64,000 bases of DNA from Halorubellus sp. JP-L1 (GTDB lineage: Archaea; Halobacteriota; Halobacteria; Halobacteriales; Natrialbaceae), in NCBI RefSeq assembly GCF_011440375.1, contig NZ_JAAOIR010000001.1:310001-374000 (forward strand), read 5' to 3'. Every line of letters starts with the position of its first letter. The stretch's first letter is position 1. The translations under genes and the position numbers were made by a program. Positions 1 through 64,000 of the stretch are shown here, piece by piece. The notes beneath the pieces were generated by a model. The model saw only the letters and a program-made list of their open reading frames with translations. It ran no database searches and was not told the origin of the DNA.

Positions 1-2
1 CG

Positions 3-587
3 ACGCGTCGCGCGGACGTCGACGGCCGGGACGTGCTCCTGACGGACACGGTCGGGTTCATCTCGGACCTGCCCCACTGGCTCGTGGAGTCGTTCAAGTC
101 GACGCTCGACTCCGTCTACCGCGCGGACCTCGTGCTCCTCGTCGTGGACGTGAGCGAGGACGTGGAGGCGATCCGCGAGAAGCTCGTGACGTGTCACGAC
201 ACGCTCTACGAGCGCAACGAGGCGCCGATCGTGACGGTCCTGAACAAGACCGACCTCGTCGACGACCGGGAACTGGAGCGAAAGCGCGAGGCCATCTCGG
301 CGCTCGCACCGAACCCCGTGGCGGTATCGGGCAAGGAGGGCCTGAACCTGGAGGCGCTCGAGGCCCGCATCGTCGAGGAACTCCCGGACTGGCAGCGCGA
401 GCGGCTCGTGCTCCCGATGACGGAGGACACGATGAGCGTCGTGTCGTGGCTGCACGACGAGGCGAACGTCGACGACGTGGAGTACGGCGACGACGACGTC
501 GTCGTGGACTTCGAGGCACGGCCGGCGGTCGTCGAGCAGGCGCGCTCGCGGGCGGCGGAGCTGGGGGCGGTCGAGGGCGCCGTCTGA
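3..587 (+). CDS. hflX: GTPase HflX, C-terminal part (5' end outside window)
   Basis: The open frame enters from the left edge, so only the last ~195 residues are present. The G3 motif DTVGF lies right at the start, followed by the HflX-typical stretch after switch II (LPHWLVESFKSTLD), the G4 motif NKTD and a VSGKEG segment at the G5 position. The remainder is the C-terminal domain ending in ARPAVVEQARSRAAELG. HflX proteins are ribosome-associated GTPases that split or rescue ribosomes under stress. A complete paralogue lies at 43803-45086 with the same C-terminal pattern (ARPSVVERARARVADLG), so this genome has at least two copies. The N-terminal domain and the P-loop are outside the window. 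Confidence 0.9.
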   Translation, partial: TRRADVDGRDVLLTDTVGFISDLPHWLVESFKSTLDSVYRADLVLLVVDVSEDVEAIREKLVTCHDTLYERNEAPIVTVLNKTDLVDDRELERKREAISALAPNPVAVSGKEGLNLEALEARIVEELPDWQRERLVLPMTEDTMSVVSWLHDEANVDDVEYGDDDVVVDFEARPAVVEQARSRAAELGAVEGAV

Positions 588-664
588 ATCGCCTTTCCGG
601 CCGAGTCGCTTTGCGGTCCGAACGATTCTACTGCTTTTTGTACGAGGGCGCGCAAGCGACGGGC

Positions 665-1903
665 ATGAAGACGATCAAGGACAGCGTGCACGACCACATC
701 GAGGTCGGTGGCGTCGCGCGCGACCTCCTGGACACGCCGGCGGTCCAGCGGCTCCGCCATATCGTCCAGCTCGGGACGTCGTCGCTCGTGTATCCGAGCG
801 CGAACCACACGCGCTTCGAGCACAGCCTCGGCGTGTACCACCTGGCGTGCGAGGCGCTCGAGCACCTCGGCGTCGAGGGCCGGAACGCCAAGCGCGTGAA
901 GGCGGCGGCGCTCCTGCACGACGTCGGGCACGGGCCGTTCAGTCACAACCTCGAACCGCTCACGCATCGACGGACGGGGAAGTACCACGACGACGTCCAC
1001 GAGCTGTTCGAGCGCGGCGAGGTCGGCGCGGTCCTGAAGTCCCACGACCTGTCGCCGGCTCGCGTCGCGGACCTCGTCGCGGGCGACGGGAAGTACGGCC
1101 AGATCGTCTCCGGCGAACTCGACGTCGACCGGATGGACTACCTCGTCCGGGACGCCCATCACACGGGCGTGCCGTACGGGACTATCGACCACGGGCGGCT
1201 CGTTCGCGAGTTGACGTTCGACGCGGACGACGACCTCGTGCTCGACGAGGGGAACGTCCAGACTGCGGAGAGCCTGCTCGTGGCGCGAGCGTTGATGATC
1301 CCGACGGTGTACAACCATCACGTGACGCGGATCTCGAAGACGATGCTGCGGCGGGCCGCCGAACGGTTGCTGGAGTCGACGGACGTGGACGCCGAAGCGC
1401 TCCGCCGGATGGACGACCCGGGGTTCCTCGTCGCGCTCCGGAACGAATCCGAGACTGCCGAGTTCGCGCGCCGGTTCGACGAGCGCGACCTCCACAAGCG
1501 CGCGCTCTGGGCGGAACTCGAGGAGACGCCCGCGAGCTTGCTCGAACTCGATCACGCGGACGTCCGCGGGTACGAACTCGAAATTGCGGAGCGTACGGGT
1601 GTGGACGAGACGGACGTCGTCCTCGACGTTCCCGGCGAGCCGTCGATGACGGAGTCGTCGACGCGCGTGCTCGTGAACGGCGAGGCGCGAGTGCTCCACG
1701 AGCAGTCGCCGCTCGTGGACGCGCTCCGGGCGGCGAACCGCGCGCAGTGGCGCCTCGGCGTGTACGCGCCCGCCGGTAAGACGGACGCGGTCGGGTCGGC
1801 GGCGGCGGACGTCCTCGGCCTCGACCTCGACGGCGCGCTCGTGACGGAGGTCCGCACCGGGTTGCAGGAGACGCTCGGGTCGTTCGGTGGTGGTGGGTCG
1901 TGA
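665..1903 (+). CDS. HD-domain phosphohydrolase (dGTPase/SAMHD1-like)
   Basis: 412 residues starting at the ATG before KTIKDSVHDHIEV. The opening block (VQRLRHIVQLG, then YPSANHTRFEHSLGVYHLA) and the metal-binding HD motif in AALLHDVGHGPFSHNLE are the signature of the archaeal/bacterial SAMHD1-like HD family. DVDRMDYLVRDAHHTGVPYG supplies the later conserved Asp/His residues. Members hydrolyse nucleotides or nucleotide-derived phosphates; the substrate here cannot be read from sequence. The stop overlaps the next gene's GTG by 4 nt (GTGA), so the two are probably translated in a coupled way. About 77 nt separate it from hflX. Confidence 0.85.
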   Translation: MKTIKDSVHDHIEVGGVARDLLDTPAVQRLRHIVQLGTSSLVYPSANHTRFEHSLGVYHLACEALEHLGVEGRNAKRVKAAALLHDVGHGPFSHNLEPLTHRRTGKYHDDVHELFERGEVGAVLKSHDLSPARVADLVAGDGKYGQIVSGELDVDRMDYLVRDAHHTGVPYGTIDHGRLVRELTFDADDDLVLDEGNVQTAESLLVARALMIPTVYNHHVTRISKTMLRRAAERLLESTDVDAEALRRMDDPGFLVALRNESETAEFARRFDERDLHKRALWAELEETPASLLELDHADVRGYELEIAERTGVDETDVVLDVPGEPSMTESSTRVLVNGEARVLHEQSPLVDALRAANRAQWRLGVYAPAGKTDAVGSAAADVLGLDLDGALVTEVRTGLQETLGSFGGGGS

Positions 1904-2922
1904 CCGCGGAGACGATCGAGGGCACGATCCTCCGCGGCCCCGAGTTCGAGGCGATCCGGGGTCGGGTCGTCGTCGAGGACGGCACCATTCGAGCGGTCGA
2001 GGTGGCCGACGTCGACGGCGACGCCGTGGTGCTACCGGCGTTCGTGAACGCGCACACGCACATCGGGGACTCCATCGCGAAGGAGGCCGGCGAGGGATTG
2101 AGTCTGGAGGAACTCGTCGCGCCCCCGGACGGCCTCAAGCACCGCCTGCTCCGGCAGGCGAGCCGGGCGGAACTCGTCGCGGGGATGTCGCGGTCGCTCT
2201 CGTACATGGCGCGGGCGGGGACGGCGGCGCACGTCGAGTTCCGAGAGGGGGGCGTCGAGGGCGTCGAGGCCATCGAGGCGGCCGGCGCGGACAGCGACGT
2301 CGAGTCGGTCGTCCTCGGGCGAGAGACGGTGGACGCGATGGAGCGCGCGGACGGATTCGGCGCGAGCGGCGCGAACGACGCTGACTTCGACCGCGAGCGG
2401 AACGCGACGCGACGGGCGGGGAAGCTGTTCGGCATCCACGCGGGCGAGGTCGACGAGACCGACATCCATCCGGCGCTGGACCTCGACCCGGACTTCGTCG
2501 TCCACATGGTTCACGCGACGGAGATGCACCTGGAGCGCCTCGCGGACAGCGAGACGCCGGTGGTTGCGTGTCCGCGGTCGAACGCGGCGACGGGCGTCGG
2601 CCTGCCGGACCTGCGGGCGCTCGCCGAGCACACGACGGTCGCGCTCGGGACGGACAACGTGATGCTGAACGCCCCGTCGATGTTCCGCGAGATGGAGTGG
2701 GCCGCGAAGCTCTCGCGGCTACCGGCCCGGGACGTGCTCGCGATGGCGACGTCGAACGCGGCCGATATCGCGGGCCTGGACTGCGGCGTGATCGCGGAGG
2801 GTCGGCCGGCGAAACTGCTCGTGCTCGACGGCGACTCGCACAACCTCGATGGCGTCCACGACGTGGTCCGCGGCGTCGTCCGCCGAGCGACCGTCGACGA
2901 CGTCGAGCGCATCGTCCTCTGA
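1900..2922 (+). CDS. Amidohydrolase-family deaminase/chlorohydrolase-like protein
   Basis: 340 residues with a GTG start overlapping the preceding stop. The fold is the metal-dependent amidohydrolase type: a short beta domain (residues 1-45), the NAHTHIGD metal site (His52, His54), GIHAGEVDE and VVHMVHATEM in mid-protein, CPRSNAATG, and LGTDNVML carrying the late metal-binding Asp. The C-terminus returns to the beta domain (GVIAEGRPAKLLVLDG). This layout is that of cytosine deaminase / S-adenosylhomocysteine deaminase / atrazine chlorohydrolase relatives, so deamination of a purine- or pyrimidine-like compound is likely, but the substrate is unknown. It is shorter than typical ~430-residue members. 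It forms an operon with the HD hydrolase. Confidence 0.8.
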   Translation: MTAETIEGTILRGPEFEAIRGRVVVEDGTIRAVEVADVDGDAVVLPAFVNAHTHIGDSIAKEAGEGLSLEELVAPPDGLKHRLLRQASRAELVAGMSRSLSYMARAGTAAHVEFREGGVEGVEAIEAAGADSDVESVVLGRETVDAMERADGFGASGANDADFDRERNATRRAGKLFGIHAGEVDETDIHPALDLDPDFVVHMVHATEMHLERLADSETPVVACPRSNAATGVGLPDLRALAEHTTVALGTDNVMLNAPSMFREMEWAAKLSRLPARDVLAMATSNAADIAGLDCGVIAEGRPAKLLVLDGDSHNLDGVHDVVRGVVRRATVDDVERIVL

Positions 2923-3027
2923 GCAATCGCAGCGAGTACTCGCATCGCGCGTTCGCTGGCGGCGATCGCGACGCGATTCACGGCGAGGTTTCTTGTCGGA
3001 TGGTATCGTACCACTAGATGAGTGTCG

Positions 3028-3468
3028 ATGTACGACCACATCCTCGTGCCGACCGACGGCTCGCCGGGCGTCGAACGAGCGGTCGAACACGCCGTCGACC
3101 TGGCGGCAGCGCACGACGCGACCCTGCACGCGCTGTACGTCGTGAACACCGCCAGCTACTCGAGCATGCCGATGGAGACGTCCTGGGAGCACATCCGGGA
3201 CATGCTCGGCGAGGAGGGCGAACGAGCCCTGGAGCGCGTCCAGGAGCTCGCGGACCCGGCGGGCGTCGACGTGGAGACGGTCGTCGTCGACGGGTCGCCG
3301 AGCCGCGAGATCGTGCACTACGCGGAGGACGGCGGCATCGACCTGATCGTGATGGGGACGCACGGGCGCGGCGGCATCGACCGGTTGCTCCTCGGGAGCG
3401 TCGCCGAACGGGTCGTGCGCGCGAGCAAGGTCCCGGTGCTGACGGTCCGCGTCGGCGGCGACGCGTGA
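3028..3468 (+). CDS. Universal stress protein (UspA family)
   Basis: 146 residues from the ATG giving MYDHILVPTDGSPGVE, the usual UspA beginning. The ATP-binding signature GTHGRGGIDRLLLGSVAERVVR is complete near the C-terminus, and the protein ends with VPVLTVRV, typical of the last beta strand. A GTG two codons upstream (3022) is an alternative start adding only Met-Ser. It is a single-domain cytoplasmic protein. It sits between the amidohydrolase gene and a tiny membrane-protein gene and appears to be its own transcription unit. Confidence 0.9.
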   Translation: MYDHILVPTDGSPGVERAVEHAVDLAAAHDATLHALYVVNTASYSSMPMETSWEHIRDMLGEEGERALERVQELADPAGVDVETVVVDGSPSREIVHYAEDGGIDLIVMGTHGRGGIDRLLLGSVAERVVRASKVPVLTVRVGGDA

Positions 3469-3531
3469 GGAACCAATCGGTTTAAGCGGCGTCCGAGTGA
3501 CGGTTCTGAAAATCGTGGTGGGTGCGTCGTG

Positions 3532-3669
3532 ATGGACGCCCGGCAGAAGGCGCTCGTGGTCTTCACGGTCGTCGCGATGGTCCTCGCATTCGGGTACTTC
3601 AACGTCCTCCTCGGGGGGCTGGCGGCCCTCGCCTCGATCCCGTTCCTCGTCGGCGTCCTCCGGCGTTAG
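3532..3669 (+). CDS. Small hydrophobic membrane protein (45 aa)
   Basis: A short frame from ATG 3532 (an adjacent GTG at 3529 is possible) to TAG 3669. The product begins MDARQKALVVFTVVAMVLA and contains two hydrophobic stretches (about residues 8-22 and 25-43) separated by a Gly-rich turn, ending in two arginines. This looks like a two-pass or hairpin membrane peptide. A TTTAAG box lies about 45 nt upstream. Haloarchaea commonly carry small membrane proteins of this kind with no known function. It lies between uspA and the convergent birA gene. Confidence 0.6.
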   Translation: MDARQKALVVFTVVAMVLAFGYFNVLLGGLAALASIPFLVGVLRR

Positions 3670-3699
3670 TGGTCTGTCAGTCAAACTGTTGGTTCGTTC

Positions 3700-4641
3700 T
3701 CACTCGGCGGATCGGAGGTGCTCGCAGTCGCCGGCCGTGACGCGCACGTCGCCGTCGTCTGTCTCGACGACGAGCGCGCCCGGGAACTCGACGTCGCGAG
3801 CGACGCCCTCGACGACGCCGCCGGGCGTGTCGACGCGCACTCGCTGGCCGAGGGTGAGCGCGCGCTCGCGCCACGCCGGGAGGACGTCGCTCGGGTCGCC
3901 GGACGTGAGTACGTGGAACCCCTCGAGGACGCGCTGGGCGAACGCACGTCGGTCGGCGGTGCCGCCTTCGACAGTGACGCTCGTCGCGTCAGGTGGTAAT
4001 TCGGCAGTCGAAACGTCGACGTTCACGCCGATGCCGACGACGAGCCAGGAGACGCGGTCGGCCTCGCCCTCCATCTCCGTGAGGATGCCCGCCAGTTTCC
4101 GGGTGTCTCCGTCGTCGGTCGGGACGAGGACGTCGTTCGGCCACTTGATGCCGGCGTCGACGCCCACCTCGCGGGCGGCGTTCGCGGTCGCGACCGCGGC
4201 GGCGAGCGTGAACACCGGGGCCTGCGCGGGTGGCACGTCCGGCCGCACGAGCACGCTGACGTACACGCCGCCGCGCGGCGCCGTCCACTCGCGGTCGAGT
4301 CGTCCCCGGCCACCGGTCTGTTCCGCGGCGACGACCGCGACGTCGCTCGCGCCCTCGCCAGCGAGTTCGCGGGCACGGTCGTTCGTCGACCCGATCGCGT
4401 CGTGGTACTCGACCTCGTAGGGCGCGTCGAGGCCGTACTCGAGCGCGAGCCCGCCGTACTCCGCGACCGACTCCAGCACGTAGCCGTCGTCCGTGCTCTC
4501 GACGACGAACCCCTCCTCGCGGAGCGCCTCGACGTGCTTCCAGACCGCCGCGCGCGACACGTCGAGGGCGTCCGCGAGCGCCGGTCCAGTCACGGGACCG
4601 TCAGCGAGCGCGTCCAGCACGCGTCGTCGCGTCTCGTTCAT
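3700..4641 (-). CDS. birA: Biotin--protein ligase with N-terminal HTH repressor domain (BirA)
   Basis: 313 residues. Residues 1-55 form a winged helix-turn-helix (LADALDVSRAAVWKHVEALREEGF), so this is the bifunctional ligase/repressor class. The catalytic domain shows SIGSTNDRA-type substrate pocket residues (GSTNDRA around 84), the biotin/ATP loop GGRGR (110-114), and KWPNDV (from 166). The C-terminal SH3-like domain (RVRVDTPGGVVEGVARDV) is present. It activates biotin to biotinyl-AMP and transfers it to the carrier lysine of carboxylases. With biotin bound, the HTH domain may repress biotin-uptake genes; no operator was identified here. It lies about 110 nt downstream of tyrS on the same strand. 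Confidence 0.93.
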   Translation of the reverse strand: MNETRRRVLDALADGPVTGPALADALDVSRAAVWKHVEALREEGFVVESTDDGYVLESVAEYGGLALEYGLDAPYEVEYHDAIGSTNDRARELAGEGASDVAVVAAEQTGGRGRLDREWTAPRGGVYVSVLVRPDVPPAQAPVFTLAAAVATANAAREVGVDAGIKWPNDVLVPTDDGDTRKLAGILTEMEGEADRVSWLVVGIGVNVDVSTAELPPDATSVTVEGGTADRRAFAQRVLEGFHVLTSGDPSDVLPAWRERALTLGQRVRVDTPGGVVEGVARDVEFPGALVVETDDGDVRVTAGDCEHLRSAE

Positions 4642-4750
4642 GCACTCGCGTTCGCGCTCACCCGAGAAAAATCGGGAGGTCTCGGCGGTGCCGACACAGC
4701 CGTCTGCGCGCCTCCGGCGCGAGACCCGCAGCGACCGGGGCCGACCCGGA

Positions 4751-5746
4751 TCAGTCGCGGAGTTCCTGGAGGCGCTCCCGGCCCGGTGCGATGAGTTCGT
4801 CGAGGTACGCAGCGAGCGTGCCCTTGGCGTCCGCGGGGTGGAGCTCGCCCGAATCCAGGTCCTCCGCGAGCGTCTCGTAGTCGTCGTAGGTCAGGTCGCC
4901 GCCGTACTCCTCGGGGCGCTCCACGACGACCTCCTCGAACCGCGGGAACACGTGGTACTGGAACAGCTCCAGCACGGGGTTCTTGCGTTCCTCGCCGTCG
5001 TCGGTCGGCTCCGGATCGCGGGACGGCGGACAGTACGCGCTGTTGACCTTCTCCTCCAGGTCTTCGGTGGAGTCCTCCATGCTGATGGCGACGCCCGTGC
5101 TCGAGGACATCTTCCCGACGCCCGTCGTCAGGTCCGCGAGGATCGGCGTGTGGATCGCGGGCCGGCTCTCGTACCCGAGCGCGCGGAGTTCCTCCCGAGC
5201 GAGCATGTGGACCTTCCGCTGGTCGAGGCCCCCGACCGCGAGGTCGAGGTCGAGGTACTCGATGTCCAGCGCCTGCATGAGCGGGTAGACGACGTGACTG
5301 ACCTTCGCGGTCTCGCCGCCCTGGATCTCCGCCATCGCGCGCTGTGCACGATTCAGGGTCGTCGACGTCGCCATCTGGTGGAGGTCCAGCACGTACTCCT
5401 CGTCGAGCTGGTAGCTCGACCCGTAGACGAACTCGGTCTGCTCGGGGTCCAGCCCGTACGCGAGGAACTGCTCGCGCATGACCTCGGCGGTCGCCTCGAT
5501 CTCGTCGAACGTCCCCTTGTCGTTGAGGTACGCGTGGACGTCCGCGAGGAGGACGACGACCTCGAACCCCGCGTCCTGGAGGTCGATGAGCATGTTCGCG
5601 GTGAGGAGGTGCCCGAGGTGGAGGACGCCCGAGGGCTCGTAGCCGACGTAGACGCGCTTCCCGTCGGGGTCGGCCGCGAGCGCTTCGAGTTCGTCCTCGG
5701 TCACGACCTCCTCGGCGTTCCGCGTGATCAGGTCGTAGGTATCCAT
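4751..5746 (-). CDS. tyrS: Tyrosyl-tRNA synthetase
   Basis: 331 residues from the ATG at 5746 (MDTYDLITRNAEEVV). The class I signature HLGH (43-46, in GVLHLGHLLTANML) and the KMSSS loop (212-216) are both present, with YGYEP-type tyrosine pocket residues (VGYEPSG). The length and the absence of a long C-terminal S4 domain fit the compact archaeal/eukaryotic TyrRS type. It charges tRNA-Tyr with tyrosine in the cytoplasm. The longer open frame extending upstream to 6163 runs antisense to another gene and is not credible as N-terminus. BirA follows on the same strand, but the gap of about 110 nt with no overlap argues against tight coupling. Confidence 0.96.
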   Translation of the reverse strand: MDTYDLITRNAEEVVTEDELEALAADPDGKRVYVGYEPSGVLHLGHLLTANMLIDLQDAGFEVVVLLADVHAYLNDKGTFDEIEATAEVMREQFLAYGLDPEQTEFVYGSSYQLDEEYVLDLHQMATSTTLNRAQRAMAEIQGGETAKVSHVVYPLMQALDIEYLDLDLAVGGLDQRKVHMLAREELRALGYESRPAIHTPILADLTTGVGKMSSSTGVAISMEDSTEDLEEKVNSAYCPPSRDPEPTDDGEERKNPVLELFQYHVFPRFEEVVVERPEEYGGDLTYDDYETLAEDLDSGELHPADAKGTLAAYLDELIAPGRERLQELRD

Positions 5747-5862
5747 ACGGGAGGGAACTCGCGCGGGCGTTTTGAACCTTCCCAACCTGTGTGAACCGTT
5801 CCGACGCCGGTCCTGCCAGGTGGGCCGACGGAACGGCAGTCGGTAGCGCGCGGCGCGTGCGG

Positions 5863-6228
5863 TCAGTCCTGACAGCTCTCGACGTGGTCGCCCGCCCACG
5901 CCTCGATCTCGTCGAACACCGGGCAGAGCGCGCCGCCCTTCGGGGTGAGGCTGTAGTACGTCGCGATGGGGGCGTCGCTCTCGACGCGGCGCTCGACGAG
6001 GTCGAGGTCCGCGAGGTCGTCGAGGACGCGACTCAGCGTCCGCGAGCTCGCGTCGGTCGATCGCTTCAGTTCGTTGAACCGCTTCTCGCCGCCCTGGAGG
6101 TCGTGGAGGACGACGAGGCGCCACTCGGAGCCGATCTGCTGGATGGTCTCGACGACCGGGCACGCGCCCGCGTCGTCGTCTGCGTCGTCCGCGGCGGCGA
6201 CCGTCGTCGCTTGCGTATCTGAGGACAT
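5863..6228 (-). CDS. HxlR-family winged-helix transcriptional regulator
   Basis: 121 residues. After an Asp-rich N-terminal tail (~20 residues) come a Cys-Pro near residue 23 (ACPVVETIQQIGSEWRLVVLHDL, the HxlR hallmark), the recognition helix region RFNELKRSTDASSRTLSRVLDDL and the wing (YYSLTPKGGAL). A second Cys is close to the C-terminus (ESCQD). HxlR regulators often sense redox or reactive carbonyl compounds through the N-terminal Cys. The gene is divergent from a DoxX membrane protein with about 80 nt of leader between them, and that interval contains two imperfect palindromes with an ACC-GGT core, suggesting it controls doxX and itself. Confidence 0.9.
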   Translation of the reverse strand: MSSDTQATTVAAADDADDDAGACPVVETIQQIGSEWRLVVLHDLQGGEKRFNELKRSTDASSRTLSRVLDDLADLDLVERRVESDAPIATYYSLTPKGGALCPVFDEIEAWAGDHVESCQD

Positions 6229-6232
6229 CGAT

Positions 6233-6292
6233 GTCACCTGGTTACGCTTGCGTCCGCGAGTGGTTAAGTGGTTCGGTGGCGAACCAGGTAAC
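6233..6292. promoter_or_regulatory. Probable operator pair for the HxlR regulator between hxlR and doxX
   Basis: Two related near-palindromes lie in the divergent promoter region: GTCACCTGGTTAC at 6233-6245 and GAACCAGGTAAC at 6281-6292. Both centre on ACC-N-GGT, and ACCTGGTT in the first is the exact reverse complement of AACCAGGT in the second. A TTAAG element lies between them (6263-6267) and may serve as promoter. Paired palindromes spaced four to five helical turns apart fit dimeric winged-helix binding. The assignment to the HxlR protein is inferred from adjacency. Confidence 0.5.
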
Positions 6293-6307
6293 GTGACGAA
6301 ACCACAC

Positions 6308-6367
6308 ATGCGGTTCGACGGGAACGTAGACGACCGGCACGCGACGACCACGGAGGTGTCGGCCTGA
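6308..6367 (+). CDS. Short leader reading frame overlapping the doxX start
   Basis: A 19-codon frame, ATG 6308 to TGA 6365-6367, would encode MRFDGNVDDRHATTTEVSA. Its stop shares one base with the doxX ATG (TGATG at 6365-6369). The codons for Glu-Val near its end form GGAGGTG, a strong Shine-Dalgarno match 8-9 nt before the doxX start. The arrangement suggests that ribosomes finishing the leader reinitiate at doxX. Translation is not proven; the frame could be incidental. Confidence 0.4.
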   Translation: MRFDGNVDDRHATTTEVSA

Positions 6368-6780
6368 TGGCCATCACCGGAGCGGAGGGCGTCGCCCTCC
6401 TCGTCGGCAGAGTCCTCCTCGGGGGCGTCCTCGCGTTCATGGGCCTCAATCACTTCATGCAGACCGACGGCATGGCGGCGTACGCCGAGGCGAAGGGCGT
6501 CCCGGTGCCGCGGTTCGCGGTCCTGTTCTCGGGCGGCCAGCTCGTCTTCGGCGGCGTCCTCCTCGCCGCGGGACTGTACCCCGTCCTCGCGGCCGGTGCC
6601 CTCGCCTCGTTCTTCGTCGTCGCGACGCCGATGATGCACGACTTCTGGGCGGTCCCCGAGGACCAGAAGCAGGACGAGATGACGGGCTTCCTGAAGAACG
6701 TCGGACTCCTCGGCGCGTCGCTGCTCGTGCTCGCCATCGCCGGCCAGGAGTGGGCGTTCGCGGCCGGTCTCGGACTGTAG
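6367..6780 (+). CDS. DoxX-family membrane protein
   Basis: 137 residues with four hydrophobic segments (about 8-27, 47-75, 77-90 and 112-137). VALLVGRVLLGGVLAFMGLNHFM matches the start of DoxX/DUF417-like proteins, and YAEAKGVPVPRFAVLFSGGQLVFGG is the family's second conserved block. DoxX proteins are small integral membrane proteins of uncertain function, some linked to thiosulfate:quinone oxidation or oxidative stress in partnership with redox regulators. It is transcribed divergently from an HxlR regulator. Its ATG overlaps the stop of a 19-codon leader frame and is preceded by GGAGGTG. Confidence 0.85.
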   Translation: MAITGAEGVALLVGRVLLGGVLAFMGLNHFMQTDGMAAYAEAKGVPVPRFAVLFSGGQLVFGGVLLAAGLYPVLAAGALASFFVVATPMMHDFWAVPEDQKQDEMTGFLKNVGLLGASLLVLAIAGQEWAFAAGLGL

Positions 6781-6905
6781 ACGCACCGACCCCACTCCGG
6801 ACTACCGACCGGTTCACCCACTGTTCATCCCATTTTCGCGCTCGAATCGAACGTCGAACTGCCCGGAAGGTTAACTTGCAACCAAATCCTGGCACGAGGT
6901 AACGA

Positions 6906-7832
6906 ATGATTCGGGTGGACGACCTCCGGAAGGAGTACGACGGCTTCGTCGCCGTCGACGGCAGCACGTTCGAGGTCGACGCCGGCGAGGTGTTCGGGGT
7001 GGTGGGCCCGAACGGCGCAGGGAAGACGACGACTCTGAAGATGCTCGCCGGCCTCGTCGAACCGACGAGCGGCGACGTCGAGGTCGCGGGCGCGTCCGCT
7101 GGGTCCCTCGACATGCGGCGGAACCTCGGGTTCCTCCCCGAGGAATCGCCGCTGTACGAGGAGATGACCGCGGACTCGTACCTCGAGTTCTTCGCGGACC
7201 TCTACGACGTCCCCGGGGACGTCGCGCGAGACCGCATCGACGAGGCCCTCGACCGACTGGACCTCGAGCACCGCGAGCGCCCCATCGGCGACATGAGCAA
7301 GGGGATGAAGCGGAAGGTCGCGATCGCGCGGTCGCTCGTGAACGACCCGGACGTCCTCGTGTACGACGAACCGGCCTCGGGTCTCGACCCGCTGACGACG
7401 AACTACATCGTCGAGTTCACGCGCGAGCTCGCCGACGAGGGGAAGACCGTCGTCTTCAGCGCGCACAACCTCTACCACGTCGAGTCGATCTGCGACCGCC
7501 TCATCGTCATGAACGACGGCGACGTCATCGCCAGGGGGTCGCTCGACGAGATCCGCGAGGCGCACGGACAGAGCGCGTACCACGTCTACACCGACGTCCC
7601 GGTGCGGGACGCGGCGCACGACGACGACGCGGACCACTACGAGGTCGTCGTGTCCGACATGGACGCCGTGGAGCGCGTGCGCCGGGAGGCCCAGGCCGAC
7701 GGCGGGCACGTTGTCGACATCCAGACCGAAGATCCGAGCCTGGAGGACATCTTCCTCGACATCGCCGGGGAGCGCGTCGAGGACGCGCGCGAACCCGACC
7801 GCGAGCGACCGACGCGCGAGGTCGAGACGTGA
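6906..7832 (+). CDS. ABC-2 type exporter, ATP-binding subunit
   Basis: 308 residues. Walker A is GPNGAGKTT (34-42), the Q-loop region follows FLPEE (this family replaces the usual Gln), the signature is DMSKGMKRKVAIARSL, and Walker B is VYDEPASGLDP. The ~75 residues after the nucleotide-binding core (YHVYTDVPVRDAAHDDDAD onward) form the C-terminal extension found in CcmA/NatA-type exporters. It should power two permeases encoded directly downstream. Its stop overlaps the first permease GTG by 4 nt (GTGA). A TTAACTT element about 35 nt upstream of the ATG could be the promoter. Confidence 0.9.
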   Translation: MIRVDDLRKEYDGFVAVDGSTFEVDAGEVFGVVGPNGAGKTTTLKMLAGLVEPTSGDVEVAGASAGSLDMRRNLGFLPEESPLYEEMTADSYLEFFADLYDVPGDVARDRIDEALDRLDLEHRERPIGDMSKGMKRKVAIARSLVNDPDVLVYDEPASGLDPLTTNYIVEFTRELADEGKTVVFSAHNLYHVESICDRLIVMNDGDVIARGSLDEIREAHGQSAYHVYTDVPVRDAAHDDDADHYEVVVSDMDAVERVRREAQADGGHVVDIQTEDPSLEDIFLDIAGERVEDAREPDRERPTREVET

Positions 7833-9679
7833 GGATACGGAAGACCCTGCGCATCGCGCGCTGGGAGGTCACGAGGAGCGCGGGGACCCTCGACCGGACG
7901 ACGATCGCGTTTGCGGTCGTCCTGCTCGCACTCGGTGCCGTCGCTGGGCCGGCGGTCGTGTCGGACGCGAGCCTCGACTCGGGCATCTACCGCGTCGGCG
8001 TGGACGAGTCCAGCCCCTACTACGACGTCGTCCGGCAGCACGAGCGCCTCGTCGCGGGGTCGCCGAACGCGGAACTCGGCGAGGAGGTGTCCGTCGTCGT
8101 CCGCAACGGCCAGTTCCGGCGAGCGGACACGCGGAAGGGGGCGGCGGCGTACGACGAGTTGCGGAGCGCCATCCGGACGTACAACGACCGGCGGATGGCC
8201 GAGCAGGTCCGGCGCGGCGATGCCAGCGAGTCGGCGGCGTTCCCCGTGACCGTTTCGCTCCAGTACGTCGAGCGCGTCGTCCAGCAGTTCCCGGGCGTCG
8301 ACGGCGGTGGGGACGACGGAAGCGACGATAGTGGCGGGGATACCGGAAGCGACGATAGTGGCGGGGATACCGGAAGCGACGATAGTGGCGGGGATACTGA
8401 CAGCGGCGGTGCCGGCGGTGGCGTCGGTGGCGGCGTCAGCGGCGACGGGAAGGTCCGCGCGCCGAGCGTCGGCACGGGTGGTGGCGGCAGCGACCAGTCG
8501 GGCGCGCCCGGCGACATCGCACCACCGTTCCCGTTCCAGTCGCTCGTGCTCGCGTTCCTGTTCATCGTCCCGATGAACTTCGTCGTCCAGGCGTACGGGA
8601 GTACGATCGTCGACGAGCGCGTGAACCGCCGCGGGGAACTGCTGCTCGTCGCACCGGTCACGCGCGGCGACATCATAGCCGGGAAGACGCTCCCGTACTT
8701 CGCAGGTCTGCTCGCGGTCTGTGGGGCCATTGCGGTCGTCGTCGGTGGCGACCCGTACTCGCTCGCCGCCGTCCCGCCGATCCTCGCCGCGGTCACCCCG
8801 ATCGCGCTCCTGTTCCTCGCGGCGACGTTCGTCGGCGGGATGTTCGCGCGGTCGTTCAAGGAACTCACGTTCGTCACAATCGCCGTCTCCGTGTTCCTCA
8901 CCGCGTACGTGTTCGTGCCCGCGATCTTCTCGGACGTCACGCCGATCGCGCTCATCAGTCCGCTCACGCTCGTCGTCCGACACCTCCGGGACGTCGGCTA
9001 CACCGCGGTCGAGTACCTCTACTCGACGGGGCCGTTCTACCTCGCGTCGCTCGCGCTGTTCGCGGTCAGCGCAAGCGTCTACCGCGAGGAGGACATGTTC
9101 ACGCAGAAGCGCCTCGCCGCGAAGGCGCTCGACGCCGTCGCGACGTTCGTACACTCGAAGCGGAGCGTCGCGCTCGTGACGATGGCGACCCTCCCGTTCG
9201 TGTTCGTCGCAGAACTCCTCTTCATCGCCGTCGTCTTCCCTATCCCGGCCGCGTTCGCGCTCCCGATGCTCCTCGCGTCGATCGCGGTCGTCGAGGAACT
9301 CGCGAAGAGCGTCGCGGGCTACGCCGGGTTCACGCACGGGCGGTTCGCGGACACGAACCTGGCGGCTGTCGGCGTCGGCGTCGCGAGCGGACTCGGGTTC
9401 TTCCTCGCGGAGAAGGCGACGCTCGTCGTCCAGCTCGTGGGCATGGGGAACGTCGAGTACGGCCGCGTCGCGTTCACGACCGTTCCGATGGACGCGTCGC
9501 CGCTCGTCGTCGTCGCACTCCTCTTCCTCCCGCTGGGACTGCACGTCCTCACCGCCACCATCTCCGCGCTCGGCGCGCGACGCGGCCGGACCGCGTACGC
9601 GCTCGCGTTCGCCCTCGCGGTCCTCGTCCACCTCGCGTACAACGCCGTCGTCATCGGGATCCAGTCGGGGGTGGCTTGA
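7829..9679 (+). CDS. ABC-2 permease fused to a PrsW-like intramembrane protease domain
   Basis: 616 residues, GTG start overlapping the ATPase stop. Residues 1-~430 are an ABC-2 permease: first membrane segment near 27-50, a long extracytoplasmic region, then segments from ~235 (FQSLVLAFLFIVPMNFVVQAYGSTIVDERVNRRGE, the ABC-2 hallmark). The extracytoplasmic part contains three 9-residue repeats and a Gly-rich stretch (164-~220). Residues ~445-616 add a further membrane domain with EELAK (Glu489-Glu490, EExxK), FFLAE (Phe524 to Glu528, FxxxE), His572 and HLAYN (601-605). These are the motif classes of PrsW/CPBP-type intramembrane proteases. The fusion is seen directly; proteolytic activity is inferred. 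It is longer than ordinary ABC-2 permeases (350-450 residues). Confidence 0.8.
   Translation: MRIRKTLRIARWEVTRSAGTLDRTTIAFAVVLLALGAVAGPAVVSDASLDSGIYRVGVDESSPYYDVVRQHERLVAGSPNAELGEEVSVVVRNGQFRRADTRKGAAAYDELRSAIRTYNDRRMAEQVRRGDASESAAFPVTVSLQYVERVVQQFPGVDGGGDDGSDDSGGDTGSDDSGGDTGSDDSGGDTDSGGAGGGVGGGVSGDGKVRAPSVGTGGGGSDQSGAPGDIAPPFPFQSLVLAFLFIVPMNFVVQAYGSTIVDERVNRRGELLLVAPVTRGDIIAGKTLPYFAGLLAVCGAIAVVVGGDPYSLAAVPPILAAVTPIALLFLAATFVGGMFARSFKELTFVTIAVSVFLTAYVFVPAIFSDVTPIALISPLTLVVRHLRDVGYTAVEYLYSTGPFYLASLALFAVSASVYREEDMFTQKRLAAKALDAVATFVHSKRSVALVTMATLPFVFVAELLFIAVVFPIPAAFALPMLLASIAVVEELAKSVAGYAGFTHGRFADTNLAAVGVGVASGLGFFLAEKATLVVQLVGMGNVEYGRVAFTTVPMDASPLVVVALLFLPLGLHVLTATISALGARRGRTAYALAFALAVLVHLAYNAVVIGIQSGVA
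8318..8398 (+). repeat. 27-bp tandem repeat, three copies, inside the ABC permease gene
   Basis: Three consecutive 27-bp units (8318-8344, 8345-8371, 8372-8398) are identical except for the last base of the third. In the gene's frame each encodes GSDDSGGDT, giving a flexible acidic linker in the extracytoplasmic region. The unit length is a multiple of three, so copy number can change without breaking the gene. Confidence 0.95.
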
Positions 9680-9680
9680 G

Positions 9681-10763
9681 ATGCGCGACGGATCGAACGG
9701 CGACTCCGGCTCGGGTCGCGCACGACTCGCGATCGCGAAGCGCGAGCTCGCGGCGTTGCGCTCGGAGAAGACGATCGTCCTCGCCCTGCTCATCCAGCTG
9801 TTCGTCGCGTCGTTCTCGTCGTTCCTCGTCGTCGGCCTCGTCTCCCTGTACGACCCCGGCGCCGGCCAGGACTACCAGCTCGGCGTCGGCGTGACGGGTG
9901 AGGGCAGCGACGAGGTGGCGGCGGTACTCGGCGAGAACGAGGGCGTCGCCGTCCAACGCTACGTGGACGCGGCCACGGCTCAGGACGCGTTCCAGGACGG
10001 CGAGGTGGACGCCGTGCTGGTGACGAACGAGACCGTCAACGGGACGATCGGGGTGCGTGCTGTCGTTCCCGAGGAGAACGTGCGGACGACGATCGCGGTG
10101 GTGCAGATACGCGAGGCGATGGACGAACTCGAGCATCGACTGCGGCTCGAGCACCGCGACGAGCTGGCCCAGCCGCCGCTGCACGTGCCCGTGAAGTCCC
10201 CGGGGAGTCCGTACTACGGGTTCACGTACACCGTGCTCGTGCCGCTCCTCGTGTTCCTCCCGGTGTTCATCAGTGGCTCGATCGCGGTGGACTCGCTCAC
10301 CGAGGAGTCCCAGCGCGGCACGCTCGAACTACTGCGGGTCGCGCCGGTGTCGATCGGCGACATCGTCGACGCGAAGCTGTTCGCGACCGCGGTCCTCGCG
10401 CCCCTGCAGGCGCTCGCGTGGCTGGCGTTGCTCGGCGTGAACGGGACGCCCGTGTCGAACGTCCCCGTGCTCGTCGTGCTCGTCGCCGGCCTGTCCCTGG
10501 CGGTGGTGTCCGTCGGCGTCGGCATCGCGCTCTGGTCGTCGGACCGCCGGCAGGCGCAGTTCCTGTACTCGACGGGCATCATCGGCGCGGCGACGTTCGG
10601 CGGGGTCCTCCCGGAGCATCCGGCGAACACGGTCGCGCGGCTCGCCATCGGGACGACGAGCGCGACGACGTTCGCGCTCGCGGCCGCCTACGGGATCCTG
10701 GGACTGCTCGCGTACGCCGCAGTCCGCGGGTTCGTCGCGCGACTCGACCCGGAGACGCTGTAG
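9681..10763 (+). CDS. ABC-2 type exporter, second permease subunit
   Basis: 360 residues, beginning one base after the previous stop. The N-terminal part has one membrane segment (~32-52, KTIVLALLIQLFVASFSSFLVVG) followed by a large extracytoplasmic domain (~55-180) with N-glycosylation sequons (NETVNGT). Five or six membrane segments follow from ~185, including FISGSIAVDSLTEESQRGTLELLRVAPV, the conserved ABC-2 cytoplasmic loop. With the ATPase and the PrsW-fused permease it forms a complete heterodimeric exporter. The substrate is unknown. The operon of three genes is tightly packed and probably transcribed from the promoter before 6906. Confidence 0.88.
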   Translation: MRDGSNGDSGSGRARLAIAKRELAALRSEKTIVLALLIQLFVASFSSFLVVGLVSLYDPGAGQDYQLGVGVTGEGSDEVAAVLGENEGVAVQRYVDAATAQDAFQDGEVDAVLVTNETVNGTIGVRAVVPEENVRTTIAVVQIREAMDELEHRLRLEHRDELAQPPLHVPVKSPGSPYYGFTYTVLVPLLVFLPVFISGSIAVDSLTEESQRGTLELLRVAPVSIGDIVDAKLFATAVLAPLQALAWLALLGVNGTPVSNVPVLVVLVAGLSLAVVSVGVGIALWSSDRRQAQFLYSTGIIGAATFGGVLPEHPANTVARLAIGTTSATTFALAAAYGILGLLAYAAVRGFVARLDPETL

Positions 10764-10781
10764 TCGGCAGCGACGCCGTCG

Positions 10782-11297
10782 TCAGAGCGCGTCGGTGATC
10801 ACTTCCATCGCCTTCGGGACGACGAACAGGAGGAGAACGAGGGGGACGCCACCCAGGAGCGCGCCGAACAGCGCGATGGTGGCGACGTTCTCGAGCGGAT
10901 TCGAGGAGGACTCGTCGTCGTCGCCGTACTCGACGACGTCGACGACGAGTTCGCGCGTGACGGTCTCGCCGGACTCGTCCGTGACGACGACGGCGACGGT
11001 CGCGTTCCCGCCGTCGTCGAAGACGTGCTGGACGGTCGTCCCCGCCTTCTTCTCGGATCCCTCGAACGTCCACTCGGCGGTGACGTTCCCGTCCGCGCCG
11101 GTGACGTCCACGGAGAAGTTCATGGTGACGTTCGACGCGACAGTCTGGGGCGTCTGCACGGTGACGCTGAAGTTCTCGTCGGTAGCTCCCGTCGACTCGG
11201 TCGCGGCGGCGTTCGTCGGGGACGCGCTCGCTGCGACGCCGGCCGTCGCGAGCGCAACGACGGCCAGGAGGGCGAGAGCGGCCAGCGGTCGGCGCAT
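10782..11297 (-). CDS. Secreted, membrane-anchored protein with a PKD-like domain
   Basis: 171 residues. A Sec-type signal peptide (MRRPLAALALLAVVALATAG, cleavage probably around AAS-ASP) is followed by a single Ig/PKD-like beta domain (~40-125), recognisable by VTAEWTFEGSEKKAGTTVQHVFDDGGNA and the VVVTDESGE strand. It has several N-glycosylation sequons (ENFS, NVTM, NVTA, NATV). A short acidic linker precedes a C-terminal membrane helix (~143-165). This is a type I surface protein with a single adhesive or structural domain. It is convergent with the ABC operon. Ligand and role are unknown. Confidence 0.75.
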   Translation of the reverse strand: MRRPLAALALLAVVALATAGVAASASPTNAAATESTGATDENFSVTVQTPQTVASNVTMNFSVDVTGADGNVTAEWTFEGSEKKAGTTVQHVFDDGGNATVAVVVTDESGETVTRELVVDVVEYGDDDESSSNPLENVATIALFGALLGGVPLVLLLFVVPKAMEVITDAL

Positions 11298-11444
11298 GTG
11301 CTCGAATCCGACGACCGTTCACTTCTACCTGTCGACACGAACCGTGCGCGGATTCAGCGTCGTCTTCGCTGGGACCGACCGCGACGCGTGCGTTCGCTCG
11401 CCGCGGGGCGTAGGCCTTTGTGGCCGGCCGTCGTTCCGGCCAGC

Positions 11445-12422
11445 ATGGAGTACACGACACTCGGCGGGACCGGCGTCGAAGTCTCGCGGATCTGCCTGGG
11501 CTGCATGAGTTTCGGGTCGAGCGACTGGCGGCCGTGGGTGCTCGAACCCGAGGAGGGCAGGGAGCTCGTCGAGCGCGCGCTCGACCTCGGCATCAACTTC
11601 TTCGACACCGCGAACATGTACTCGGGCGGCGAGTCCGAGCGCGTGCTCGGGGAGGTACTCGAGGGGCAGCGCGACGAAGCGGTCGTCGCGACGAAGTGCT
11701 ACTTCCAGATGGACGAGGACGACCCGAACAGCGGCGGACTCTCCCGGAAGGCGATCGAGCAGGAACTCGAGAACTCCCTGGACAGACTGGGGATGGATAC
11801 CATCGACCTCTACCAGATCCACCGCTGGGACGACGACACGCCGATCGAGGAGACGCTGCGCGCGCTCGACGACGCTGTCCGCCGCGGGCAGGTCCGTTCT
11901 ATCGGCGCGTCCTCGATGTGGGCGCACCAGTTCGCGGAGGCCTTGCACGCGAGCGACCGGCTGGGACTCGAGCGGTTCGCGACGATGCAGGATCACTACA
12001 ACCTCGCGTACCGCGAGGAGGAGCGCGAGATGCACCCGCTCTGCGAGCGGGAAGACGTCGGCGTGCTGCCGTGGAGTCCGCTCGCTCGCGGCTGGCTCGC
12101 CCGACCGCACGACGAGTTCGAGACGACGACCCGCGGCGAGAACGAGGAGTTCGTCCCACAGCACCCATACGACGAGGGCGGTGGCGTCGAGGTGAACGAG
12201 CGCGTGCAGGAGCTCGCCGCCGACCACGGCGTGAAGATGGCTCAGATCGCGCTCGCGTGGCTGTTCGAGCGGGACGCCGTGGACGCGCCGATCGTCGGGA
12301 CGACGAGCGTCGAGCACCTCGAGGACGCCGTGGAGGCGCTCGAGTCCGTCGACCTCTCCGCGAGCGACGTCGCGTACCTCGAGGAGCCCTACGAGCCGGT
12401 TCGCGTCTCCGGCCACGACTAA
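11445..12422 (+). CDS. Aldo/keto reductase
   Basis: 325 residues from MEYTTLGGTGVEVSR. The catalytic tetrad is visible: Asp54 and Tyr59 in FFDTANMYSGG, Lys84 in VATKCY and His126 in YQIHRWD. LGLERFATMQDHYNLAYREEEREM and ALAWLFERDAVDAPIVGTTS are the later conserved blocks of AKR family members with NADPH binding. It probably reduces aldehydes or ketones in the cytoplasm; the natural substrate is not determinable. It is a single-gene unit; a macro-domain gene lies convergently downstream. Confidence 0.9.
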   Translation: MEYTTLGGTGVEVSRICLGCMSFGSSDWRPWVLEPEEGRELVERALDLGINFFDTANMYSGGESERVLGEVLEGQRDEAVVATKCYFQMDEDDPNSGGLSRKAIEQELENSLDRLGMDTIDLYQIHRWDDDTPIEETLRALDDAVRRGQVRSIGASSMWAHQFAEALHASDRLGLERFATMQDHYNLAYREEEREMHPLCEREDVGVLPWSPLARGWLARPHDEFETTTRGENEEFVPQHPYDEGGGVEVNERVQELAADHGVKMAQIALAWLFERDAVDAPIVGTTSVEHLEDAVEALESVDLSASDVAYLEEPYEPVRVSGHD

Positions 12423-12452
12423 CTGATTCGTCGACGTCGGTGGCGTTTTCTC

Positions 12453-12965
12453 TCAGCCGTCGCCGCGCGTCGCGTCGACGACCTCGCGGATCGTCTCGTA
12501 CTCGTCGGTGCTGTACGCGACGAACCGGACGTCCTCCAGCGAGCCGGGCTCGAACGCGCGTAGCTCCTCGGCGACGATTCGCGCACCGTCCTCGAGGTCG
12601 AATCCCGCGACGCCGCAACCGAGTGCCGGTATCACGAGCGACTCGCAGCCGCGGTCGTCGGCGGCGGCGAGCGCGTTCCGGGTGGCCGACCGGATGCTCT
12701 CGGCGGTCGCCCGGCCGTCGCCGTAGTGCGGCATCGCGGCGGCGTGCACGACGACGTCCGCGTCGAGCGCGTACGCGTCCGTGACCGCGGCCGAGCCGAG
12801 GTCGACGGGGCCGCGTTCGCGTGCGCCCGCGTCGAGTTCGGTGCCGCCGGCGCGTCTGAGCGCGCCCGCGACGCCGCTTCCCATCCGGAGACTCGTACCC
12901 GCGGCGTTGACGAGTGCGTCCGCCGACTGTTCGGCGATGTCACCCTGGACGACGCTGAACTCCAT
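12453..12965 (-). CDS. Macro-domain protein (ADP-ribose binding / deacetylase-like)
   Basis: 170 residues covering one macro domain. FSVVQGDIAEQSADALVNAAGTSLRMGSGVAGAL is the first signature (GDI-x-NAA with the Asn of the binding pocket), and VIPALGCGVAGFDLEDGA is the phosphate-loop signature. Such proteins bind ADP-ribose or hydrolyse O-acetyl-ADP-ribose or ADP-ribosyl-ester bonds. No NUDIX or sirtuin gene lies nearby. It is monocistronic and convergent with the aldo/keto reductase. Confidence 0.88.
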   Translation of the reverse strand: MEFSVVQGDIAEQSADALVNAAGTSLRMGSGVAGALRRAGGTELDAGARERGPVDLGSAAVTDAYALDADVVVHAAAMPHYGDGRATAESIRSATRNALAAADDRGCESLVIPALGCGVAGFDLEDGARIVAEELRAFEPGSLEDVRFVAYSTDEYETIREVVDATRGDG

Positions 12966-13176
12966 GGATGCGCTTTAGTCGCTGCGCGTGTTAGTCCTTA
13001 GCACTGCGTTTCGGTTCCGTCGGTACTCGCCGGACGCCGACGGGGAACCCAGACGTCTCGACCCGGCATGTGTCGTACAGTGACGAGAGAGCGACTGGGA
13101 TAGCGTTCACTACCGCCAAGGTACATTTCTTCACCTGTGAGTAAATCTTTTTGCCCTGGGGGTGCTGGGTATTCGC

Positions 13177-14610
13177 ATGGGAACCACCGCTGCACAGCGC
13201 CGAGACCGCATCTACGTGGCCGGCGAGTGGCTCGACGGCGACGACACCCTGTCCGTCACCGACCTCGCCGACGGCGGCACGTTCGCCGAGGTCACCGCCG
13301 CCAGCCCCGAGCAGGCCCGCGACGCGCTCGCGGCCGCCGAAGAGGCCAAGGCCGCGATGCGCGAGACCACCATCGTCGAACGCGCCGAGTGGATGCACGA
13401 GATAGCGGACGGCCTCGAGGCCCGCGAGGAGGAACTCGCCGAGGTCATCGTGCGCGAAGCCGGGAAGCCGATCTCGAGCGCGCGCGGCGAGGTCGACTCC
13501 GCCGCCACGCGATTCCGTCGCGCCGCCGGCGAGATCCGCCACATGAACGGCGAGTACCGCGAGGGCACCACGAGCGGCCACGAGGGCTGGGAGGCCATCG
13601 TCAAGCACGAACCCATCGGTGCCGTCCTCTGCATCACGCCGTACAACTACCCGCTCGCGACGACCGCGCTCCAGGTCGCGCCCGCGCTCGCCGCCGGGAA
13701 CGCCGTCGTCCTGAAACCCGCGAGCAAGACCCCGATCGCCGCGGCCATCCTCGCGGAAGTGATCAGCGAGGTCGACCTCCCCCACGACGGCGCGTTCAAC
13801 TACGTCGCCGGGACCGCGAGCGACGTCGGCGACGTCCTCTCGGGCGACGACCGCGTCAACGCCATCGCGATGACCGGCTCCTCGGGCGCCGGCAAGCACG
13901 TCGCCAAGGAGTCCGGGATGGTGAACCTCCACATGGAACTCGGCGGGAACGCGCCCGAGGTCGTCTTCCCGGACGCGGACCTCGACGCGGCCGCGGCCGC
14001 CGCGACGAAGGGCTCGCTCAAGTACGCCGGGCAGCGCTGTTCCGCGGTGTCGCGCGTGCTCGCCCACGAGGACGTCCACGACGAGGTCGTCGCGAAGATC
14101 GACTCGCAGATGGACGACTGGCAGATCGGCGACCTCTTCGATCCGGACACCGCGCTCGGACCGCTCATCAGCGAGGACCAGGCCGAGTGGGTGCAGGAAC
14201 TCGTCGACGACGCCGTCGAGAAGGGGGCGACGCTCGTCCGCGGCGGCAGTCACGACGGGAACTTCTTCGAGCCGACGCTGCTCGCGGACGTCCCGCACGA
14301 CGCGCGCGTCGTCCACGAGGAGCAGTTCGGACCGGTCGCCGCCGTCACCACGTTCGAGAGTGAGGCCGACGCGCTCGAGGTCGCGAACGGCGGTGACCTC
14401 GCGCTCGACGCGGCCGTCTTCACCGCCGACCACGACCGCGCGATGCGGGTCGCGAACGCCATCGACGCCGGCGGCGTCCGCATCAACGGCGCCCCCAGTC
14501 ACGGCCTCGGCGACATCCCCTTCGGCGGGAACAAGGACTCCGGCATCGGGCGCGAAGGCATCGACGCCAGCATCCACGCGTTCGTCCGCAAGAAGAGCAT
14601 CATCCTCTGA
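13177..14610 (+). CDS. NAD(P)-dependent aldehyde dehydrogenase (GapN / lactaldehyde dehydrogenase type)
   Basis: 477 residues, ATG 13177 (an extended start 15 nt upstream adds MLGIR but is less likely). The ALDH fold is complete: VLCITPYNYPLATTALQVAPALAAGN, KPASKTP, the NAD(P) loop MTGSSGAGKHVAKES, catalytic Glu254 in MELGGNAPE and catalytic Cys288 in GQRCSAV. The ending GLGDIPFGGNKDSGIGREG is the pattern of archaeal lactaldehyde dehydrogenase and non-phosphorylating glyceraldehyde-3-phosphate dehydrogenase. The exact substrate (glyceraldehyde-3-P, lactaldehyde or a semialdehyde) cannot be settled here. The AAATCTTTTTG stretch just upstream could be its promoter element. Confidence 0.88.
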   Translation: MGTTAAQRRDRIYVAGEWLDGDDTLSVTDLADGGTFAEVTAASPEQARDALAAAEEAKAAMRETTIVERAEWMHEIADGLEAREEELAEVIVREAGKPISSARGEVDSAATRFRRAAGEIRHMNGEYREGTTSGHEGWEAIVKHEPIGAVLCITPYNYPLATTALQVAPALAAGNAVVLKPASKTPIAAAILAEVISEVDLPHDGAFNYVAGTASDVGDVLSGDDRVNAIAMTGSSGAGKHVAKESGMVNLHMELGGNAPEVVFPDADLDAAAAAATKGSLKYAGQRCSAVSRVLAHEDVHDEVVAKIDSQMDDWQIGDLFDPDTALGPLISEDQAEWVQELVDDAVEKGATLVRGGSHDGNFFEPTLLADVPHDARVVHEEQFGPVAAVTTFESEADALEVANGGDLALDAAVFTADHDRAMRVANAIDAGGVRINGAPSHGLGDIPFGGNKDSGIGREGIDASIHAFVRKKSIIL

Positions 14611-14755
14611 GCCGGGAGCTTTCGAGCGACCCGTTCTCGCAGTTCGGTCTCAGATTCGCGCGCGGCGAGCGCTGCGAGCGGCCTCTAGCACCGCGACCGT
14701 CGTCGGCGTCGCTGGAACCGGGAGAGCCTTTGCCCGCCAGTCGTACGTGCGAACG

Positions 14756-15184
14756 ATGACCGGACTCGCTCGCGTACTGGATGCGGAGTCGGTGCCGTTG
14801 CCCGCGGTCGGCGGGCTCGCGGCCGTGGACGTCCTCGCGATCCTCGTCCTCGTCCTCGTCGGCGAGATCCGCCACGGCGTCGACGTCGTCGGGAACCCCG
14901 GACAGGTGCTCGCGACCGCCGCACCGTTCCTGCTCGGGTGGGTCCTCGTCGCGACGCTCGTCGGCGCGTACGGCGACCGCGCGTTCGCCGGCGGCGTCGA
15001 CACACTGAAACTGACCGCTGGCGCGTGGATCGGTGGCGCAGGCGTCGGGTTGACCCTCAGAGGCACCGAGTACCTCGCCGGGAACGCACCGCTCTCGTTC
15101 GCGCTCGTCATGACGGGATTCGGACTCCTCGCGCTCTGTAGCGTTCGACTCCTCGCGGTCACTCGCCTCGGCGCGCGAGCGTGA
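14756..15184 (+). CDS. DUF3054-family membrane protein
   Basis: 142 residues with four membrane segments (about 20-42, 50-70, 82-98 and 108-132). LAAVDVLAILVLVLVGEIRHGVD is close to the beginning of DUF3054 proteins, small four-helix membrane proteins common in haloarchaea and actinobacteria; function is unknown. The last ~20 bases belong to a direct repeat shared with the 3' end of the convergent MFS gene (see 15166-15237). The gene lies alone between the aldehyde dehydrogenase and the MFS gene. Confidence 0.7.
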   Translation: MTGLARVLDAESVPLPAVGGLAAVDVLAILVLVLVGEIRHGVDVVGNPGQVLATAAPFLLGWVLVATLVGAYGDRAFAGGVDTLKLTAGAWIGGAGVGLTLRGTEYLAGNAPLSFALVMTGFGLLALCSVRLLAVTRLGARA

Positions 15185-15237
15185 ACGCAGCGACCGCACG
15201 ATAGCAGTCAGCCTCCTCGGCGCGCGAGCGTGAACGC
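15166..15237. repeat. 23-bp direct repeat linking the 3' ends of two convergent genes
   Basis: CCTCGGCGCGCGAGCGTGAA plus CGC occurs at 15166-15188 and again at 15215-15237. The similarity continues for another 11 bp with two mismatches. On the minus strand both copies read AFTLARRG, the C-terminal end of the MFS transporter. The first copy therefore looks like a duplicated gene tail now forming the end of the DUF3054 gene. Confidence 0.9.
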
Positions 15238-16527
15238 CGCGACGGCACCAGCGAGCGCGACGGCGCCGAGGGTCGCGAACAGCGCCGCGGCGTTCGCGTA
15301 CTCGAGGATGCCGCCGGCGACGGCGCCACCGAGTGCGCCGACGCCGAACACGCCCAGGTACGTGTAGCCGTACGAGAGGCCGCGCGTCCCGGGCGGCGTG
15401 TGGTCGGCGACGGCGGCCTGGTAGAGCGGCTGCACGAAGAACAGCGCGACCCCCAGGAGGCCGCCGAGGACGAGGAACGGCCCGACGCCGAGGGCGACCG
15501 CCGGCAGGAAGAGGACGGCGAGCACGGCGAGTCCGAGGAACGCCGGTGCGAGCGCACGCTCCGGCCGGACGTGGTCGCTGACGCGACCGCCCGCGTACTG
15601 GCCGACGACGCCGACCGCGAGCAGACCCGCGTACGCGTACCGGTACGTCTCCAGCGAGAGGTCCCCGACGGCGATGGCGGCGAAGGCGTCGTACGTCGAC
15701 AGCACCTCCGGGAGGAACGTGAGGATGCCGCGATAGTAGAGGCCCGACGCGACGACGACGGGGAAGATGAGCGCGAACCCGCCGACGAACAGCTCGCGAG
15801 ACCCGACGCGGAAGTCCGCGAACGACTCGACGCTCGACGTCCGGTCCGCTCCCCCGCTATCGGTCGTCTCGGAGTCGATCTCCGCGCCGCCGTCGCTCGC
15901 GGTGGCCTCGTGGGATTGGCCGTCGCCGTCGCTGCCGACGGCTGCGCGTTCGTCGACGTCGATCCGGGTCGCGAGCGCGGCGACGACGAGGATGGGCGCG
16001 GCGAGTGCGAGGGCGACGGTCCGCCAGTCCGCGACGACGAGGGCGACGGCGACGACGAACGGCCCGAGTGCGATGCCGAGGTTCCCCGCGATACCGTGGT
16101 ACGCGAACGCGCGGCCGCGCTCGGTCGCCGCCCGCGAGAGCATCGACAGTCCCGCTGGGTGGTAGACGCTCGCGGCGACGCCCCAGCACGCCAGTGCCGC
16201 ACCGACCGCGAGCACCGAGGGTGCGGCGGCGAGGACGACGAACGAGGCGCTCATCCCGAACAGGGACGCGACGATGAGGCGCTTCGAGCCGACGCGGTCC
16301 GCGAGGACGCCGCCGGGGAGCGCGCCGACGCCGAACAGGCCGTAGCCGACGGTGACGAGCACGCCGGCGACCGCCGCGTCGAACGGGACTGCGGCGACGC
16401 CGAGGTCGAGGCGCTGGAACTCCGCGAGCCAGAGCGGGATGAACAGCGGGATCGCGAGCTCGAACGTGTGCACGCTCGCGTGCCCGACGGTCGCCAACCC
16501 GACGACGGCGCGGTCGTTCCGGTCCAC
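15208..16527 (-). CDS. Major facilitator superfamily transporter
   Basis: 439 residues from the GTG at 16527 (MDRNDRAVVGLATVGHA); a TTG nine codons upstream is a weaker alternative. Twelve membrane segments can be traced in two halves, separated by a Ser/Asp/Glu-rich cytoplasmic loop (roughly 190-230). The MFS motif between helices 2 and 3 is recognisable (PGGVLADRVGSKR), and a related one occurs in the second half (GRVSDHVRPE). The opening HASVHTFELAIPLFIPLWLAEF is like haloarchaeal MFS permeases of the fosmidomycin-resistance type. Substrate is unknown. Its 3' end is partly duplicated 49 bp further on. Confidence 0.85.
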   Translation of the reverse strand: MDRNDRAVVGLATVGHASVHTFELAIPLFIPLWLAEFQRLDLGVAAVPFDAAVAGVLVTVGYGLFGVGALPGGVLADRVGSKRLIVASLFGMSASFVVLAAAPSVLAVGAALACWGVAASVYHPAGLSMLSRAATERGRAFAYHGIAGNLGIALGPFVVAVALVVADWRTVALALAAPILVVAALATRIDVDERAAVGSDGDGQSHEATASDGGAEIDSETTDSGGADRTSSVESFADFRVGSRELFVGGFALIFPVVVASGLYYRGILTFLPEVLSTYDAFAAIAVGDLSLETYRYAYAGLLAVGVVGQYAGGRVSDHVRPERALAPAFLGLAVLAVLFLPAVALGVGPFLVLGGLLGVALFFVQPLYQAAVADHTPPGTRGLSYGYTYLGVFGVGALGGAVAGGILEYANAAALFATLGAVALAGAVAAFTLARRGG

Positions 16528-16648
16528 GCTTCCGCGAACGGCCGTGTCCGGCAAGAGCCCACCGGTCGGGGCGAACGCTCGCGTCGTCGACGCGAGCGTC
16601 CCGTCACGTACCCCCTCCTTTTTGCGAATCCGCTTCGAGGTGTCGAAC

Positions 16649-17647
16649 GTGACAGTCTTCCTCTCGAGCGACGACGTCAGTGGACTCGCCGACCCCGCAG
16701 CGTTCGTCGACGCCGTCCGCGAGGGCTATCGCCAGCGCGGCGAGGGCGCCGCAGCGAAACCACGGACCACGCTCCGGAACGAGGACCCGCCGGGGATGCT
16801 GTTCTCGTACGCCGCCGTCCTCCCGGACACGGGCGCGATGGGCGGGTACATGTACTCGGCGGGGTTCGAGGCGCGCGACGCGTGGTTCGCGACGCCGCTG
16901 TTCGACGCCGAGACCGGGGAGCCGCTCGCGGTCGTCGACGGCGCGAGCATGAATCCCTTCAAGACCGGTGCGGCCGGCGCGGTGGGCGTCGACGCGCTCG
17001 CGCGCCGTGACGCCAGCAGCCTCGCCGTCATCGGGAGCGGTGCGCAAGCGCGCGGGCAGGTGCGCGCCGCCGCGACCGTCCGCGACTTCGACAGCGTGGA
17101 CGTGTACTCGCCGACGAAGGCGAACCGCGAGGCGTTCGCCGCGGAGATGAACGACCGTCTGGACCCGGCGGTCGCCGCGGTCGCGTCGCCCTCGGCCGCC
17201 GTCGAAGGCGCGGACGTCGTGATCACGGCGACGACGGCGACCGACCCCGTGTTCGACGGCGACGACCTCAAAGACGGCGCGCACGTCACGGCGATGGGCC
17301 AGTACCACCCCGAGAAGCGCGAGCTCGACGAGACGACGATCGAACGCGGCACGTACGTCCCGGACCTCCGCGAGCGCGTCCAGCAGGACGCCGGGTCGTT
17401 CATCGCCGCGCAGGAGGCGGGCGTCGTCGACGAGAGCGACGTCCACGCCGAACTCGGTGAGATCGTCGCGGGCGAAGCCGACGGCCGCGCCGACCGCGAC
17501 GAGATCACGATCTTCGACTCGGGCGGGACCGGCATCGAGACCGTCGCCGGCGCGTACCTCCTCTACGAGCGCGCGATGGAGCGCGACGACGACCTCGGCA
17601 CCGAGGTCGACTGGTTGCCCGCGAGCGAGGCACTCACGGGGGAGTAA
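16649..17647 (+). CDS. Ornithine cyclodeaminase / alanine dehydrogenase family protein
   Basis: 332 residues starting at GTG 16649, which is preceded at 6-nt spacing by GAGGTG; GTG 16640 in frame is the alternative. Conserved features of the mu-crystallin family are VFLSSDDVSGL at the start, KPRTTLRNEDPPGMLFSY with substrate-binding Lys/Arg, the nucleotide loop VIGSGAQARGQVRA, VITATTATDPVFDG, and FDSGGTGIETVAGAYLLYERA at the end. Members convert ornithine to proline, oxidatively deaminate alanine or reduce cyclic imines such as pyrroline carboxylates. The exact reaction is undetermined. Two hairpins follow the stop. Confidence 0.87.
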   Translation: MTVFLSSDDVSGLADPAAFVDAVREGYRQRGEGAAAKPRTTLRNEDPPGMLFSYAAVLPDTGAMGGYMYSAGFEARDAWFATPLFDAETGEPLAVVDGASMNPFKTGAAGAVGVDALARRDASSLAVIGSGAQARGQVRAAATVRDFDSVDVYSPTKANREAFAAEMNDRLDPAVAAVASPSAAVEGADVVITATTATDPVFDGDDLKDGAHVTAMGQYHPEKRELDETTIERGTYVPDLRERVQQDAGSFIAAQEAGVVDESDVHAELGEIVAGEADGRADRDEITIFDSGGTGIETVAGAYLLYERAMERDDDLGTEVDWLPASEALTGE

Positions 17648-17649
17648 CT

Positions 17650-17737
17650 GACTCTGCAAGCATCCGGCGACCACTCGGTCGCCGGTTCCCGGCTGGAACC
17701 GACTCCGCAAGCATCCGGCGACCCCCGAGGTCGCCGG
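17650..17737. terminator. Duplicated hairpin between convergent genes (probable bidirectional terminators)
   Basis: A 51-bp unit is present twice in tandem (starting 17650 and 17701, the second copy shorter and with a few changes). Each copy contains a perfect GC stem: CCGGCGACC/GGTCGCCGG at 17664-17685 (4-nt loop) and at 17715-17737 (5-nt loop). The OCD-family gene ends just before them on the plus strand and the presenilin-like gene ends just after on the minus strand, so they can act on both. No long T run follows, so termination is inferred from position and structure. Confidence 0.6.
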
Positions 17738-17767
17738 TTCGGTCTCGCGTTCGAGACGGTTCTCGCC

Positions 17768-18826
17768 TCAGAGGCCGAGCGCGGCTGAGAGCGAGAGCCC
17801 GCTCGCGAGCGCGCAGACGAGGTAGCCGGCGATGGCGCCGCCGTTCAGGAGCGGGAGGCCGGCGTGCGCGCGCCCCTTGAGGACCATCCAGAGGAGGACG
17901 ACGAGCCCGACCTGGGTGCCGACGAGCGCGCCGAGCGCGGGGAGGTTCGCCGTGACCAGCGGCAATCCGAGGTCGGGGAGCGGTCCGTTCGGGACCGCGG
18001 TGTGGAAGTGCGCGGCGCTCGCGACGAGGATCGTCGGCATCACGGCGTCGCCGAGCCCGACGAAGAACGCGTCGCGCTGGAGGACGTCGTCGTCCTCGGG
18101 CGCGTCGGTGCCGTCAGTCGTTTCGGCGTCTGTCTCGCCGCGGTCTTCCGTCGCGTTGGCGTCCGCAACGCTGCCGTCCGCAACGCCGCCGTCGGCCGCC
18201 GGCTCCGCGTCGTCGTCGCTCGTGTCGACGCTATCCGGTGACTCCATGTCGAGGAAGGAGAAGGAGAGCGTGGTCGGGATGACGAGGATGACGGGGACCT
18301 TCATGTCCATCACGCCGTCGGCGAGGTCGAGCATGTGCTCGGTGCCGTACACCGATATCGCGTCGTAGACGGCGAGGACGACGAGGAGGACGAGCGTCGG
18401 GAGCAGGCCGAAGCTGATGCCGAACAGGCCGGCGGCGGCGCCGCCCATGAGAACGCCCGCGGTGTCGATGACGTACCACTCCGGGTAGGCGACGAGGGCG
18501 ACGCCGACGAGCGCCGCGAGAGCGAGCCCGAACGGGCTCGGGACGAGGACGTCGAACACCTGCCAGGCGAGGCCGGCGCTCGCGAGTACCACGAACCCGC
18601 GCACGATCCAGTCAAGGTCGTACTTGAACGCCGCGAGCATCAGCGCCGTCATCACGAGTATCGCGGCGACGTAGACGATCGAGTTCGAGATGCTGTCGGG
18701 GTTCTGCGTGAACGCCTTGTCCGCGGCTTCCAGCGGCTCGACGAGCATCAGGGCACCGAGCTGGACGCCGAGGAACAGCGCCATCGTGAACGCGACGGCG
18801 GCGTAGACGCGCGTACGGGCTTCCAT
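17768..18826 (-). CDS. Presenilin-like intramembrane aspartyl protease (PSH/A22-like)
   Basis: 352 residues from ATG 18826; an in-frame ATG 18 codons upstream is possible but adds a non-membrane, basic stretch. Nine membrane segments fit the presenilin/SPP fold. Catalytic Asp155 lies in VYDAISVY (YD motif), Asp260 in GLGDAVMP (GxGD motif), and GLPLLNGG (323-330) takes the place of the PAL motif. A ~60-residue very acidic cytoplasmic loop (196-250) separates the two catalytic helices, as in presenilin homologues of other haloarchaea. It probably cleaves membrane-embedded peptides. The neighbouring gar1/srp19 unit is upstream on the same strand, about 100 nt away. Confidence 0.85.
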   Translation of the reverse strand: MEARTRVYAAVAFTMALFLGVQLGALMLVEPLEAADKAFTQNPDSISNSIVYVAAILVMTALMLAAFKYDLDWIVRGFVVLASAGLAWQVFDVLVPSPFGLALAALVGVALVAYPEWYVIDTAGVLMGGAAAGLFGISFGLLPTLVLLVVLAVYDAISVYGTEHMLDLADGVMDMKVPVILVIPTTLSFSFLDMESPDSVDTSDDDAEPAADGGVADGSVADANATEDRGETDAETTDGTDAPEDDDVLQRDAFFVGLGDAVMPTILVASAAHFHTAVPNGPLPDLGLPLVTANLPALGALVGTQVGLVVLLWMVLKGRAHAGLPLLNGGAIAGYLVCALASGLSLSAALGL

Positions 18827-18927
18827 GCCCGCGAGTATCAACTGCGGCCGGGAGTACGTTTCCCTTCGCGTCGCCGCCATCGAGTCACGGGCGTCGACCC
18901 GGTTTCGGCGACCGGCCGGCGCCGTAC

Positions 18928-19152
18928 TCAGCGCGCGTACAGTTTCTCGCCGAGGAGGAGCGCGGGCCGCCCGTCGTCGGCCGTCACCGCGACGTACGGC
19001 CGGCCGACGGGGCCGAACACGTCGACGACGCGCCCGACCTCGTCCAGGTTCTCGTCGACGACGCCCGCGCCGATGCGCGGCGGGTCGTCGTCGCTCGCGC
19101 GAGCGATCGCGAGCCCCTGCGCGACCCTGACGACCTCGCCGACGCGCTTCAT
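18928..19152 (-). CDS. gar1: H/ACA RNP component Gar1
   Basis: 74 residues, about the size of archaeal Gar1 cores. The beta-barrel signature is GVVDENLDEVGRVVDVFGPVGRPYVAV, and the N-terminus MKRVGEVVRVAQGLAIAR fits the first strand. Gar1 joins Cbf5, Nop10 and L7Ae in box H/ACA particles that pseudouridylate RNA. It follows srp19, an arrangement common in haloarchaea. Here the gap is filled by a 50-codon repeat-encoding frame whose stop overlaps the gar1 ATG, with GAGGTGGAG as Shine-Dalgarno 7 nt upstream. Confidence 0.9.
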   Translation of the reverse strand: MKRVGEVVRVAQGLAIARASDDDPPRIGAGVVDENLDEVGRVVDVFGPVGRPYVAVTADDGRPALLLGEKLYAR

Positions 19153-19301
19153 GCTGACTCCACCTCGAGAGCGAGCGTCCGTACCGACTGCTCTTCGAGA
19201 GCGGGCGTCCGTACTGACTCGACCCCGAGAGCGGGCGTCCGTACTGACTCGACCCCGAGAGCGGGCGTCCGTACTGACTCGACCCCGAGAGTGGGCGTCA
19301 T
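19149..19301 (-). CDS. Bridging reading frame of decapeptide repeats between srp19 and gar1
   Basis: A 50-codon frame starts at ATG 19301, whose bases overlap the srp19 stop (ATGA), and ends at TGA 19151-19149, overlapping the gar1 ATG (ATGA again). It encodes MTPTLGVESVR, then two further units of TPALGVESVR, the variants TPALEEQSVR and TLALEVESA. The last codons for Glu-Val-Glu provide GAGGTGGAG, the gar1 ribosome-binding site. The frame stays open through more than four copies of a 30-bp repeat. It is missed by length cut-offs. Whether a stable peptide accumulates is unknown; passing ribosomes from srp19 to gar1 is the simplest inferred role. Confidence 0.5.
   Translation of the reverse strand: MTPTLGVESVRTPALGVESVRTPALGVESVRTPALEEQSVRTLALEVESA
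19167..19300. repeat. 30-bp tandem repeat, about 4.5 copies, between srp19 and gar1
   Basis: Units begin at 19167, 19197, 19227, 19257 and 19287 (last one partial). The middle three are identical and the first is diverged. On the plus strand a unit reads GAGAGCGGGCGTCCGTACTG followed by ACTCGACCCC. There are no spacers, so this is not a CRISPR array. Because 30 is divisible by three, copy number can vary without changing the reading frame of the bridging ORF. Confidence 0.95.
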
Positions 19302-19579
19302 TCTCGGAGCGCGTTCACGTAGGCCGCGGCTGCCTGGACGATGTCGTTCTTCGCGTCGGCGTCGGGGTTCTTCACGAGGACGCGGCCTCGCTCCCGGTGG
19401 CTCTCGCGACTGTAGTTCCGGTCTCGTTCCACGATGACGTCGTACCCGACCTGCTGGACGGCCTTCGCGATCTCGTCGACCTCGGGGTCGGCGACCGCGA
19501 GGTCCACGGGGACGCGCCGGCCGTCGGCTCGGGAGAGTTCCGCGTCGAAGTACGCGGGATAGAGGACGTTCTCGACCAT
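19298..19579 (-). CDS. srp19: Signal recognition particle protein SRP19
   Basis: 93 residues. The family pattern is clear: VLYPAYFDAELSRADGRRVP at the start, PEVDEIAKAVQQVGYDVIVERDRNYSRESHRERGRVLVK in the middle with the basic RNA-binding loop, and a short C-terminal helix. SRP19 binds 7S RNA and promotes SRP54 assembly for co-translational protein targeting. It is the first gene of a unit with gar1; its TGA overlaps the start of the decapeptide-repeat frame. The start ATG 19579 is well supported by homology length. Confidence 0.93.
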   Translation of the reverse strand: MVENVLYPAYFDAELSRADGRRVPVDLAVADPEVDEIAKAVQQVGYDVIVERDRNYSRESHRERGRVLVKNPDADAKNDIVQAAAAYVNALRE

Positions 19580-19654
19580 ACCCGCCGGTCCGGTCGGCTG
19601 ACTTACAACCTTTCCGGAATCGCGGGTCGGAGAAAGGGACTGGAAGGCGGTGAT

Positions 19655-20875
19655 TCAGTCGCGGCGTGCGAGCGCGCCGACGACGAGGACTGCGGCAGCC
19701 AGCAGTGCGACGACCGGCCCGAAGCCGGGCGTGGCGCCGTCGTCGGTCACCGTCGTCGTTCCGGCGACGCCGGTCGTCTGCGCGTCGTCGTCCGTGCTAT
19801 CGCCGTCGTCGGACGTCGTCGCGGTGGGCTCCGTCTCGAGGTGCGCGTAGATGTCGGCGTTCACCTGGACGGTCCCGCGGAGGCTCTCGTTCGCTTCCTC
19901 GTAGGACTCGGGGTACCACGTCTTCGCGAGGTGCCGGACCGCGAGGGCGACGCGGGGCGCGGGCTGACTGATCTGGTTGCGGTCGACCGCGACGAGGTTC
20001 CCCTCCTGGACGGCGGTGGTCTGGTTCCACGCGGCGTTCTTCGGGATCGCAGCCTCGGTGCCAGGGTAGACGATCCAGTCGACGCTGAGGTTCGCGACCG
20101 TCTCGGGGTTGATGGGCGCGTACCCGCTCGGCGGGAACTCGACGACGCCGACGGCGAGGTTGTTCCCGCCGGCGGCGGTCAGGCCGGAGTGGATGAACGT
20201 GTTCTCGCCGGCGGTGTACCCGTACAGCGAGTAAAGGAAGTTCCGGGGCTCCTCGCCCTCGGTGGCGTTCTGAACGATCGCCATCTCCTCTTTCATCCAG
20301 CGGACGGACTCGACGGCGGCGTCGCACTCGCCGACGAGGCGGCCGGTGCTCGCGACCTTGTCGTAGACGTCGTCGACGCTCTCGGAGTTGTTGAAGTAGT
20401 AGACGGTGACGCCGGCGTTCCGGAGCGCGGACACCGTCTCGGGGTCGGTGACGTTCTCGGCGAGCACGACGTCCGGGTCCTGCGCGACGACCTTCTCGAC
20501 GGAGATGCGCGTCTGGCCGGCGCCGGAGACGTTCGCCTTCGCGGTCGCGCCGTCGAGGTACGCGGCGAACTGCGTGACGCCGACGACCTTCGACTGGGCG
20601 TCTAGCTCCCACATCGTCTGGGCGCTCGCGGGCCCGAGCGTGACGACGCGCTCGGGTTCCTCCGAGACTTCGACGGTCGACCCGCTGGCGTCGCGGAGCG
20701 AAAGCGGGTACGAGCAGGGTTCGGCTGCGGTCGCACCGACCGACGCGTGCGTGGCGCCGGAGTCGGCGAGCGATTCCGTCGCACTCCCGGTCGACGCGCC
20801 GACCGCCCCGGCGACGGGCGTGGCGACGAGCGCGAGCGCGAAGAGAACGGAACAGGCTGCTTGCGTGCGTGTCAT
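19655..20875 (-). CDS. btuF: Cobalamin-type ABC importer substrate-binding protein with PGF-CTERM anchor
   Basis: 406 residues from ATG 20875 (a GTG five codons upstream is possible). A signal peptide ([23 protein letters not shown]) precedes a TroA/BtuF-like periplasmic-binding fold: [29 protein letters not shown], then [29 protein letters not shown], and a helical second lobe. After a Thr/Asp-rich linker, [23 protein letters not shown] is a PGF-CTERM sorting signal processed by an archaeosortase, which lipid-anchors the protein at the cell surface. It is divergent from the btuC-btuD genes. Fe-siderophore binding is an alternative to cobalamin; haloarchaeal genes with this layout are usually assigned to B12. 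Confidence 0.8.
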
Positions 20876-20935
20876 CGTGGATACGTCCACGCTTATGCAA
20901 CAAGTATTTGGCTAAAGCAAGTAGAGTTGGTATCC
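20876..20935. promoter_or_regulatory. Divergent promoter region between btuF and btuC
   Basis: The 60-bp gap is the only AT-richer stretch here and must hold promoters for both directions. TATTTGG and the reverse complement of GGCTAAAGC are candidate TATA-like elements. An inverted repeat GGATAC (20879-20884) / GTATCC (20930-20935) flanks the whole interval, one arm beside each start codon. No riboswitch-sized leader is possible. Regulation by B12 or metal is not visible. Confidence 0.4.
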
Positions 20936-22030
20936 ATGCGAGTGGGCGCAACCGCGACCGCGTACTCGACGGCCCTCTTCGCCGGCCTCCTCGCCACGGT
21001 CGCCGGCGCCGCCACCGTCGGGCCCGTCACCATCCCCTACGGAACCGTCGCGAAGGCGCTCCTGAACGCCACGCCCGTCCCCGTCGGCGTCACGCTCCAG
21101 GGCGGAATTGACGTCGCCCTCGCTCACCCCTTCGCGTTCGACGTCGACAGGACCCAGCAACTCATCGTCGTCGGCGTCCGCGGCCCGCGCATCGTCCTCG
21201 CAGCGATCGTCGGGTTCGCGCTCGCCGCCGCCGGCACCGTCATGCAGGGGTTCTTCCGGAACCCGATGGCGGACCCGAGCATCGTCGGCGTCTCCTCCGG
21301 CGCCGCCCTCGGCGCCGTCGCCGCCATCACCGCACCAGCGGCCGTCACCGCAGTCACCGCGCCACTCGGCCTCCCCGCCGGCGTCGGCATCCAGACCGCC
21401 GCGTTCGTCGGCGCGATCGTCGCCGCCTTCCTCGTGTACGCGATCGCGACCGAGCGCGGCCGGACGCCCGTCGCCACCCTCCTGCTCGCGGGCGTCGCCA
21501 TCCAGACGTTCCTCGGCGCAGTCGTCTCCTTCCTCCTCATCTACTCCGGCCAGAGCATCCGCCGCGCGATCTACTGGCTCATGGGCGACCTCAACAACGC
21601 CGCCTGGGGCGACGTCGCCGTCGCCGCACCCGTCGTGCTCGTGCTCTTCGCCGCACTCCTCCCGTTCTCCCGGGACCTGAACGTCCTCCTGCTCGGCGAG
21701 GAGGACGCACGGACGCTCGGCATCGAGGTCGAACGCACCAAGCGCGTGCTGCTCGCGCTCGGGAGCGTCGTCACCGCCGCCGCCGTCGCCGTCGCCGGCA
21801 TCATCGGGTTCGTCGGCCTCGTCGTCCCGCACGTCGTCCGCCTCGTCGTCGGGCCCGACCACCGCGTCCTCCTGCCGACGAGCGCACTCGCCGGCGCGAT
21901 CTTCCTCGTCGCCACCGACACCCTCGCGCGCTCGACCGCCGCCGCCCTCCCCGTCGGCGTCGTCACCGCGGCCGTCGGCGCCCCGTTCTTCCTCTTCCTC
22001 CTCCGTCGCAGGGAGGTGCACGAACTATGA
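20936..22030 (+). CDS. btuC: Cobalamin-type ABC importer permease (FecCD/BtuC family)
   Basis: 364 residues, ATG 20936. Around ten membrane segments and the BtuC/FecCD blocks are present: [46 protein letters not shown], then [31 protein letters not shown] (cytoplasmic coupling region) and [21 protein letters not shown]. It forms the homodimeric channel for substrate delivered by the divergently encoded binding protein. Its stop TGA is overlapped by the ATG of a 19-codon frame that leads on toward btuD. Confidence 0.87.
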
Positions 22031-22086
22031 CCTGCGCCCCGACAGCACCGTTGCGCACCGCCGACCTGGAGGTGCAGTCGGTATGA
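22027..22086 (+). CDS. Bridging micro-ORF 1 between btuC and btuD
   Basis: 19 codons, [19 protein letters not shown]. The ATG overlaps the btuC stop (ATGA, 22027-22030) and its own TGA overlaps the ATG of the next micro-ORF (22083-22086). The second half, LRTADLEV, resembles the start of an ABC ATPase such as the true BtuD N-terminus IRVEDLTV, suggesting it derives from an earlier copy of the btuD start. The Leu-Glu-Val codons give CTGGAGGTG, a strong ribosome-binding site for the next frame. Translation is inferred. Confidence 0.45.
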
Positions 22087-22125
22087 TCCGCACCGCCGAC
22101 CTGGAGGTGCAGTCGGTATGATCCG
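22056..22125. repeat. 35-bp perfect tandem duplication of the btuD translation start region
   Basis: Two identical 35-bp units, 22056-22090 and 22091-22125, each begin CACCGCCGACCTGGAGGTGC and end with the ATG plus ATCCG. Each therefore carries the GGAGGTG site and a start codon. The unit length is one less than a multiple of three, so the start codon of copy 1 reads in frame to a stop that overlaps the start codon of copy 2. Confidence 0.97.
22083..22121 (+). CDS. Bridging micro-ORF 2 upstream of btuD
   Basis: 12 codons, [12 protein letters not shown], starting at the ATG of the first duplicated unit and ending with TGA 22119-22121, which overlaps the btuD ATG (22118). Its first nine residues look like an ABC-ATPase N-terminus (compare MIRVEDLTV of BtuD). 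It exists because the btuD start region is duplicated. GGAGGTG inside its codons serves the btuD start. Translation is inferred. Confidence 0.45.
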   Translation: MIRTADLEVQSV

Positions 22126-23407
22126 CGTGGAAGACCTCACGGTCTCGCTCGGCGACCACGAGGTACTCGCGGACGTCTCGATGGCGGTCGACGACGGCGA
22201 GTTCGTCGGCCTCGTCGGCCCGAACGGCGCCGGGAAGACCACGCTCCTGCGCTGTCTCTCCGGCGTGCTCTCGCCCGACAGCGGGGTCGTGACGGTCGAC
22301 GGCGATCCCGTCGTGGGACTCGGTGCGCGCGAATCCAGTCGCCGCATCGCCATCGTTCCACAGGACACCACGCTCGCGTTCGACTTCTCCGTGCGCGACG
22401 TCGTCGACATGGGTCGCACCCCGCACCGCGGCCGGTTCGAGCGCGCCAGCGTCGAGGACCGCGACGCCGTCGATCGCGCGATGGCGCGCACCGACGTCGC
22501 GCGGTTCGCCGACGACTCCATCCAGGCGGTCAGTGGCGGGGAACGCCAGCGCGTCGTCCTCGCGCGAGCGCTCGCCCAGGAGGCGCCCGTGCTCTTGCTG
22601 GACGAACCGACCGCGAGCCTCGACGTCAACCACCAGATCCGCACGCTGGATCTCGTCGCTGACCTCGTCGACGACGGTCGGACCGCGGTCGCCGCCATCC
22701 ACGACCTCAGCCTCGCCGCTCGCTACTGTGACCGACTCGTACTCCTGGCCGACGGCGGCGTCCTCGCCGCCGGCCCACCCGAGCGCGTGCTCGAGCGGAC
22801 GACGGTCGCGGACGCGTTCGACGCCGACGCAGCGGTCGTCGACGACCCCGTCACTGGGACGCCTGCGGTCACGCCACTCTCGGATCCCGGCTGGACGCTC
22901 GACGCCCACGTCCACGTCGCCGGGACCGGCGCCGACGCCGGACGCGTCGTGACGACTCTCGCCGCCGCCGGAGCGACCGTCACCGCCGGCCCCGTCCCGG
23001 AAGGCGACGCCGTCGCGACCGCCGCGAGCGGCGTCGACGCACCCGTCGTCACCGTTCCGGCGTTCGAGGGCGTCGACGACGCGAGCCGTCGCGCCGTCGT
23101 GGAACACGCGACCGCCGCAGACGTCGCACTCGCCGCTGGCACCGTCCCCGACGCTGCCCTCCGTGCACTCCCCGACGGCACGCGACTCCTCGTCACTCCC
23201 GACGCGATCCTCCCCCACGACGACGCATCGCGCCTCGGCGACGACGACGCGTCTACGGACCTCGAGCGCGTGGCAATCGAGGACCTCGGTGCTGGCATCG
23301 CCGACGACCGGGTCATCGTCGTCGACGATATTCGCGACCGGCTTTCCACGGTCGCTGACGGCCCCGAGCGCACCGGTAGCTACGACCGAACTCGACGCGA
23401 CGAGTGA
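22118..23407 (+). CDS. btuD: Cobalamin-type ABC importer ATP-binding protein
   Basis: 429 residues. The first ~255 form a complete importer ATPase: Walker A GPNGAGKTT (34-42), FDFSVRDVVDMGRTPHRGRF (typical FecE/BtuD block), signature VSGGERQRVVLARAL, Walker B LLLDEPTASLD and AAIHDLSLAARYCDR with the switch His. The remaining ~170 residues are an extra Ala/Asp-rich domain (DAHVHVAGTGADAGRVVTTLAAAGATVTAGPVPEGDAV onward), seen in haloarchaeal BtuD proteins, of unknown role but Rossmann-like in appearance. It is preceded by two micro-ORFs linking it to btuC by ATGA overlaps. Confidence 0.88.
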   Translation: MIRVEDLTVSLGDHEVLADVSMAVDDGEFVGLVGPNGAGKTTLLRCLSGVLSPDSGVVTVDGDPVVGLGARESSRRIAIVPQDTTLAFDFSVRDVVDMGRTPHRGRFERASVEDRDAVDRAMARTDVARFADDSIQAVSGGERQRVVLARALAQEAPVLLLDEPTASLDVNHQIRTLDLVADLVDDGRTAVAAIHDLSLAARYCDRLVLLADGGVLAAGPPERVLERTTVADAFDADAAVVDDPVTGTPAVTPLSDPGWTLDAHVHVAGTGADAGRVVTTLAAAGATVTAGPVPEGDAVATAASGVDAPVVTVPAFEGVDDASRRAVVEHATAADVALAAGTVPDAALRALPDGTRLLVTPDAILPHDDASRLGDDDASTDLERVAIEDLGAGIADDRVIVVDDIRDRLSTVADGPERTGSYDRTRRDE

Positions 23408-23470
23408 CCGCGACGCGGTCCCGACCCGCTCCGTCGAATCGTCGCGACGAGTCGATACACCGAAACGTGA

Positions 23471-23476
23471 TTTATC
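23471..23476 (+). promoter_or_regulatory. TATA-like box for the first lipoprotein gene
   Basis: TTTATC at 23471-23476 lies about 23 nt upstream of GTG 23497. In archaea the TATA box is centred about 26 nt before transcription start, so this places transcription start at or next to the GTG and supports a leaderless message and the chosen start. Confidence 0.5.
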
Positions 23477-23496
23477 TGGCGGACGCACTCACGGTC

Positions 23497-24528
23497 GTGT
23501 CCCGGACGCTCCCCGCACTCGCAGTCGCCGCCCTCATCGTCCTCTCGGGGTGCGCCACGTTCGGTGGCGTGAGCACCACTCGCGAGGCGTTCGACGTCAC
23601 CGACACGTCGACGGACGAACCGACGACGCCAGACGGCCCGGTCGACGGACCACCGGTAATCGCGTTCGACCCCCTCCAGGACACCGCGCCCGAGCCGTTC
23701 GCGCTCGCAGAAGCTCACGAGGACAGTCTCCTCGGCCGTTCCTACACCGTCCAGTACGCGCACCGAGAGACGTACGTCAACGGCAGCCGTCGCCTGGTCC
23801 AGAACTGGACGACGACGTTCGGACGGAACCGGTCGACGTTCGTTCAGGATCGCTACTCCGCGCTCCAGAACGACAGCGTCCGCCAGCAGGTCTACGCGAA
23901 CGGGACGCACGCGTGGGATCGCGAGTTCGAAAACGATCGACGGGCCGAGGAACCCCGAGTCCTCCGGAGCCCGACCGGTGACCGCCTCCCGCCGTCCCAG
24001 GTCGTGATGCGGGTCGCTCCCTTCGCGCTCCGGTCGGGCCTGCTCGCGATGAACGTCACCGACGTCACGAAGCTCGATACCACGCCGAGCGGCGTCGACG
24101 CCCCCGTTTTCGAGGTCGTGGGTAACGAGACGAGGATGCCGAACCCGTACGGTAACGAGACCACGAACGCGTCGTTCACGCTGTTCGTGACCGAATCCGG
24201 ACGCGTGATCGAGTTCGCGTACGAGTACACGTACGAGCAAGACGGGAACAGGATCCACGCGTCGACGCGCATCGAGTACCGCGACGTCGGGACGGCGACC
24301 GTCATTCGCCCCGAGTGGGTGCCCGGGAATGCAACTCCCGCCAACGACGCACACGTCGACGAAGACACCGATCCCGTCGCGTCCACGACCGGACCCGTTG
24401 ACGGTGCAGCGTTCCACGCGACCGACGCCAGCGCACTTGCAGCACCGTTCACGACGCCAGCCGGTCTCTCGACGCGGCGTGCGCGATGCATCGAAGCGCC
24501 CCCTGGGTTACGTTCGGCGCGCGTTTGA
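23497..24528 (+). CDS. Lipoprotein of unknown function (paralogue 1)
   Basis: 343 residues from GTG 23497. This start gives a clean lipoprotein signal, MSRTLPALAVAALIVLSGC, with the lipobox LSGC; an open frame extends further upstream but lacks signal character. The mature protein has a linker rich in Thr/Pro/Asp, then repeated extracellular features: many N-glycosylation sequons (NGS, NRS, NGT, NVT, NET, NAS), YVNGSRRLVQNWTTTF, QVYANGTHAWDRE and FVTESGRVIEFAYEYTYE. The next gene encodes a diverged copy with matching blocks (YANGTHVWKR, TVTESGRILTYDYRY, PEWVP.NAT). The two C-terminal tails after PEWVP are unrelated. The fold is not identified. Confidence 0.7.
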   Translation: MSRTLPALAVAALIVLSGCATFGGVSTTREAFDVTDTSTDEPTTPDGPVDGPPVIAFDPLQDTAPEPFALAEAHEDSLLGRSYTVQYAHRETYVNGSRRLVQNWTTTFGRNRSTFVQDRYSALQNDSVRQQVYANGTHAWDREFENDRRAEEPRVLRSPTGDRLPPSQVVMRVAPFALRSGLLAMNVTDVTKLDTTPSGVDAPVFEVVGNETRMPNPYGNETTNASFTLFVTESGRVIEFAYEYTYEQDGNRIHASTRIEYRDVGTATVIRPEWVPGNATPANDAHVDEDTDPVASTTGPVDGAAFHATDASALAAPFTTPAGLSTRRARCIEAPPGLRSARV

Positions 24529-24570
24529 CTTATCCCAATAGAGTTTGCATCGTGGACTGAATGCCGTGGT

Positions 24571-25566
24571 ATGAGGACTTCGTCGTCGAAGACGCTCGTA
24601 GTAATTGCACTCGCAGGCTGCGCCGTCGTCGCACTCGCTGGCTGTAGCGCGCTCTCCGACAATCGTCAGACCCGGACCGCGCTCGACGTGAACGACTCCG
24701 AGTGCACCGCCCGGGAAGCCGTCCGGAACGGATCCGTCGTCGCGTTCGACGCTGCCCGCGACCACGCCCCCGACCCCGACGTCCTGGCGTCTGCGCACCG
24801 CCGCGCACTCGCGGAGCGCTCCTACACCGTCTCGATCAGTACTGAGATGACGAACCGGAGCGGTATCGTCGTCCGGTCCACCCGCACGTCGACGATTGCG
24901 AGCGACCACTCGCGGTACCGCACCGTCGCACACGCGAACTACAGCGACGATCGACAGTCCACCGTTCGGACGTACGCCAACGGAACGCACGTCTGGAAGC
25001 GGTACGTCGGCCCGAACACGGACGAGGTCAGGCTCCGTTCGTCCGTCGGCCAGGTCGTCCCCCCGGCGGCACAGAACGAGACCGGTATCGACGAGATCCT
25101 CGACGGCCTCTACGAGACCAACGTCACCGACGTCGTTCAGGTCGACGCCCCCCGTGCGGCCGTGGACGGGGACGTGTACAGGATGTACGCGAACGAGAGC
25201 GTTCGCGCCGGCACGACCGACGAGGACGTCGCGCACGCACTCACCGTCACCGAGTCCGGCCGCATCCTCACCTACGACTACCGATACGATACGCAAGACG
25301 TCGACGGACGGAACGTAACGGTCCACGTCCGCGTCGAGTTCCACGCCGTCGATGCGACGACCGTCACTCCCCCCGAGTGGGTGCCCGAGAACGCCACCGA
25401 TGCGGACGCAACCGATGCGAACGTCACAAATGCGGACGCCACCGATGCGGACTACTCTCGCCGAACCTCGATTACTGGATTCGACGCCCGTACGTCCCAT
25501 TCCACGGGTTTCGAGCGCTCTCGTCCCGGAACTGCTCCTCGACCGAGACCGACTGTTTTCGTATAG
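24571..25566 (+). CDS. Lipoprotein of unknown function (paralogue 2)
   Basis: 331 residues. Signal peptide and lipobox: MRTSSSKTLVVIALAGCAVV then ALAGC. It shares with the preceding gene the order VVAFDAARDHAPDPDVLASAHRRAL, SYTVSISTEM, YANGTHVWKR, TNVTDVVQVD, TVTESGRILTYDYRY and TPPEWVPENAT, so the pair arose by tandem duplication. After NAT there is a short degenerate repeat (DADATDANVTNADATDAD) and a basic Arg/Pro/Ser tail unlike the acidic rest, which may be a frame-shifted or recently acquired end. CTTATC upstream (near 24530) could be its promoter. Surface location is inferred from lipidation and sequons. Confidence 0.68.
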   Translation: MRTSSSKTLVVIALAGCAVVALAGCSALSDNRQTRTALDVNDSECTAREAVRNGSVVAFDAARDHAPDPDVLASAHRRALAERSYTVSISTEMTNRSGIVVRSTRTSTIASDHSRYRTVAHANYSDDRQSTVRTYANGTHVWKRYVGPNTDEVRLRSSVGQVVPPAAQNETGIDEILDGLYETNVTDVVQVDAPRAAVDGDVYRMYANESVRAGTTDEDVAHALTVTESGRILTYDYRYDTQDVDGRNVTVHVRVEFHAVDATTVTPPEWVPENATDADATDANVTNADATDADYSRRTSITGFDARTSHSTGFERSRPGTAPRPRPTVFV

Positions 25567-25603
25567 CGGAATATGGTTTACGAGACTGGCTTCGGACGCA
25601 CTA

Positions 25604-26680
25604 TTACTCTAAGATCGAATAAATATTCGACTCGTAGACGTCCCTGATTCGGGATCCCCAGTCGTGCGTGTAGGTGTCGATGACGTCGCTCGCGACGTCC
25701 CCGCGGAGGTACTTCACGACGCCGCGGTCGCCGGTGCGGTCCCGGAGGTGCGTGGTGAAGAAGTGCCGGAAGTAGTGGGGAGTGACGTTTTCGCTCGCCC
25801 CGCCACCGGTCCGGTACCAGCCTGCGTCCCTGGCGTGCCTGGTGACGAACGACCGGACGCCGGACGCGGTCAGTCGAGCGCCCCAGTCCTGGCTCGTGTC
25901 GACGAACAGCGGCTCTGCGGGCGACCTGGCGTCCGGTCGAATCGCGAGCCAGGCCGCCAGTACCCGCTCGAGTTCCGCGTCGACGGGCACCACGGTGTCG
26001 CGCTTTCGCTTGTTGGATTCGTATCGCTCCTCGCCGTTCACGACCGCCCCACGAACGGGTTCCGCCGGAACGAAGATCGACGCCCCGCGACCCTGGAGGT
26101 GAACGCGCGGTTCGACGTCGAACGCCGCTCTCGCGTCCGAATCCGGCAGGTGGAGGTCGCGCAGGTCTAGGTTACAGCACTCGCCGACGCGCAGCCCCGT
26201 CTTCAGGAGCGTCACGACGACGGCTCGTTCCAGCGGATGCCGGATGCCCTGCACGAACCCGCGGACGTCCGCCAGGGAGAGGTCGCGTCGCGTCGGATCC
26301 GGGTCGATCGCCTCGTCCATCTCCTCGACGACGAGCGACATCGGGTTCTCCGCGAGCTCGCCGACCTGACTCATGTACGCGTAGAACCGATGGACGTAGG
26401 ACGCGTAGGACGCGACCGTACTCGGTGCGCGTTCGTTGCGCATCTCGTGCACCCACGCCATGCACTCGCGACGATCCGCACTCGACGGTGTCGCGGCCTC
26501 GCCGCCTGGGCCGCGCTCGGGGTTCGCGAGGAACGCCTCGAACTCCCGCAGGACGCGCTCGTAGGACGCACGCGTCCGTTCGGACTTCCCGTGGAAGCGC
26601 TGATCCTCGAGGTATCGGTCGATGAGGTCCTGCTCGCCCGCCGCAGCGTCCGGATCCGCGTCCGCGTTCGTCTCGCTCAT
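25604..26680 (-). CDS. Tyrosine recombinase / integrase (XerC/D-like)
   Basis: 358 residues. Residues ~15-115 are the SAM-like core-binding domain (RYLEDQRFHGKSERTRASYERVLREFEAFL). The catalytic domain contains Arg164 in KTGLRVGE, a Lys in SNKRKRDTVVP (224-228), HYFRH with His302 and Arg305, and Tyr337 in IDTYTHDW. The usual second-box LGH is replaced by LRGD, as in several haloarchaeal integrases. It overlaps the upstream DUF5805-like gene by 4 nt (ATGA). Such gene pairs are common as single-copy residents of haloarchaeal chromosomes, so it need not be an active mobile element; no convincing attachment sites were found. A gene-poor, AT-richer region lies on its upstream side. Confidence 0.88.
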   Translation of the reverse strand: MSETNADADPDAAAGEQDLIDRYLEDQRFHGKSERTRASYERVLREFEAFLANPERGPGGEAATPSSADRRECMAWVHEMRNERAPSTVASYASYVHRFYAYMSQVGELAENPMSLVVEEMDEAIDPDPTRRDLSLADVRGFVQGIRHPLERAVVVTLLKTGLRVGECCNLDLRDLHLPDSDARAAFDVEPRVHLQGRGASIFVPAEPVRGAVVNGEERYESNKRKRDTVVPVDAELERVLAAWLAIRPDARSPAEPLFVDTSQDWGARLTASGVRSFVTRHARDAGWYRTGGGASENVTPHYFRHFFTTHLRDRTGDRGVVKYLRGDVASDVIDTYTHDWGSRIRDVYESNIYSILE

Positions 26681-27135
26681 TCCTCGATCGCCCCGGAACC
26701 GCCGGTTCGGTCGCTCGCGACGGCCTGGTAGCCGCCGTTTCGGCCGCTGTACACTACTCGATTGTCCGCCTGAAGCGCCTGGAGCGCGTCCTCGAGCCGG
26801 GTTTCGACGTCGTCGGTGACTGCCTCAAGGAGCTCGTCCCACGACCGTGTCTCTTCGCGGAGGAGTTCGAAGACGCGGTCCTCGAACTCGCTCCCGTCAC
26901 CGGCGTCGCTGCCGTCGCCGTCGTCCGGAGTCGAACGCCCCTCGCCCGTCCCCTGGTCGCCGTCGCGTTCGGGGAACGGGTCGACCGCGAAGTCTCGCCG
27001 TCCGGCCTGCACCATCGTCCGGACGTACTCGCTCTGACTCATCCCGAGGGCCTGGGCGTGTGCCACCCACTCGTCTTTCTGGTAGCGCGGGACGTACGTC
27101 TTCACGACCGTCCGGTCGACGTCGGGTTCACTCAT
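26677..27135 (-). CDS. DUF5805-like DNA-binding partner of the integrase
   Basis: 152 residues from ATG 27135 (MSEPDVDRTVVKTYVPRYQKDE). The N-terminal ~50 residues look like a ribbon-helix-helix unit: a short strand with VVKTYVPRYQK, then helices in EWVAHAQALGMSQSEYVRTMVQAGR. An acidic Gly/Asp linker follows, then a winged-helix-like C-terminus (RVFELLREETRSWDELLEAVTDDVETRLEDALQALQADNRVVY). The stop overlaps the integrase ATG, indicating joint expression. It is likely to be a transcription regulator or recombination accessory factor. Family naming is from memory of similar haloarchaeal proteins and moderately certain. Confidence 0.65.
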   Translation of the reverse strand: MSEPDVDRTVVKTYVPRYQKDEWVAHAQALGMSQSEYVRTMVQAGRRDFAVDPFPERDGDQGTGEGRSTPDDGDGSDAGDGSEFEDRVFELLREETRSWDELLEAVTDDVETRLEDALQALQADNRVVYSGRNGGYQAVASDRTGGSGAIEE

Positions 27136-27164
27136 CGCGCTCACCCCGCGGGATCGAACCCGGT

Positions 27165-27199
27165 TTCGAGCCCGCAACCCCTGGGGTTCGGGCCTCGAA
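27165..27199. other. Long inverted repeat upstream of the integrase module
   Basis: The 35-bp stretch runs TTCGAGCCCGCAACCCC - T - GGGGTTCGGGCCTCGAA. The two 17-nt arms match over their whole length, apart from one extra base in each that forms a bulge. The core AACCCCTGGGGTT is a perfect palindrome. It lies 30 bp upstream of the DUF5805-like start codon. It could be an operator for that DNA-binding protein or a hairpin in its 5' region. Confidence 0.6.
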
Positions 27200-28222
27200 G
27201 ACGGGGTTGCACGAACGGGGGTTCCAGGGGGCCGATTGGAGCCCATACCGTCCGTCGAACACGCCATCGTACCCGTCGGTCGCGAACGGACACGCTGCAC
27301 CCTGCTCGAGGCCGACTGGACCCCACCGAAACGGCAGGTCCGGACTATTATCTGTATCTGATAGTTCGATCCCCCACCCACGAGGACGTCCACGTTCGGT
27401 CACGCTCGACCCCTCGAACCCCACCCACAAGTATCTAATGCCACAGTAAGAGATAAAAGACCTTATGCTCGCTGTTGGCACCAGAAACACCACCGGCAGA
27501 GTGCAACATCTCTTGCTGTAGCACTGCTATCTTGGCGTTGTGGTGCCGCTATAGCGGATATTAATATCGGTCGTGGCGTGTCTGCGTGGCCCTATTCAGC
27601 GCCGGGTCTGCACGGACGGGATGCACTCTCCCCTCTCAGCTCGCGGACTGGATTCATAACGAATCAGATATCTCGACCGACTACGGTGTCGACTCTGCAT
27701 GGCCCACGTCCGGATATGGGGCCTCGGGATTTCAGGGAGACTTGGGTCGTAGAGTGGCGGGCGTGGTACTTCAAGAATCGAGGTCCTCGACCTGCGAATG
27801 CGTTGCACCGAACGAGGGGGCCAGAGGCGGTTCAGGGATGCCGTTGGCAAGAAGTCTCCCGACCATCCCATCGACCCCGTTCAAACGCGCTGCCGGGCCT
27901 TTCAGGCCCGGTTCTATCGGTCGTCCGCCTGGGGCAGCGGCGGCGACGACACATCTGTGATCGTTCGCGATGTGGTTCCGTCGAGTCCGCTCGTCTCTTG
28001 TCGGGTTCGTTCGGCCCCTGTCGAGTCCGCTCGACTGGTATATCTGAAGGTGAGGTCGGGTTGTCGTGGATTCTTGCAGCGACCGGACGGTCCACACGCC
28101 CCTCGTAAATCCCATACTGCTATATCTTCCAGCACGTCCTGGGGGCGGGTGTGCCCGTCGAACCCCATCGAGACGAGTATCGCCTGCAGCATCTTTATCT
28201 GCGAATTCTGGGACGATTCTAT
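27200..28222. other. Gene-poor interval of about 1 kb
   Basis: No reading frame here has the acidic composition or length of a haloarchaeal gene. A 124-codon frame from GTG 27586 has a TATA-like box (ATATTAATATC) at suitable distance, but its product is Ser/Gly/Pro/Arg-rich and unlike its neighbours. The section 27400-27570 is markedly AT-richer. Visible structure: a strong hairpin at 27893-27911, the 13-bp direct repeat TCGAGTCCGCTCG at 27981-27993 and 28021-28033 (exactly 40 bp apart), and promoter-like ATATCTTCC/CTATATG elements before the next gene. It may be decayed element DNA or encode an untranslated RNA. Confidence 0.5.
27893..27911. terminator. Perfect GC hairpin in the gene-poor interval
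   Basis: CCGGGCC-TTTCA-GGCCCGG forms a 7-bp uninterrupted GC stem with a 5-nt loop. No T run follows on either strand, so it may be a terminator, part of a structured RNA, or neither. Confidence 0.4.
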
Positions 28223-29506
28223 ATGGCGACCCAGCCGCCGTTCCCGCTCGACCGACGCCGACTCGGATGGTGGCTCGTCGGCGCCTTCGTCGCAGCCATC
28301 GTCGTCCTGTTTCTCTACTCGTTCGTCGGGACGTTCGTCTTCGGCCTCTTCGTCTACTACGGAGCGCTCCCGATCTTCCAGCACCTCACGGACGCACTCG
28401 ACTCGCGCGACCTCGCCGCGACGGTGACGCTCCTGTTCATCGTCATCCCGACGCTTTCGATCATCGCCTACGCCGGCTACGTCGCGTACACCGAGATCGC
28501 CGCCACGCTCGGCCCGGACGCCGTTTCCCTCCTCCTGGACCGGATCCCCGGCAACCAACAGTCCGTCGCCGACGCCCTCCAGAGCATCCCGAGCACCCTC
28601 CAGCGCGTCGACCAACTGTCACAGGTCCAGGAAGGCCTCAACGCGGTGCTCGGCCCGCTCGCGATACTCTCGAACGTCCTCCTCCACTTCACGCTCGCGT
28701 TGACGTTCGCGTTCTTCCTCTACCGGGACGGGGACCGCGTTCGGGAGTGGTTCACGACCGAAGTCGGCGGCCGCGACACCGCCGCGTACTCCTTCGTCTC
28801 CGGCATCGACGCCGACCTCGAGGTCGTCTACTTCGGGAACGTCCTCACAGTCATCTCCGTCGCGATCGCCGCCATCCTCATGTACAACGGCTACAACCTG
28901 ATCGCGCCGTCGGCCGTCGCCCTCCCGTTCCCGACGCTCCTCGGGCTCCTCACCGGCCTCGCCACGTTCGTGCCGCTCGTCGTCGGGAAGCTCGTGTACG
29001 TCCCGGCGGCCGCGTTCCTCGGCTGGCAGGCAGCGAGAGCCGACGGCGCCCTCCTCGTATACCCCCTCGGGTTCCTCGTCGCGTCGTTCCTCGTCCTCGA
29101 CATCGTCCCGCAGTCGATCGTCCGACCGTACATCTCCGGACAGAGCCTCCACAAGGGCGCAGTCCTGTTCGCGTACATCCTGGGCACGGCGTTGTTCGGC
29201 TGGTACGGCCTGTTCCTCGGCCCGTTCTTCCTCGTCGTCGTCGTCCAGTTCGCGAACGTCATCCTCGGCGACCTCCTCAACGGACTGCCGTTCTCCCCGC
29301 AGCCGACGGACGCGATGACGCTCGGCACTGACCCCGAAGGTGCGAGAACCGAAACGCCGGACGCGGCGTCCGGCGCGGAGGCACCGTACGACGCCGACGA
29401 GACGCCCGACGCCACCGCGGACGCGACCGACGAGACACGGCCCGAACCCGGCGACACGGGTGACGACTCCCCCAGAGATGGCGACGAGCACGCCAGCGAC
29501 GGGTGA
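28223..29506 (+). CDS. AI-2E family transporter (first of two)
   Basis: 427 residues from ATG 28223, preceded by TATATG-type promoter sequence. About eight membrane segments, with the family's paired N-terminal helices (LVGAFVAAIVVLFLYSFVGTFVFGLFVYYGALPIF), a cytoplasmic/amphipathic middle region (SVADALQSIPSTLQRVDQLSQVQE), and the C-terminal block PTLLGLLTGLATFVPLVVGK...YPLGFLVASFLVLDIVPQSIVRPYISG. The last ~65 residues are an acidic Thr/Asp/Ala tail. AI-2E (PerM) proteins export small molecules or act as Na+/H+ antiporters in halophiles. A second, tail-less paralogue lies at 42691-43695. Confidence 0.85.
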   Translation: MATQPPFPLDRRRLGWWLVGAFVAAIVVLFLYSFVGTFVFGLFVYYGALPIFQHLTDALDSRDLAATVTLLFIVIPTLSIIAYAGYVAYTEIAATLGPDAVSLLLDRIPGNQQSVADALQSIPSTLQRVDQLSQVQEGLNAVLGPLAILSNVLLHFTLALTFAFFLYRDGDRVREWFTTEVGGRDTAAYSFVSGIDADLEVVYFGNVLTVISVAIAAILMYNGYNLIAPSAVALPFPTLLGLLTGLATFVPLVVGKLVYVPAAAFLGWQAARADGALLVYPLGFLVASFLVLDIVPQSIVRPYISGQSLHKGAVLFAYILGTALFGWYGLFLGPFFLVVVVQFANVILGDLLNGLPFSPQPTDAMTLGTDPEGARTETPDAASGAEAPYDADETPDATADATDETRPEPGDTGDDSPRDGDEHASDG

Positions 29507-29601
29507 CCGTGCGTGCGCGTCGGAATCCTTCGAGGCAGTAGCTCGAGGTAGAGGTACTGAGACGGGCTCGGTCAGGGTCGAGGAGTCGATAGCGCAGGCG
29601 G

Positions 29602-30507
29602 CTACTGGACGACGAGTTCGGAGTCGAGGTCGGACGTCTCGAACAGGTCGATGGCGCGCTCGGCGGCGTCGTCGGTCTCGGCCGTGTTCGCCATCAGGAC
29701 GGTCTCGCTCGGGAACAGGCGCTCGCCGAGTTCGAGGCCGTGGTCGCGCGCAGTCGACCCGCTCATCGTGAGGTAGACGCCGAGGCCGGACGCCGCGATG
29801 GCGGCCTCCTCCTCCCGGTCTTCGGCGGCGTACGTGAACGTCAGGTCCTCGACGACGTCCGTCCCGAGCACGGCCTCGACGAGGCGCTCGTAGCGCGGCG
29901 AGATGCAGAGGTCGCCCGCGTAGTCCGCGAGGAACTCGCGGTCGAGCGGCGACCCGCCGCCGGCGTCGATGGCGTCGGGCGTCCCCATCAGCGTGTGGTA
30001 GACGGTGTCGCCGAGGCCAGTGACGACGCGGACGTCCGTGTCGTGCGGGTCGATGCGTTCGTTCACGCCGGAGAGATCCTCGAGTGGGTCGGCGGTCAGG
30101 CCGACGACCTCCTCGAGGACGAGGTCGGCGCTGTCGAACCCGAGCGCGAACGAGTGCGTGCGCAGCGACCGGAACGGCTCCTCGCGACCGACCAGTCGAA
30201 TCCGGAGGTCGTCGGTCGCGAACGTCACGCTGTCGAACACGACGCGACGCGGGAATCCCTCGCGGTCGTCCCGGAGGAGCGTGTACTCGGGCGCCGTCGC
30301 CGACTCGATGTCGCTGTACGCCCGCAGGCGCTGATACACGTCGCGATGCTCGCGCTTGGCGCCCTTCGTGATCGCTTTCTCGTAGCGGAGCGTCGAGATC
30401 ACGTCGTCGGCGAGGTCGGTGTCGCCGGTCCGGGCCGCGAGCCGCTCCAGGACGGCCTCGAGTGGCCGTCCCTTGCGCGGGACCGCGACGGAGACGGTCG
30501 CTGTCAT
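29602..30507 (-). CDS. HisG-like (ATP phosphoribosyltransferase family) protein of uncertain function
   Basis: 301 residues (an immediately preceding GTG could add one Met). The start VSVAVPRKGRPLEAVLERLAARTG recalls HisG (VPNKGR), and near the end SGLGVYLTMSGSTARDHGLELGERLFPSETVLMANTAE closely follows the HisG phosphoribosyl-binding block (SSGTTLRANGL..IE.I..S.A.LIAN). The middle is more divergent: KAITKGAKREHRDVYQRLRAYSDIESATAPEYTLLRDDREGFPRRVV. No his genes adjoin it (hisC is 11 kb away). It may be a paralogue of HisG that changed function rather than the first histidine enzyme. Confidence 0.55.
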   Translation of the reverse strand: MTATVSVAVPRKGRPLEAVLERLAARTGDTDLADDVISTLRYEKAITKGAKREHRDVYQRLRAYSDIESATAPEYTLLRDDREGFPRRVVFDSVTFATDDLRIRLVGREEPFRSLRTHSFALGFDSADLVLEEVVGLTADPLEDLSGVNERIDPHDTDVRVVTGLGDTVYHTLMGTPDAIDAGGGSPLDREFLADYAGDLCISPRYERLVEAVLGTDVVEDLTFTYAAEDREEEAAIAASGLGVYLTMSGSTARDHGLELGERLFPSETVLMANTAETDDAAERAIDLFETSDLDSELVVQ

Positions 30508-30600
30508 CACTCGTGAGGTATCGGCTCGACTGTAAACAGATTGCGTTTCCCGCGCGAACCGCCGCGAGTCGAGTACGGGGAGACCGGTCGACGGCGACCG

Positions 30601-32451
30601 CTAGGAGAACATCTCGCCGAGCTGGTCGCGCCACTCCTGGATCTCGGAGACGTCCTCGTCGAGCGCCTCGACGTCGTCGCGGAGTTCGTCGACGTCGTCG
30701 TCGAGTTCGGTGACGTCGCCTTCGACGTCGGCGACGCGGTCGGTGAACTGGTCGACGTGGTCGTCGACGGTCGTCTCGAGGTCCGAGACCTGGGTCTCGA
30801 CGGCGTCGACGTCGGCGGACAGGTCGTCGGTGGTCGCTTCGAGGTCGTCGGCGGTCGCTTCGAGTTGGTCGGCCGTCGTCTCGAACTCGCTGGCGGTCGC
30901 TTCGAGGTCGTCTTCGAGGGCGTTCACGTCCGCGTCGAGGGCGTTCAGCCGGTCGTGGGCTTCCGCGCTCTCGTCGCCGAGTTCGTCGACGTCCGTCTCG
31001 ATGGATTCGATGGCTTCGTCGTGCTCGCCGACGGCGCCCTGGATGGACTGGACGTCGTCGCGGAGCGCGCTCACCTCGTCGCTGTACTCCTCCAAGAGCT
31101 GCTGGGCGGTGCCCTCGTCGTCGAGGAACTCCTCCAGCGCGGTCGTGTACGCGGCGATCTCCTCGACGCGGGACTGGAGGTGTTCGACCTTTGCGACGTC
31201 GGGGCCGTCGACGTCGACGTCGAGGGCCTCCCGGAGTCGCGTGCGGGTCTCCTCGTCGACGTCGCCCGCTTCGAGTTCGTCCGCGAGCGCGCTCGCGACG
31301 GACTCCGGGGTCGCGTCGGCCGCCTCGGGCTCCTCGCTCGCGGCGCTCTCGTCGGTATCGGGCGTGACCGCGTCCCGGATGACGGCGAGGTCGTCCTCGT
31401 CGAGGTCGTCCTCGCGTACTTGGGCGGCGAGCGCCGCGGCCGCGTCCACCGGTTCCTCGTCACCGGTCTCGGGTTCGGCGTCGGTCTCGGAGACGGAATC
31501 CGCCCCGGGTTCGGCGGCCAACTCGGCCGGCTCGTCCGCCTCGACGGTTTCTTCGACGTCGGAGTCGAGGCCGTCGTCGGCGTCCTCTTCGCCCTCGGCG
31601 GCGGCACGTTCGGCTTCATCGTCCATTTCCTCGTCCGCCTCGGAGTCGCCGAGGTCCAGATCTTCGTCGGGTTCGGAGTCGCCGAGGTCCAGATCTTCGT
31701 CGGGTTCGGAGTCGCCGAGGTCCAGATCTTCGTCGGTCTCGGAGTCGCCGAGGTCGAGGTCGTCGTCCGACTCGGATTCGTCGGAGTCGTCGATGTCCAG
31801 TTCGATCTCGGGCTCGTCGTCGCCCGCGGTTTCGTCGGCGTCGGCCGCCGAATCGTCGCCGGCGTCCAGTTGCTCCTCGGCACTCCCCAGGTCCAGGTCG
31901 ATCGCGGAGGCCTGCTCGTCGTCGCTGTCGGCTGCTTCCTCGTCGGCGTCGTCCTCGAGGCCGGGGACGGAGTCGCTCTCTCCCGCGATCATGTCCTTGA
32001 CGACCTGGTTCGAGTCGTCGCCGACGATGTCGTCGATCGCGTTCTCCTCGGCCGCCTCGCCGTCGTCGGCGGCGTCCTCGGCGTCGGCGTCGACCTCCGT
32101 CACCGTCGGTTCGGTGAGGAACTGGGGGACGTCGCCCTGGGACTCGATGCGGATGCCGTAGACGGTGACGACCTCCTCGCCGGGTTCGATCGTGCGCTCG
32201 TACTCGACGTGGTGGTCCTGGAACGCCGTCCAGCTGTCGCTGTCGTAATCCGGGTGGAAGCCCACGCCGTCCATCGGGAAGTCCGACGGGATGTCCTCGT
32301 GGACGCGGACGGTCACGGCTTCGTCGCGGTTCGACGTGATGGAGAATCGAATCGCGGGTACGGGGAACTCGTCTGCCGCGAACGACTTCTCGACGGCGAT
32401 GCCATCCGCGGACACCGCCACCGTGTCGTCCGGGTCGACCTGACTACTCAT
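30601..32451 (-). CDS. Large acidic coiled-coil protein
   Basis: 616 residues from ATG 32451. Residues ~1-115 form a beta-rich domain (VEKSFAADEFPVPAIRFSITSNRDEAVTVRVHEDIP, then EPGEEVVTVYGIRIE), perhaps Ig-like. About 120-~410 are extremely acidic low complexity, including NAIDDIVGDDSNQVVKDMIAG and four 11-residue repeats of DLDLGDSEPDE. The C-terminal ~200 residues are a long heptad coiled coil (ALDADVNALEDDLEATASEFETTADQLEATADDLEATTDD...). It has no signal peptide or membrane segment. The combination suggests a cytoplasmic scaffold that oligomerises. It shares an IDDI-type motif with acidic proteins at 56-60 kb. Function unknown. Confidence 0.7.
   Translation of the reverse strand: MSSQVDPDDTVAVSADGIAVEKSFAADEFPVPAIRFSITSNRDEAVTVRVHEDIPSDFPMDGVGFHPDYDSDSWTAFQDHHVEYERTIEPGEEVVTVYGIRIESQGDVPQFLTEPTVTEVDADAEDAADDGEAAEENAIDDIVGDDSNQVVKDMIAGESDSVPGLEDDADEEAADSDDEQASAIDLDLGSAEEQLDAGDDSAADADETAGDDEPEIELDIDDSDESESDDDLDLGDSETDEDLDLGDSEPDEDLDLGDSEPDEDLDLGDSEADEEMDDEAERAAAEGEEDADDGLDSDVEETVEADEPAELAAEPGADSVSETDAEPETGDEEPVDAAAALAAQVREDDLDEDDLAVIRDAVTPDTDESAASEEPEAADATPESVASALADELEAGDVDEETRTRLREALDVDVDGPDVAKVEHLQSRVEEIAAYTTALEEFLDDEGTAQQLLEEYSDEVSALRDDVQSIQGAVGEHDEAIESIETDVDELGDESAEAHDRLNALDADVNALEDDLEATASEFETTADQLEATADDLEATTDDLSADVDAVETQVSDLETTVDDHVDQFTDRVADVEGDVTELDDDVDELRDDVEALDEDVSEIQEWRDQLGEMFS
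31642..31773. repeat. 33-bp tandem repeat inside the coiled-coil protein gene
   Basis: Units at 31642-31674, 31675-31707 and 31708-31740 are nearly identical; 31741-31773 is a diverged fourth. On the minus strand each encodes an 11-residue acidic unit DLDLGDSEPDE (or close variant). The length is a multiple of three, so expansion and contraction keep the frame. Confidence 0.93.
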
Positions 32452-32669
32452 ACCCCAACCGTATCCACAGCACCACCATAAAGGAAACGGGGGTCGAGGG
32501 TGGCGTGTTGACGCGTGTCGTCCCACCCGTGCTTTCGCTGGAGTATGCATCGACTACGCGTTGCATGGGGACCGCCGGCAGCCGGTCGGTCAGGCGGTCG
32601 GGCTGGCGGTCGACGGGTCTCGGGGTCGAGACCCAACGCTCTTGACGCGGCCACGCGGAGGCTTCGAGT

Positions 32670-33503
32670 ATGACAGCGAGCGACTGGAGCGACTGGCTGC
32701 CGCGCGCGATCGCCGACGCCGACCCCGACGGCGTCGCGGTCTGGTACCTCGGCTGTAACGGCTTCGTCCTGAAGGGCGCCGAGGGAACGACGCTGTTCGT
32801 CGACCCGTACGTCGGCCTGGGCGACCCGCCGCGGACGATCCGCATGATTCCCGTTCCCTTCGACCCCGCGGACGTCGAGGTCGCCGACGCGGTGCTGGCG
32901 ACCCACGAGCACACCGACCACGTCCACGGGCCCTCGCAGGCACCCATCCTCGCGAACACCGGCGCGAGCATGTACGCGCCCGCGGACAGCCTCGCGGTCG
33001 CCCGCGAGGACGAGGACTGGCCCGCCAACTACGACGTGGACGACGACCAGTTCTCGGAAGTCGACGTCGGCGACACCTTCGACGTCGGCGAGTTCACCGT
33101 CCACGTCGAGGTCGCGCACGACCCGGACGCCACCCAGCCAGTGAGTTACGTGATCGAGCACGACGCCGGGACGTTCTTCCACGGCGGCGACACCAAGCCC
33201 AGCGACGAGTTCGAGCGCGTCGGCGACGCGTACGACGTCGACCTGGGCGTGCTCGCGTTCGGCACCGTCGGCCAGATCCCGGACAAGGAGACGCGCGAAC
33301 CGAAGCGCACGCGCTGGTACAACGACGAGAACCAGGTGATCGAAGCCGCGAACGACCTCCAGATCGACCGCCTCCTCCCGAGTCACTGGGACATGTGGAA
33401 GGGCCTCACGGGTGACCCGACGGTGCTCCACAGGCACGCGAACTCCTTCGCGTACCCGCGCTCGCTCGAAATCGCGGAGATCGGCGACCGCGTCGACCTG
33501 TAG
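32670..33503 (+). CDS. UlaG-like metallo-beta-lactamase-fold hydrolase
   Basis: 277 residues. The metal site THEHTDHVHG (His79, His81, Asp83, His84) and later VAHDPD, FFHGGDTKPSDEF (Asp ligand) and PSHWDMWKG (C-terminal His) follow the L-ascorbate-6-phosphate lactonase UlaG pattern. WYLGCNGFVLKGAEGTTLFVDPYVG is the UlaG-type beginning. In UlaG relatives the enzyme opens lactones or acts as an RNase-like hydrolase; no sugar-phosphate system is next to it, so the substrate is unknown. It is divergent from the coiled-coil protein gene with a ~220-nt gap. Confidence 0.85.
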   Translation: MTASDWSDWLPRAIADADPDGVAVWYLGCNGFVLKGAEGTTLFVDPYVGLGDPPRTIRMIPVPFDPADVEVADAVLATHEHTDHVHGPSQAPILANTGASMYAPADSLAVAREDEDWPANYDVDDDQFSEVDVGDTFDVGEFTVHVEVAHDPDATQPVSYVIEHDAGTFFHGGDTKPSDEFERVGDAYDVDLGVLAFGTVGQIPDKETREPKRTRWYNDENQVIEAANDLQIDRLLPSHWDMWKGLTGDPTVLHRHANSFAYPRSLEIAEIGDRVDL

Positions 33504-33604
33504 CCCGCCCGCTCGCGTTCGGAAGCGAAGCCCGCCGGTCAGTCGGTCGGCGTCGCCCGCGAGTCGGGGAGTACTTTTGTCGTTCCCCGCCTTCCTGTCG
33601 GGAC

Positions 33605-35446
33605 ATGGCCTCGGTTCTCTCGGTGGCGTTCGCGCTCGCGGTTCTCCTCGTGGTTCTCGCATCGATCGTGGTCGTGGCACGCATCGACCGTCCCGCTGGT
33701 GCGTGGGGCGAGACGCTCCGGTCGCGGTTCGTGATGGGCGTCCCGTGGGGGACGCTCGTCGTCACCGGCCTCGTCCTGCTGTCGTACCTCGTTGTTCAGG
33801 ACGGGATCGCGCAGTGGCACGACCCCGTCACGATCCCGTTCCGGTCGTGGTCGTGGTTCTACCCGACGGGCGTCGCGTTCGCGTCGTTCACGCACGTCGG
33901 GCCCGGCCACCTCGTCGGGAACCTCATCGGGACCGTCCTGTTCGGCGGCCTCGCCGAGTACGCGTACGGGCACTTCCCGACGAAGCGCGGGTCCCAGTCG
34001 TTCGCGAGCGCCACCTCGAACCCGTTCGTGCGCGCGCTCGTCGTCTTCCCCGCCGCCGTACTCGTCGGGGGCGTCCTCCTGGCGGCGTTCGGGCTCGGGC
34101 CCGTCATCGGGTTCTCCGGCGTCGTGTTCGCGTTCGCCGGGTTCGCACTCGTCCGGTATCCGATGACCACGATCGTCCTCGCCCTCGGCGGCCAGGGACT
34201 CCTCAGCACGATATACCGCGCGCTCCAGGATCCCATCGTAACGGCCTCGGTCTCCCCGTCCGGGCCGTCCGCGCCGTGGTGGGCGGGCATCGCCATCCAG
34301 GGGCACGCGCTCGGCCTCCTCCTCGGCGTCGTCGCCGCCGCCGCAGTGTTCAGTCGCCGGAAGGAAGGGCCGTCCGCGCTCAGGTTGTACGCCGGCGTGC
34401 TCTTCTTCGGGATCTCGAAGTCCCTCTGGGCGATCTACTTCATCGAGTCCAGCGACCGGTTCGTGCTGTTCCGCGCACCCGGCGTCGTCGCCGTGTTCCT
34501 GCTCGCGACGCTCGTCGCCGCCGCCGTCGCCAGCCGCGGCAACGGCACCGCGAACCCGCTACGCGCGCTCGAGGGCACCGGCTCGACGTGGCGGACGCTC
34601 TCGCTCGTCGCGCTCGTCGTCGTGTTCGGCATCGTCGCCGGCATGGCGCTCCCGACGAAGCTCAACACCGCACAGACCGACTCGGTCCCCGGCGAGAACC
34701 CCGTCGACGTCCGGGACTACACCGTCACGTACGCCGAGGACACCGAGTACTCGCTCGTCTCCGCCGTCGAAGTCCCGTTCGTCGACCTGCCGACGGAGAA
34801 CGTCACCGCGTCGGGCGTCATCGTCGTCAGCGAAGCCAGGGGCGTCTGGTATCCCGTCGTCTCGAAGCAACAACTCGCGTTCCGCGGGCAGCGACAGGTC
34901 GGCGTCGGGGGCGTGACGTGGCGCGACTCAGTGCGGGCGATCCGCCGCGGCTGGTCCACGCAGGGCGGGGGAACCACGTACAAGGTGTGGCTCCAGCACC
35001 CCGAGGATCGGCCTCGACTCGCGTTCACGGCCGACCCGGCGACCGCCGAACCGATACTGGACGGGAAGAACGTCAGCGTCGCACCGGCCGCGGGCGGGTT
35101 CGACGTCGTCGTCTCGCGGAACAACTCGACGCTCGCGCGCGCCGGCATGCCGTCGGCGGACGGGAACGTGACCGTCGCCGGCATCACGTTCGACCGAGCG
35201 GGCCGGCACGTGTACGCCGTCGTGAACCACACGCGCGTGAAGGTGTTCACGAAAGAGCAGTACGGTCGGAATCGCGCGTCTGCGATCGGTCCCGGTCCCG
35301 CCGACCTGGTCTACGTCGACCAGTCGATCCGGTACGCCTCCGCGTCTACGACCGCGCGGTCCGCGTCGTGGAACTCGAACTGGTTGTCGACGTCCAGTTC
35401 CACGGCGAAGGCGTCGGTCACCTCGCCGCCGGCGTCGGCGACGTAG
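33605..35446 (+). CDS. Rhomboid-family intramembrane protease with C-terminal extracytoplasmic domain
   Basis: 613 residues. The rhomboid core has HLVGN (His102, Asn106), catalytic Ser171 in GFSGVVFAFAG and catalytic His234 in GHALGLLLG, plus about nine membrane segments up to ~360. A beta-rich domain follows (~370-560: DYTVTYAEDTEYSLVSAVEVPF, GGFDVVVSRNNSTLARAGMP). Sequence with family character ends near KVFTKEQYG (~570). The last ~45 residues are Ser/Thr/Ala-rich because the frame runs 136 bp into the oppositely oriented METTL5-like gene. An ancestral stop may have been lost. The protease probably cleaves membrane-anchored substrates. Confidence 0.82.
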   Translation: MASVLSVAFALAVLLVVLASIVVVARIDRPAGAWGETLRSRFVMGVPWGTLVVTGLVLLSYLVVQDGIAQWHDPVTIPFRSWSWFYPTGVAFASFTHVGPGHLVGNLIGTVLFGGLAEYAYGHFPTKRGSQSFASATSNPFVRALVVFPAAVLVGGVLLAAFGLGPVIGFSGVVFAFAGFALVRYPMTTIVLALGGQGLLSTIYRALQDPIVTASVSPSGPSAPWWAGIAIQGHALGLLLGVVAAAAVFSRRKEGPSALRLYAGVLFFGISKSLWAIYFIESSDRFVLFRAPGVVAVFLLATLVAAAVASRGNGTANPLRALEGTGSTWRTLSLVALVVVFGIVAGMALPTKLNTAQTDSVPGENPVDVRDYTVTYAEDTEYSLVSAVEVPFVDLPTENVTASGVIVVSEARGVWYPVVSKQQLAFRGQRQVGVGGVTWRDSVRAIRRGWSTQGGGTTYKVWLQHPEDRPRLAFTADPATAEPILDGKNVSVAPAAGGFDVVVSRNNSTLARAGMPSADGNVTVAGITFDRAGRHVYAVVNHTRVKVFTKEQYGRNRASAIGPGPADLVYVDQSIRYASASTTARSASWNSNWLSTSSSTAKASVTSPPASAT

Positions 35447-35934
35447 GACTCGACGAACTCGCGACTCCCGGCGTTGTGGACGGTGTAGGAGACGCTCGCG
35501 ACGGCCGCGATCTGGTCGAGGAACGCGCGGTCGGCGTGCTCGTTCCCGTCCTGTGCGCCGAATGGCGGATTCGAGAGGACGACGACGTCGGAGACGTCGA
35601 GTGGGAGGTCGGTGGCGTCGCCGACGACCCACTCGACCTCGGCGGTCGCACCGACTCGACTGGCATTCTCGCGAGCGGTTCGGAGCGGTGCGGGGTCGAC
35701 GTCGACGCCAATGACGCGACGTGGGCCGCGGAGTGCGGCGGCGAGTGCGAGCATTCCGGTGCCGGCGCCGAGGTCGAGGACGTTCGCGTCCGCGAAGTCG
35801 CCGCGTTCGTCGGCGACGTGGACGAGCGAGGCGGCGACTTCGGCGGACGTTGCGTACTGTTCCAGAGACGCGGTCGGGTCCTGGAAGTCCTGGACGACGC
35901 CGAGCCGGCGTGCGAGCGCGCGACGTGTTCCCAT
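35311..35934 (-). CDS. METTL5-like N6-adenine RNA methyltransferase
   Basis: 207 residues. SAM-binding motif I is VLDLGAGTGMLALAAAL (53-69), followed by GVDVDPAPL and the catalytic NPPFG motif (122-126), characteristic of the METTL5/HemK-like group that methylates adenine N6 in rRNA. The flanking N-terminal QDPTASLEQYATSAEVAASLV is typical of the archaeal METTL5 family (LEQY.T....A). It lies 7 nt downstream of a small conserved gene and is likely co-transcribed with it. Its 3' 136 bp overlap antiparallel with the end of the rhomboid gene. Confidence 0.85.
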   Translation of the reverse strand: MGTRRALARRLGVVQDFQDPTASLEQYATSAEVAASLVHVADERGDFADANVLDLGAGTGMLALAAALRGPRRVIGVDVDPAPLRTARENASRVGATAEVEWVVGDATDLPLDVSDVVVLSNPPFGAQDGNEHADRAFLDQIAAVASVSYTVHNAGSREFVESYVADAGGEVTDAFAVELDVDNQFEFHDADRAVVDAEAYRIDWST

Positions 35935-35941
35935 CGCTCGA

Positions 35942-36346
35942 CTACTCGTCGTCGAGCGTGATGGGTGCGTCGAGTTCGAACGCGAGGCCCTCGCGGCGTG
36001 CACGTTCGGCACAGGCGGCGAGCGCGGGCCGGACCTTCTCGGCGTCCGGGACGCTGTCGCACGTGACGGTGACGCTGCTCGCGCCGAGGAACGCGGCGGC
36101 GCGGACGTGGCCGCGGATGCGGTCGGCTTCGTCCTGCGTGGCAAGCGAGCAGTCGTCGTCGAAGCACGCCCGGATGTCGAGCGCGGACGGGGCGTACCCC
36201 TCGGTGGCGAGTTCGCGCTTCAGGTCTCGGAGGTACTCTGGCGCGGTCGATTCGAGCGTGTCCGCTTCGATGCGGACTGGAGTGACGTCTTCGGGGCGAC
36301 AGCGTTCGATGGTCCGTTCGACGTTGGGCGTGGGACTCGCACTCAT
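35942..36346 (-). CDS. Conserved haloarchaeal hypothetical protein upstream of the METTL5-like gene
   Basis: 134 residues from ATG 36346 (MSASPTPNVERTIERC). It appears to be a compact alpha/beta protein: VRIEADTLESTAPEYLRDLKRELATEGYAP, then LDIRACFDDDCSLATQDEADRIRGHVRAAAFLGASSVTVTCDSV. Two cysteines (CFDDDC) are notable but no full zinc site is present. No known domain was recognised. The tight spacing with the METTL5-like gene suggests a role in rRNA or tRNA modification, but that is association only. AT-rich promoter sequence precedes it (around 36355-36385). Confidence 0.65.
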   Translation of the reverse strand: MSASPTPNVERTIERCRPEDVTPVRIEADTLESTAPEYLRDLKRELATEGYAPSALDIRACFDDDCSLATQDEADRIRGHVRAAAFLGASSVTVTCDSVPDAEKVRPALAACAERARREGLAFELDAPITLDDE

Positions 36347-36467
36347 TCTACCACTGCATACATACTGGGTATACAAAAGACTTTGTTTATGCTCAGTAGT
36401 AATTCTTGAGCAGGTGTCTCGGTCGATTCAGTTACGGATTACCGACCCGTGAGAGAATGGAACACAC

Positions 36468-36475
36468 TTATTATT
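36468..36475 (+). promoter_or_regulatory. TATA-like box for the zinc-ribbon acidic protein gene
   Basis: TTATTATT at 36468-36475 is centred about 25 nt upstream of ATG 36496, matching a leaderless archaeal promoter and supporting that ATG over the longer upstream frame. Confidence 0.55.
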
Positions 36476-36495
36476 GCGGCATTGAACGTTCTTGT

Positions 36496-37146
36496 ATGAA
36501 CGATTGCCCACGCTGTGGCTCTCCCCTGAGCCACTACGCCCTCGCAGACGGGGAAGCGTACGGCTGTGACTCCTGTGGGTGGGTGGGGGTCGACGTGGAG
36601 CACCGGAGCAAACCGGCGAAACTCGAATCCTGGCACGACGCCATCACGCGCTTCGAAGCCAAGTTCGCCGCCAACGGCAACGACGACGCCGTGCGCAACC
36701 TCGAACGCGTCCGCGACTCCGTCCCCGTCCCCGCAGACGAACCCGAAGGCGAACCCGAACCGATCGTCGACCGGGTCCCCGCCGACGCCGACGCCGACAC
36801 AGAAGCCGACGCCGCCGACACCGATGAACCCGACGACGAAGACGACCCCGTCGAACACGACGGCGTCGAGGAACGTCCCGAAGCGGACGAAGACGACGTC
36901 GCGTCGACCGACGATGATCCGAGCGACGCGACAGCCGACGGAGCGACCGATACCGGCGGCAGGGACGACCCCGACGAATCGGCCGATATGGTCAACGAGG
37001 ACGACTCCGACGGAGCGACCGATACCGGCGGCGAGGAAGCCTCGCATGGGGCCGACGGACAGGACGACCAGGACGGCGAGCGCGAGGTCGATGCGGACGA
37101 CTCGAACGACGGCATCGAGGAAGACGCCCAACCCGAAGCCGCCTGA
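36496..37146 (+). CDS. Zinc-ribbon protein with long acidic tail
   Basis: 216 residues from ATG 36496. The first 40 residues hold a zinc ribbon with CPRC and CDSC pairs (MNDCPRCGSPLSHYALADG then YGCDSCGWVGVDVE). A short conserved segment follows (SKPAKLESWHDAITRFEAKF). From ~85 on the sequence is almost entirely Asp/Glu/Thr/Ala low complexity, with two near-repeats of DGATDTGG. Such proteins may bind nucleic acid or protein through the ribbon; the function is unknown. It is convergent with the salactin-like gene and lies within the same cluster. Confidence 0.72.
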   Translation: MNDCPRCGSPLSHYALADGEAYGCDSCGWVGVDVEHRSKPAKLESWHDAITRFEAKFAANGNDDAVRNLERVRDSVPVPADEPEGEPEPIVDRVPADADADTEADAADTDEPDDEDDPVEHDGVEERPEADEDDVASTDDDPSDATADGATDTGGRDDPDESADMVNEDDSDGATDTGGEEASHGADGQDDQDGEREVDADDSNDGIEEDAQPEAA

Positions 37147-37307
37147 TCGACCGCATCGTCCCACCGACCGGGTTTCTCCACGTACTCAGGACTCATCGTC
37201 GTCGCGTCGCTACGCGCTGTCGAAAATGCGGAAAGAGACCGCGACGTCGCAGCGACCGGCACGTCACGACCGACCCGTCGTCTCAGTCGACGCGGCGTCG
37301 TGGAGGC

Positions 37308-38333
37308 TTACTCGTCCGCCGCAGCCGCTTCGGCTTCCTGCTCGTCCTCGTCGACGTCCTCGTCGGAGCGCGCGGCGACGAGGCCACCGCGTGCGACCGA
37401 GTACAGGGGCTCGCTCGCGTGGTGGACGCCACTGATCGAGAACGGGATGTTCGCGTCCTCGAGGTGGTCGCGGAACAGCGCCTCGAACCCGTTCGGGCTG
37501 GACGTCCCGCCCGTGACGACGACCGGTACGTCGAGGCCCTCCTCGATGTCCTCCTCGTCGACCTCCTTGACGACGTTCTGGATGACGTAATCGAGCAAGT
37601 TCTCGTAGTAGATCGAGAGTGCGCCCTCGACGCCACCGACGTCCGTCGTGAAGTCCAGTTCGAAGTCGCTCTCCTTGACGCTCGTGACCTTGTCCACGGG
37701 CGTTCCGGTCGCCTGCGCGGCCTGCTCGTCCACCCAGTCGCCACCGCGAGCGACGGAGAACTTCATGACCGGGACCGCGTAGTACGCGAGACAGACGTTC
37801 GTCATGCCCGCGCCGAAGCTGATGCCCAGCCCCGTGAAGTTGTTGTCCGCGAGCTCGCTGTAGATGACGGCCATCCCCTCGTTGATGGGTTCGGCGTCGT
37901 ACCCCATGTTGTCGAGGAAGCTCTCGATCGTCTTCTGGTGGTAGAGTGTCGAGAGCTCCGAGTCGATCGGGTCCGCGGGCACGGAGAAGTAGAGCTTCTC
38001 GTCGGGATAACTGGGTTCGCCGACGACCTGCTCGATGATGAGCTTCATCATCGGGATCGCGGACTTCTCCTGACTGGAGAGGATCCCGTGCTTCATCGGG
38101 CGCCGCGTGTTCTTGTTGAAGATATTTGCAAAGTTCAGTGCGTCGTCACCGACGACGTACACCTTGTCGTCCTTTCGGATGTGGAGGACTTCCGACCGGC
38201 TGAGCATCTGCTCGGCCATGTCGGAGTACTCGATCTCCACGAAGGAGTTTCGTTGCTGGACGAAAACCGTGTCGCTACCATCCTGTTGTGCGGACAGGAT
38301 GTTCATCGTGCCGACGTCTAGGCCTTTAGCCAT
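37308..38333 (-). CDS. Salactin-like actin homologue
   Basis: 341 residues. The protein begins [18 protein letters not shown], with the actin-fold phosphate-1 region (LDVGTMN), and continues with [25 protein letters not shown], the second-domain block [22 protein letters not shown] (phosphate-2) and [21 protein letters not shown] (adenosine motif). This matches the haloarchaeal actin homologue described as salactin in Halobacterium salinarum, a dynamically unstable filament implicated in DNA partitioning when DNA is scarce. The last ~25 residues are acidic/Ala-rich. A strong TATA box lies 23-31 nt upstream. The neighbouring membrane protein and MBF1 genes lie upstream on the same strand. Confidence 0.85.
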
Positions 38334-38355
38334 ATTTGCCCATGTACCCCATCGG

Positions 38356-38364
38356 ATAATAAAA
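38356..38364 (-). promoter_or_regulatory. TATA box of the salactin-like gene
   Basis: On the minus strand TTTTATTAT occupies 38364-38356, its nearest edge 23 nt before ATG 38333. It is one of the clearest promoters in the window and indicates that the salactin-like gene has its own leaderless transcript. Confidence 0.6.
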
Positions 38365-38434
38365 CTATGTGAATTTATTTCAACAGGTAGAGTGTTAGTA
38401 TTAATTATGGCCTACCAGAAGCCCCAGCGGGCGA

Positions 38435-39400
38435 CTAGGCCAGTCCTAACGCTCGCTTCACGCGGGTCCACACGCCCTCGTTCTTCGCCGCGACACCCCC
38501 GGTGCCACTGCCGCCAGCTGCGGCGTCCTTCTCCGCCTGTTCGCGCTTCCGACGCTCGCGGAGTTCCTTCAGCTTCGACGTCTGGTCGTCGACCGTCGAC
38601 TCGGAGCGCGCCGTCTTCTTCTCGCCGCCCTTCATCGCCTTCAGCGAATCGATCTGTGAATCGACGCCCGAGGACCGCGTCGTCTTCGCCATCCCACCGG
38701 AGAGCGTCGTCCCCTCCATGTCCGCGTCCGAACTGAAGCTCAGGTTCCGGTTCTCCGAGCGCTCGACGCCACCCCAGGACAGCTCGACGTCCGACATCGC
38801 GTCCTCGATGTCGGCCTCGATCTCCGCGTCCGAAATGGTGTCGTCTTCGTCCTCGTCCTCCTCCATCGGCTGGATGTCGGCAGGCCCCGGTTGCTGGTGG
38901 CGCTCCAGCTGGTCCGCGATGAGCGCCGCGCCAGTCGACCCGACGACGAGCAACAGCCCGATCGCGTACAGGCCGACGACGGCGAGCGTCGTCCCCGTCC
39001 CGCCCTCGTTCCACGATCCCGGGTACGCCGTCCAGAACCAGCCGACGGCAATCAGGTTGATGAAGGCACCCGTTCCGGCGGCGTACACCGCGCGGTCCTC
39101 AACGGGCAGGAGGACGACGACGCCCGTGATGAGCGCCGGCAACGCGAGCATCCCGGTCGCGAACGCGTACTCCGACCACAGCCAGTACGCGTCCGTTCCG
39201 TGCTCCAGTACGCCGAAGCTAACGACGGTGAGCACCAGCGCCAGGACGCCCATCCCGACGCCCGTGAAGAACAGGCCGAACCCGAGGTAGACGTCCGTGT
39301 CCTCCTCGGGTTCGCCGACGTATCGCTCGTAGAGGTCGTAGAGGACGTTGTCCGGGACGTCGCCCGCGGACTCGTCCTCCTCGATGTCCTCGGTAGGCAT
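38435..39400 (-). CDS. Four-helix membrane protein with acidic cytoplasmic tail (DUF7139-like), salactin neighbour
   Basis: 321 residues. The N-terminal ~40 residues are acidic with VLYDLYERYVGEPEEDTDVYLGFGLFF. Membrane segments fall at about 42-65, 73-95, 104-118 and 136-160. The second half is cytoplasmic: acidic (MEEDEDEDDTISDAEIEADIEDAMSDVELSWGG), then basic with charged helix (TSKLKELRERRKREQAEKD), ending EGVWTRVKRALGLA. The terminal basic amphipathic segment resembles the ends of three acidic proteins at 56-60 kb. Its place between the salactin-like and MBF1 genes suggests a membrane partner of that locus. Function is not established. Confidence 0.68.
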   Translation of the reverse strand: MPTEDIEEDESAGDVPDNVLYDLYERYVGEPEEDTDVYLGFGLFFTGVGMGVLALVLTVVSFGVLEHGTDAYWLWSEYAFATGMLALPALITGVVVLLPVEDRAVYAAGTGAFINLIAVGWFWTAYPGSWNEGGTGTTLAVVGLYAIGLLLVVGSTGAALIADQLERHQQPGPADIQPMEEDEDEDDTISDAEIEADIEDAMSDVELSWGGVERSENRNLSFSSDADMEGTTLSGGMAKTTRSSGVDSQIDSLKAMKGGEKKTARSESTVDDQTSKLKELRERRKREQAEKDAAAGGSGTGGVAAKNEGVWTRVKRALGLA

Positions 39401-39495
39401 TGCCTATTGGTACACCCCCCACTGCCATGATTGTTTGGTTAACAGTTCGGAACTTGAAAAAAGACGGCGTCAGACGTCCCGCCGTCGGCGACTCT

Positions 39496-40029
39496 CTAAT
39501 CCTTCCGCTTGACGACGTCACCGAGCGTCGTCGTCGTCGACGACCCGCCGTCCCAGTCCTCGTCCTCCGCAGAGGACCCGCCGGCGTCGAGGTCGATGCC
39601 GAGTCCGCTCTCGAGTTTCGACTGGACGCTATCGCTCGGGAGCGTGTCGCCGCGCTCGATCTTCCGGATGAGACTCGCCTTCTCGTTGAGTTCGTTCGCG
39701 AGATCGGCCTGACTCAGGCCCTTCTTCTCGCGAGCCTGACGAATCCGTTCGTCGTAGTCCTGGGCGAGTTCGCCCATGTCGTCGAACATGTCCCGGCGGC
39801 GTTGACTCCCACTCGAGGAGCCCGACGACCCGGAGGAGCGACCGCTCGACGAGGAAGAGCTCGACGACGAGGACCCCGTGGAGTACTTCGTGGACGTGCT
39901 CGATTTCTGCTGAGTCTTCACTTCCGTTCCGAAGTCGGCGCACTCCGAACAGACGTCCAGTTCGGCGCCTTCGACCTTCACCGTCTTCGGGTCCGACGTA
40001 TCGGCACCACACATCTCGCACTGAACCAT
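39496..40029 (-). CDS. mbf1: Multiprotein bridging factor 1 homologue (MBF1)
   Basis: 177 residues from ATG 40029. The N-terminal zinc ribbon has Cys4, Cys7, Cys27 and Cys30 (VQCEMCGAD...DVCSECADFG). A Ser-rich linker (~50-80, a run of about a dozen serines) leads to the Cro/C1-type HTH (YDERIRQAREKKGLSQADLANELNEKASLIRKIERGDTLPS). This domain order is standard for archaeal MBF1, a transcription or translation-associated factor. A TATA box precedes it, so it is likely expressed separately from the pgsA-type gene ending about 50 nt upstream. Confidence 0.92.
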   Translation of the reverse strand: MVQCEMCGADTSDPKTVKVEGAELDVCSECADFGTEVKTQQKSSTSTKYSTGSSSSSSSSSSGRSSGSSGSSSGSQRRRDMFDDMGELAQDYDERIRQAREKKGLSQADLANELNEKASLIRKIERGDTLPSDSVQSKLESGLGIDLDAGGSSAEDEDWDGGSSTTTTLGDVVKRKD

Positions 40030-40052
40030 ACCCGACCTTACTCGCGGCCGCG

Positions 40053-40059
40053 TATAAAA
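40053..40059 (-). promoter_or_regulatory. TATA box of the MBF1 gene
   Basis: TTTTATA on the minus strand (40059-40053), 23 nt before ATG 40029, in an otherwise GC-rich gap. It implies a leaderless transcript starting at or near the ATG. Confidence 0.55.
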
Positions 40060-40077
40060 CATGCGCCCCCCGGCGGT

Positions 40078-40698
40078 CTATTCCAGCCGCGACCAGGCGC
40101 CCCAGAACCGCTGGACTGCGGTGACGTGTCCGACGACCGCGAAGACGACGAGCAGCCAGCCGACGAGCGTCAGCCCGTACAGTTGCGTTGGGTAGACGGC
40201 GACGGCGAGACCGACGACGCCGGCGAGCGCGAGACGGTCTGCACGGCCGAGGACGCCTGCATAGACGCGGTCGAGACCGACGGCCTGAGCTTGCGTCCCG
40301 AGGTAGGACGTGAGGAGGACGCCGGTGACGGCGGCGAGTCCGAGGTCGTACCGGTCGATGCCGGCAGCGAGGCCGGCGATGATCGCGACGTCGGCGTACC
40401 GGTCGAGGACGTGATCCAGGAGGTCGCCGCCGTCGCTCGCGACGTCCTGTTCGCGGGCGAGCGCGCCGTCGACGACGTCCAGCCAGCCGTTCATGGCGAC
40501 GCAGACCGCGCCGACGGCGTACGCGAGCGAGGCGTCCGCGACTGCGGGCCCGGCGTACCAGTAGAGGCCGCCGGCGGCGAGCGCGAGCGCGAACGCGACG
40601 ACGCTGACGCCGTCGGGACTCAGTCCGAGCGCTTGCGCGGCGCGGACCCACGGGTCGAGGAGGCGCGTTATCTTGGGGCGGAGCTGGTCGAGGGTCAT
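40078..40698 (-). CDS. CDP-alcohol phosphatidyltransferase (archaetidyl-lipid synthase type)
   Basis: 206 residues and about six membrane helices. The class signature is complete: D-x2-DG-x2-AR-x7-9-G-x3-D-x3-D in WLDVVDGALAREQDVASDGGDLLDHVLDRYAD, with Asp74, Asp77, Asp95 and Asp99 as metal ligands. It attaches a polar alcohol (inositol phosphate, glycerol phosphate or serine) to CDP-archaeol in membrane lipid synthesis; which one is undetermined. The ATG overlaps the stop of a 15-codon micro-ORF that links it to the adenylate-kinase-like gene, and GGTGAG 9-14 nt upstream may be the ribosome-binding site. Confidence 0.88.
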   Translation of the reverse strand: MTLDQLRPKITRLLDPWVRAAQALGLSPDGVSVVAFALALAAGGLYWYAGPAVADASLAYAVGAVCVAMNGWLDVVDGALAREQDVASDGGDLLDHVLDRYADVAIIAGLAAGIDRYDLGLAAVTGVLLTSYLGTQAQAVGLDRVYAGVLGRADRLALAGVVGLAVAVYPTQLYGLTLVGWLLVVFAVVGHVTAVQRFWGAWSRLE

Positions 40699-40742
40699 CG
40701 GCGCGGACTCACCGCGTTCGAGGCTGGTCGCGGTCGGATCAT
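40695..40742 (-). CDS. Bridging micro-ORF between the adenylate-kinase-like and phosphatidyltransferase genes
   Basis: 15 codons, MIRPRPASNAVSPRR. The ATG (40742-40740) overlaps the upstream gene's TGA (ATGA) and its own TGA (40697-40695) overlaps the phosphatidyltransferase ATG (ATGA). It fills the whole 40-nt gap. The product is basic, unlike normal proteins of this organism, so the peptide itself is probably irrelevant and the ribosome handover is the likely point. Translation is inferred. Confidence 0.45.
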   Translation of the reverse strand: MIRPRPASNAVSPRR

Positions 40743-41323
40743 AGGTATTCGATGTAGTCGACGGTGCCGGCGCTGGGTTCGCGGTCGCCGCCGACGACGG
40801 CGGCGATGGCGTCCGCGACGGCCTCTGGCGTCCGGTCGGTCGTCTCGATCTCGTACACGGAGTCGGTACCGTGGGCGTCGACGCTCTCGCCGAGGACGAC
40901 GTCGAGCGCTTCGCTCTCGGCGTTCTCCACGGCCTTCGCGTCGGGTTCGCCGCGGTCGGCGAGTCGCTCCGCCAGCGTCTCGGGATGACACCGGAGGACG
41001 ACGACGCGGTCGAGCGCGAGGTGATGTGCGAGGTGCGAGTCGAGGACGACGACGCTCGCGTCGGTCGCGCCGACGTGGTCGTCCACCCACGCGGCGAGCG
41101 CGTCCAGGTCGACGACGACGCTGTCCCGTTCCTCGTCGACGTCGTCGTAGAGCTCCGCGTCCTGCACGACGTCGTTCAGGTGCACGACGTCGACGCTTCC
41201 GCTGTCGATGCCGGCGTACTCGCCAGCGTCGACGCGTTCGCGGAACCGGTCGGTCGCGGTCGACTTCCCGGTGCCGGGCGTCCCAGTCACGCCAACGCGG
41301 GTCGGGTCGTCGCTGCCGGTCAC
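40739..41323 (-). CDS. Adenylate-kinase-like NTPase (AK6/Fap7 family)
   Basis: 194 residues, GTG start overlapping the hisC stop (GTGA). P-loop GTPGTGKST (14-22), then VVHLNDVVQDAELYDDVDEERDSVVVDLDAL, a segment characteristic of the AK6/Fap7 group, and VLDSHLAHHLALDRVVVLRCHPETLAERLADRG carrying the lid/base-binding residues. AK6/Fap7 binds RPS14 and works in late 18S/16S rRNA maturation as well as phosphorylating AMP. Placement between hisC and a lipid synthase gene is a conserved haloarchaeal order. Confidence 0.85.
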   Translation of the reverse strand: MTGSDDPTRVGVTGTPGTGKSTATDRFRERVDAGEYAGIDSGSVDVVHLNDVVQDAELYDDVDEERDSVVVDLDALAAWVDDHVGATDASVVVLDSHLAHHLALDRVVVLRCHPETLAERLADRGEPDAKAVENAESEALDVVLGESVDAHGTDSVYEIETTDRTPEAVADAIAAVVGGDREPSAGTVDYIEYL

Positions 41324-42438
41324 TCCGCGAGCACCTCGTTGATCGCGTCGACTGCGCGCTCGGTCTCGCTCTCGGTCCCGCAGGTGACGCGAATGCAGCC
41401 GGGAAGGCCGAAGCTCGTGCAGTCCCGGACGATGACGCCGCGTTCCTGGAGTTCGCTCGCGACGGCGCTGGCGCTCTCCGGGCCGCGGGCGTCGGCGACG
41501 TCGACGAGGACGAAGTTCCCCTGGCTCTCCCAGACCGGCGCGTCGAGTGCGTCACGCATATACTGTCGAGACCATCGAGCGGTCTCGACGCTCTGTTCGA
41601 CGTGCTCGTCGGCGTCGAGTGCGGCGAGGCCGGCGCGACACGCGAGTTCGCTCGCCGCAAAGGGTGTATTTACTCTCGCGTACGCGTCCGCCCATCCTCG
41701 CGGGACGACGGCGTACCCGAGGCGGACGCCGGCCAGCCCGAACGCCTTCGAGAACGTCCGCAGGACCGCGACGTCGTCGCGTTCGGCGAACGCGTGCTCG
41801 GTTGCGCCGTCGCCGCCGAGGAGCGAGACGCCGCTCTGGGTGTCGGCGTACTCGACGTACGCCTCGTCGACGACGACGAGCGTCTCCTCGTCGGTCCGGT
41901 CGGCGATCTCGACGACGTCACCGAGTTCGAACACGCCCCCCGTCGGGTTGTGCGGACTGGTGAGGTAGACGACGCGCTCGCCGTCGTACTGGTCGCAGAC
42001 GACGTCGGCGTCCTGCGCGAACTCGGGCCGAGAGAGCTCGTAGGACTCCACGTCGCCGTGGTGGAAGCGCGCGCTCATCCCGTAGTACGCGAAGCCGGGG
42101 TCCGGTACCAGGACGTCGTCGCCTGGGTCGAGCGCAGCGCGTGCGAGGTAGTCGAGCGCGCCGTCGCCGCCGTTGGCGAGCCAGATCTGCGCGGGCTCGA
42201 CGCCGTGGCGGTCGGCGATCGCGTCGGTGAGGTCGGTGTGCGCTGCCTTCGGGTACGACGCCGCGTGCTCGGCGGCGCGCTTGATCGCCGAGACGGCGTC
42301 GTCGGGCGGCCCGAATGGGTTCTCGTTGGACGCGAGCTTGACGAGGTCGCCGGGTTCCATGCCGAGGTCCCGTGCGACCTCCTCGATCCCGCGTCCGGCC
42401 TCGTAGGGGACGTGGGCGGAGAGGTCCCGTGGTTGCAT
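41320..42438 (-). CDS. hisC: Histidinol-phosphate aminotransferase
   Basis: 372 residues from ATG 42438 (MQPRDLSAHVPYEAGRG). A class I/II aminotransferase with HisC features: VKLASNENPFGPP, SYPKAAHTDLTDAIAD, PHNPTGGVF, VVVDEAYVEYA, and the PLP lysine Lys231 in TFSKAFGLAGVRLGYAV. GVIVRDCTSFGLPGCIRVTCGTESE is the usual C-terminal substrate-binding arm. It converts imidazole-acetol phosphate to L-histidinol phosphate using glutamate. It leads an operon with the AK6-like NTPase and the lipid synthase. A perfect palindrome CACTATAGTG (42525-42534) lies ~90 nt upstream and may hold promoter or operator function. Confidence 0.9.
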   Translation of the reverse strand: MQPRDLSAHVPYEAGRGIEEVARDLGMEPGDLVKLASNENPFGPPDDAVSAIKRAAEHAASYPKAAHTDLTDAIADRHGVEPAQIWLANGGDGALDYLARAALDPGDDVLVPDPGFAYYGMSARFHHGDVESYELSRPEFAQDADVVCDQYDGERVVYLTSPHNPTGGVFELGDVVEIADRTDEETLVVVDEAYVEYADTQSGVSLLGGDGATEHAFAERDDVAVLRTFSKAFGLAGVRLGYAVVPRGWADAYARVNTPFAASELACRAGLAALDADEHVEQSVETARWSRQYMRDALDAPVWESQGNFVLVDVADARGPESASAVASELQERGVIVRDCTSFGLPGCIRVTCGTESETERAVDAINEVLAE

Positions 42439-42690
42439 GCTCGGAACGGGGTTCCGGCGGCCCTTGAGCGTTGCCAAACCGACCATCGGGCGTCGAACCG
42501 GACAATAACGGTTGGGAATCCGACCACTATAGTGCCCGAGAACTGCCGGATAAATGGTAAGTCGCTATACGAAATTGGCGTCGGTGGGTGCAAGACCGGT
42601 TCCGTCCCTGACGTCCTCGCAAGGTGGCCGATACGACCTCGTTGGTGGCGTCGTCGCGTCCGCACTCGGACTCGCAGTCTCCCCGTCCCG

Positions 42691-43695
42691 TCACCTGTCG
42701 TCGCGGACGTCGTAGTGCTCGCCGAGTACCTCGACGGTCGTCTTGAACAGCCCCATGAAGATCGGACCGACGAAGAGCCCGATCGCGCCGAACAGGTACG
42801 TGCCGCCGGTGACGCCGACGAGGACGGTGGCGGTGTGCAGCCCCGACTCCTCCTCGATGACGTACGCGCGGAGGTAGTCGTCGGTGACCGCGACCGCCGT
42901 GAACCCCCACACGAAGACGAACCCCGCAGCGAGCACCTGGCCGTCGGCGAAGAGGTAGAGGATCGCACCGGCGAGGACGGGCGCGACGCCGATGATGGGG
43001 ACGATGGCGAGCACCATCATCGCGACCGTGAGGAGGCCGGCCCTGGGGACGCCGGTGACGAAGAGGCTGATGCCGGCGACGAACCCTTGGACGAACGCGA
43101 CGAGCACGTGGCCCTTGAGGACGGCCCACGTCGTGTCGTGGACGGAGTCGAACAGGACGTCGTTCACCTCGGCGTCGAGTGGACTCGTCTGCTGGAGCCA
43201 GTCGACGAGCGATTCGCCGTCCACGAGGAGGTAGTAGAGCACGAGCAGGAGGAGGAGGATGCCGACGACGGTATGGAAGCCAGTCTGGACGATGCCGGAC
43301 GCGCGATTCCTGAGGAATCCCGCCAGGCTGTCGCTCGCCGCGCTCAGCCACGACCCGAGCGGGATCGAGACGCCGACGGATCGTTCGAGCGTGCGCTCCA
43401 GGTCGTCGGGGCTGCGGAACTCGGCGACGAGCGCGGTGAGGTCGAGACTGCTCCCCACGAGCGCGTTCAGGGCGACACCGAAGGGAATCGCGACGAGGAC
43501 GACGACGAGCACGGTCAGGAGCCCGGCCGACGGTCGTTCCCCGACCCGGTCGGCGAGCCGGCGATGGACTGGGAGGAGGACGAACGCGAGGAGCCCGGTG
43601 AAGAGGAGCCAGCCGAGGAACGGCTGGATGATCAACCAGGTGGTCACGGCCAGTACAGCGACGAGCACCCAGGCAAACGCCGTCCGAGCGTCCAT
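42691..43695 (-). CDS. AI-2E family transporter (second of two)
   Basis: 334 residues with eight membrane segments. AFAWVLVAVLAVTTWLIIQPFLGWLLFTGLLAFVLLPVHRRLADR is the family's N-terminal pair, and VAMMVLAIVPIIGVAPVLAGAILYL...GFVFVWGFTAVAVTDDYLRAYVIEEESGLHTATVLVGVTGGTYLFGAIGLFVGPIFMG is the conserved C-terminal half. Unlike the copy at 28223-29506 it has no long acidic tail. Family members are exporters or Na+(Li+)/H+ antiporters. The gap to hisC (42439-42690) contains promoter-like sequence on both strands and no gene. Confidence 0.86.
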   Translation of the reverse strand: MDARTAFAWVLVAVLAVTTWLIIQPFLGWLLFTGLLAFVLLPVHRRLADRVGERPSAGLLTVLVVVLVAIPFGVALNALVGSSLDLTALVAEFRSPDDLERTLERSVGVSIPLGSWLSAASDSLAGFLRNRASGIVQTGFHTVVGILLLLLVLYYLLVDGESLVDWLQQTSPLDAEVNDVLFDSVHDTTWAVLKGHVLVAFVQGFVAGISLFVTGVPRAGLLTVAMMVLAIVPIIGVAPVLAGAILYLFADGQVLAAGFVFVWGFTAVAVTDDYLRAYVIEEESGLHTATVLVGVTGGTYLFGAIGLFVGPIFMGLFKTTVEVLGEHYDVRDDR

Positions 43696-43802
43696 GCAAG
43701 TCGTTGTCCGCGAAGGACGGAATGCGTTCAGCCGCCATGTGAAAGACGATCACGGAAAGAGGGTCGGGACTGAGCCGTCTCTGGCGGGTATCGGAGCGGG
43801 TG

Positions 43803-45086
43803 TTACCCGAGGTCGGCGACGCGAGCGCGTGCCCGCTCGACGACGCTCGGTCGGGCGCTCAGTCGGACCGTCACGGTGGACCCGTACTCGACGGCGTCGA
43901 CGCTCGCGTGGTCGTGCAGCCAGGAGAGCAGTCGGTGGCCGTCGCCGTCGTTCGGGAGCGAAAGCGTCGCGGTCTCGGTCGGGAGCGCCTCCCGGACGCG
44001 TTCCTCGAGCCGTTCGACGCCGGTGCCCTCGAGTGCGCTGACCGCGACGACGTCGTCGACGAACTCGGCGAGTGTGTCTCGTCGCTCCGCGCTGGCGGTC
44101 TGGCCGTCGACGGCGTCGACCTTGTTCAGGACGCCGACGACGGGGCCCTCGGTGTCACCCATGGCGTCGACGGACGTCGAGACCTTCTCGCGGAGGCGCT
44201 CCGGGTCGTCGGTCGCGTCGACGACGAGTAGCGTGACGTCCGCGCTCGCGGCCTCGTCTATCGTCGCGCTGAAGGACTCGACGAGGTCGTGGGGGAGCGC
44301 GTCCACGAACCCGACGGTGTCCGTGTACGCGACGTCCAGGTCGTCGAGCGTCCCCTGGCGCGTGATGGTCTCCAGCGTGACGAACAGTCGATCCTCGATG
44401 GGCGTCGAGTCGGTGAGGTCCGCGTGCTCGGCGTCGGCGTCCGCGAGCGACAGGTCGTCGGCGAGCCGATGGAGGAGCGTCGTCTTCCCGGCGTTCGTGT
44501 ACCCCGCGATTGCGACGAGGCCGAGGCCGCTCGCGCGCCGGGATTCGCGGCGTTCCGCGGCGCGCTCCGCGATATCGGCGAGCTGGTTCTCGATGCGGTC
44601 GATGCGGGCCTCGACGTCGAGGATGGGGTTGCCCTTCTCGACGGCCTTCGACAGTTGCGATACCTTCGTGATGCGTCTGAGTCGCGGCAGCACGTACGAG
44701 AGCCGCGCGGCCTCCACCTGGAGCGCGGCGCGTTCGTCGCCGGTGCCGTCGGCGAACACGTCGAGGACGAGTCGGTACCGGTCGACTGGCTCGACGCCGT
44801 CGGGGAGGAGGTCGACGAGGTCGGCGTACTGGCCGGGGTCGAGGCCGCCGTCGAAGACGACGACGTCGACGCCGAGGTCGCGAGCGCGCTCGGCGAGTGC
44901 TTCGGCCTTTCCACGGCCGATCCAGGTCCCGGGGTCCTCGCGGCGCCGCTGGGTGACCGCGTCGGCGACCGCGAACCCCGCGGCTTCCGCTAAGCGCGTT
45001 ATCTCGGTCGGGTCCGGTCGGTCCGTCTCGCTTCGCGCGACGACGATCGCTTCGCTACCGTCGAGTCGTGAGTGTGATTCTTGCAT
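43803..45086 (-). CDS. hflX: GTPase HflX (full-length)
   Basis: 427 residues. N-terminal HflX domain (GTWIGRGKAEALAERARDLGVDVVVFDGGLDPGQ), an alpha-helical linker (LQVEAARLSYVLPRLRRITKVSQLSKAVEKGNPI), then the G domain: P-loop GYTNAGKT (195-202), DTVGF (256-260) and NKVD (321-324). The C-terminal domain ends SARPSVVERARARVADLG. HflX binds the large ribosomal subunit near the peptidyl-transferase centre and splits stalled ribosomes. A second copy is cut by the left edge of the window. It is preceded by a ~215-nt gap and appears monocistronic. Confidence 0.92.
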   Translation of the reverse strand: MQESHSRLDGSEAIVVARSETDRPDPTEITRLAEAAGFAVADAVTQRRREDPGTWIGRGKAEALAERARDLGVDVVVFDGGLDPGQYADLVDLLPDGVEPVDRYRLVLDVFADGTGDERAALQVEAARLSYVLPRLRRITKVSQLSKAVEKGNPILDVEARIDRIENQLADIAERAAERRESRRASGLGLVAIAGYTNAGKTTLLHRLADDLSLADADAEHADLTDSTPIEDRLFVTLETITRQGTLDDLDVAYTDTVGFVDALPHDLVESFSATIDEAASADVTLLVVDATDDPERLREKVSTSVDAMGDTEGPVVGVLNKVDAVDGQTASAERRDTLAEFVDDVVAVSALEGTGVERLEERVREALPTETATLSLPNDGDGHRLLSWLHDHASVDAVEYGSTVTVRLSARPSVVERARARVADLG

Positions 45087-45300
45087 ACGTCGGTTTCGAC
45101 CGTCGCGTCGACGCGGGCGGGTCGCGTCGCATACGAGCGGTCCGTGGGCGGTCCAGTGGCGATACCGGGAGTCGGTGCCGCCGGGGGCCGGCCCGCGCTC
45201 GGTCCCCGGTCAGCGGGGACGAGAAAGGAGCGTCATGCCATAGCGTGCGCCGCCACCCGTCTTAGTCCTATGGTCGCCTTGGGAGGACCTCCCACGGACA

Positions 45301-46962
45301 TCAGAGTCGTTCGTGGACGTGCTCGGCGCACTTGAGCGCGAGCGCGGCGATGGTGAGCGTCGGGTTGAGCGCGCCGCCGTGGACGAACGTCGAGGAGGAC
45401 GCTATCGAGAGGTTCCGGTGGTCGTGCGTGCGCAACTGGGGGTCGACGACGCCGGCTTCGGGATCGTCGCTCATCCGCGTCGTCCCCATGTGGTGGAAGG
45501 CGGGGCCGGTGTTCTCGGGGCCGACGGTCCACTCGACGCTCGCGCCGAGTTCGTCGAGGATATCGCGCTGTTTCTCGTTGGCGGCCCGAATGGTGCTTCG
45601 TGCGCGGTCGCCGATCGACCAGTGGACGTCCGGGACGGGGTTGCCGTGGTCGTCCGTGGTCGAGGAGTCGAGTCCGACGTAGTTGTCCTTGCGAGGGGGT
45701 TGCGCGGCGAGCCCGCCCATCGCGATGGCGTTCCCGTAGCTCGCTCGCAACTCCTCGAGGAGGTCGTCGCCGAACGAGTCCGCGCCGAGCGCGAGTTCGA
45801 CCGGGCTGGGGCCGGCGTAGTTCAGGAATTCGAGCTTGAACGGGCCGCGGTCCGCGTCGGCGTCGTCGTAGAACTGGTGGGTCTCGCTCGTCAGGAACCC
45901 GACGTGGTTCTGTCTGGTGGGTTCGTCGAGCGTCCCGCCCATCCCCGCGAACAGGTGCTCGTGGAAGTACTTCCCGACGAGTCCCGATGTGTTCGCGAGC
46001 CCTCGCGGATACCGCTCGCTCGCGGAGAGTAGGAGGAGGCGCGGTATCTCGACGCCGCCGGCGGCGAGAACGAACTCGCGGGCTTCCTGACGGTGCTCCT
46101 CGCCGTCGGGCGTCGCATACACGGCCGCGGTCACGGCGTCACCGCCGCTGTCGTGTTCGAGACGCTGGACGGGCGCGTGGTCGACGACGCGCGCCCCCAC
46201 CTCCGCGGCGCGTTCGACGTGCACGGTGGCGTCGTACTTCGCGCCGCTCGGGCAGACCGGCTTGCACGTCCCCCACCCCTGGCAGGCCGGTCGGCCGTCC
46301 CGCGTCTCGGAGTTCCGCGCGTTCGGCACCGTGTGCATCGCGACTTCGAGCGCGTCGCAGGCCTCGGCGAACAGCGAGTCCGAGTACGACGGCGGGAACC
46401 CCGGCATCGGGTACGGGTCCTCGCGTGGCGGCGCGAACGGGTTGTCGCCCGCGGTCCCGGCGACGCCGAGTTCGTCCTCGGCGGTCGCGTAGTACGGCCG
46501 CAGGTCGTCGTACGCGATCGGCCACGGGTCGACGCCGGCGGCGCGCGCGTGTTCGTCGAAGTCGCGCTCGTGGAGGCGGAACACCATCCCCTGCCAGTGC
46601 AACGTCGACCCGCCAACGCCCTTCACGCGCGCCGCGTTCAGCGGGTACCCCTTCTCGCCACTCGACGTGTACGCGTCGCGCTCCCCGCCCATCTCCCAGA
46701 CCTCGTCCGGGTGATAGCTCGGCCGGATGGCGCGCTCGACCTGGGCGACGCGGTCCGCCGGGTCGAACCGCGGCCCGGCTTCGAGGACCACGACGTCGTG
46801 GCCGGCACTCGCCAGGCGGTCGGCGACGAGGCCACCCGCCGGGCCCGCGCCGACGACGCAGACGTCCACGCGCTCGCTCGCACGCCGATCCCGACCGTCG
46901 CCCACCCCGCCGTCGTCCACGTCGCCGGTCCCTGCGCCATCGCCGCTCGACGCCGGACTCAT
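45301..46962 (-). CDS. GMC-family oxidoreductase (gluconate 2-dehydrogenase-like large subunit)
   Basis: 553 residues, ATG 46962 overlapping the stop of the upstream gene (ATGA). The FAD-binding start is VDVCVVGAGPAGGLVADRLASAGHDVVVLEAGPRF (~35-70). VKGVGGSTLHWQGMVFRLHERDFDEHARAAGVDPWPI is the GMC signature, and the C-terminus has the catalytic HHMGTTRMSDDPEAGVVDPQL and NLSIASSSTFVHGGALNPTLTIAALALK. A CQGWGTCKPVCPSGAKYDA cysteine cluster is typical of membrane-linked gluconate/choline-type dehydrogenases. With the small Tat-exported subunit it may form a surface dehydrogenase. The pair lies behind a DtxR-type operator. Confidence 0.88.
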   Translation of the reverse strand: MSPASSGDGAGTGDVDDGGVGDGRDRRASERVDVCVVGAGPAGGLVADRLASAGHDVVVLEAGPRFDPADRVAQVERAIRPSYHPDEVWEMGGERDAYTSSGEKGYPLNAARVKGVGGSTLHWQGMVFRLHERDFDEHARAAGVDPWPIAYDDLRPYYATAEDELGVAGTAGDNPFAPPREDPYPMPGFPPSYSDSLFAEACDALEVAMHTVPNARNSETRDGRPACQGWGTCKPVCPSGAKYDATVHVERAAEVGARVVDHAPVQRLEHDSGGDAVTAAVYATPDGEEHRQEAREFVLAAGGVEIPRLLLLSASERYPRGLANTSGLVGKYFHEHLFAGMGGTLDEPTRQNHVGFLTSETHQFYDDADADRGPFKLEFLNYAGPSPVELALGADSFGDDLLEELRASYGNAIAMGGLAAQPPRKDNYVGLDSSTTDDHGNPVPDVHWSIGDRARSTIRAANEKQRDILDELGASVEWTVGPENTGPAFHHMGTTRMSDDPEAGVVDPQLRTHDHRNLSIASSSTFVHGGALNPTLTIAALALKCAEHVHERL

Positions 46963-47558
46963 GCGTCCTCCCCACCAGCGAACTCGCTCTGTCGGGTCGA
47001 GTCGCCACCGCCTTCGAGTTCCTGCGACCGATTCGGGCCGCGCTGGTAGCTGTCGGTACCGCCGGGGTACCCCTGGGGGTTCTCGACGCCGACGAGTGCG
47101 CCGCCGGTATCGGTCGTGTACAGCGCGTACAGGAGTTCGTTCACGAGGTAGAACCGGACGCGCTCGGCGGGAACGCCCTCGGGGTCGGGGTCCTCGACGT
47201 CCACGCCCATCTCGTGGAGGACGGTCTCGGCCGTCTCCGGCCCGAGGTCGACGTACGCCGCGTCCCGCCACTCGCGCGCGTAGTCGTCGAGCGCGGCTAC
47301 GGCGTCGGCCATCCCCGCGCGGTACGCGTCGTCGTCCTCGCTTCGCGTGAGCGCGTACGTGCGGACGAACGACTCGACGTTCTCCACGTCGCTCGGGTAG
47401 ACAGCGCGGCCGACCGCGATCGTCGTCGCGAGCGCGTGCTCGTCGAACTCGGGCGGATCCGCGTCCTCGCCCATCCAGCGGTCCGCGACGACGCTCGCGC
47501 CGACGGCGACGCCTGCGGCCGCGAGCGCCCCCATCGCGTCCCGGCGCGTCAACTCCAT
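46959..47558 (-). CDS. Gluconate 2-dehydrogenase subunit 3-like protein with Tat signal
   Basis: 199 residues from ATG 47558 (a GTG two codons earlier is possible). MELTRRDAMGALAAAGVAVGASVVA is a twin-arginine type signal. The mature part (ATTIAVGRAVYPSDVENVESFVRTYAL...) follows the small-subunit family of membrane-bound gluconate dehydrogenases. It overlaps the GMC gene by 4 nt and is the first gene of the pair, so it fixes the operon's promoter: an AT-rich TTTTTAGG segment and a palindromic TTAGGC-AA-GCCTAA lie 12-25 nt before the ATG. The partnership with the GMC enzyme is supported by family and by gene order. Confidence 0.8.
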   Translation of the reverse strand: MELTRRDAMGALAAAGVAVGASVVADRWMGEDADPPEFDEHALATTIAVGRAVYPSDVENVESFVRTYALTRSEDDDAYRAGMADAVAALDDYAREWRDAAYVDLGPETAETVLHEMGVDVEDPDPEGVPAERVRFYLVNELLYALYTTDTGGALVGVENPQGYPGGTDSYQRGPNRSQELEGGGDSTRQSEFAGGEDA

Positions 47559-47569
47559 GTTCACCCGTC

Positions 47570-47583
47570 TTAGGCAAGCCTAA
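47570..47583. promoter_or_regulatory. DtxR/IdeR-type metal-responsive operator before the dehydrogenase operon
   Basis: TTAGGCAAGCCTAA has perfect 6-bp arms (TTAGGC/GCCTAA) around a 2-bp centre. It matches the core of DtxR/IdeR/SirR operators (TTAGG-type half-sites), which haloarchaea use in iron- and manganese-dependent repression. It begins 12 nt upstream of the ATG at 47558 and covers the position expected for TATA box and transcription start, which suits repression. The regulator gene is not in the window. Confidence 0.6.
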
Positions 47584-47641
47584 AAACTTGAGTCTTGCCA
47601 CTCGCGGTCGCCGACTCGCACGCAACGACCGAGGCGGCCGG

Positions 47642-48382
47642 TCAGGCGCCGGGGACCGAGACGGTGTGTTCGAGCGCGCCGACGCCCTCGACCTCCACGC
47701 GGACAGCGTCGCCGTCCTCGAGACGGCCGACGCCCGCGGGCGTGCCGGTCGCGACGACGTCGCCCGGTTCGAGCGTGAGGTACGTCGTGATCTCCGCGAG
47801 CAGTTCCGGCACGGAGAACACCATCTGGTCGAGCGAGCCGTCCTGCTTGCGGTCGCCGTTCAGGTACGAACGAACGTACGCGTCGTCGGGGACTTCGTCC
47901 GGCGTCGCGACGACGGGGCCGATGGGGGCGGCGCCGTCGAACGCCTTCCCTCGCACCCAGTTCGTCTCCTCGCGCTGGTCGTCGCGGTTCGAGAGGTCGT
48001 TCACGCACGTGAACCCGGCGACGGCGTCCATCGCCGAGTCGACGTCGAGATGGCTCGCTTGTTCGCCGACGACGACGCCGAGTTCGGCCTCGAAGTCCAG
48101 TCGGTCCTTCCCCGCGGGCAGCCGCACGTCGCTCCCGTGGCTCGCCACCGCGTTCGGCGGTTTGAGGAAGAGCAGCGGACGGTCGGGGACGTCGCTGTCC
48201 ATCTCGTCGGCGTGCTCGACGTAGTTCCGGCCGACGCAGACGACCTTCGACGGCTCGGTCGGCGCGAGGACGTCGACGGCCTCTCGGTCGTAGCGCTGGT
48301 CGGCGAACGAGACGGTGCCGTCGTCGTGCCAGGTCCCGCGACGGATTGCGCCTGCGGGATCGCGGAATCGAACGTGCTTCAT
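47642..48382 (-). CDS. Fumarylacetoacetate hydrolase-family protein
   Basis: 246 residues. KVVCVGRNYVEHADEMDSDVPDRPLLFLKPPNAV is the FAH family opening, and DFEAELGVVVGEQASHLD carries the metal-binding Glu residues with VNDLSNRDDQREETNWVRGKAFDG in the centre. GDVVATGTPAGVGRLEDGDAVRVEVEGVG is the C-terminal signature. Such enzymes hydrolyse C-C bonds (acylpyruvates, fumarylpyruvate) or act as oxaloacetate decarboxylase or tautomerase. No aromatic degradation genes adjoin, so the substrate is open. Monocistronic, between the dehydrogenase operon and tRNA-Glu. Confidence 0.88.
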   Translation of the reverse strand: MKHVRFRDPAGAIRRGTWHDDGTVSFADQRYDREAVDVLAPTEPSKVVCVGRNYVEHADEMDSDVPDRPLLFLKPPNAVASHGSDVRLPAGKDRLDFEAELGVVVGEQASHLDVDSAMDAVAGFTCVNDLSNRDDQREETNWVRGKAFDGAAPIGPVVATPDEVPDDAYVRSYLNGDRKQDGSLDQMVFSVPELLAEITTYLTLEPGDVVATGTPAGVGRLEDGDAVRVEVEGVGALEHTVSVPGA

Positions 48383-48544
48383 ACGCCATCCGTCGGGCGT
48401 CGCCGTCGTAGGCGTTCCGGAAGAAGCGAATCCTCGCCCGGTCGACGGCCGCGACGCCGGTCGTCGACGAGCGGCGTTCCGGTCGCTGTCGTGCGAACTG
48501 TTCTCGGGGACGACGCGGGGGCGCGGCGGTACAGAACGAAACCC

Positions 48545-48550
48545 TTTAAT
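48545..48550 (+). promoter_or_regulatory. TATA-like box of tRNA-Glu
   Basis: TTTAAT at 48545-48550 is about 28-33 nt before the mature 5' end of the tRNA, giving a transcript start close to the acceptor stem. Confidence 0.55.
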
Positions 48551-48577
48551 TTTGGCCACCGGAATAGCCAGATACGC

Positions 48578-48652
48578 GCTCCGTTGGTGTAGTCCGGCCA
48601 ATCATTTCGGCCTTTCGAGCCGATGACCTGGGTTCAAATCCCAGACGGAGCA
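48578..48652 (+). tRNA. tRNA-Glu (anticodon TTC)
   Basis: 75 nt folding as a cloverleaf. Acceptor GCTCCGT (48578-48584) pairs with ACGGAGC (48645-48651), with A48652 as discriminator. The anticodon arm is TCGGC-CTTTCGA-GCCGA, anticodon TTC reading GAA. The T arm is TGGGT-TCAAATC-CCA type with the TTCAAAT loop. No intron and no encoded CCA are visible. It sits alone between the FAH gene and nhaC, and is followed immediately by a large hairpin. Confidence 0.95.
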
Positions 48653-48706
48653 TTCTACGGCGGACAACGACGACGAGCATAGCGAGTCGCCCGTCCGCCG
48701 TAGAAT
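48652..48706 (+). other. Large perfect hairpin directly abutting the 3' end of tRNA-Glu
   Basis: ATTCTACGGCGGAC (48652-48665) is the exact reverse complement of GTCCGCCGTAGAAT (48693-48706). The 27-nt loop between them contains weaker complementarity (GACGAG / CTCG-like). The first stem base is the discriminator base of the tRNA. It may act as a terminator or assist tRNA 3' processing. No T run follows. Confidence 0.7.
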
Positions 48707-48902
48707 CTGTACTGGATTTGAGCCCTCCCTATCGCTCGGATTGGAGGCTGCACTGTGGGGCCGGTTCGCCGCGTGATGCTATCGGACGGTTGCTCGGGGA
48801 TGTGAGTGTTCGCCGGAAAGCAGCAGCTGGGGCCTGCTTGAGAGTCAGTAGCGTGTGTTCAGGCACCACACTACATGCTCATTGCGCATAAAATCGTGCT
48901 AC

Positions 48903-48909
48903 TTAATAA
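48903..48909 (+). promoter_or_regulatory. TATA box of the NhaC gene
   Basis: TTAATAA at 48903-48909, centred 26 nt upstream of GTG 48932, in a markedly AT-rich local stretch. It supports a leaderless message starting at that GTG and argues against the longer frame from 48875. Confidence 0.55.
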
Positions 48910-48931
48910 CTTCGGGTTATTTGTTCTGGGT

Positions 48932-50407
48932 GTGTCATCGCTCTCGTTCGAACCGCTCGCGTACGAGGACATCGACCCCGAGCGGCGTCCGAGCCTTCGG
49001 CAGGCGCTCGTTCCCGTGCTGGGCATCGTCCTCTTCCTGAGTATCGGATCCGGCTACCTCGAGCTCGCACCGCACGCGCCGCTGCTCTGGAGCGTCGTCC
49101 TGACCGGCCTCGTCGGCAAGTACTGGCTCGGCTACTCGTGGGACGACCTCTACGACGGCGCCGCGCAGAGCCTCCTCACGGGCCTCCAGTCGATACTCCT
49201 CCTGTTCGTCATCTACGCCCTCATCGCGACGTGGATCGCCGCCGGCACCATCCCCGGCCTCATGCAGTACGGACTTGAGGTCCTGACGCCAACCGTGTTC
49301 CTCCCCGTCACCGCCGTCCTCGCCGGGGTCGTCGCGTTCGCCATCGGGTCCTCGTGGACCACGGCGGGGACGCTCGGCGTCGCATTCGTCGGCATCGGCT
49401 CCGGCCTCGGCATCCCGGTGCCGATGACCGCGGGCGCCATCCTCTCCGGCGCGTACGCCGGCGACAAGCAGTCGCCGCTCTCGGACACCACGAACCTCGC
49501 CGCCGCCGTCACCGACACCGACCTCTACGACCACATCCGTGGGATGCGCAACGGGACCCTGCTCGCGTTCGGCCTCTCCGTCGCGCTCTACGCCGCCCTC
49601 GGACTGCGCGCCGGCGGGGCCATTCCCGCCGGGCAAGTCGCCGAGATCCAGGGCGCGCTCGGCGGCGCGTACGACCTCTCCCTACTCGTGTTCGTGCCGC
49701 TGGCCGTGACGTTCGGACTGGCGCTCGCCGGCTACCCCGCGCTCCCGACGCTCGTCGCCGGCGTCTTCGCCGGCACCACCACCAGCGTGGTCGTCCAGGG
49801 CGTCGACTTCACGACCGCGTGGACGGTGTTCCTGAACGGAACGAGCCCCGAGACGGGCGTCGAGGTCGTCGACGGCCTCCTCGCGAGTGGTGGCCTCGCC
49901 GGCTCCGCGTGGACGATCTCCGTCGTCGTCCTCGCGCTCTCGCTCGGTGGCCTGCTCGAGCGCACCGGTGTCCTCGCCGTGCTCGCCCACGAGGTCGCAT
50001 CCCTCGTCTCCGACCGCCGGAGCCTCGTCGCGAGCACCGGCGCCTCCGCCGTCCTCGTGAACGTCTTCTCCGCACAGCAGTACATGAGCATCGTCGTCCC
50101 GGGGATGACGCTCCGAAACCTCTACGACGAGTACGACCTCGACTCCGCGGACCTCTCCCGGGCCATCGAATCCGCGGGAACGCCCACGGGCGCGCTCATC
50201 CCGTGGCACGCCGGCGGCGTCTACATGGCGGGCGTCCTCGGCGTCGCCCCCTGGGCGGGCGCGTGGGGGCTCGCCGGGTTCGCGCCGTACTACTTCTTCG
50301 CGTTCCTGTCGCCGCTCGTCCTCTTCGCGAGCACTCTGGTCGGTCGCGGGTTCGTGACGACGCCAGCGGAGGCGGACCAGTCGTCTCCCGCCGTGGCTGA
50401 CGACTGA
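48932..50407 (+). CDS. nhaC: Na+/H+ antiporter NhaC family
   Basis: 491 residues from GTG 48932 (MSSLSFEPLAYEDIDPERRPSLRQAL). This start fits NhaC N-termini and the TATA spacing. About eleven membrane segments include the family blocks VVAFAIGSSWTTAGTLGVAFVGIGSGLGIPVPMTAGAILSGAYAGDKQSPLSDTTNLAAAVTD (ion-binding region) and FSAQQYMSIVVPGMTLRNLYDEYDLDSADLSRAIESAGTPTGALIPWHAGG. It exchanges internal Na+ for external H+ to keep cytosolic sodium low, central to halophile physiology. Some relatives exchange malate/lactate. Monocistronic; the gap from the tRNA hairpin (48707-48931) shows only promoter sequence. Confidence 0.9.
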   Translation: MSSLSFEPLAYEDIDPERRPSLRQALVPVLGIVLFLSIGSGYLELAPHAPLLWSVVLTGLVGKYWLGYSWDDLYDGAAQSLLTGLQSILLLFVIYALIATWIAAGTIPGLMQYGLEVLTPTVFLPVTAVLAGVVAFAIGSSWTTAGTLGVAFVGIGSGLGIPVPMTAGAILSGAYAGDKQSPLSDTTNLAAAVTDTDLYDHIRGMRNGTLLAFGLSVALYAALGLRAGGAIPAGQVAEIQGALGGAYDLSLLVFVPLAVTFGLALAGYPALPTLVAGVFAGTTTSVVVQGVDFTTAWTVFLNGTSPETGVEVVDGLLASGGLAGSAWTISVVVLALSLGGLLERTGVLAVLAHEVASLVSDRRSLVASTGASAVLVNVFSAQQYMSIVVPGMTLRNLYDEYDLDSADLSRAIESAGTPTGALIPWHAGGVYMAGVLGVAPWAGAWGLAGFAPYYFFAFLSPLVLFASTLVGRGFVTTPAEADQSSPAVADD

Positions 50408-50462
50408 CCCGTCACCGTCGACTCGTCACCGTCGACTCGTCCGGGTGAGACGGCCGCGACGA

Positions 50463-51728
50463 CTACGCCTGCCGCGGGTCGAGTGCGTCCCGGAGGCCGT
50501 CGCCGAGTGCGCCGAACGCCATGACGGTGAGCGCGAGGAACACGGTGGGAACGACGGGCGTCCACCAGACCTGCGGGAACGCGGCCTGGAGGCCGTTGAA
50601 GCCGTTCGCGATGGTCTCGCCCCAGGATTCGTTCATGATCCTGTTCATGCCCATATACGCGACGGCGGTGTGGAGGAGGATGAGGAGCGGGATCATGCGC
50701 GTCATCGCGGTGACGACGGTATTGGAGACGTTCGGGAGGATGTGCTCGCGGATGACGTACCAGTCGCTCGCGCCGGCGTTCTTCGCGGCGAGCACGAACT
50801 GGTCCTCGCGGCGCTGCAAGGTCTCGCTGCGCACGAGGCGCGCGATGCCGCCCCACGAGAACAGGCCGAAGACGAGGACGAACAGGAACAGCGACCGCCC
50901 CCAGAACGCCAGCAGGAGGTACGCGACGAACGCGGGCACGGTCTGTTGGGCGTCGACGTACCCCATGAGGACGGTGTCGACGCGCCCGCGGAAGTAGCCC
51001 GCGACGGTGCCGACGGCGGTGGCGAGCGGGACGATGAACAGCGACGTGACGAACGCGAGCTCGACGACGACGCGCATCCCCGAGATCGTGAGCGCGGTGA
51101 GGGGCTTCCCGAGCGCGTTCGTCCCCAGCGGGTACCTGAGGGTGCCGTGGCAGCGCTCGCCTGCCGCGGAGCCGACGCAGTCGGAGACGTAGTAGTTTAT
51201 CGGCGTGCTCGTGAACGCGGGTGGCTGGCTCTGGACGGCCGTGTCGATCGTGGGCGGGTAGAGGACTGGGCCGACGACGCCGAGGACGAACACGGCCGCG
51301 AGGAAGAACAGGGACCCGGTCGCGAATCGGTCACGGCGGAGGCGCTCCCAGTAGAACCGGGTGAGTCGCGGCTGTTTCGCGAGCGGGACGACCGCGAAGC
51401 ACGCGAACGCGAGGATCGACGCTAGGAACAGCCACTCGATGCCCCTGACGTCCCAGTACAGGGGGAGGAGCCGCTGGCCGAACAGCGTGGTGGTTGGGCC
51501 GATACCCTCGAACAGCGGTTGCTTCGGGGGCATCTCGAAGTAGTCGTAGAGGACGCCAGCCGAGAGGACGGCGACGCCGACGAGGAAGACGAGCGTGCGC
51601 GCGCGAAGCGACCGCCTGGACGGTTCGATCGCGTCCCAGTCCACGGTCTCGAACTCGGCGATCGCGGTCGCTTCCGTCGCCGAATCAGGGGGCGTCCCCG
51701 TCGTCGCGTGGTCGTCGACGTCAGTCAT
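50463..51728 (-). CDS. Dipeptide/oligopeptide ABC transporter permease (DppC type)
   Basis: 421 residues from ATG 51728. An acidic cytoplasmic N-terminus (~45 residues) leads to two extra membrane segments (~55-78, ~115-135), then the DppC/OppC core with SDCVGSAAGERCHGTLRYPLGTNALGKPLTALTISGMRVVVELAF and the EAA loop VLAAKNAGASDWYVIREHILPNVSNTVV. The GTNALGKP and EAA elements are diagnostic of importer permeases of the Dpp/Opp class. It is divergent from the DppB-type gene (52003) with a ~275-bp gap holding an inverted repeat. No binding protein or ATPases are adjacent. The long N-terminal extension is unusual for DppC (~300 residues). Confidence 0.85.
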   Translation of the reverse strand: MTDVDDHATTGTPPDSATEATAIAEFETVDWDAIEPSRRSLRARTLVFLVGVAVLSAGVLYDYFEMPPKQPLFEGIGPTTTLFGQRLLPLYWDVRGIEWLFLASILAFACFAVVPLAKQPRLTRFYWERLRRDRFATGSLFFLAAVFVLGVVGPVLYPPTIDTAVQSQPPAFTSTPINYYVSDCVGSAAGERCHGTLRYPLGTNALGKPLTALTISGMRVVVELAFVTSLFIVPLATAVGTVAGYFRGRVDTVLMGYVDAQQTVPAFVAYLLLAFWGRSLFLFVLVFGLFSWGGIARLVRSETLQRREDQFVLAAKNAGASDWYVIREHILPNVSNTVVTAMTRMIPLLILLHTAVAYMGMNRIMNESWGETIANGFNGLQAAFPQVWWTPVVPTVFLALTVMAFGALGDGLRDALDPRQA

Positions 51729-51772
51729 GCCAGTAGTTACCGGACTCGTCGGCGCACTCGTTGAAAAACCCA

Positions 51773-51791
51773 TCAGTGTGTCAAACACTGA
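51773..51791. promoter_or_regulatory. Palindromic operator candidate between dppC and dppB
   Basis: TCAGTGT (51773-51779) and ACACTGA (51785-51791) are perfect 7-bp inverted arms around GTCAA. The site lies between the divergent permease genes, about 45 nt before the DppC start and 17 nt before the TATA box of the dppB unit, so one dimeric regulator could control both. The regulator is unknown. Confidence 0.5.
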
Positions 51792-51807
51792 CTTTGGTCA
51801 TCGAACG

Positions 51808-51815
51808 GTATATGG
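51808..51815 (+). promoter_or_regulatory. TATA box of the dppB unit
   Basis: GTATATGG at 51808-51815 is centred about 29 nt before ATG 51840. Transcription should therefore begin within a few bases of that ATG, which is the first codon of the micro-ORF ladder and not of dppB itself. Confidence 0.55.
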
Positions 51816-51839
51816 TCTCGTCGCGTCCACGTCCGACCA

Positions 51840-51890
51840 ATGCAGTGGGGCGAGTGCGTCCGACCTCGGACCGAGGTGCTTTCACGGTGA
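51840..51890 (+). CDS. First rung of the micro-ORF ladder before dppB
   Basis: 16 codons, MQWGECVRPRTEVLSR, from ATG 51840 to TGA 51888-51890. It is correctly placed for leaderless initiation from the TATA box at 51808. Its TGA overlaps the GTG of the next rung (GTGA 51887-51890). GAGGTG (codons Glu-Val) lies 8 nt before that GTG. It was probably the original leader before the 29-bp unit was multiplied. Translation is inferred. Confidence 0.45.
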   Translation: MQWGECVRPRTEVLSR

Positions 51891-51997
51891 CCCGCCGGAC
51901 CGAGGTGCTTTCACGGTGACCCGCCGGACCGAGGTGCTTTCACGGTGACCCGCCGGACCGAGGTGCTTTCACGGTGACCCGCCGGACCGAGGTGCTT
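51868..51997. repeat. 29-bp tandem repeat, four full copies and a partial, before dppB
   Basis: Units 51868-51896, 51897-51925, 51926-51954 and 51955-51983 are identical; 51984-51997 is the start of a fifth, ending where the dppB start region begins. Each unit begins GGACCGAGGTGCTTTCACGG and continues with TGACCCGCC, so each carries GAGGTG plus a GTG start codon overlapping a TGA stop. There are no spacers, so it is not a CRISPR array. 29 is one less than a multiple of three. Confidence 0.97.
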
Positions 51998-52006
51998 CCG
52001 TCGTGA
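51887..52006 (+). CDS. Four further micro-ORFs in series, ending on the dppB start codon
   Basis: Frames 51887-51919, 51916-51948 and 51945-51977 each encode MTRRTEVLSR; 51974-52006 encodes [10 protein letters not shown]. Every one begins with GTG and ends with a TGA that overlaps the following GTG by the four bases GTGA. The last TGA (52004-52006) overlaps the dppB GTG at 52003. Each contains its own GAGGTG site for the next frame. Together with the frame at 51840 they form a five-step ladder leading ribosomes to dppB. Expression is inferred from arrangement only. Confidence 0.45.
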
Positions 52007-52992
52007 ATCGACAGTACGTCGCGCGCCGCGCCATGTTCGGCGTCGTCTCGTTCTACGCCGTGCTGTCCCTCGCGTTCTTCTTCATGGCGCTCGCGCCGGA
52101 CCCGAACAAGGCCCTGCTGGCGTACCAGGGCGGGAGCGAGGAACAGATCCAGACGCTCCTCGCCGCGAAGGGGTACGACGAACCGCTCCTGGAGCGCTAC
52201 GTCGGGTACCTCTGGGACATAACGACGCTGGACTGGGGACAGACGACGGGGCGCTTCGGTCGCGGCGGCCCGGAAGTTCTGGACGTGCTCGCGAAACACC
52301 TCCCGTACACGCTCGTCTACGTCGTTCCGGCGGTCGTCGTCGGCTTCGCCGGCGGCATCGGCCTGGGCGTCTACGCCGCAATCAAGAAAGGCGGGTACGT
52401 CGACCGAGTGGTCCAGTCGGTCGGGTACTTCGGGTTCGGCATCCCGAACTTCTTCTTTGCGGAGCTCGCGCTGTTCGCGCTCGAGGAGCAGTACGGCATC
52501 CTCGACTTCACGATCGGTCGGCAGAGCTCGCGGGTCTACACGCCCGGCGAGCTCTTCAATATCTGGACGGTGGACCACCTCCTCCAGTTCGCGGTCGTCG
52601 CCGCTATCCTCGCGGTCTCGCTCGTCGCCGGACAGCTCCGGTACGCGCGCTCGGAGTGCCTGGAGTACGTCTCCGCTGACTTCGTGAAGCTCGCGCGAGC
52701 GAAGGGCGCGAGCGAGTACCGCGTGATGGCCCACGTCGCTCGGAACGCCGCGCTGCCGCTGATGGCGATGTTCCTCGCGGACCTCGTGACGGTGCTCGTC
52801 GTGCACGTGTTCGTCCTCGAGTTCGTGTTCAACGTCCCCGGCATCGGCCAGATGGGTATCGTCGCCGTCAAGCAGCGCGACCTCCCGTTCGTGATGGGGA
52901 TCACGATCGTCATCGCGGGGTTCGGCGTCGTCGCGAACTTCCTCCAGGACGTCGGCCTCGGCGCGATCGATCCCCGAACCGAGACGAACTGA
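52003..52992 (+). CDS. Dipeptide/oligopeptide ABC transporter permease (DppB type)
   Basis: 329 residues from GTG 52003 ([20 protein letters not shown]). Six membrane segments with DppB/OppB features: the first helix then a long outside loop ([30 protein letters not shown]), [27 protein letters not shown], and the EAA loop [30 protein letters not shown]. It should pair with the divergently encoded DppC-type permease. The start is preceded by a five-step ladder of micro-ORFs linked by GTGA overlaps, with GAGGTG 8 nt upstream of the start codon. Confidence 0.86.
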
Positions 52993-53104
52993 CCGTTCGC
53001 CGGATCGTCGCGCGGTCGCCATCGCGCCGCGACGTCGCTCGTCGGCCCACTGGGGCGGGGGGAGAAACGAAATCGTTTTCCTCGCGCTCCGAGTTCGTGG
53101 AGTC

Positions 53105-53635
53105 ATGAGCGAGAAGCCGGCGTCGATGTACCGGGAGATCTCGAAGCCGCCGTACACGCGGCGCGAGTACATCACGGGCATCCCTGGGTCGAAGATCGCA
53201 CAGCACAAGATGGGCGACGCGCAGAGCGATCCCGAGGACTATCCCGTCCAGATCAGTCTGCGCGTCGACGAGGAGCTCCAGATCCGTCACGGCAGCCTCG
53301 AGGCCGCGCGCCTCTCGGCGAACCGGCACCTCATCAAGGAGCTCGGCGAGGGCAACTACAAGATGATCCTGCGGAAGTTCCCGCACCACGTGATCCGGGA
53401 GAACAAGCAGGCGACGGGTGCGGGCGCGGACCGCGTCTCCGACGGGATGCGCCAGGCGTTCGGGAAGGTCGTCGGCACGGCCGCACGCATCGGTGACGGC
53501 GAGCGATTGTTCACGCTGTACTGCGACGTCGACCAGGCCACCGCCGGCAAGGAGGCGTTCCGGCGCGCGTACAACAAGATCAGCCCGCCGTGTCGCATCG
53601 ACGTCGAACGCGGCGAGGAACTCCTCGTCTCCTGA
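53105..53635 (+). CDS. rpl10e: Ribosomal protein L10e (uL16)
   Basis: 176 residues. [37 protein letters not shown] is the L10e start, and [55 protein letters not shown] contains the loop reaching the peptidyl-transferase centre. Equivalent to bacterial L16. It assembles late on the 50S subunit. It is a single gene between dppB and sucC; AAATCGTTTTCC about 30 nt upstream is the likely promoter. Confidence 0.96.
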
Positions 53636-53738
53636 GGACGCGCGACGCCGGCACTCCTACCGACGTCCCCGTCCGTCACGACGCCGACGCCGAAGACCCT
53701 GAGCCGTGGCGCTCGCGACCGACGCCAGCGACATCACC

Positions 53739-53807
53739 GAGTCGTCCGCGACGGATCCCACGAGCCGTCCGCGACGGATCCCACGAGTCGTCCACGACGG
53801 TCCCGTC
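53739..53807. repeat. 23-bp tandem repeat upstream of sucC
   Basis: GAGTCGTCCGCGACGGATCC plus CAC at 53739-53761 is repeated at 53762-53784 (one change) and again, degenerate, at 53785-53807. It lies in the 245-bp gap between rpl10e and sucC, about 70 nt before the sucC start. It contains no start codon overlap. Function unknown. Confidence 0.9.
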
Positions 53808-53879
53808 GCCGTGCGCGAACGCTCGCCCGTTTCGATACTACTAACTCGCGGCTGTCGGTACTTCGAGACGAGTTACATC

Positions 53880-55034
53880 ATGAAGCTTCAGGAATACCAA
53901 GGGAAGCAGGTCTTCGCCGACGCCGGCATCCCGACACCGCCGTCGACGCTCGCGTCGACGGTGGACGAGGCGGTAGCCGCGGCCGACGACATCGGATACC
54001 CGGTCGCGATCAAAGCCCAGGTCCAGGTCGGTGGACGTGGGAAGGCAGGGGGCATCAAGCTCGTCGACAATGCCGAGGAGGCTCGCGAGGCCGCGGAATC
54101 CATCATCGGGATGGACCTCAAGGGCATCCCCGTCGACCGCGTGCTCGTCGAGGGCGCCGTCGACTTCGTGAACGAGCTGTACGTCGGCGTGACGATGGAC
54201 CGCGGCGAGGGCAAGCCCGTGGTGATGGTGTCGACGAAGGGCGGCGTCGACATCGAGCAGGTCGCCGAGGACGACCCGGACGCGATCGTTCGCGAGCACG
54301 TCGACCCCGTGTACGGGATGCATCCGTTCCAGGCGCGGAAGGCCGTCTACGACGCCGGCGTCGAGGCGGACGTCGCGCTCGACGTCGCGAAGATCGTCCA
54401 GACCGTCTACGAACTCTGGGACGACAGCGACGCGACCGAGGTCGAGATCAACCCCGTGATGGTGACGAGCGACCGCGAGGTCGTCGCGGCCGACGCCGTG
54501 ATGAAGATCGACGAGGACGCGATGTTCCGCCAGCCGCGGTTCGAGGAGATGGAGGACGAGGCGAACGCCGGCGGCGACGAACTCGAGCAGAAGGCCGACG
54601 AGTACGGGTTCGACTACGTGCGTCTGGACGGGAACGTCGGTATCATCGGGAACGGTGCGGGCCTGGTGATGACGACGCTCGACCTCGTCGACCACTACGG
54701 CGGGAAGCCCGCGAACTTCCTCGACATCGGCGGCGGTGCGAAGGCCGAGCGCGTCACGAACGCGCTGGACATGGTATTCAGCGACGAGAACGTCGATAGC
54801 GTCGTGTTCAACATCTTCGGGGGCATCACGCGTGGCGACGAAGTCGCACGCGGCATCAACACGGCCCTGGAGCAGTTCGACACGATCCCGAAACCGGTCG
54901 TCGTCCGGCTCGCGGGCACGAACTGGGAGGAGGGCATGGAGATTCTGAACGAGGACCTGGTCGAGGTCGAGAAGACCCTCGAGGACGCAGTGCAGCGTGC
55001 AGTCGAGAACGCAGAGGAGGTGAGCCAGCAATGA
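53880..55034 (+). CDS. sucC: Succinyl-CoA synthetase (ADP-forming), beta subunit
   Basis: 384 residues from ATG 53880 ([21 protein letters not shown]). ATP-grasp domain with [18 protein letters not shown] and the C-terminal CoA-ligase domain ([43 protein letters not shown], then [18 protein letters not shown]). It catalyses, with SucD, succinyl-CoA + ADP + Pi to succinate + CoA + ATP in the citric acid cycle. The stop overlaps the sucD ATG (ATGA). Length and motifs are standard. Confidence 0.96.
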
Positions 55035-55900
55035 GCGTATTCGTCGACGACGACACGAGAGTCATCGTGCAGGGTATCACGGGCGGCGAGGGCAAGTTCC
55101 ACGCCGGCCAGATGATCGAGTATGGCACCAACGTGGTCGCCGGTGCGGTCCCCGGGAAGGGCGGGCAGGAGGTCCACGGCGTCCCGGTCTACGACACCGT
55201 GGAGAAGGCGGCGCGCGAGGAGGACGCGGACGCGAGCGTCATCTTCGTGCCGCCGGCGTTCGCTGCGGACGCGATCTTCGAGGCGCTGGACGCGCCGATC
55301 GACCTGGCTGTCGCCATCACGGAGGGCGTCCCCGTCCAGGACATGGCGCGAGTGAACAAGCGCCTGGGCGAGGTCGACACGCGCCTCATCGGCCCGAACT
55401 GTCCGGGCATCATCACGCCGGGCGAGGCGAAGCTCGGCATCCTCCCCGGGAACATCTTCGAGTCCGGGAACGTCGGGCTCGTCTCTCGCTCGGGGACGCT
55501 GACGTACCAGGTCGTCTCGAACCTCACCGACCGCGGAATCGGGCAGACGACCGCGATCGGCATCGGTGGCGACCCCATCATCGGGACGGACTTCATCGAC
55601 GCGCTGGAGGCGTTCGAGGCCGACCAGGACACGGACGCGGTCGTGATGTGCGGCGAGATCGGTGGCGAGGACGAGGAGCAGGCCGCGAAGTTCATCGCGG
55701 AGCACATGGACACGCCCGTCGCGGGCTTCATCGCGGGCCGGACGGCGCCGCCGGGCAAGCGCATGGGTCACGCGGGCGCGATCGTCTCCGGGAGCGGTAC
55801 CGGGACGGCGCAGTCGAAGATCGACGCCCTGAACGATGCGGGCGTCCCGGTCGGCGACACGCCCGAGGAGGTCGCCGACCACATCGAGGACTTCCTGTAA
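55031..55900 (+). CDS. sucD: Succinyl-CoA synthetase (ADP-forming), alpha subunit
   Basis: 289 residues, start overlapping sucC by 4 nt. [35 protein letters not shown] is the CoA-binding Rossmann start; [20 protein letters not shown] is family-specific; the phosphohistidine is His247 in [21 protein letters not shown]. The complete pair sits in one operon, as usual in haloarchaea. No further genes follow in the same direction. Confidence 0.97.
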
Positions 55901-56130
55901 CGCTTCGACGCGGGCCCGGACTCCGTCCGGTCCGACCCGGACCCCGGTCTCGTTCTTTCGACGCTTCGCACTCGGTAGCGACGGTGCGGTCGAGACTCGA
56001 ACCGACCCACCCCGGGAGACCACCGCTGCGAGTGAAGCCGCGGCTCCTGGGCGTCGAAGAGGGATTTCGCGGCGATCGCGGAGAAAGGCGTTCCGTCGCC
56101 GAGTTGTGCTGTGCGGTCGTGGCCGAGACT

Positions 56131-57000
56131 TCACCCGAACAGCCAGGCCTTGAGACGCGCGAAGAACCCACTGGGCTCGTCGTCAGTGTCCTCGTTCGAC
56201 CCGCTCGCAGCCGTCCCGTCGGTGTCGGCGTCCGCGGTCGCGTCGGCGTCGAGTCCGCTGCCAGCGAGCGGTCCGGCGGTGCTCGACGACCCGCTCGTCG
56301 TCGACCCGCCGACCGCGACGTCGTCGGCGTCCAGGTCGACCTCCGAGATGTCCGTGGAGTCCTCGAACGCCTCGTTCCCCTCCGTCGTCGGCCGCCCGAA
56401 CGACTCTCCATCGTCGGCGTCCGCGTCCGCGAGCGCCTGCGCCACTTCCTCGGCGGATAGCGGCTCCTCGTCCACGTCGGCGTCCCGGTCACCCGCTCCG
56501 GCGCCCTCGGTGTCCACGCCGTCGGTATCGTCTGCGTCGGACGTGGTAGTCGCGGCGGAGTCGCCGGAGCCGCCCGCGTCCGAGTCGCTGGTGGTGGATT
56601 CCACGGAGTCGTCGACCGAATCGTTGCTGTCCTGACTGTTGCCGTCGACACCCGGTTCCGCGCGTTCGCTCGACGAGGTATCGTTCGTCGTCTCGCGCGT
56701 TCGCTCGACGGGGTCGGGTACTGGCTCGTCACCACCGTCGCCGTCGAAGATGTCGTCGAGCATGTCGTCGACGCTCTCCTCGCTCACGTGCGTCCGCGGC
56801 CCGCCACCGGGCGAGTCCGATGCGGCCGCGACGTCGTCGTCGACGGAGCGCTCCGAGACGTGGGTCTTCGGGCCGCTGTCTGCGATTTCGCGGAACGCGT
56901 CCCCCGCGGCTCCGGCGAGTTCCTCGGCGCGCGCGTCCGCCTCGTCGTCGCGTCCCTCGGATGCGTCGGTGGCGGTCTCGTCGGCTGCGTCGTCGCTCAT
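56131..57000 (-). CDS. Acidic low-complexity protein with C-terminal amphipathic segment (1 of 3)
   Basis: 289 residues, no signal peptide or membrane helix. Two similar units near the N-terminus, THVSERSVDDD (about residue 47) and THVSEESVDDMLDDIFDGD (about 72), suggest a short interaction motif. A long Asp/Ser/Thr/Glu-rich stretch follows, with one ordered-looking helix (EEPLSAEEVAQALADADADDGESFGRP). The extreme C-terminus is GFFARLKAWLFG, hydrophobic and basic in an otherwise acidic protein. The next two genes on this strand encode proteins of the same style. Function unknown; likely a disordered scaffold or adaptor anchored by its C-terminal helix. Confidence 0.65.
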   Translation of the reverse strand: MSDDAADETATDASEGRDDEADARAEELAGAAGDAFREIADSGPKTHVSERSVDDDVAAASDSPGGGPRTHVSEESVDDMLDDIFDGDGGDEPVPDPVERTRETTNDTSSSERAEPGVDGNSQDSNDSVDDSVESTTSDSDAGGSGDSAATTTSDADDTDGVDTEGAGAGDRDADVDEEPLSAEEVAQALADADADDGESFGRPTTEGNEAFEDSTDISEVDLDADDVAVGGSTTSGSSSTAGPLAGSGLDADATADADTDGTAASGSNEDTDDEPSGFFARLKAWLFG

Positions 57001-57081
57001 ACTGTCACGTCCAGCAGGCCCCACCAAGAAAGTTCCTGGCACGGAGCGACGTCGCAGGGACCAGATCGGAACCGAACGCCC

Positions 57082-58971
57082 TCAGAACAGGCCCTTGAGC
57101 CACGCCGCGAACCGGCCGAACGCGCCCTTCGACGACCCGCCGTCGTCACCACCCGCCGACGCCGCGTCCGCACTCCCGTCCGCCGACGATGCCGCCGCGC
57201 TGACCGTCGCCGACTCTGCTTCCTCCACGTGGTCCGACTCGGCAGCGGCGGGCGCAGCCTCCTCGACGTCGTCCGATTCGGCTCCCACGGGCTCTGCTCC
57301 CTCGACGTCGACTGGGTCGGTCTCTGCGGGCTCTGCCTCTTCGACATCGGCCGACTCCGGCTCTGCTCGTTCTGCATCCGCCGGCTCTGCCGGCACTGCA
57401 TCGGTGGACTCCGCTTCGACCGCATCCGATGACTCCGCACTCGCCGGCTCCGCCTCCACCGGCTCCGTCTCCACTGGTTCCGTCTCCACCGGCTCCGCCT
57501 CCACCGGTTCCGGCTCCGTCTCCGTCGATTCCGGTTCTGCCCCTGGGGAAGCCGCTTCCGTCGCATCCGCTTCCTCGGGCGGATGTTCCGTCGTTTCCCC
57601 CTCCGCGGCCGGTGATTCCGGAGCGTCCGCTTCTATCGGTTCCGACGTCGCATCGACCGCGTCCGGCTCCTCGTCCACGGGCGCAGCCGCGTCCGGCTCG
57701 TCCGTCTCGGCCGCAGCCGGTTCCGTGTCCGCCGCCCCGGCGGCCACCGGTTCCTGAGGCTCCTCCTCGGTCGCGGCGGGTTCCGCATCCGTCGAGCCGT
57801 CTGCCGCTTCCCCGGCCGACGCCTCGACGGCGTCGCCGTCTGCGGGCTCGGCGGCAACGGCCTCCTCCGCAGCCGGTTCCGGCGCTTCCGCCGCCGCCGG
57901 TTCGGGGTCGGTCGGCTCCGCGTCGACCGAATCCGTGTCGCCGGGTCCTGCATCGGCCGTGGCACCGTTGGCGGGCTCTGCGGCCGCAGGTTCCGCCGAC
58001 GCGGGTTCGGGGTCCGAACTGGTCGGTTCCGGACTGGTCGGTTCCGGACTGGTCGGTTCCGGCTCCGCGGGTTCGAACGGAGAGGCGTCGGCGTCGACGG
58101 GCTCGCCGCCCTCCTCGATGTCGTTCTCCATCGACGCGAAGACGTCGTCGAGACTCTCGTCGACCGGACTGTCCGGTTCCGGGTCGGACTCGTCCGGCTC
58201 GTCGTCCGTCGTGAGGATGTCGTCGATGCTCTCGTCGGTCGTCAGGAGGTTCCCGATCGCTTCCTCCTCTTCCTCCTGAGAGATCTCGTCGGGGTCGTCG
58301 GAGGCGTCGGCGGCGGCGTCGGGCGCCGGGTCGTCGGGAACGAAAGCGTCGACCTGGTCGGCGGACAGCAGCGGGCCGCCGGCGAAGGAGACGCGATCGC
58401 CGAGGTTCGACCGGAGCGAGTCCAGGTTCGACTCGTTCACGAGCACGAACCGCCAGCGGTCGTCGTCCGCCAGGCGGACGAACGTGAGCGGGGCGCCGTC
58501 AAGGACGGCGGTCTCGATGGCGTCGACGATGGCGGGATAGTTCGAGTCGCCGAGGTCGTGCGCGGGGTAGGAGAACGAGAGGTCGCGCACGTTCCCCGAC
58601 GGGTCCGCGACCTCGACCGTCCACGGACTCGGATTCGCGCCACTTGCGGCGAGCGCGTCACCGTTCGCGTCGGTGATCGAGACCGACCCGCCGATCGCGG
58701 AGAGCACGGCGTCGAGTTGTGCGCCGACCTCGCTCTGCTCGTACTCTCGTGGGGCGTCGATGCCGCGCGAGGAGTTCGAGAGGACCTTCAAGAGCGCCGC
58801 GTGCACGGCCGACGCGGACGGGTTGTCGGGGAGGGCCGACGCGACGACTCGCCGCGGGTCGACGTCGTCGGGGACCTCGCCCCCAGCGTGAATCGCCCGA
58901 ATCTCGTCGTTCGATAGTCCAAAACCGCGACAGATTTCGACGTACGCAGAGAGCGCTGAGTTACCCGTCAT
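57082..58971 (-). CDS. Large acidic protein with ordered N-terminal domain and C-terminal amphipathic segment (2 of 3)
   Basis: 629 residues. Residues ~1-215 look folded: a helical part (SALSAYVEICRGFGLSNDEIRAIHAGGEVPDDVDPRRVVASAL) and an alpha/beta part (WRFVLVNESNLDSLRSNLGDRVSFAGGPLLSADQVDAFVP). Then come ESIDDILTTDDE and ESLDDVFASMEND, motifs like those in the neighbouring protein, and ~320 residues of Glu/Pro/Ala/Asp repeats (EPTSPEPTSPEPT, EPVETEPVETEPVE). It ends GAFGRFAAWLKGLF, resembling GFFARLKAWLFG of the downstream neighbour. TTTAATTCC upstream suggests its own promoter. Function unknown; no domain was recognised. Confidence 0.65.
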   Translation of the reverse strand: MTGNSALSAYVEICRGFGLSNDEIRAIHAGGEVPDDVDPRRVVASALPDNPSASAVHAALLKVLSNSSRGIDAPREYEQSEVGAQLDAVLSAIGGSVSITDANGDALAASGANPSPWTVEVADPSGNVRDLSFSYPAHDLGDSNYPAIVDAIETAVLDGAPLTFVRLADDDRWRFVLVNESNLDSLRSNLGDRVSFAGGPLLSADQVDAFVPDDPAPDAAADASDDPDEISQEEEEEAIGNLLTTDESIDDILTTDDEPDESDPEPDSPVDESLDDVFASMENDIEEGGEPVDADASPFEPAEPEPTSPEPTSPEPTSSDPEPASAEPAAAEPANGATADAGPGDTDSVDAEPTDPEPAAAEAPEPAAEEAVAAEPADGDAVEASAGEAADGSTDAEPAATEEEPQEPVAAGAADTEPAAAETDEPDAAAPVDEEPDAVDATSEPIEADAPESPAAEGETTEHPPEEADATEAASPGAEPESTETEPEPVEAEPVETEPVETEPVEAEPASAESSDAVEAESTDAVPAEPADAERAEPESADVEEAEPAETDPVDVEGAEPVGAESDDVEEAAPAAAESDHVEEAESATVSAAASSADGSADAASAGGDDGGSSKGAFGRFAAWLKGLF

Positions 58972-59056
58972 TTACGATACGGGACCAATATTCCGGCAAG
59001 GAATTAAACCTGACCCCCGAACCATCGCTCGCACGCTGGCGAGGACCGACCGCTCG

Positions 59057-59836
59057 CTACCCGGTGAGGATCGACCGAATCCGTGACGCCAACCCGCCCT
59101 TCTCCCCGTCGTCGTCGGGTTCGTCCGCGCTCTCGTCCGACGCCCCGGACGTGTCGGGTTCGTCCACGGTCGCGTCGGGGTCCTCGTCGTCGGTGACCGC
59201 CGCGTCGTCGGGGTCCTCGCCGTCGGTGACTGCCGCGTCGTCGAGGTCGACGTCGTCGAACGTCGCGGCGCGCTCCTCGAACGAACCGGACCCGGCGTCG
59301 TCGGACAGCGAGAAGTCGTCCCTGCCGGTGGCGGGGTCGTCTATCGCGGTCGCGTCGTCGACGGTAGTGTCGGCGGACGCCTCGTCGTCGCCGGTCGCGA
59401 ACAGCGACGAGACGTCGGCGGTGCGTTCGGCGTCGTCCTCGGTCTCGACCCAGAGGAAGCCGTCGGCTTCGCGGCGTTCGGTGAGCAGGAGGTCGTCGAG
59501 TGCGCGCTCGTCGGCGCGGATGGCGTCGTCGATCTGGTCGACGTGCGCTTCCTCCTCGTCGGCGCGAGCCATGATGTCCTCTGGGGACTCCCCGGCGACG
59601 TCGGTGACGGCGGTCGCCGAGTCGTCGTCGTCGTGTTCGTCGCGCAGCTGCTGGAACAGTTCGTTCGCGGTCGTGTCCTCCGGCCCGGGCGTCGTCGCGG
59701 TGTCGGGCGTGGTCGTGTGGTCGTCGGACGCTTCGTCGTCGATGGAGACGTCCGTGTCGTCGGTGCCGAACAGGTCCTCGACGTCGAGCGTGTCCGACCG
59801 ACCGGCCTCGGGACTGGTGCTGGTGGGTTCGGACAT
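59057..59836 (-). CDS. Acidic low-complexity protein with C-terminal amphipathic segment (3 of 3)
   Basis: 259 residues from ATG 59836. It starts MSEPTSTSPEAGRSDTLDVEDLFGTDD, has a predicted helical hairpin (ELFQQLRDEHDDDD...EEEAHVDQIDDAIRADERALDDLLLTERREADGFLWVETED) and an Asp-rich second half with the near-repeat DDAAVTDGEDPDDAAVTDDEDPD. The C-terminus is KGGLASRIRSILTG, again a short basic amphipathic segment. Promoter-like AAATTTAACTTC lies upstream. Together with the two genes downstream it forms a same-strand cluster of similar architecture, each probably with its own promoter. Function unknown. Confidence 0.62.
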   Translation of the reverse strand: MSEPTSTSPEAGRSDTLDVEDLFGTDDTDVSIDDEASDDHTTTPDTATTPGPEDTTANELFQQLRDEHDDDDSATAVTDVAGESPEDIMARADEEEAHVDQIDDAIRADERALDDLLLTERREADGFLWVETEDDAERTADVSSLFATGDDEASADTTVDDATAIDDPATGRDDFSLSDDAGSGSFEERAATFDDVDLDDAAVTDGEDPDDAAVTDDEDPDATVDEPDTSGASDESADEPDDDGEKGGLASRIRSILTG

Positions 59837-59959
59837 CGGGGTACTGGCTAACAAACCTGTACCGTGAGAAGTTAAATTTTCCCCATCGAGTTCTCTCACT
59901 TTGTTAGTCATCTGGGGTCGACCCGGGACGTTAACTTCGCTCGCGTGGTGGTCGTCGGT

Positions 59960-60934
59960 ATGCGACTGGGCATCATCTCGACGGCGAACATCGGCGTGAA
60001 GGCGGTGATACCGGCGATCCAGCGGAGCGAGCACGAGGCCGTAGCCATCGCGTCCCGGAGCGAGGAGCGCGCGCGAGCGGTCGCCGCCGACCTCGGCATC
60101 GAGCGCGCGTACGGGTCCTACGAGGCGCTGCTCGCGGACGAGGAGCTCGACGCGGTCTACGTCCCGCTCCCGAACGCGGCACACGCAGAGTGGACGAAGG
60201 CGGCCGCGGACGCGGGTCTGGACGTCCTCTGCGAGAAACCGCTGGCGGTCGACGCCGACGAGGCCCGCGACGTGGTCGCGCACTGCGAGGACGCGGGCGT
60301 GACGCTCATGGAGGCGTTCATGTACCGGTATCATCCGCGAACGCGGCGAGCGCGCGAGATAGTCTCCGAGGAGCTCGAGGACGTGCGCGGTGCGTTCGCG
60401 ACGTTCCAGTTCCCGCTCCGCGGTCGCCCGGACGACATCCGACTCGACCCCGACCTGGCCGGCGGGAGCCTCATGGACGTCGGGTGTTACGCCGTGAACG
60501 TCACGCGCACGCTCCTCGGCGAGCCGTCGGCAGTGTCCGCGCGGACCGTCGACTCGCGGGACTGCGGCGTCGACACGCACGTCGCGGCCACCCTCGAGTA
60601 CGACGGCGCGACCGCGCAGGTGTCGTCGTCGTTCGACACGCACGAAGTCCAGCGGTACCGGATCGAGGCCGAGAACGGCTGGCTCGAGGCTCCGGCGGGG
60701 GCGTTCAACCCGAGTACGGACACCGTCGAACTCCGGTGGGGGACCGACGGCCGCGAGGTCGTGGAGACGTTCGACGCCGGCGACCAGTACCGCTCGCAGG
60801 TCGAGCACTTCGCGGACTGCGTCGCGTCCGGCGCGACGCCGGAGACTGGCGGCGCGGAGGCGGTCGCGAACATGGAAGTCGTCGACGCGATATACGAGAG
60901 CGCCGACGCCGGCGAGCGCGTCGTGCTCGAGTGA
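59960..60934 (+). CDS. Gfo/Idh/MocA-family NAD(P)-dependent oxidoreductase
   Basis: 324 residues from ATG 59960; a GTTAAC TATA-like element ends 25 nt upstream (59931-59935), fitting a leaderless message. Rossmann fold start RLGIISTANIGVKAVIPAIQ, then VYVPLPNAAHAEW, CEKPLAVDADEARD with the conserved Lys, and MEAFMYRYHPRTRR. GGSLMDVGCYAVNVTRTLLGEP is typical of the xylose dehydrogenase / dimeric dihydrodiol dehydrogenase subgroup. A sugar dehydrogenase function is likely; the sugar is not determined. Divergent from the acidic-protein cluster. Confidence 0.88.
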   Translation: MRLGIISTANIGVKAVIPAIQRSEHEAVAIASRSEERARAVAADLGIERAYGSYEALLADEELDAVYVPLPNAAHAEWTKAAADAGLDVLCEKPLAVDADEARDVVAHCEDAGVTLMEAFMYRYHPRTRRAREIVSEELEDVRGAFATFQFPLRGRPDDIRLDPDLAGGSLMDVGCYAVNVTRTLLGEPSAVSARTVDSRDCGVDTHVAATLEYDGATAQVSSSFDTHEVQRYRIEAENGWLEAPAGAFNPSTDTVELRWGTDGREVVETFDAGDQYRSQVEHFADCVASGATPETGGAEAVANMEVVDAIYESADAGERVVLE

Positions 60935-60985
60935 GTCGTCGAACGCAACGCGGGACGACCGTCTCGCACGCATCCGCGTCCCGCG

Positions 60986-62005
60986 TCAGTCGACGAGTGC
61001 GTCGATGGAGCGTGCGACGGCGCGGGCGCGTCGGTCGAACTCGGGGCTCTCGGGGTTTTCCCACGTCGCGAGCCCGCTGACGGGTCGACTGAGCGCGACC
61101 AACCAGTAGAGGTCACGGAGCGGCAGGTCTGGTCCGAACGACAGTTCGTCGTAGAGGGCTTCCTGGACCGGCGTTGGGTCGTCGAGTTCGTTCGTGAGGA
61201 GGTACTCGAGGTTCACCGCGGCGAACGTCGCCGGCCCGATCTTGGCGCGTTCGAGGTCGATCAGGCCCGAGAGGTCGTCGACGGACGCGGGGGGTCGCCC
61301 GTCGGGCGCGAGGAGGTTCCCGGGCGAGAAGTCGGTGAGGACGACCGAGGGCGACGGGTCGGACGGGAGGCGATCGCGGTTGGATTCGAGGTACTCGAGG
61401 GCGTCGGGCGCGACGCGCTCCAGGGCCGGGTGTGGCGCTGGCGACTCGAAGTGCTTGGACGCGTAGCCGACGAGCCAGTCGTCGAAGTCGTCGTGGGTCG
61501 CGACGAGTTGCGGGTCGTCGTCGACCGATTCGACGGCTCGAACGGACCCGTACCCGACCGCGGCCTCGGGCGGAATCGCGTCGAGCGCGTCGACGGTTTC
61601 GCCGACGAGCGAGACGGCGGCGGGGTCGGTGAAGTTCTCGACGTCGTCGAATCCCGAAGCGAGCGGCGTGCCGTCGCAGTACGTCGTGGCGACGGCCGGC
61701 GGTTGCTCGCCGTCGCCGGGGTCGAATGCGAGGACGTGCGGGACGGGGAGGGACGTATACGCGCGGAGGACGCGGGCGGCGGCGACGCCCCCGCGGAGGT
61801 TCGCGGCCGACGAGAGCGTCCCGACCTTCAGAACGAATCGCGCGGCTCCCTGGTCCGGTGGATCGACGACGAACACGTCGTTCACGCCGTCGCCGACGTG
61901 CGTCACCGCGGTCGACGGGAGCGAATGGGGATCGTCGACGACGTCGACGCGCTCGAGGACGCGACGGACGTCGTCGATACCGAGCGACGCGGAGACGGAG
62001 GGCAT
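60986..62005 (-). CDS. Aminoglycoside-phosphotransferase-like kinase (APH family)
   Basis: 339 residues. The kinase-like fold is seen in VTHVGDGVNDVFVVDPPDQGAARFVLKVGTLS (nucleotide loop and Lys), VPHVLAFDP and ATTYCDGTPL (hinge). The catalytic loop is VVLTDFSPGNLLAP, where the usual HGDxxxxN reads TDFSPGN: Asp and Asn are kept, His-Gly are not. LIDLERAKIGPATFAAVNLEYLL carries the second Asp (usually DWE/DFE). Likely a small-molecule kinase (sugar, choline or homoserine type). Divergent from the HAD-phosphatase gene. Confidence 0.8.
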   Translation of the reverse strand: MPSVSASLGIDDVRRVLERVDVVDDPHSLPSTAVTHVGDGVNDVFVVDPPDQGAARFVLKVGTLSSAANLRGGVAAARVLRAYTSLPVPHVLAFDPGDGEQPPAVATTYCDGTPLASGFDDVENFTDPAAVSLVGETVDALDAIPPEAAVGYGSVRAVESVDDDPQLVATHDDFDDWLVGYASKHFESPAPHPALERVAPDALEYLESNRDRLPSDPSPSVVLTDFSPGNLLAPDGRPPASVDDLSGLIDLERAKIGPATFAAVNLEYLLTNELDDPTPVQEALYDELSFGPDLPLRDLYWLVALSRPVSGLATWENPESPEFDRRARAVARSIDALVD

Positions 62006-62139
62006 GCGAGCGCGTTCGATGTCGACTCAAGTATGCGTATCGGTCGCTCACCGTCCGTGCCGGTCGAACGCGACCGCGGTGGTCGGTTCGCTCGCCGCGA
62101 CCCCTGCGCTTACGCTCCCGTCGCCCGAAGCGTCTGGCG

Positions 62140-62922
62140 ATGCCGAACTTCGATGGGGTCGTGTTCGACGTAGACGGGACGATCCTGCGCGGGACGACGC
62201 CGATCCCGGGTGCGGCGGAAACGGTGCGGGCGGTCCGGGAGTCGGGCGCGCGGGTGGCGTTCGTGACGAACAACCCGACGCGGACGCCGGCGTCGTACGT
62301 GGAGAAGCTCGCCGACGCTGGCGTTCCCGCGGCCGCCGAGGAGGTGGTGACGTCGGGGTCGGCGACGGCTGCGTTCCTAGCGAGCGAGCACGCCGGGGAT
62401 GCGGCGTTCGTCGTCGGCGAGCGCGGTCTGCACGAGCAGGTCGCCGACGCGGGCCTGCGCGTGGTCTCGGAGCCGCCGGCGGCGGACGGCGTGGTCGCGT
62501 CGATCGACCGCGAGTTCACGTACGACCGACTCGCGGGCGCGCTCCGGGCGTTCGAGAGGGGCGTGGACTGGTTCGTCGGCACGGACCCGGACAGGACGAT
62601 TCCGACGGACGAGGGCCTCGTCCCCGGGTCTGGTGCGGTCGTCGAGTCCGTCGCCGCGGTCGCCGAGCGCCGCCCGGACGCGGTCCTCGGGAAGCCCCAT
62701 CCGTTCACTCGCGACCTCGTCTTCGACCGGCTCGGCTGCGATCCCGCGGACGCGCTCGTCGTCGGCGACCGCCTGGACACCGACGTCGCGTTCGGCGAAC
62801 GGGCCGGCGCGACGACCGTCCTCGTCGAGACCGGCGTCGCCACGCGGGCGGACGCGGCGGCGAGCGACGTGACGCCCGACCACGTGTTCGCTGCGGTCAC
62901 CGGCGTCCGCGACCTGCTCTGA
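62140..62922 (+). CDS. HAD-superfamily phosphatase (NagD-like, class IIA)
   Basis: 260 residues from ATG 62140. Motif I FDVDGTI (nucleophile Asp10, acid Asp12), motif II FVTNNPTR, motif III/IV KPHPFTRDLVFDRLGCDPADALVVGDRLDTDVAFGERAGATTVLVETG. The ~100-residue C2 cap between motifs II and III identifies the NagD/4-nitrophenylphosphatase class. It dephosphorylates nucleotides or sugar phosphates; physiological substrate unknown. It may work with the divergent kinase-like gene, but that is only position-based. Confidence 0.9.
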   Translation: MPNFDGVVFDVDGTILRGTTPIPGAAETVRAVRESGARVAFVTNNPTRTPASYVEKLADAGVPAAAEEVVTSGSATAAFLASEHAGDAAFVVGERGLHEQVADAGLRVVSEPPAADGVVASIDREFTYDRLAGALRAFERGVDWFVGTDPDRTIPTDEGLVPGSGAVVESVAAVAERRPDAVLGKPHPFTRDLVFDRLGCDPADALVVGDRLDTDVAFGERAGATTVLVETGVATRADAAASDVTPDHVFAAVTGVRDLL

Positions 62923-62984
62923 GCCTCGAACGGTCGGTCGACCTCGTCGGACGAGAATCCGTACCCAGCTGGCCATTCGAACCG

Positions 62985-63704
62985 TCATCCCGGGAGCCGC
63001 GCGAGCAGCACGACCGTCTCCGCGTCGGGATGGTCGGCGTCGACGAGCCGACCGTTCGCGCGGTCGCGGCTGGCGTCGACCGAGTCGCGGAGTCCGACGG
63101 CGTCGTAGACGTCGAACCCGGTGGCTTCGAGCAGGCGCGTGCTCTCGTCGGGGCCGAGGACGGTCCACTCCATGGGTTCGCCGCCGTCCAGCCACGCGTC
63201 GCTCGGCTCGGCCCGCGTCTCCGTGCCGACGGTGACGTAGCAGACGCCGCCGGGCTGGAGGACGCGAGCGAACTCCTCGTAGACCGTTTCGTGCTCGCTG
63301 GTCGGGACGTGGATGACGGAGCGAAACGCGGTGACGGCCGCGACGGCGTCGCTGGCGAGCGGGAGCGCGGTCATGTTTCCCTGGACGACGCGACCGGGCG
63401 CAACGCGGGCCGCTCTGGCGACCTGGCCGGTGGCGGCGTCGACGCCGACGACGGGCCGGTCGGGAGCGAGGCCGTCGAGGACTGGCCGCCCGTTCCCGCA
63501 GCCCGCGTCCAGCACTGCGCCGTCCGCGGCGTCCACGCGCAGTCGCGCCAGGAGGGCGTCGTCCTCGCGCGTTCCCCATTCGCCGGTGGCGGGATCCGAG
63601 GATTCGCTGGAGTCGCCGGGGTCGCCGCAGTCGGGGCTGCGGACCGACGGCTGCGGACGGTCGTCCTCGAAGTGCACAGTCGCTTGAGGGTACCCCGACG
63701 GCAT
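62985..63704 (-). CDS. Class I SAM-dependent methyltransferase
   Basis: 239 residues from ATG 63704. Motif I is VLDAGCGNGRPVLDGL (64-79), followed by VVGVDAATGQVARAARVAPG, GNMTALPLASDAVAAVTAFRSVIHVP and LQPGGVCYVTVGTETRAEP. These are the methyltransferase-11/25-type blocks. A disordered N-terminal ~45 residues precede the fold. A second gene just upstream on the same strand encodes a protein whose C-terminus aligns with this one (MEWTVLGPDES / MEWSTYGAEKS, then FDVYD), so they are tandem duplicates. Target molecule unknown. Confidence 0.85.
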   Translation of the reverse strand: MPSGYPQATVHFEDDRPQPSVRSPDCGDPGDSSESSDPATGEWGTREDDALLARLRVDAADGAVLDAGCGNGRPVLDGLAPDRPVVGVDAATGQVARAARVAPGRVVQGNMTALPLASDAVAAVTAFRSVIHVPTSEHETVYEEFARVLQPGGVCYVTVGTETRAEPSDAWLDGGEPMEWTVLGPDESTRLLEATGFDVYDAVGLRDSVDASRDRANGRLVDADHPDAETVVLLARLPG

Positions 63705-63790
63705 GGGTGTTCCGCCAAAGTGACGTGGGTGGTCGGCTGCGAGTGCGCCGGGCCGCCGGAGCGAGGTCTCGTCGCGGGGCAGCGATGCCG

Positions 63791-64000
63791 TCAGTTCGCG
63801 AGTCGCGCGAAGCAGAACGGGTGGCCGGCGTCCTCGGCGTCGGGGTCGACGATGCGGGTTTCGTCGGGCGCGTCGCCGTCCTGGACCGTGTCGACGACGC
63901 CGACCACGTCGTAGACGTCGAACCCGGCGTCGTCGAGCAGTTCGCGGCTCTTTTCTGCCCCGTAGGTGCTCCACTCCATGGCGGTGCCGGTGTCGAGCCA
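63791..64000 (-). CDS. Methyltransferase paralogue, C-terminal part (5' end outside window)
   Basis: The frame runs off the right edge. The visible ~69 residues include WLDTGTAMEWSTYGAEKSRELLDDAGFDVYDVVGVVDTVQD and end HPFCFARLAN. They match the C-terminal part of the neighbouring methyltransferase (WLDGGEPMEWTVLGPDESTRLLEATGFDVYDAVGLRDSV), so this is the second member of a tandem pair. The SAM-binding motifs lie outside the window. Confidence 0.75.
   Translation of the reverse strand, partial: WLDTGTAMEWSTYGAEKSRELLDDAGFDVYDVVGVVDTVQDGDAPDETRIVDPDAEDAGHPFCFARLAN

Follow-up and report, generated by a model that had tools for sequence, protein, structure and literature searches.

A frame-safe ladder of GTGA-coupled micro-ORFs in front of a haloarchaeal dppB gene, most likely a local expansion of a conserved single micro-ORF

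In haloarchaea, 5′ leaders are mostly absent, and the way in which translation is controlled is therefore a question. In Halorubellus sp. JP-L1, five micro-ORFs of 16, 10, 10, 10, and 10 codons overlap in a chain 5′ of the GTG start of a dppB-like permease gene. Where does this chain come from, and what might it do for the gene? We analyzed it in the window, i.e., the whole 64,000-nucleotide stretch of DNA containing the locus.

The ladder extends from 51840 to 52006 on the + strand. Micro-ORF 1 (51840..51890, 16 codons) opens on ATG 51840, at the predicted transcript 5′ end, and closes on TGA 51888–51890. Micro-ORFs 2 (51887..51919), 3 (51916..51948), and 4 (51945..51977) start on GTG 51887, 51916, and 51945, respectively, and their ten codons each read MTRRTEVLSR. 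Micro-ORF 5 (51974..52006, 10 codons, encoding a variant of this peptide) starts on GTG 51974, and its TGA (52004–52006) overlaps the dppB start codon. GTGA is the junction type at all five steps, the final one lying on the dppB GTG at 52003. Tandem Repeats Finder (TRF) delimits a repeat of 29-bp period at 51867..51997 (+ strand), with 4.5 copies at 100% identity and the arrangement GAGGTG-8 nt-GTGA in each copy. Every GTG start, including that of dppB, is preceded 8 nt upstream by GAGGTG.

The dppB-like gene itself (52003..52992, + strand, Pfam PF00528) uses the first possible in-frame start, and its N-terminus, MNxxxVARRA, is kept in Halorubellus salinus GX3, the closest relative compared and a member of the same genus. 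Divergently from it, a dppC-like permease gene (50463..51728, − strand) encodes a DppC/OppC-type partner with the Pfam domains BPD_transp_1 and OppC_N; dppB and dppC are likewise divergent in many relatives. A TATA-like element of the dppB promoter (GGTATATGG, TATAT, 51809..51813, + strand) is centered ~29 nt upstream of ATG 51840, and this distance is identical and ungapped in H. salinus and in one more distant relative. By this spacing, the predicted transcript start would fall on the start codon of the small ORF. A preliminary description of this DNA had claimed the five-step GTGA ladder with its coordinates, a 29-bp repeat carrying GAGGTG and GTG in each copy, and a leaderless-type promoter spacing at ATG 51840. 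Direct reading and the recomputed chain bear out the first claim, the perfect TRF copies the second, and the equal TATA-to-ATG distance in relatives the third. The ladder itself is a confirmed observation. The interpretation offered in that description is partly supported: the promoter spacing, the coupling geometry, and the remark on the repeat length hold, while five successive reinitiations and a tuning of dppB by copy number stay hypothetical.

Also between the divergent genes, an inverted repeat, TCAGTGT-gtcaa-ACACTGA (51773..51791, not assigned to a strand), is a candidate operator. At about this position between dppC and dppB, TCAAA-N-CGTTTGAC occurs in several relatives. The location of the array in a divergent intergenic region could suggest that a regulator acting between the two genes binds to the repeats and that the frames are incidental. 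We regard this as highly improbable: the TATA element is followed, not preceded, by the array, the 29-bp unit is not conserved in relatives, and the motif that is conserved, TCAAA, sits upstream of TATA instead.

How much does the chain signify by itself? With the ATG and the dppB GTGA kept in place, shuffling the repeat unit left 15% of arrays chained to dppB, and shuffling the entire leader left 33%. Given the GTGA start, the chain is not rare, and alone it is a weak signal. RNA folding of the ladder gave no structure signal (z about 0). The excess over chance, as judged by sequence comparison, is the conservation of a coupled micro-ORF in relatives.

The orthologous place in H. salinus reads TATA-28 nt-ATG-19 codons-GTGA-dppB, that is, one frame and no repeat. 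Deleting four units from the window in silico likewise leaves one frame, of 16 codons, with the junction unchanged. The 29-bp unit, searched with up to 3 mismatches, is absent elsewhere in its own genome and from 40 relatives. Since H. salinus is devoid of the repeat, since the collapsed array gives one frame, and since the unit is found at one place, the single micro-ORF most likely came first, and the ladder arose from it by later, lineage-specific, and local multiplication. The expansion looks recent and frame-safe. Two other dppB copies of the same genome are preceded by similar micro-ORFs, of 20 (locus L032) and 12 codons (L082).

Across Halobacteria, divergent dppB genes have such a micro-ORF far more often than chance predicts. 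A TATA-spaced micro-ORF ending −4 to +8 nt from dppB was found at 25 of 56 divergent-type dppB loci, against 2.75 expected from shuffles, although shared ancestry among the loci inflates this count. The 56 loci include the paralogs L032 and L033, counted as divergent type though they have no dppC match in the stretch examined; the ladder of the window was left out of the 25, since the frame at its head does not reach dppB directly. Under a strict −4/−1 overlap, 21 of 55 divergent loci qualify, versus 3.35 expected. As a control, first genes in sampled stretches of two Halorubellus genomes, delimited with a crude gene caller, gave 16 of 334 (6.8 expected; Fisher p about 8e-14 against the 25/56 of dppB). 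On the dppB tree, the micro-ORF label needs about 12 changes, at least nine of them forced. In the closest clades, nearly all members possess a coupled micro-ORF, some with weaker TATA matches. SD-like matches before the coupled starts score 4.27, versus 3.55 in shuffles (sd 0.17).

The peptides diverge, as illustrated by MQRAFDDHALRARERRRAP, MGRATRRARGQP, and MTETRDDAEGHP, while spacing and overlap are retained: the linkage is conserved and the peptide is not. Four loci of one related genus (L043, L044, L005, and L081) depart from this sequence-free pattern, with a 12-codon micro-ORF before dppB encoding a near-identical peptide, M[LV]RQGHGSVVRP. Other divergent dppB genes lack a clear micro-ORF, and three (L023, L035, and L042) apparently have a leaderless ATG as their own start. 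For first genes in general, TATA-spaced micro-ORFs with strict coupling are not in excess in the ladder's own genome (6/256 vs. 4.8 expected) and are slightly so in H. salinus (4/78 vs. 0.8).

The preliminary description had remarked that the repeat length falls one short of a multiple of three. This proved meaningful when we simulated arrays of 0–8 copies with periods of 24–35: periods of 3n−1 chain at every copy number, those of 3n+1 at even numbers only, and those of 3n never. From 0 to 8 units of the actual ladder, the chain stays whole. As 29 = 3 × 10 − 1 and each unit carries one GTGA, coupling is intact whatever the copy number, so that neither gain nor loss of copies should silence dppB.

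This rule invites a further claim, that a fraction of ribosomes is lost at each junction and that the number of units, changed by slippage, sets dppB output in the population. Perfect copies do suggest a recent, possibly variable expansion, and variation would stay viable because only 3n−1 periods chain at all copy numbers. Against this, the sole other Halorubellus genome compared is without the array, and reinitiation at each junction may be near complete. We consider the claim unlikely. In its full form, a frame-proof translational rheostat in which the number of micro-ORF repeats determines the number of ribosomes arriving at dppB, with heritable and reversible variation in peptide uptake as the result, on a device conserved across haloarchaea, it is improbable.

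Alternatively, the array could be a neutral minisatellite: part of the leader was multiplied by slippage, and the units, having no function of their own, persist since coupling is unbroken. The array occurs in its own genome only and not in the 40 relatives, that genome has other non-3n tandem repeats, and the 15% of shuffled arrays noted above would chain too. Taken alone, this explanation leaves the conserved single micro-ORF underneath unexplained; GAGGTG and GTGA are also whole in all copies, though recency accounts for that. We give it somewhat less than an even chance.

Tandem repeats of 3n−1 period show no general excess in the 664 kb sampled (13 of 3n−1, 16 of 3n+1, and 123 of 3n), and no further ladder was found in 400 kb outside the window. 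Within the window, a 35-bp tandem repeat (22027–22121) between a FecCD-type ABC permease gene and its ATPase gene creates two bridging micro-ORFs with ATGA junctions; the orthologous pair in H. salinus (L121) has one bridging micro-ORF. Micro-ORFs bridging co-directional genes are in no general excess (7 where 6.1 are expected, and 3 where 3.1 are), and this case is for that reason suggestive only. A 23-bp tandem repeat in three copies lies between a ribosomal L16/L10e-like gene and sucC (53738–53804), and a 30-bp repeat in 4.9 copies with 89% matches at 19154–19299.

Comparable arrangements are known in mycobacteria, where the TGA of a leaderless small ORF shares bases with the RTG of the gene that follows, forming RTGA (Shell et al. 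2015; PMC4633059). The dppB loci share this coupling, with five GTGA junctions here and one in H. salinus, and, as in mycobacteria, conserve the linkage and not the peptide; the leaderless start is deduced here from spacing. The mycobacterial small ORFs occur one per gene at many genes, whereas in this archaeon and its relatives they are concentrated on divergent dppB, with five in the window. A second parallel is offered by MIRU elements, in which the ORF of the unit is joined to the next gene by a −4 overlap (PMC12548453) and whose 77- and 53-bp units (PMC4213456) are 3n−1, as is the 29-bp unit. Both the coupling to neighbors and the period are thus shared. The make-up of MIRU arrays varies between strains (PMC12548453; PMC4213456). 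Unlike MIRUs, which are scattered and presumed mobile, the 29-bp unit (up to 3 mismatches) sits at one locus and seemingly derives from the local leader. On the array search and the unit search, we rejected a dispersed repeat family.

Closer to Halorubellus, PMC4983044 describes Haloferax volcanii uORFs in long 5′ leaders, of 15–31 codons, before larger genes that include several ABC transporter genes, among them dppA15; its section on them describes neither stop-start coupling nor a tandem array, unlike the ladder. Haloarchaeal termination–reinitiation has been studied on full-length gene pairs joined at a single junction, and here it would concern a chain of micro-ORFs. These pairs share the overlap geometry and SD-like motifs of the ladder and suggest the likely mechanism. 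In the limited set of papers searched, we found no archaeal report of such a ladder and no haloarchaeal report of a coupled micro-ORF associated with dppB.

We favor, as probable, a leaderless start on the micro-ORF followed by termination–reinitiation to dppB, a conserved device that in the window was amplified into a frame-safe ladder. The 5′ end of the dppB mRNA would lie at or near ATG 51840, as the TATA spacing indicates. A ribosome would load at this leaderless AUG, in keeping with the 72% of leaderless transcripts given for Haloferax volcanii in PMC4983044, and read a micro-ORF without conserved sequence. It would terminate at a TGA that overlaps the following start codon as GTGA, and reinitiation there would be aided by GAGGTG, 8 nt before that start. 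A single such step would hand the ribosome to dppB in relatives. In the genome studied here, amplification of a 29-bp piece around the end of the micro-ORF would have added four GTGA junctions, making five in all before dppB. Reinitiation at these junctions is postulated from work on Haloferax volcanii, where overlapping genes are strictly coupled (PMC6728339) and coupling is lost beyond about 20 nt (PMC10666635). The effect of the extra units on dppB output is most likely mild attenuation or none, and they may be neutral.

In one reporter study, cited in PMC4983044, leaderless GUG starts amounted to 2.6% of AUG. The micro-ORF at dppB, conserved in geometry and free of conserved sequence, may be a means of beginning translation of a GTG gene that has no classical leader. 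The ladder provides a natural series for the efficiency of reinitiation per junction, and a natural example of a repeat length that preserves frame whatever the copy number.
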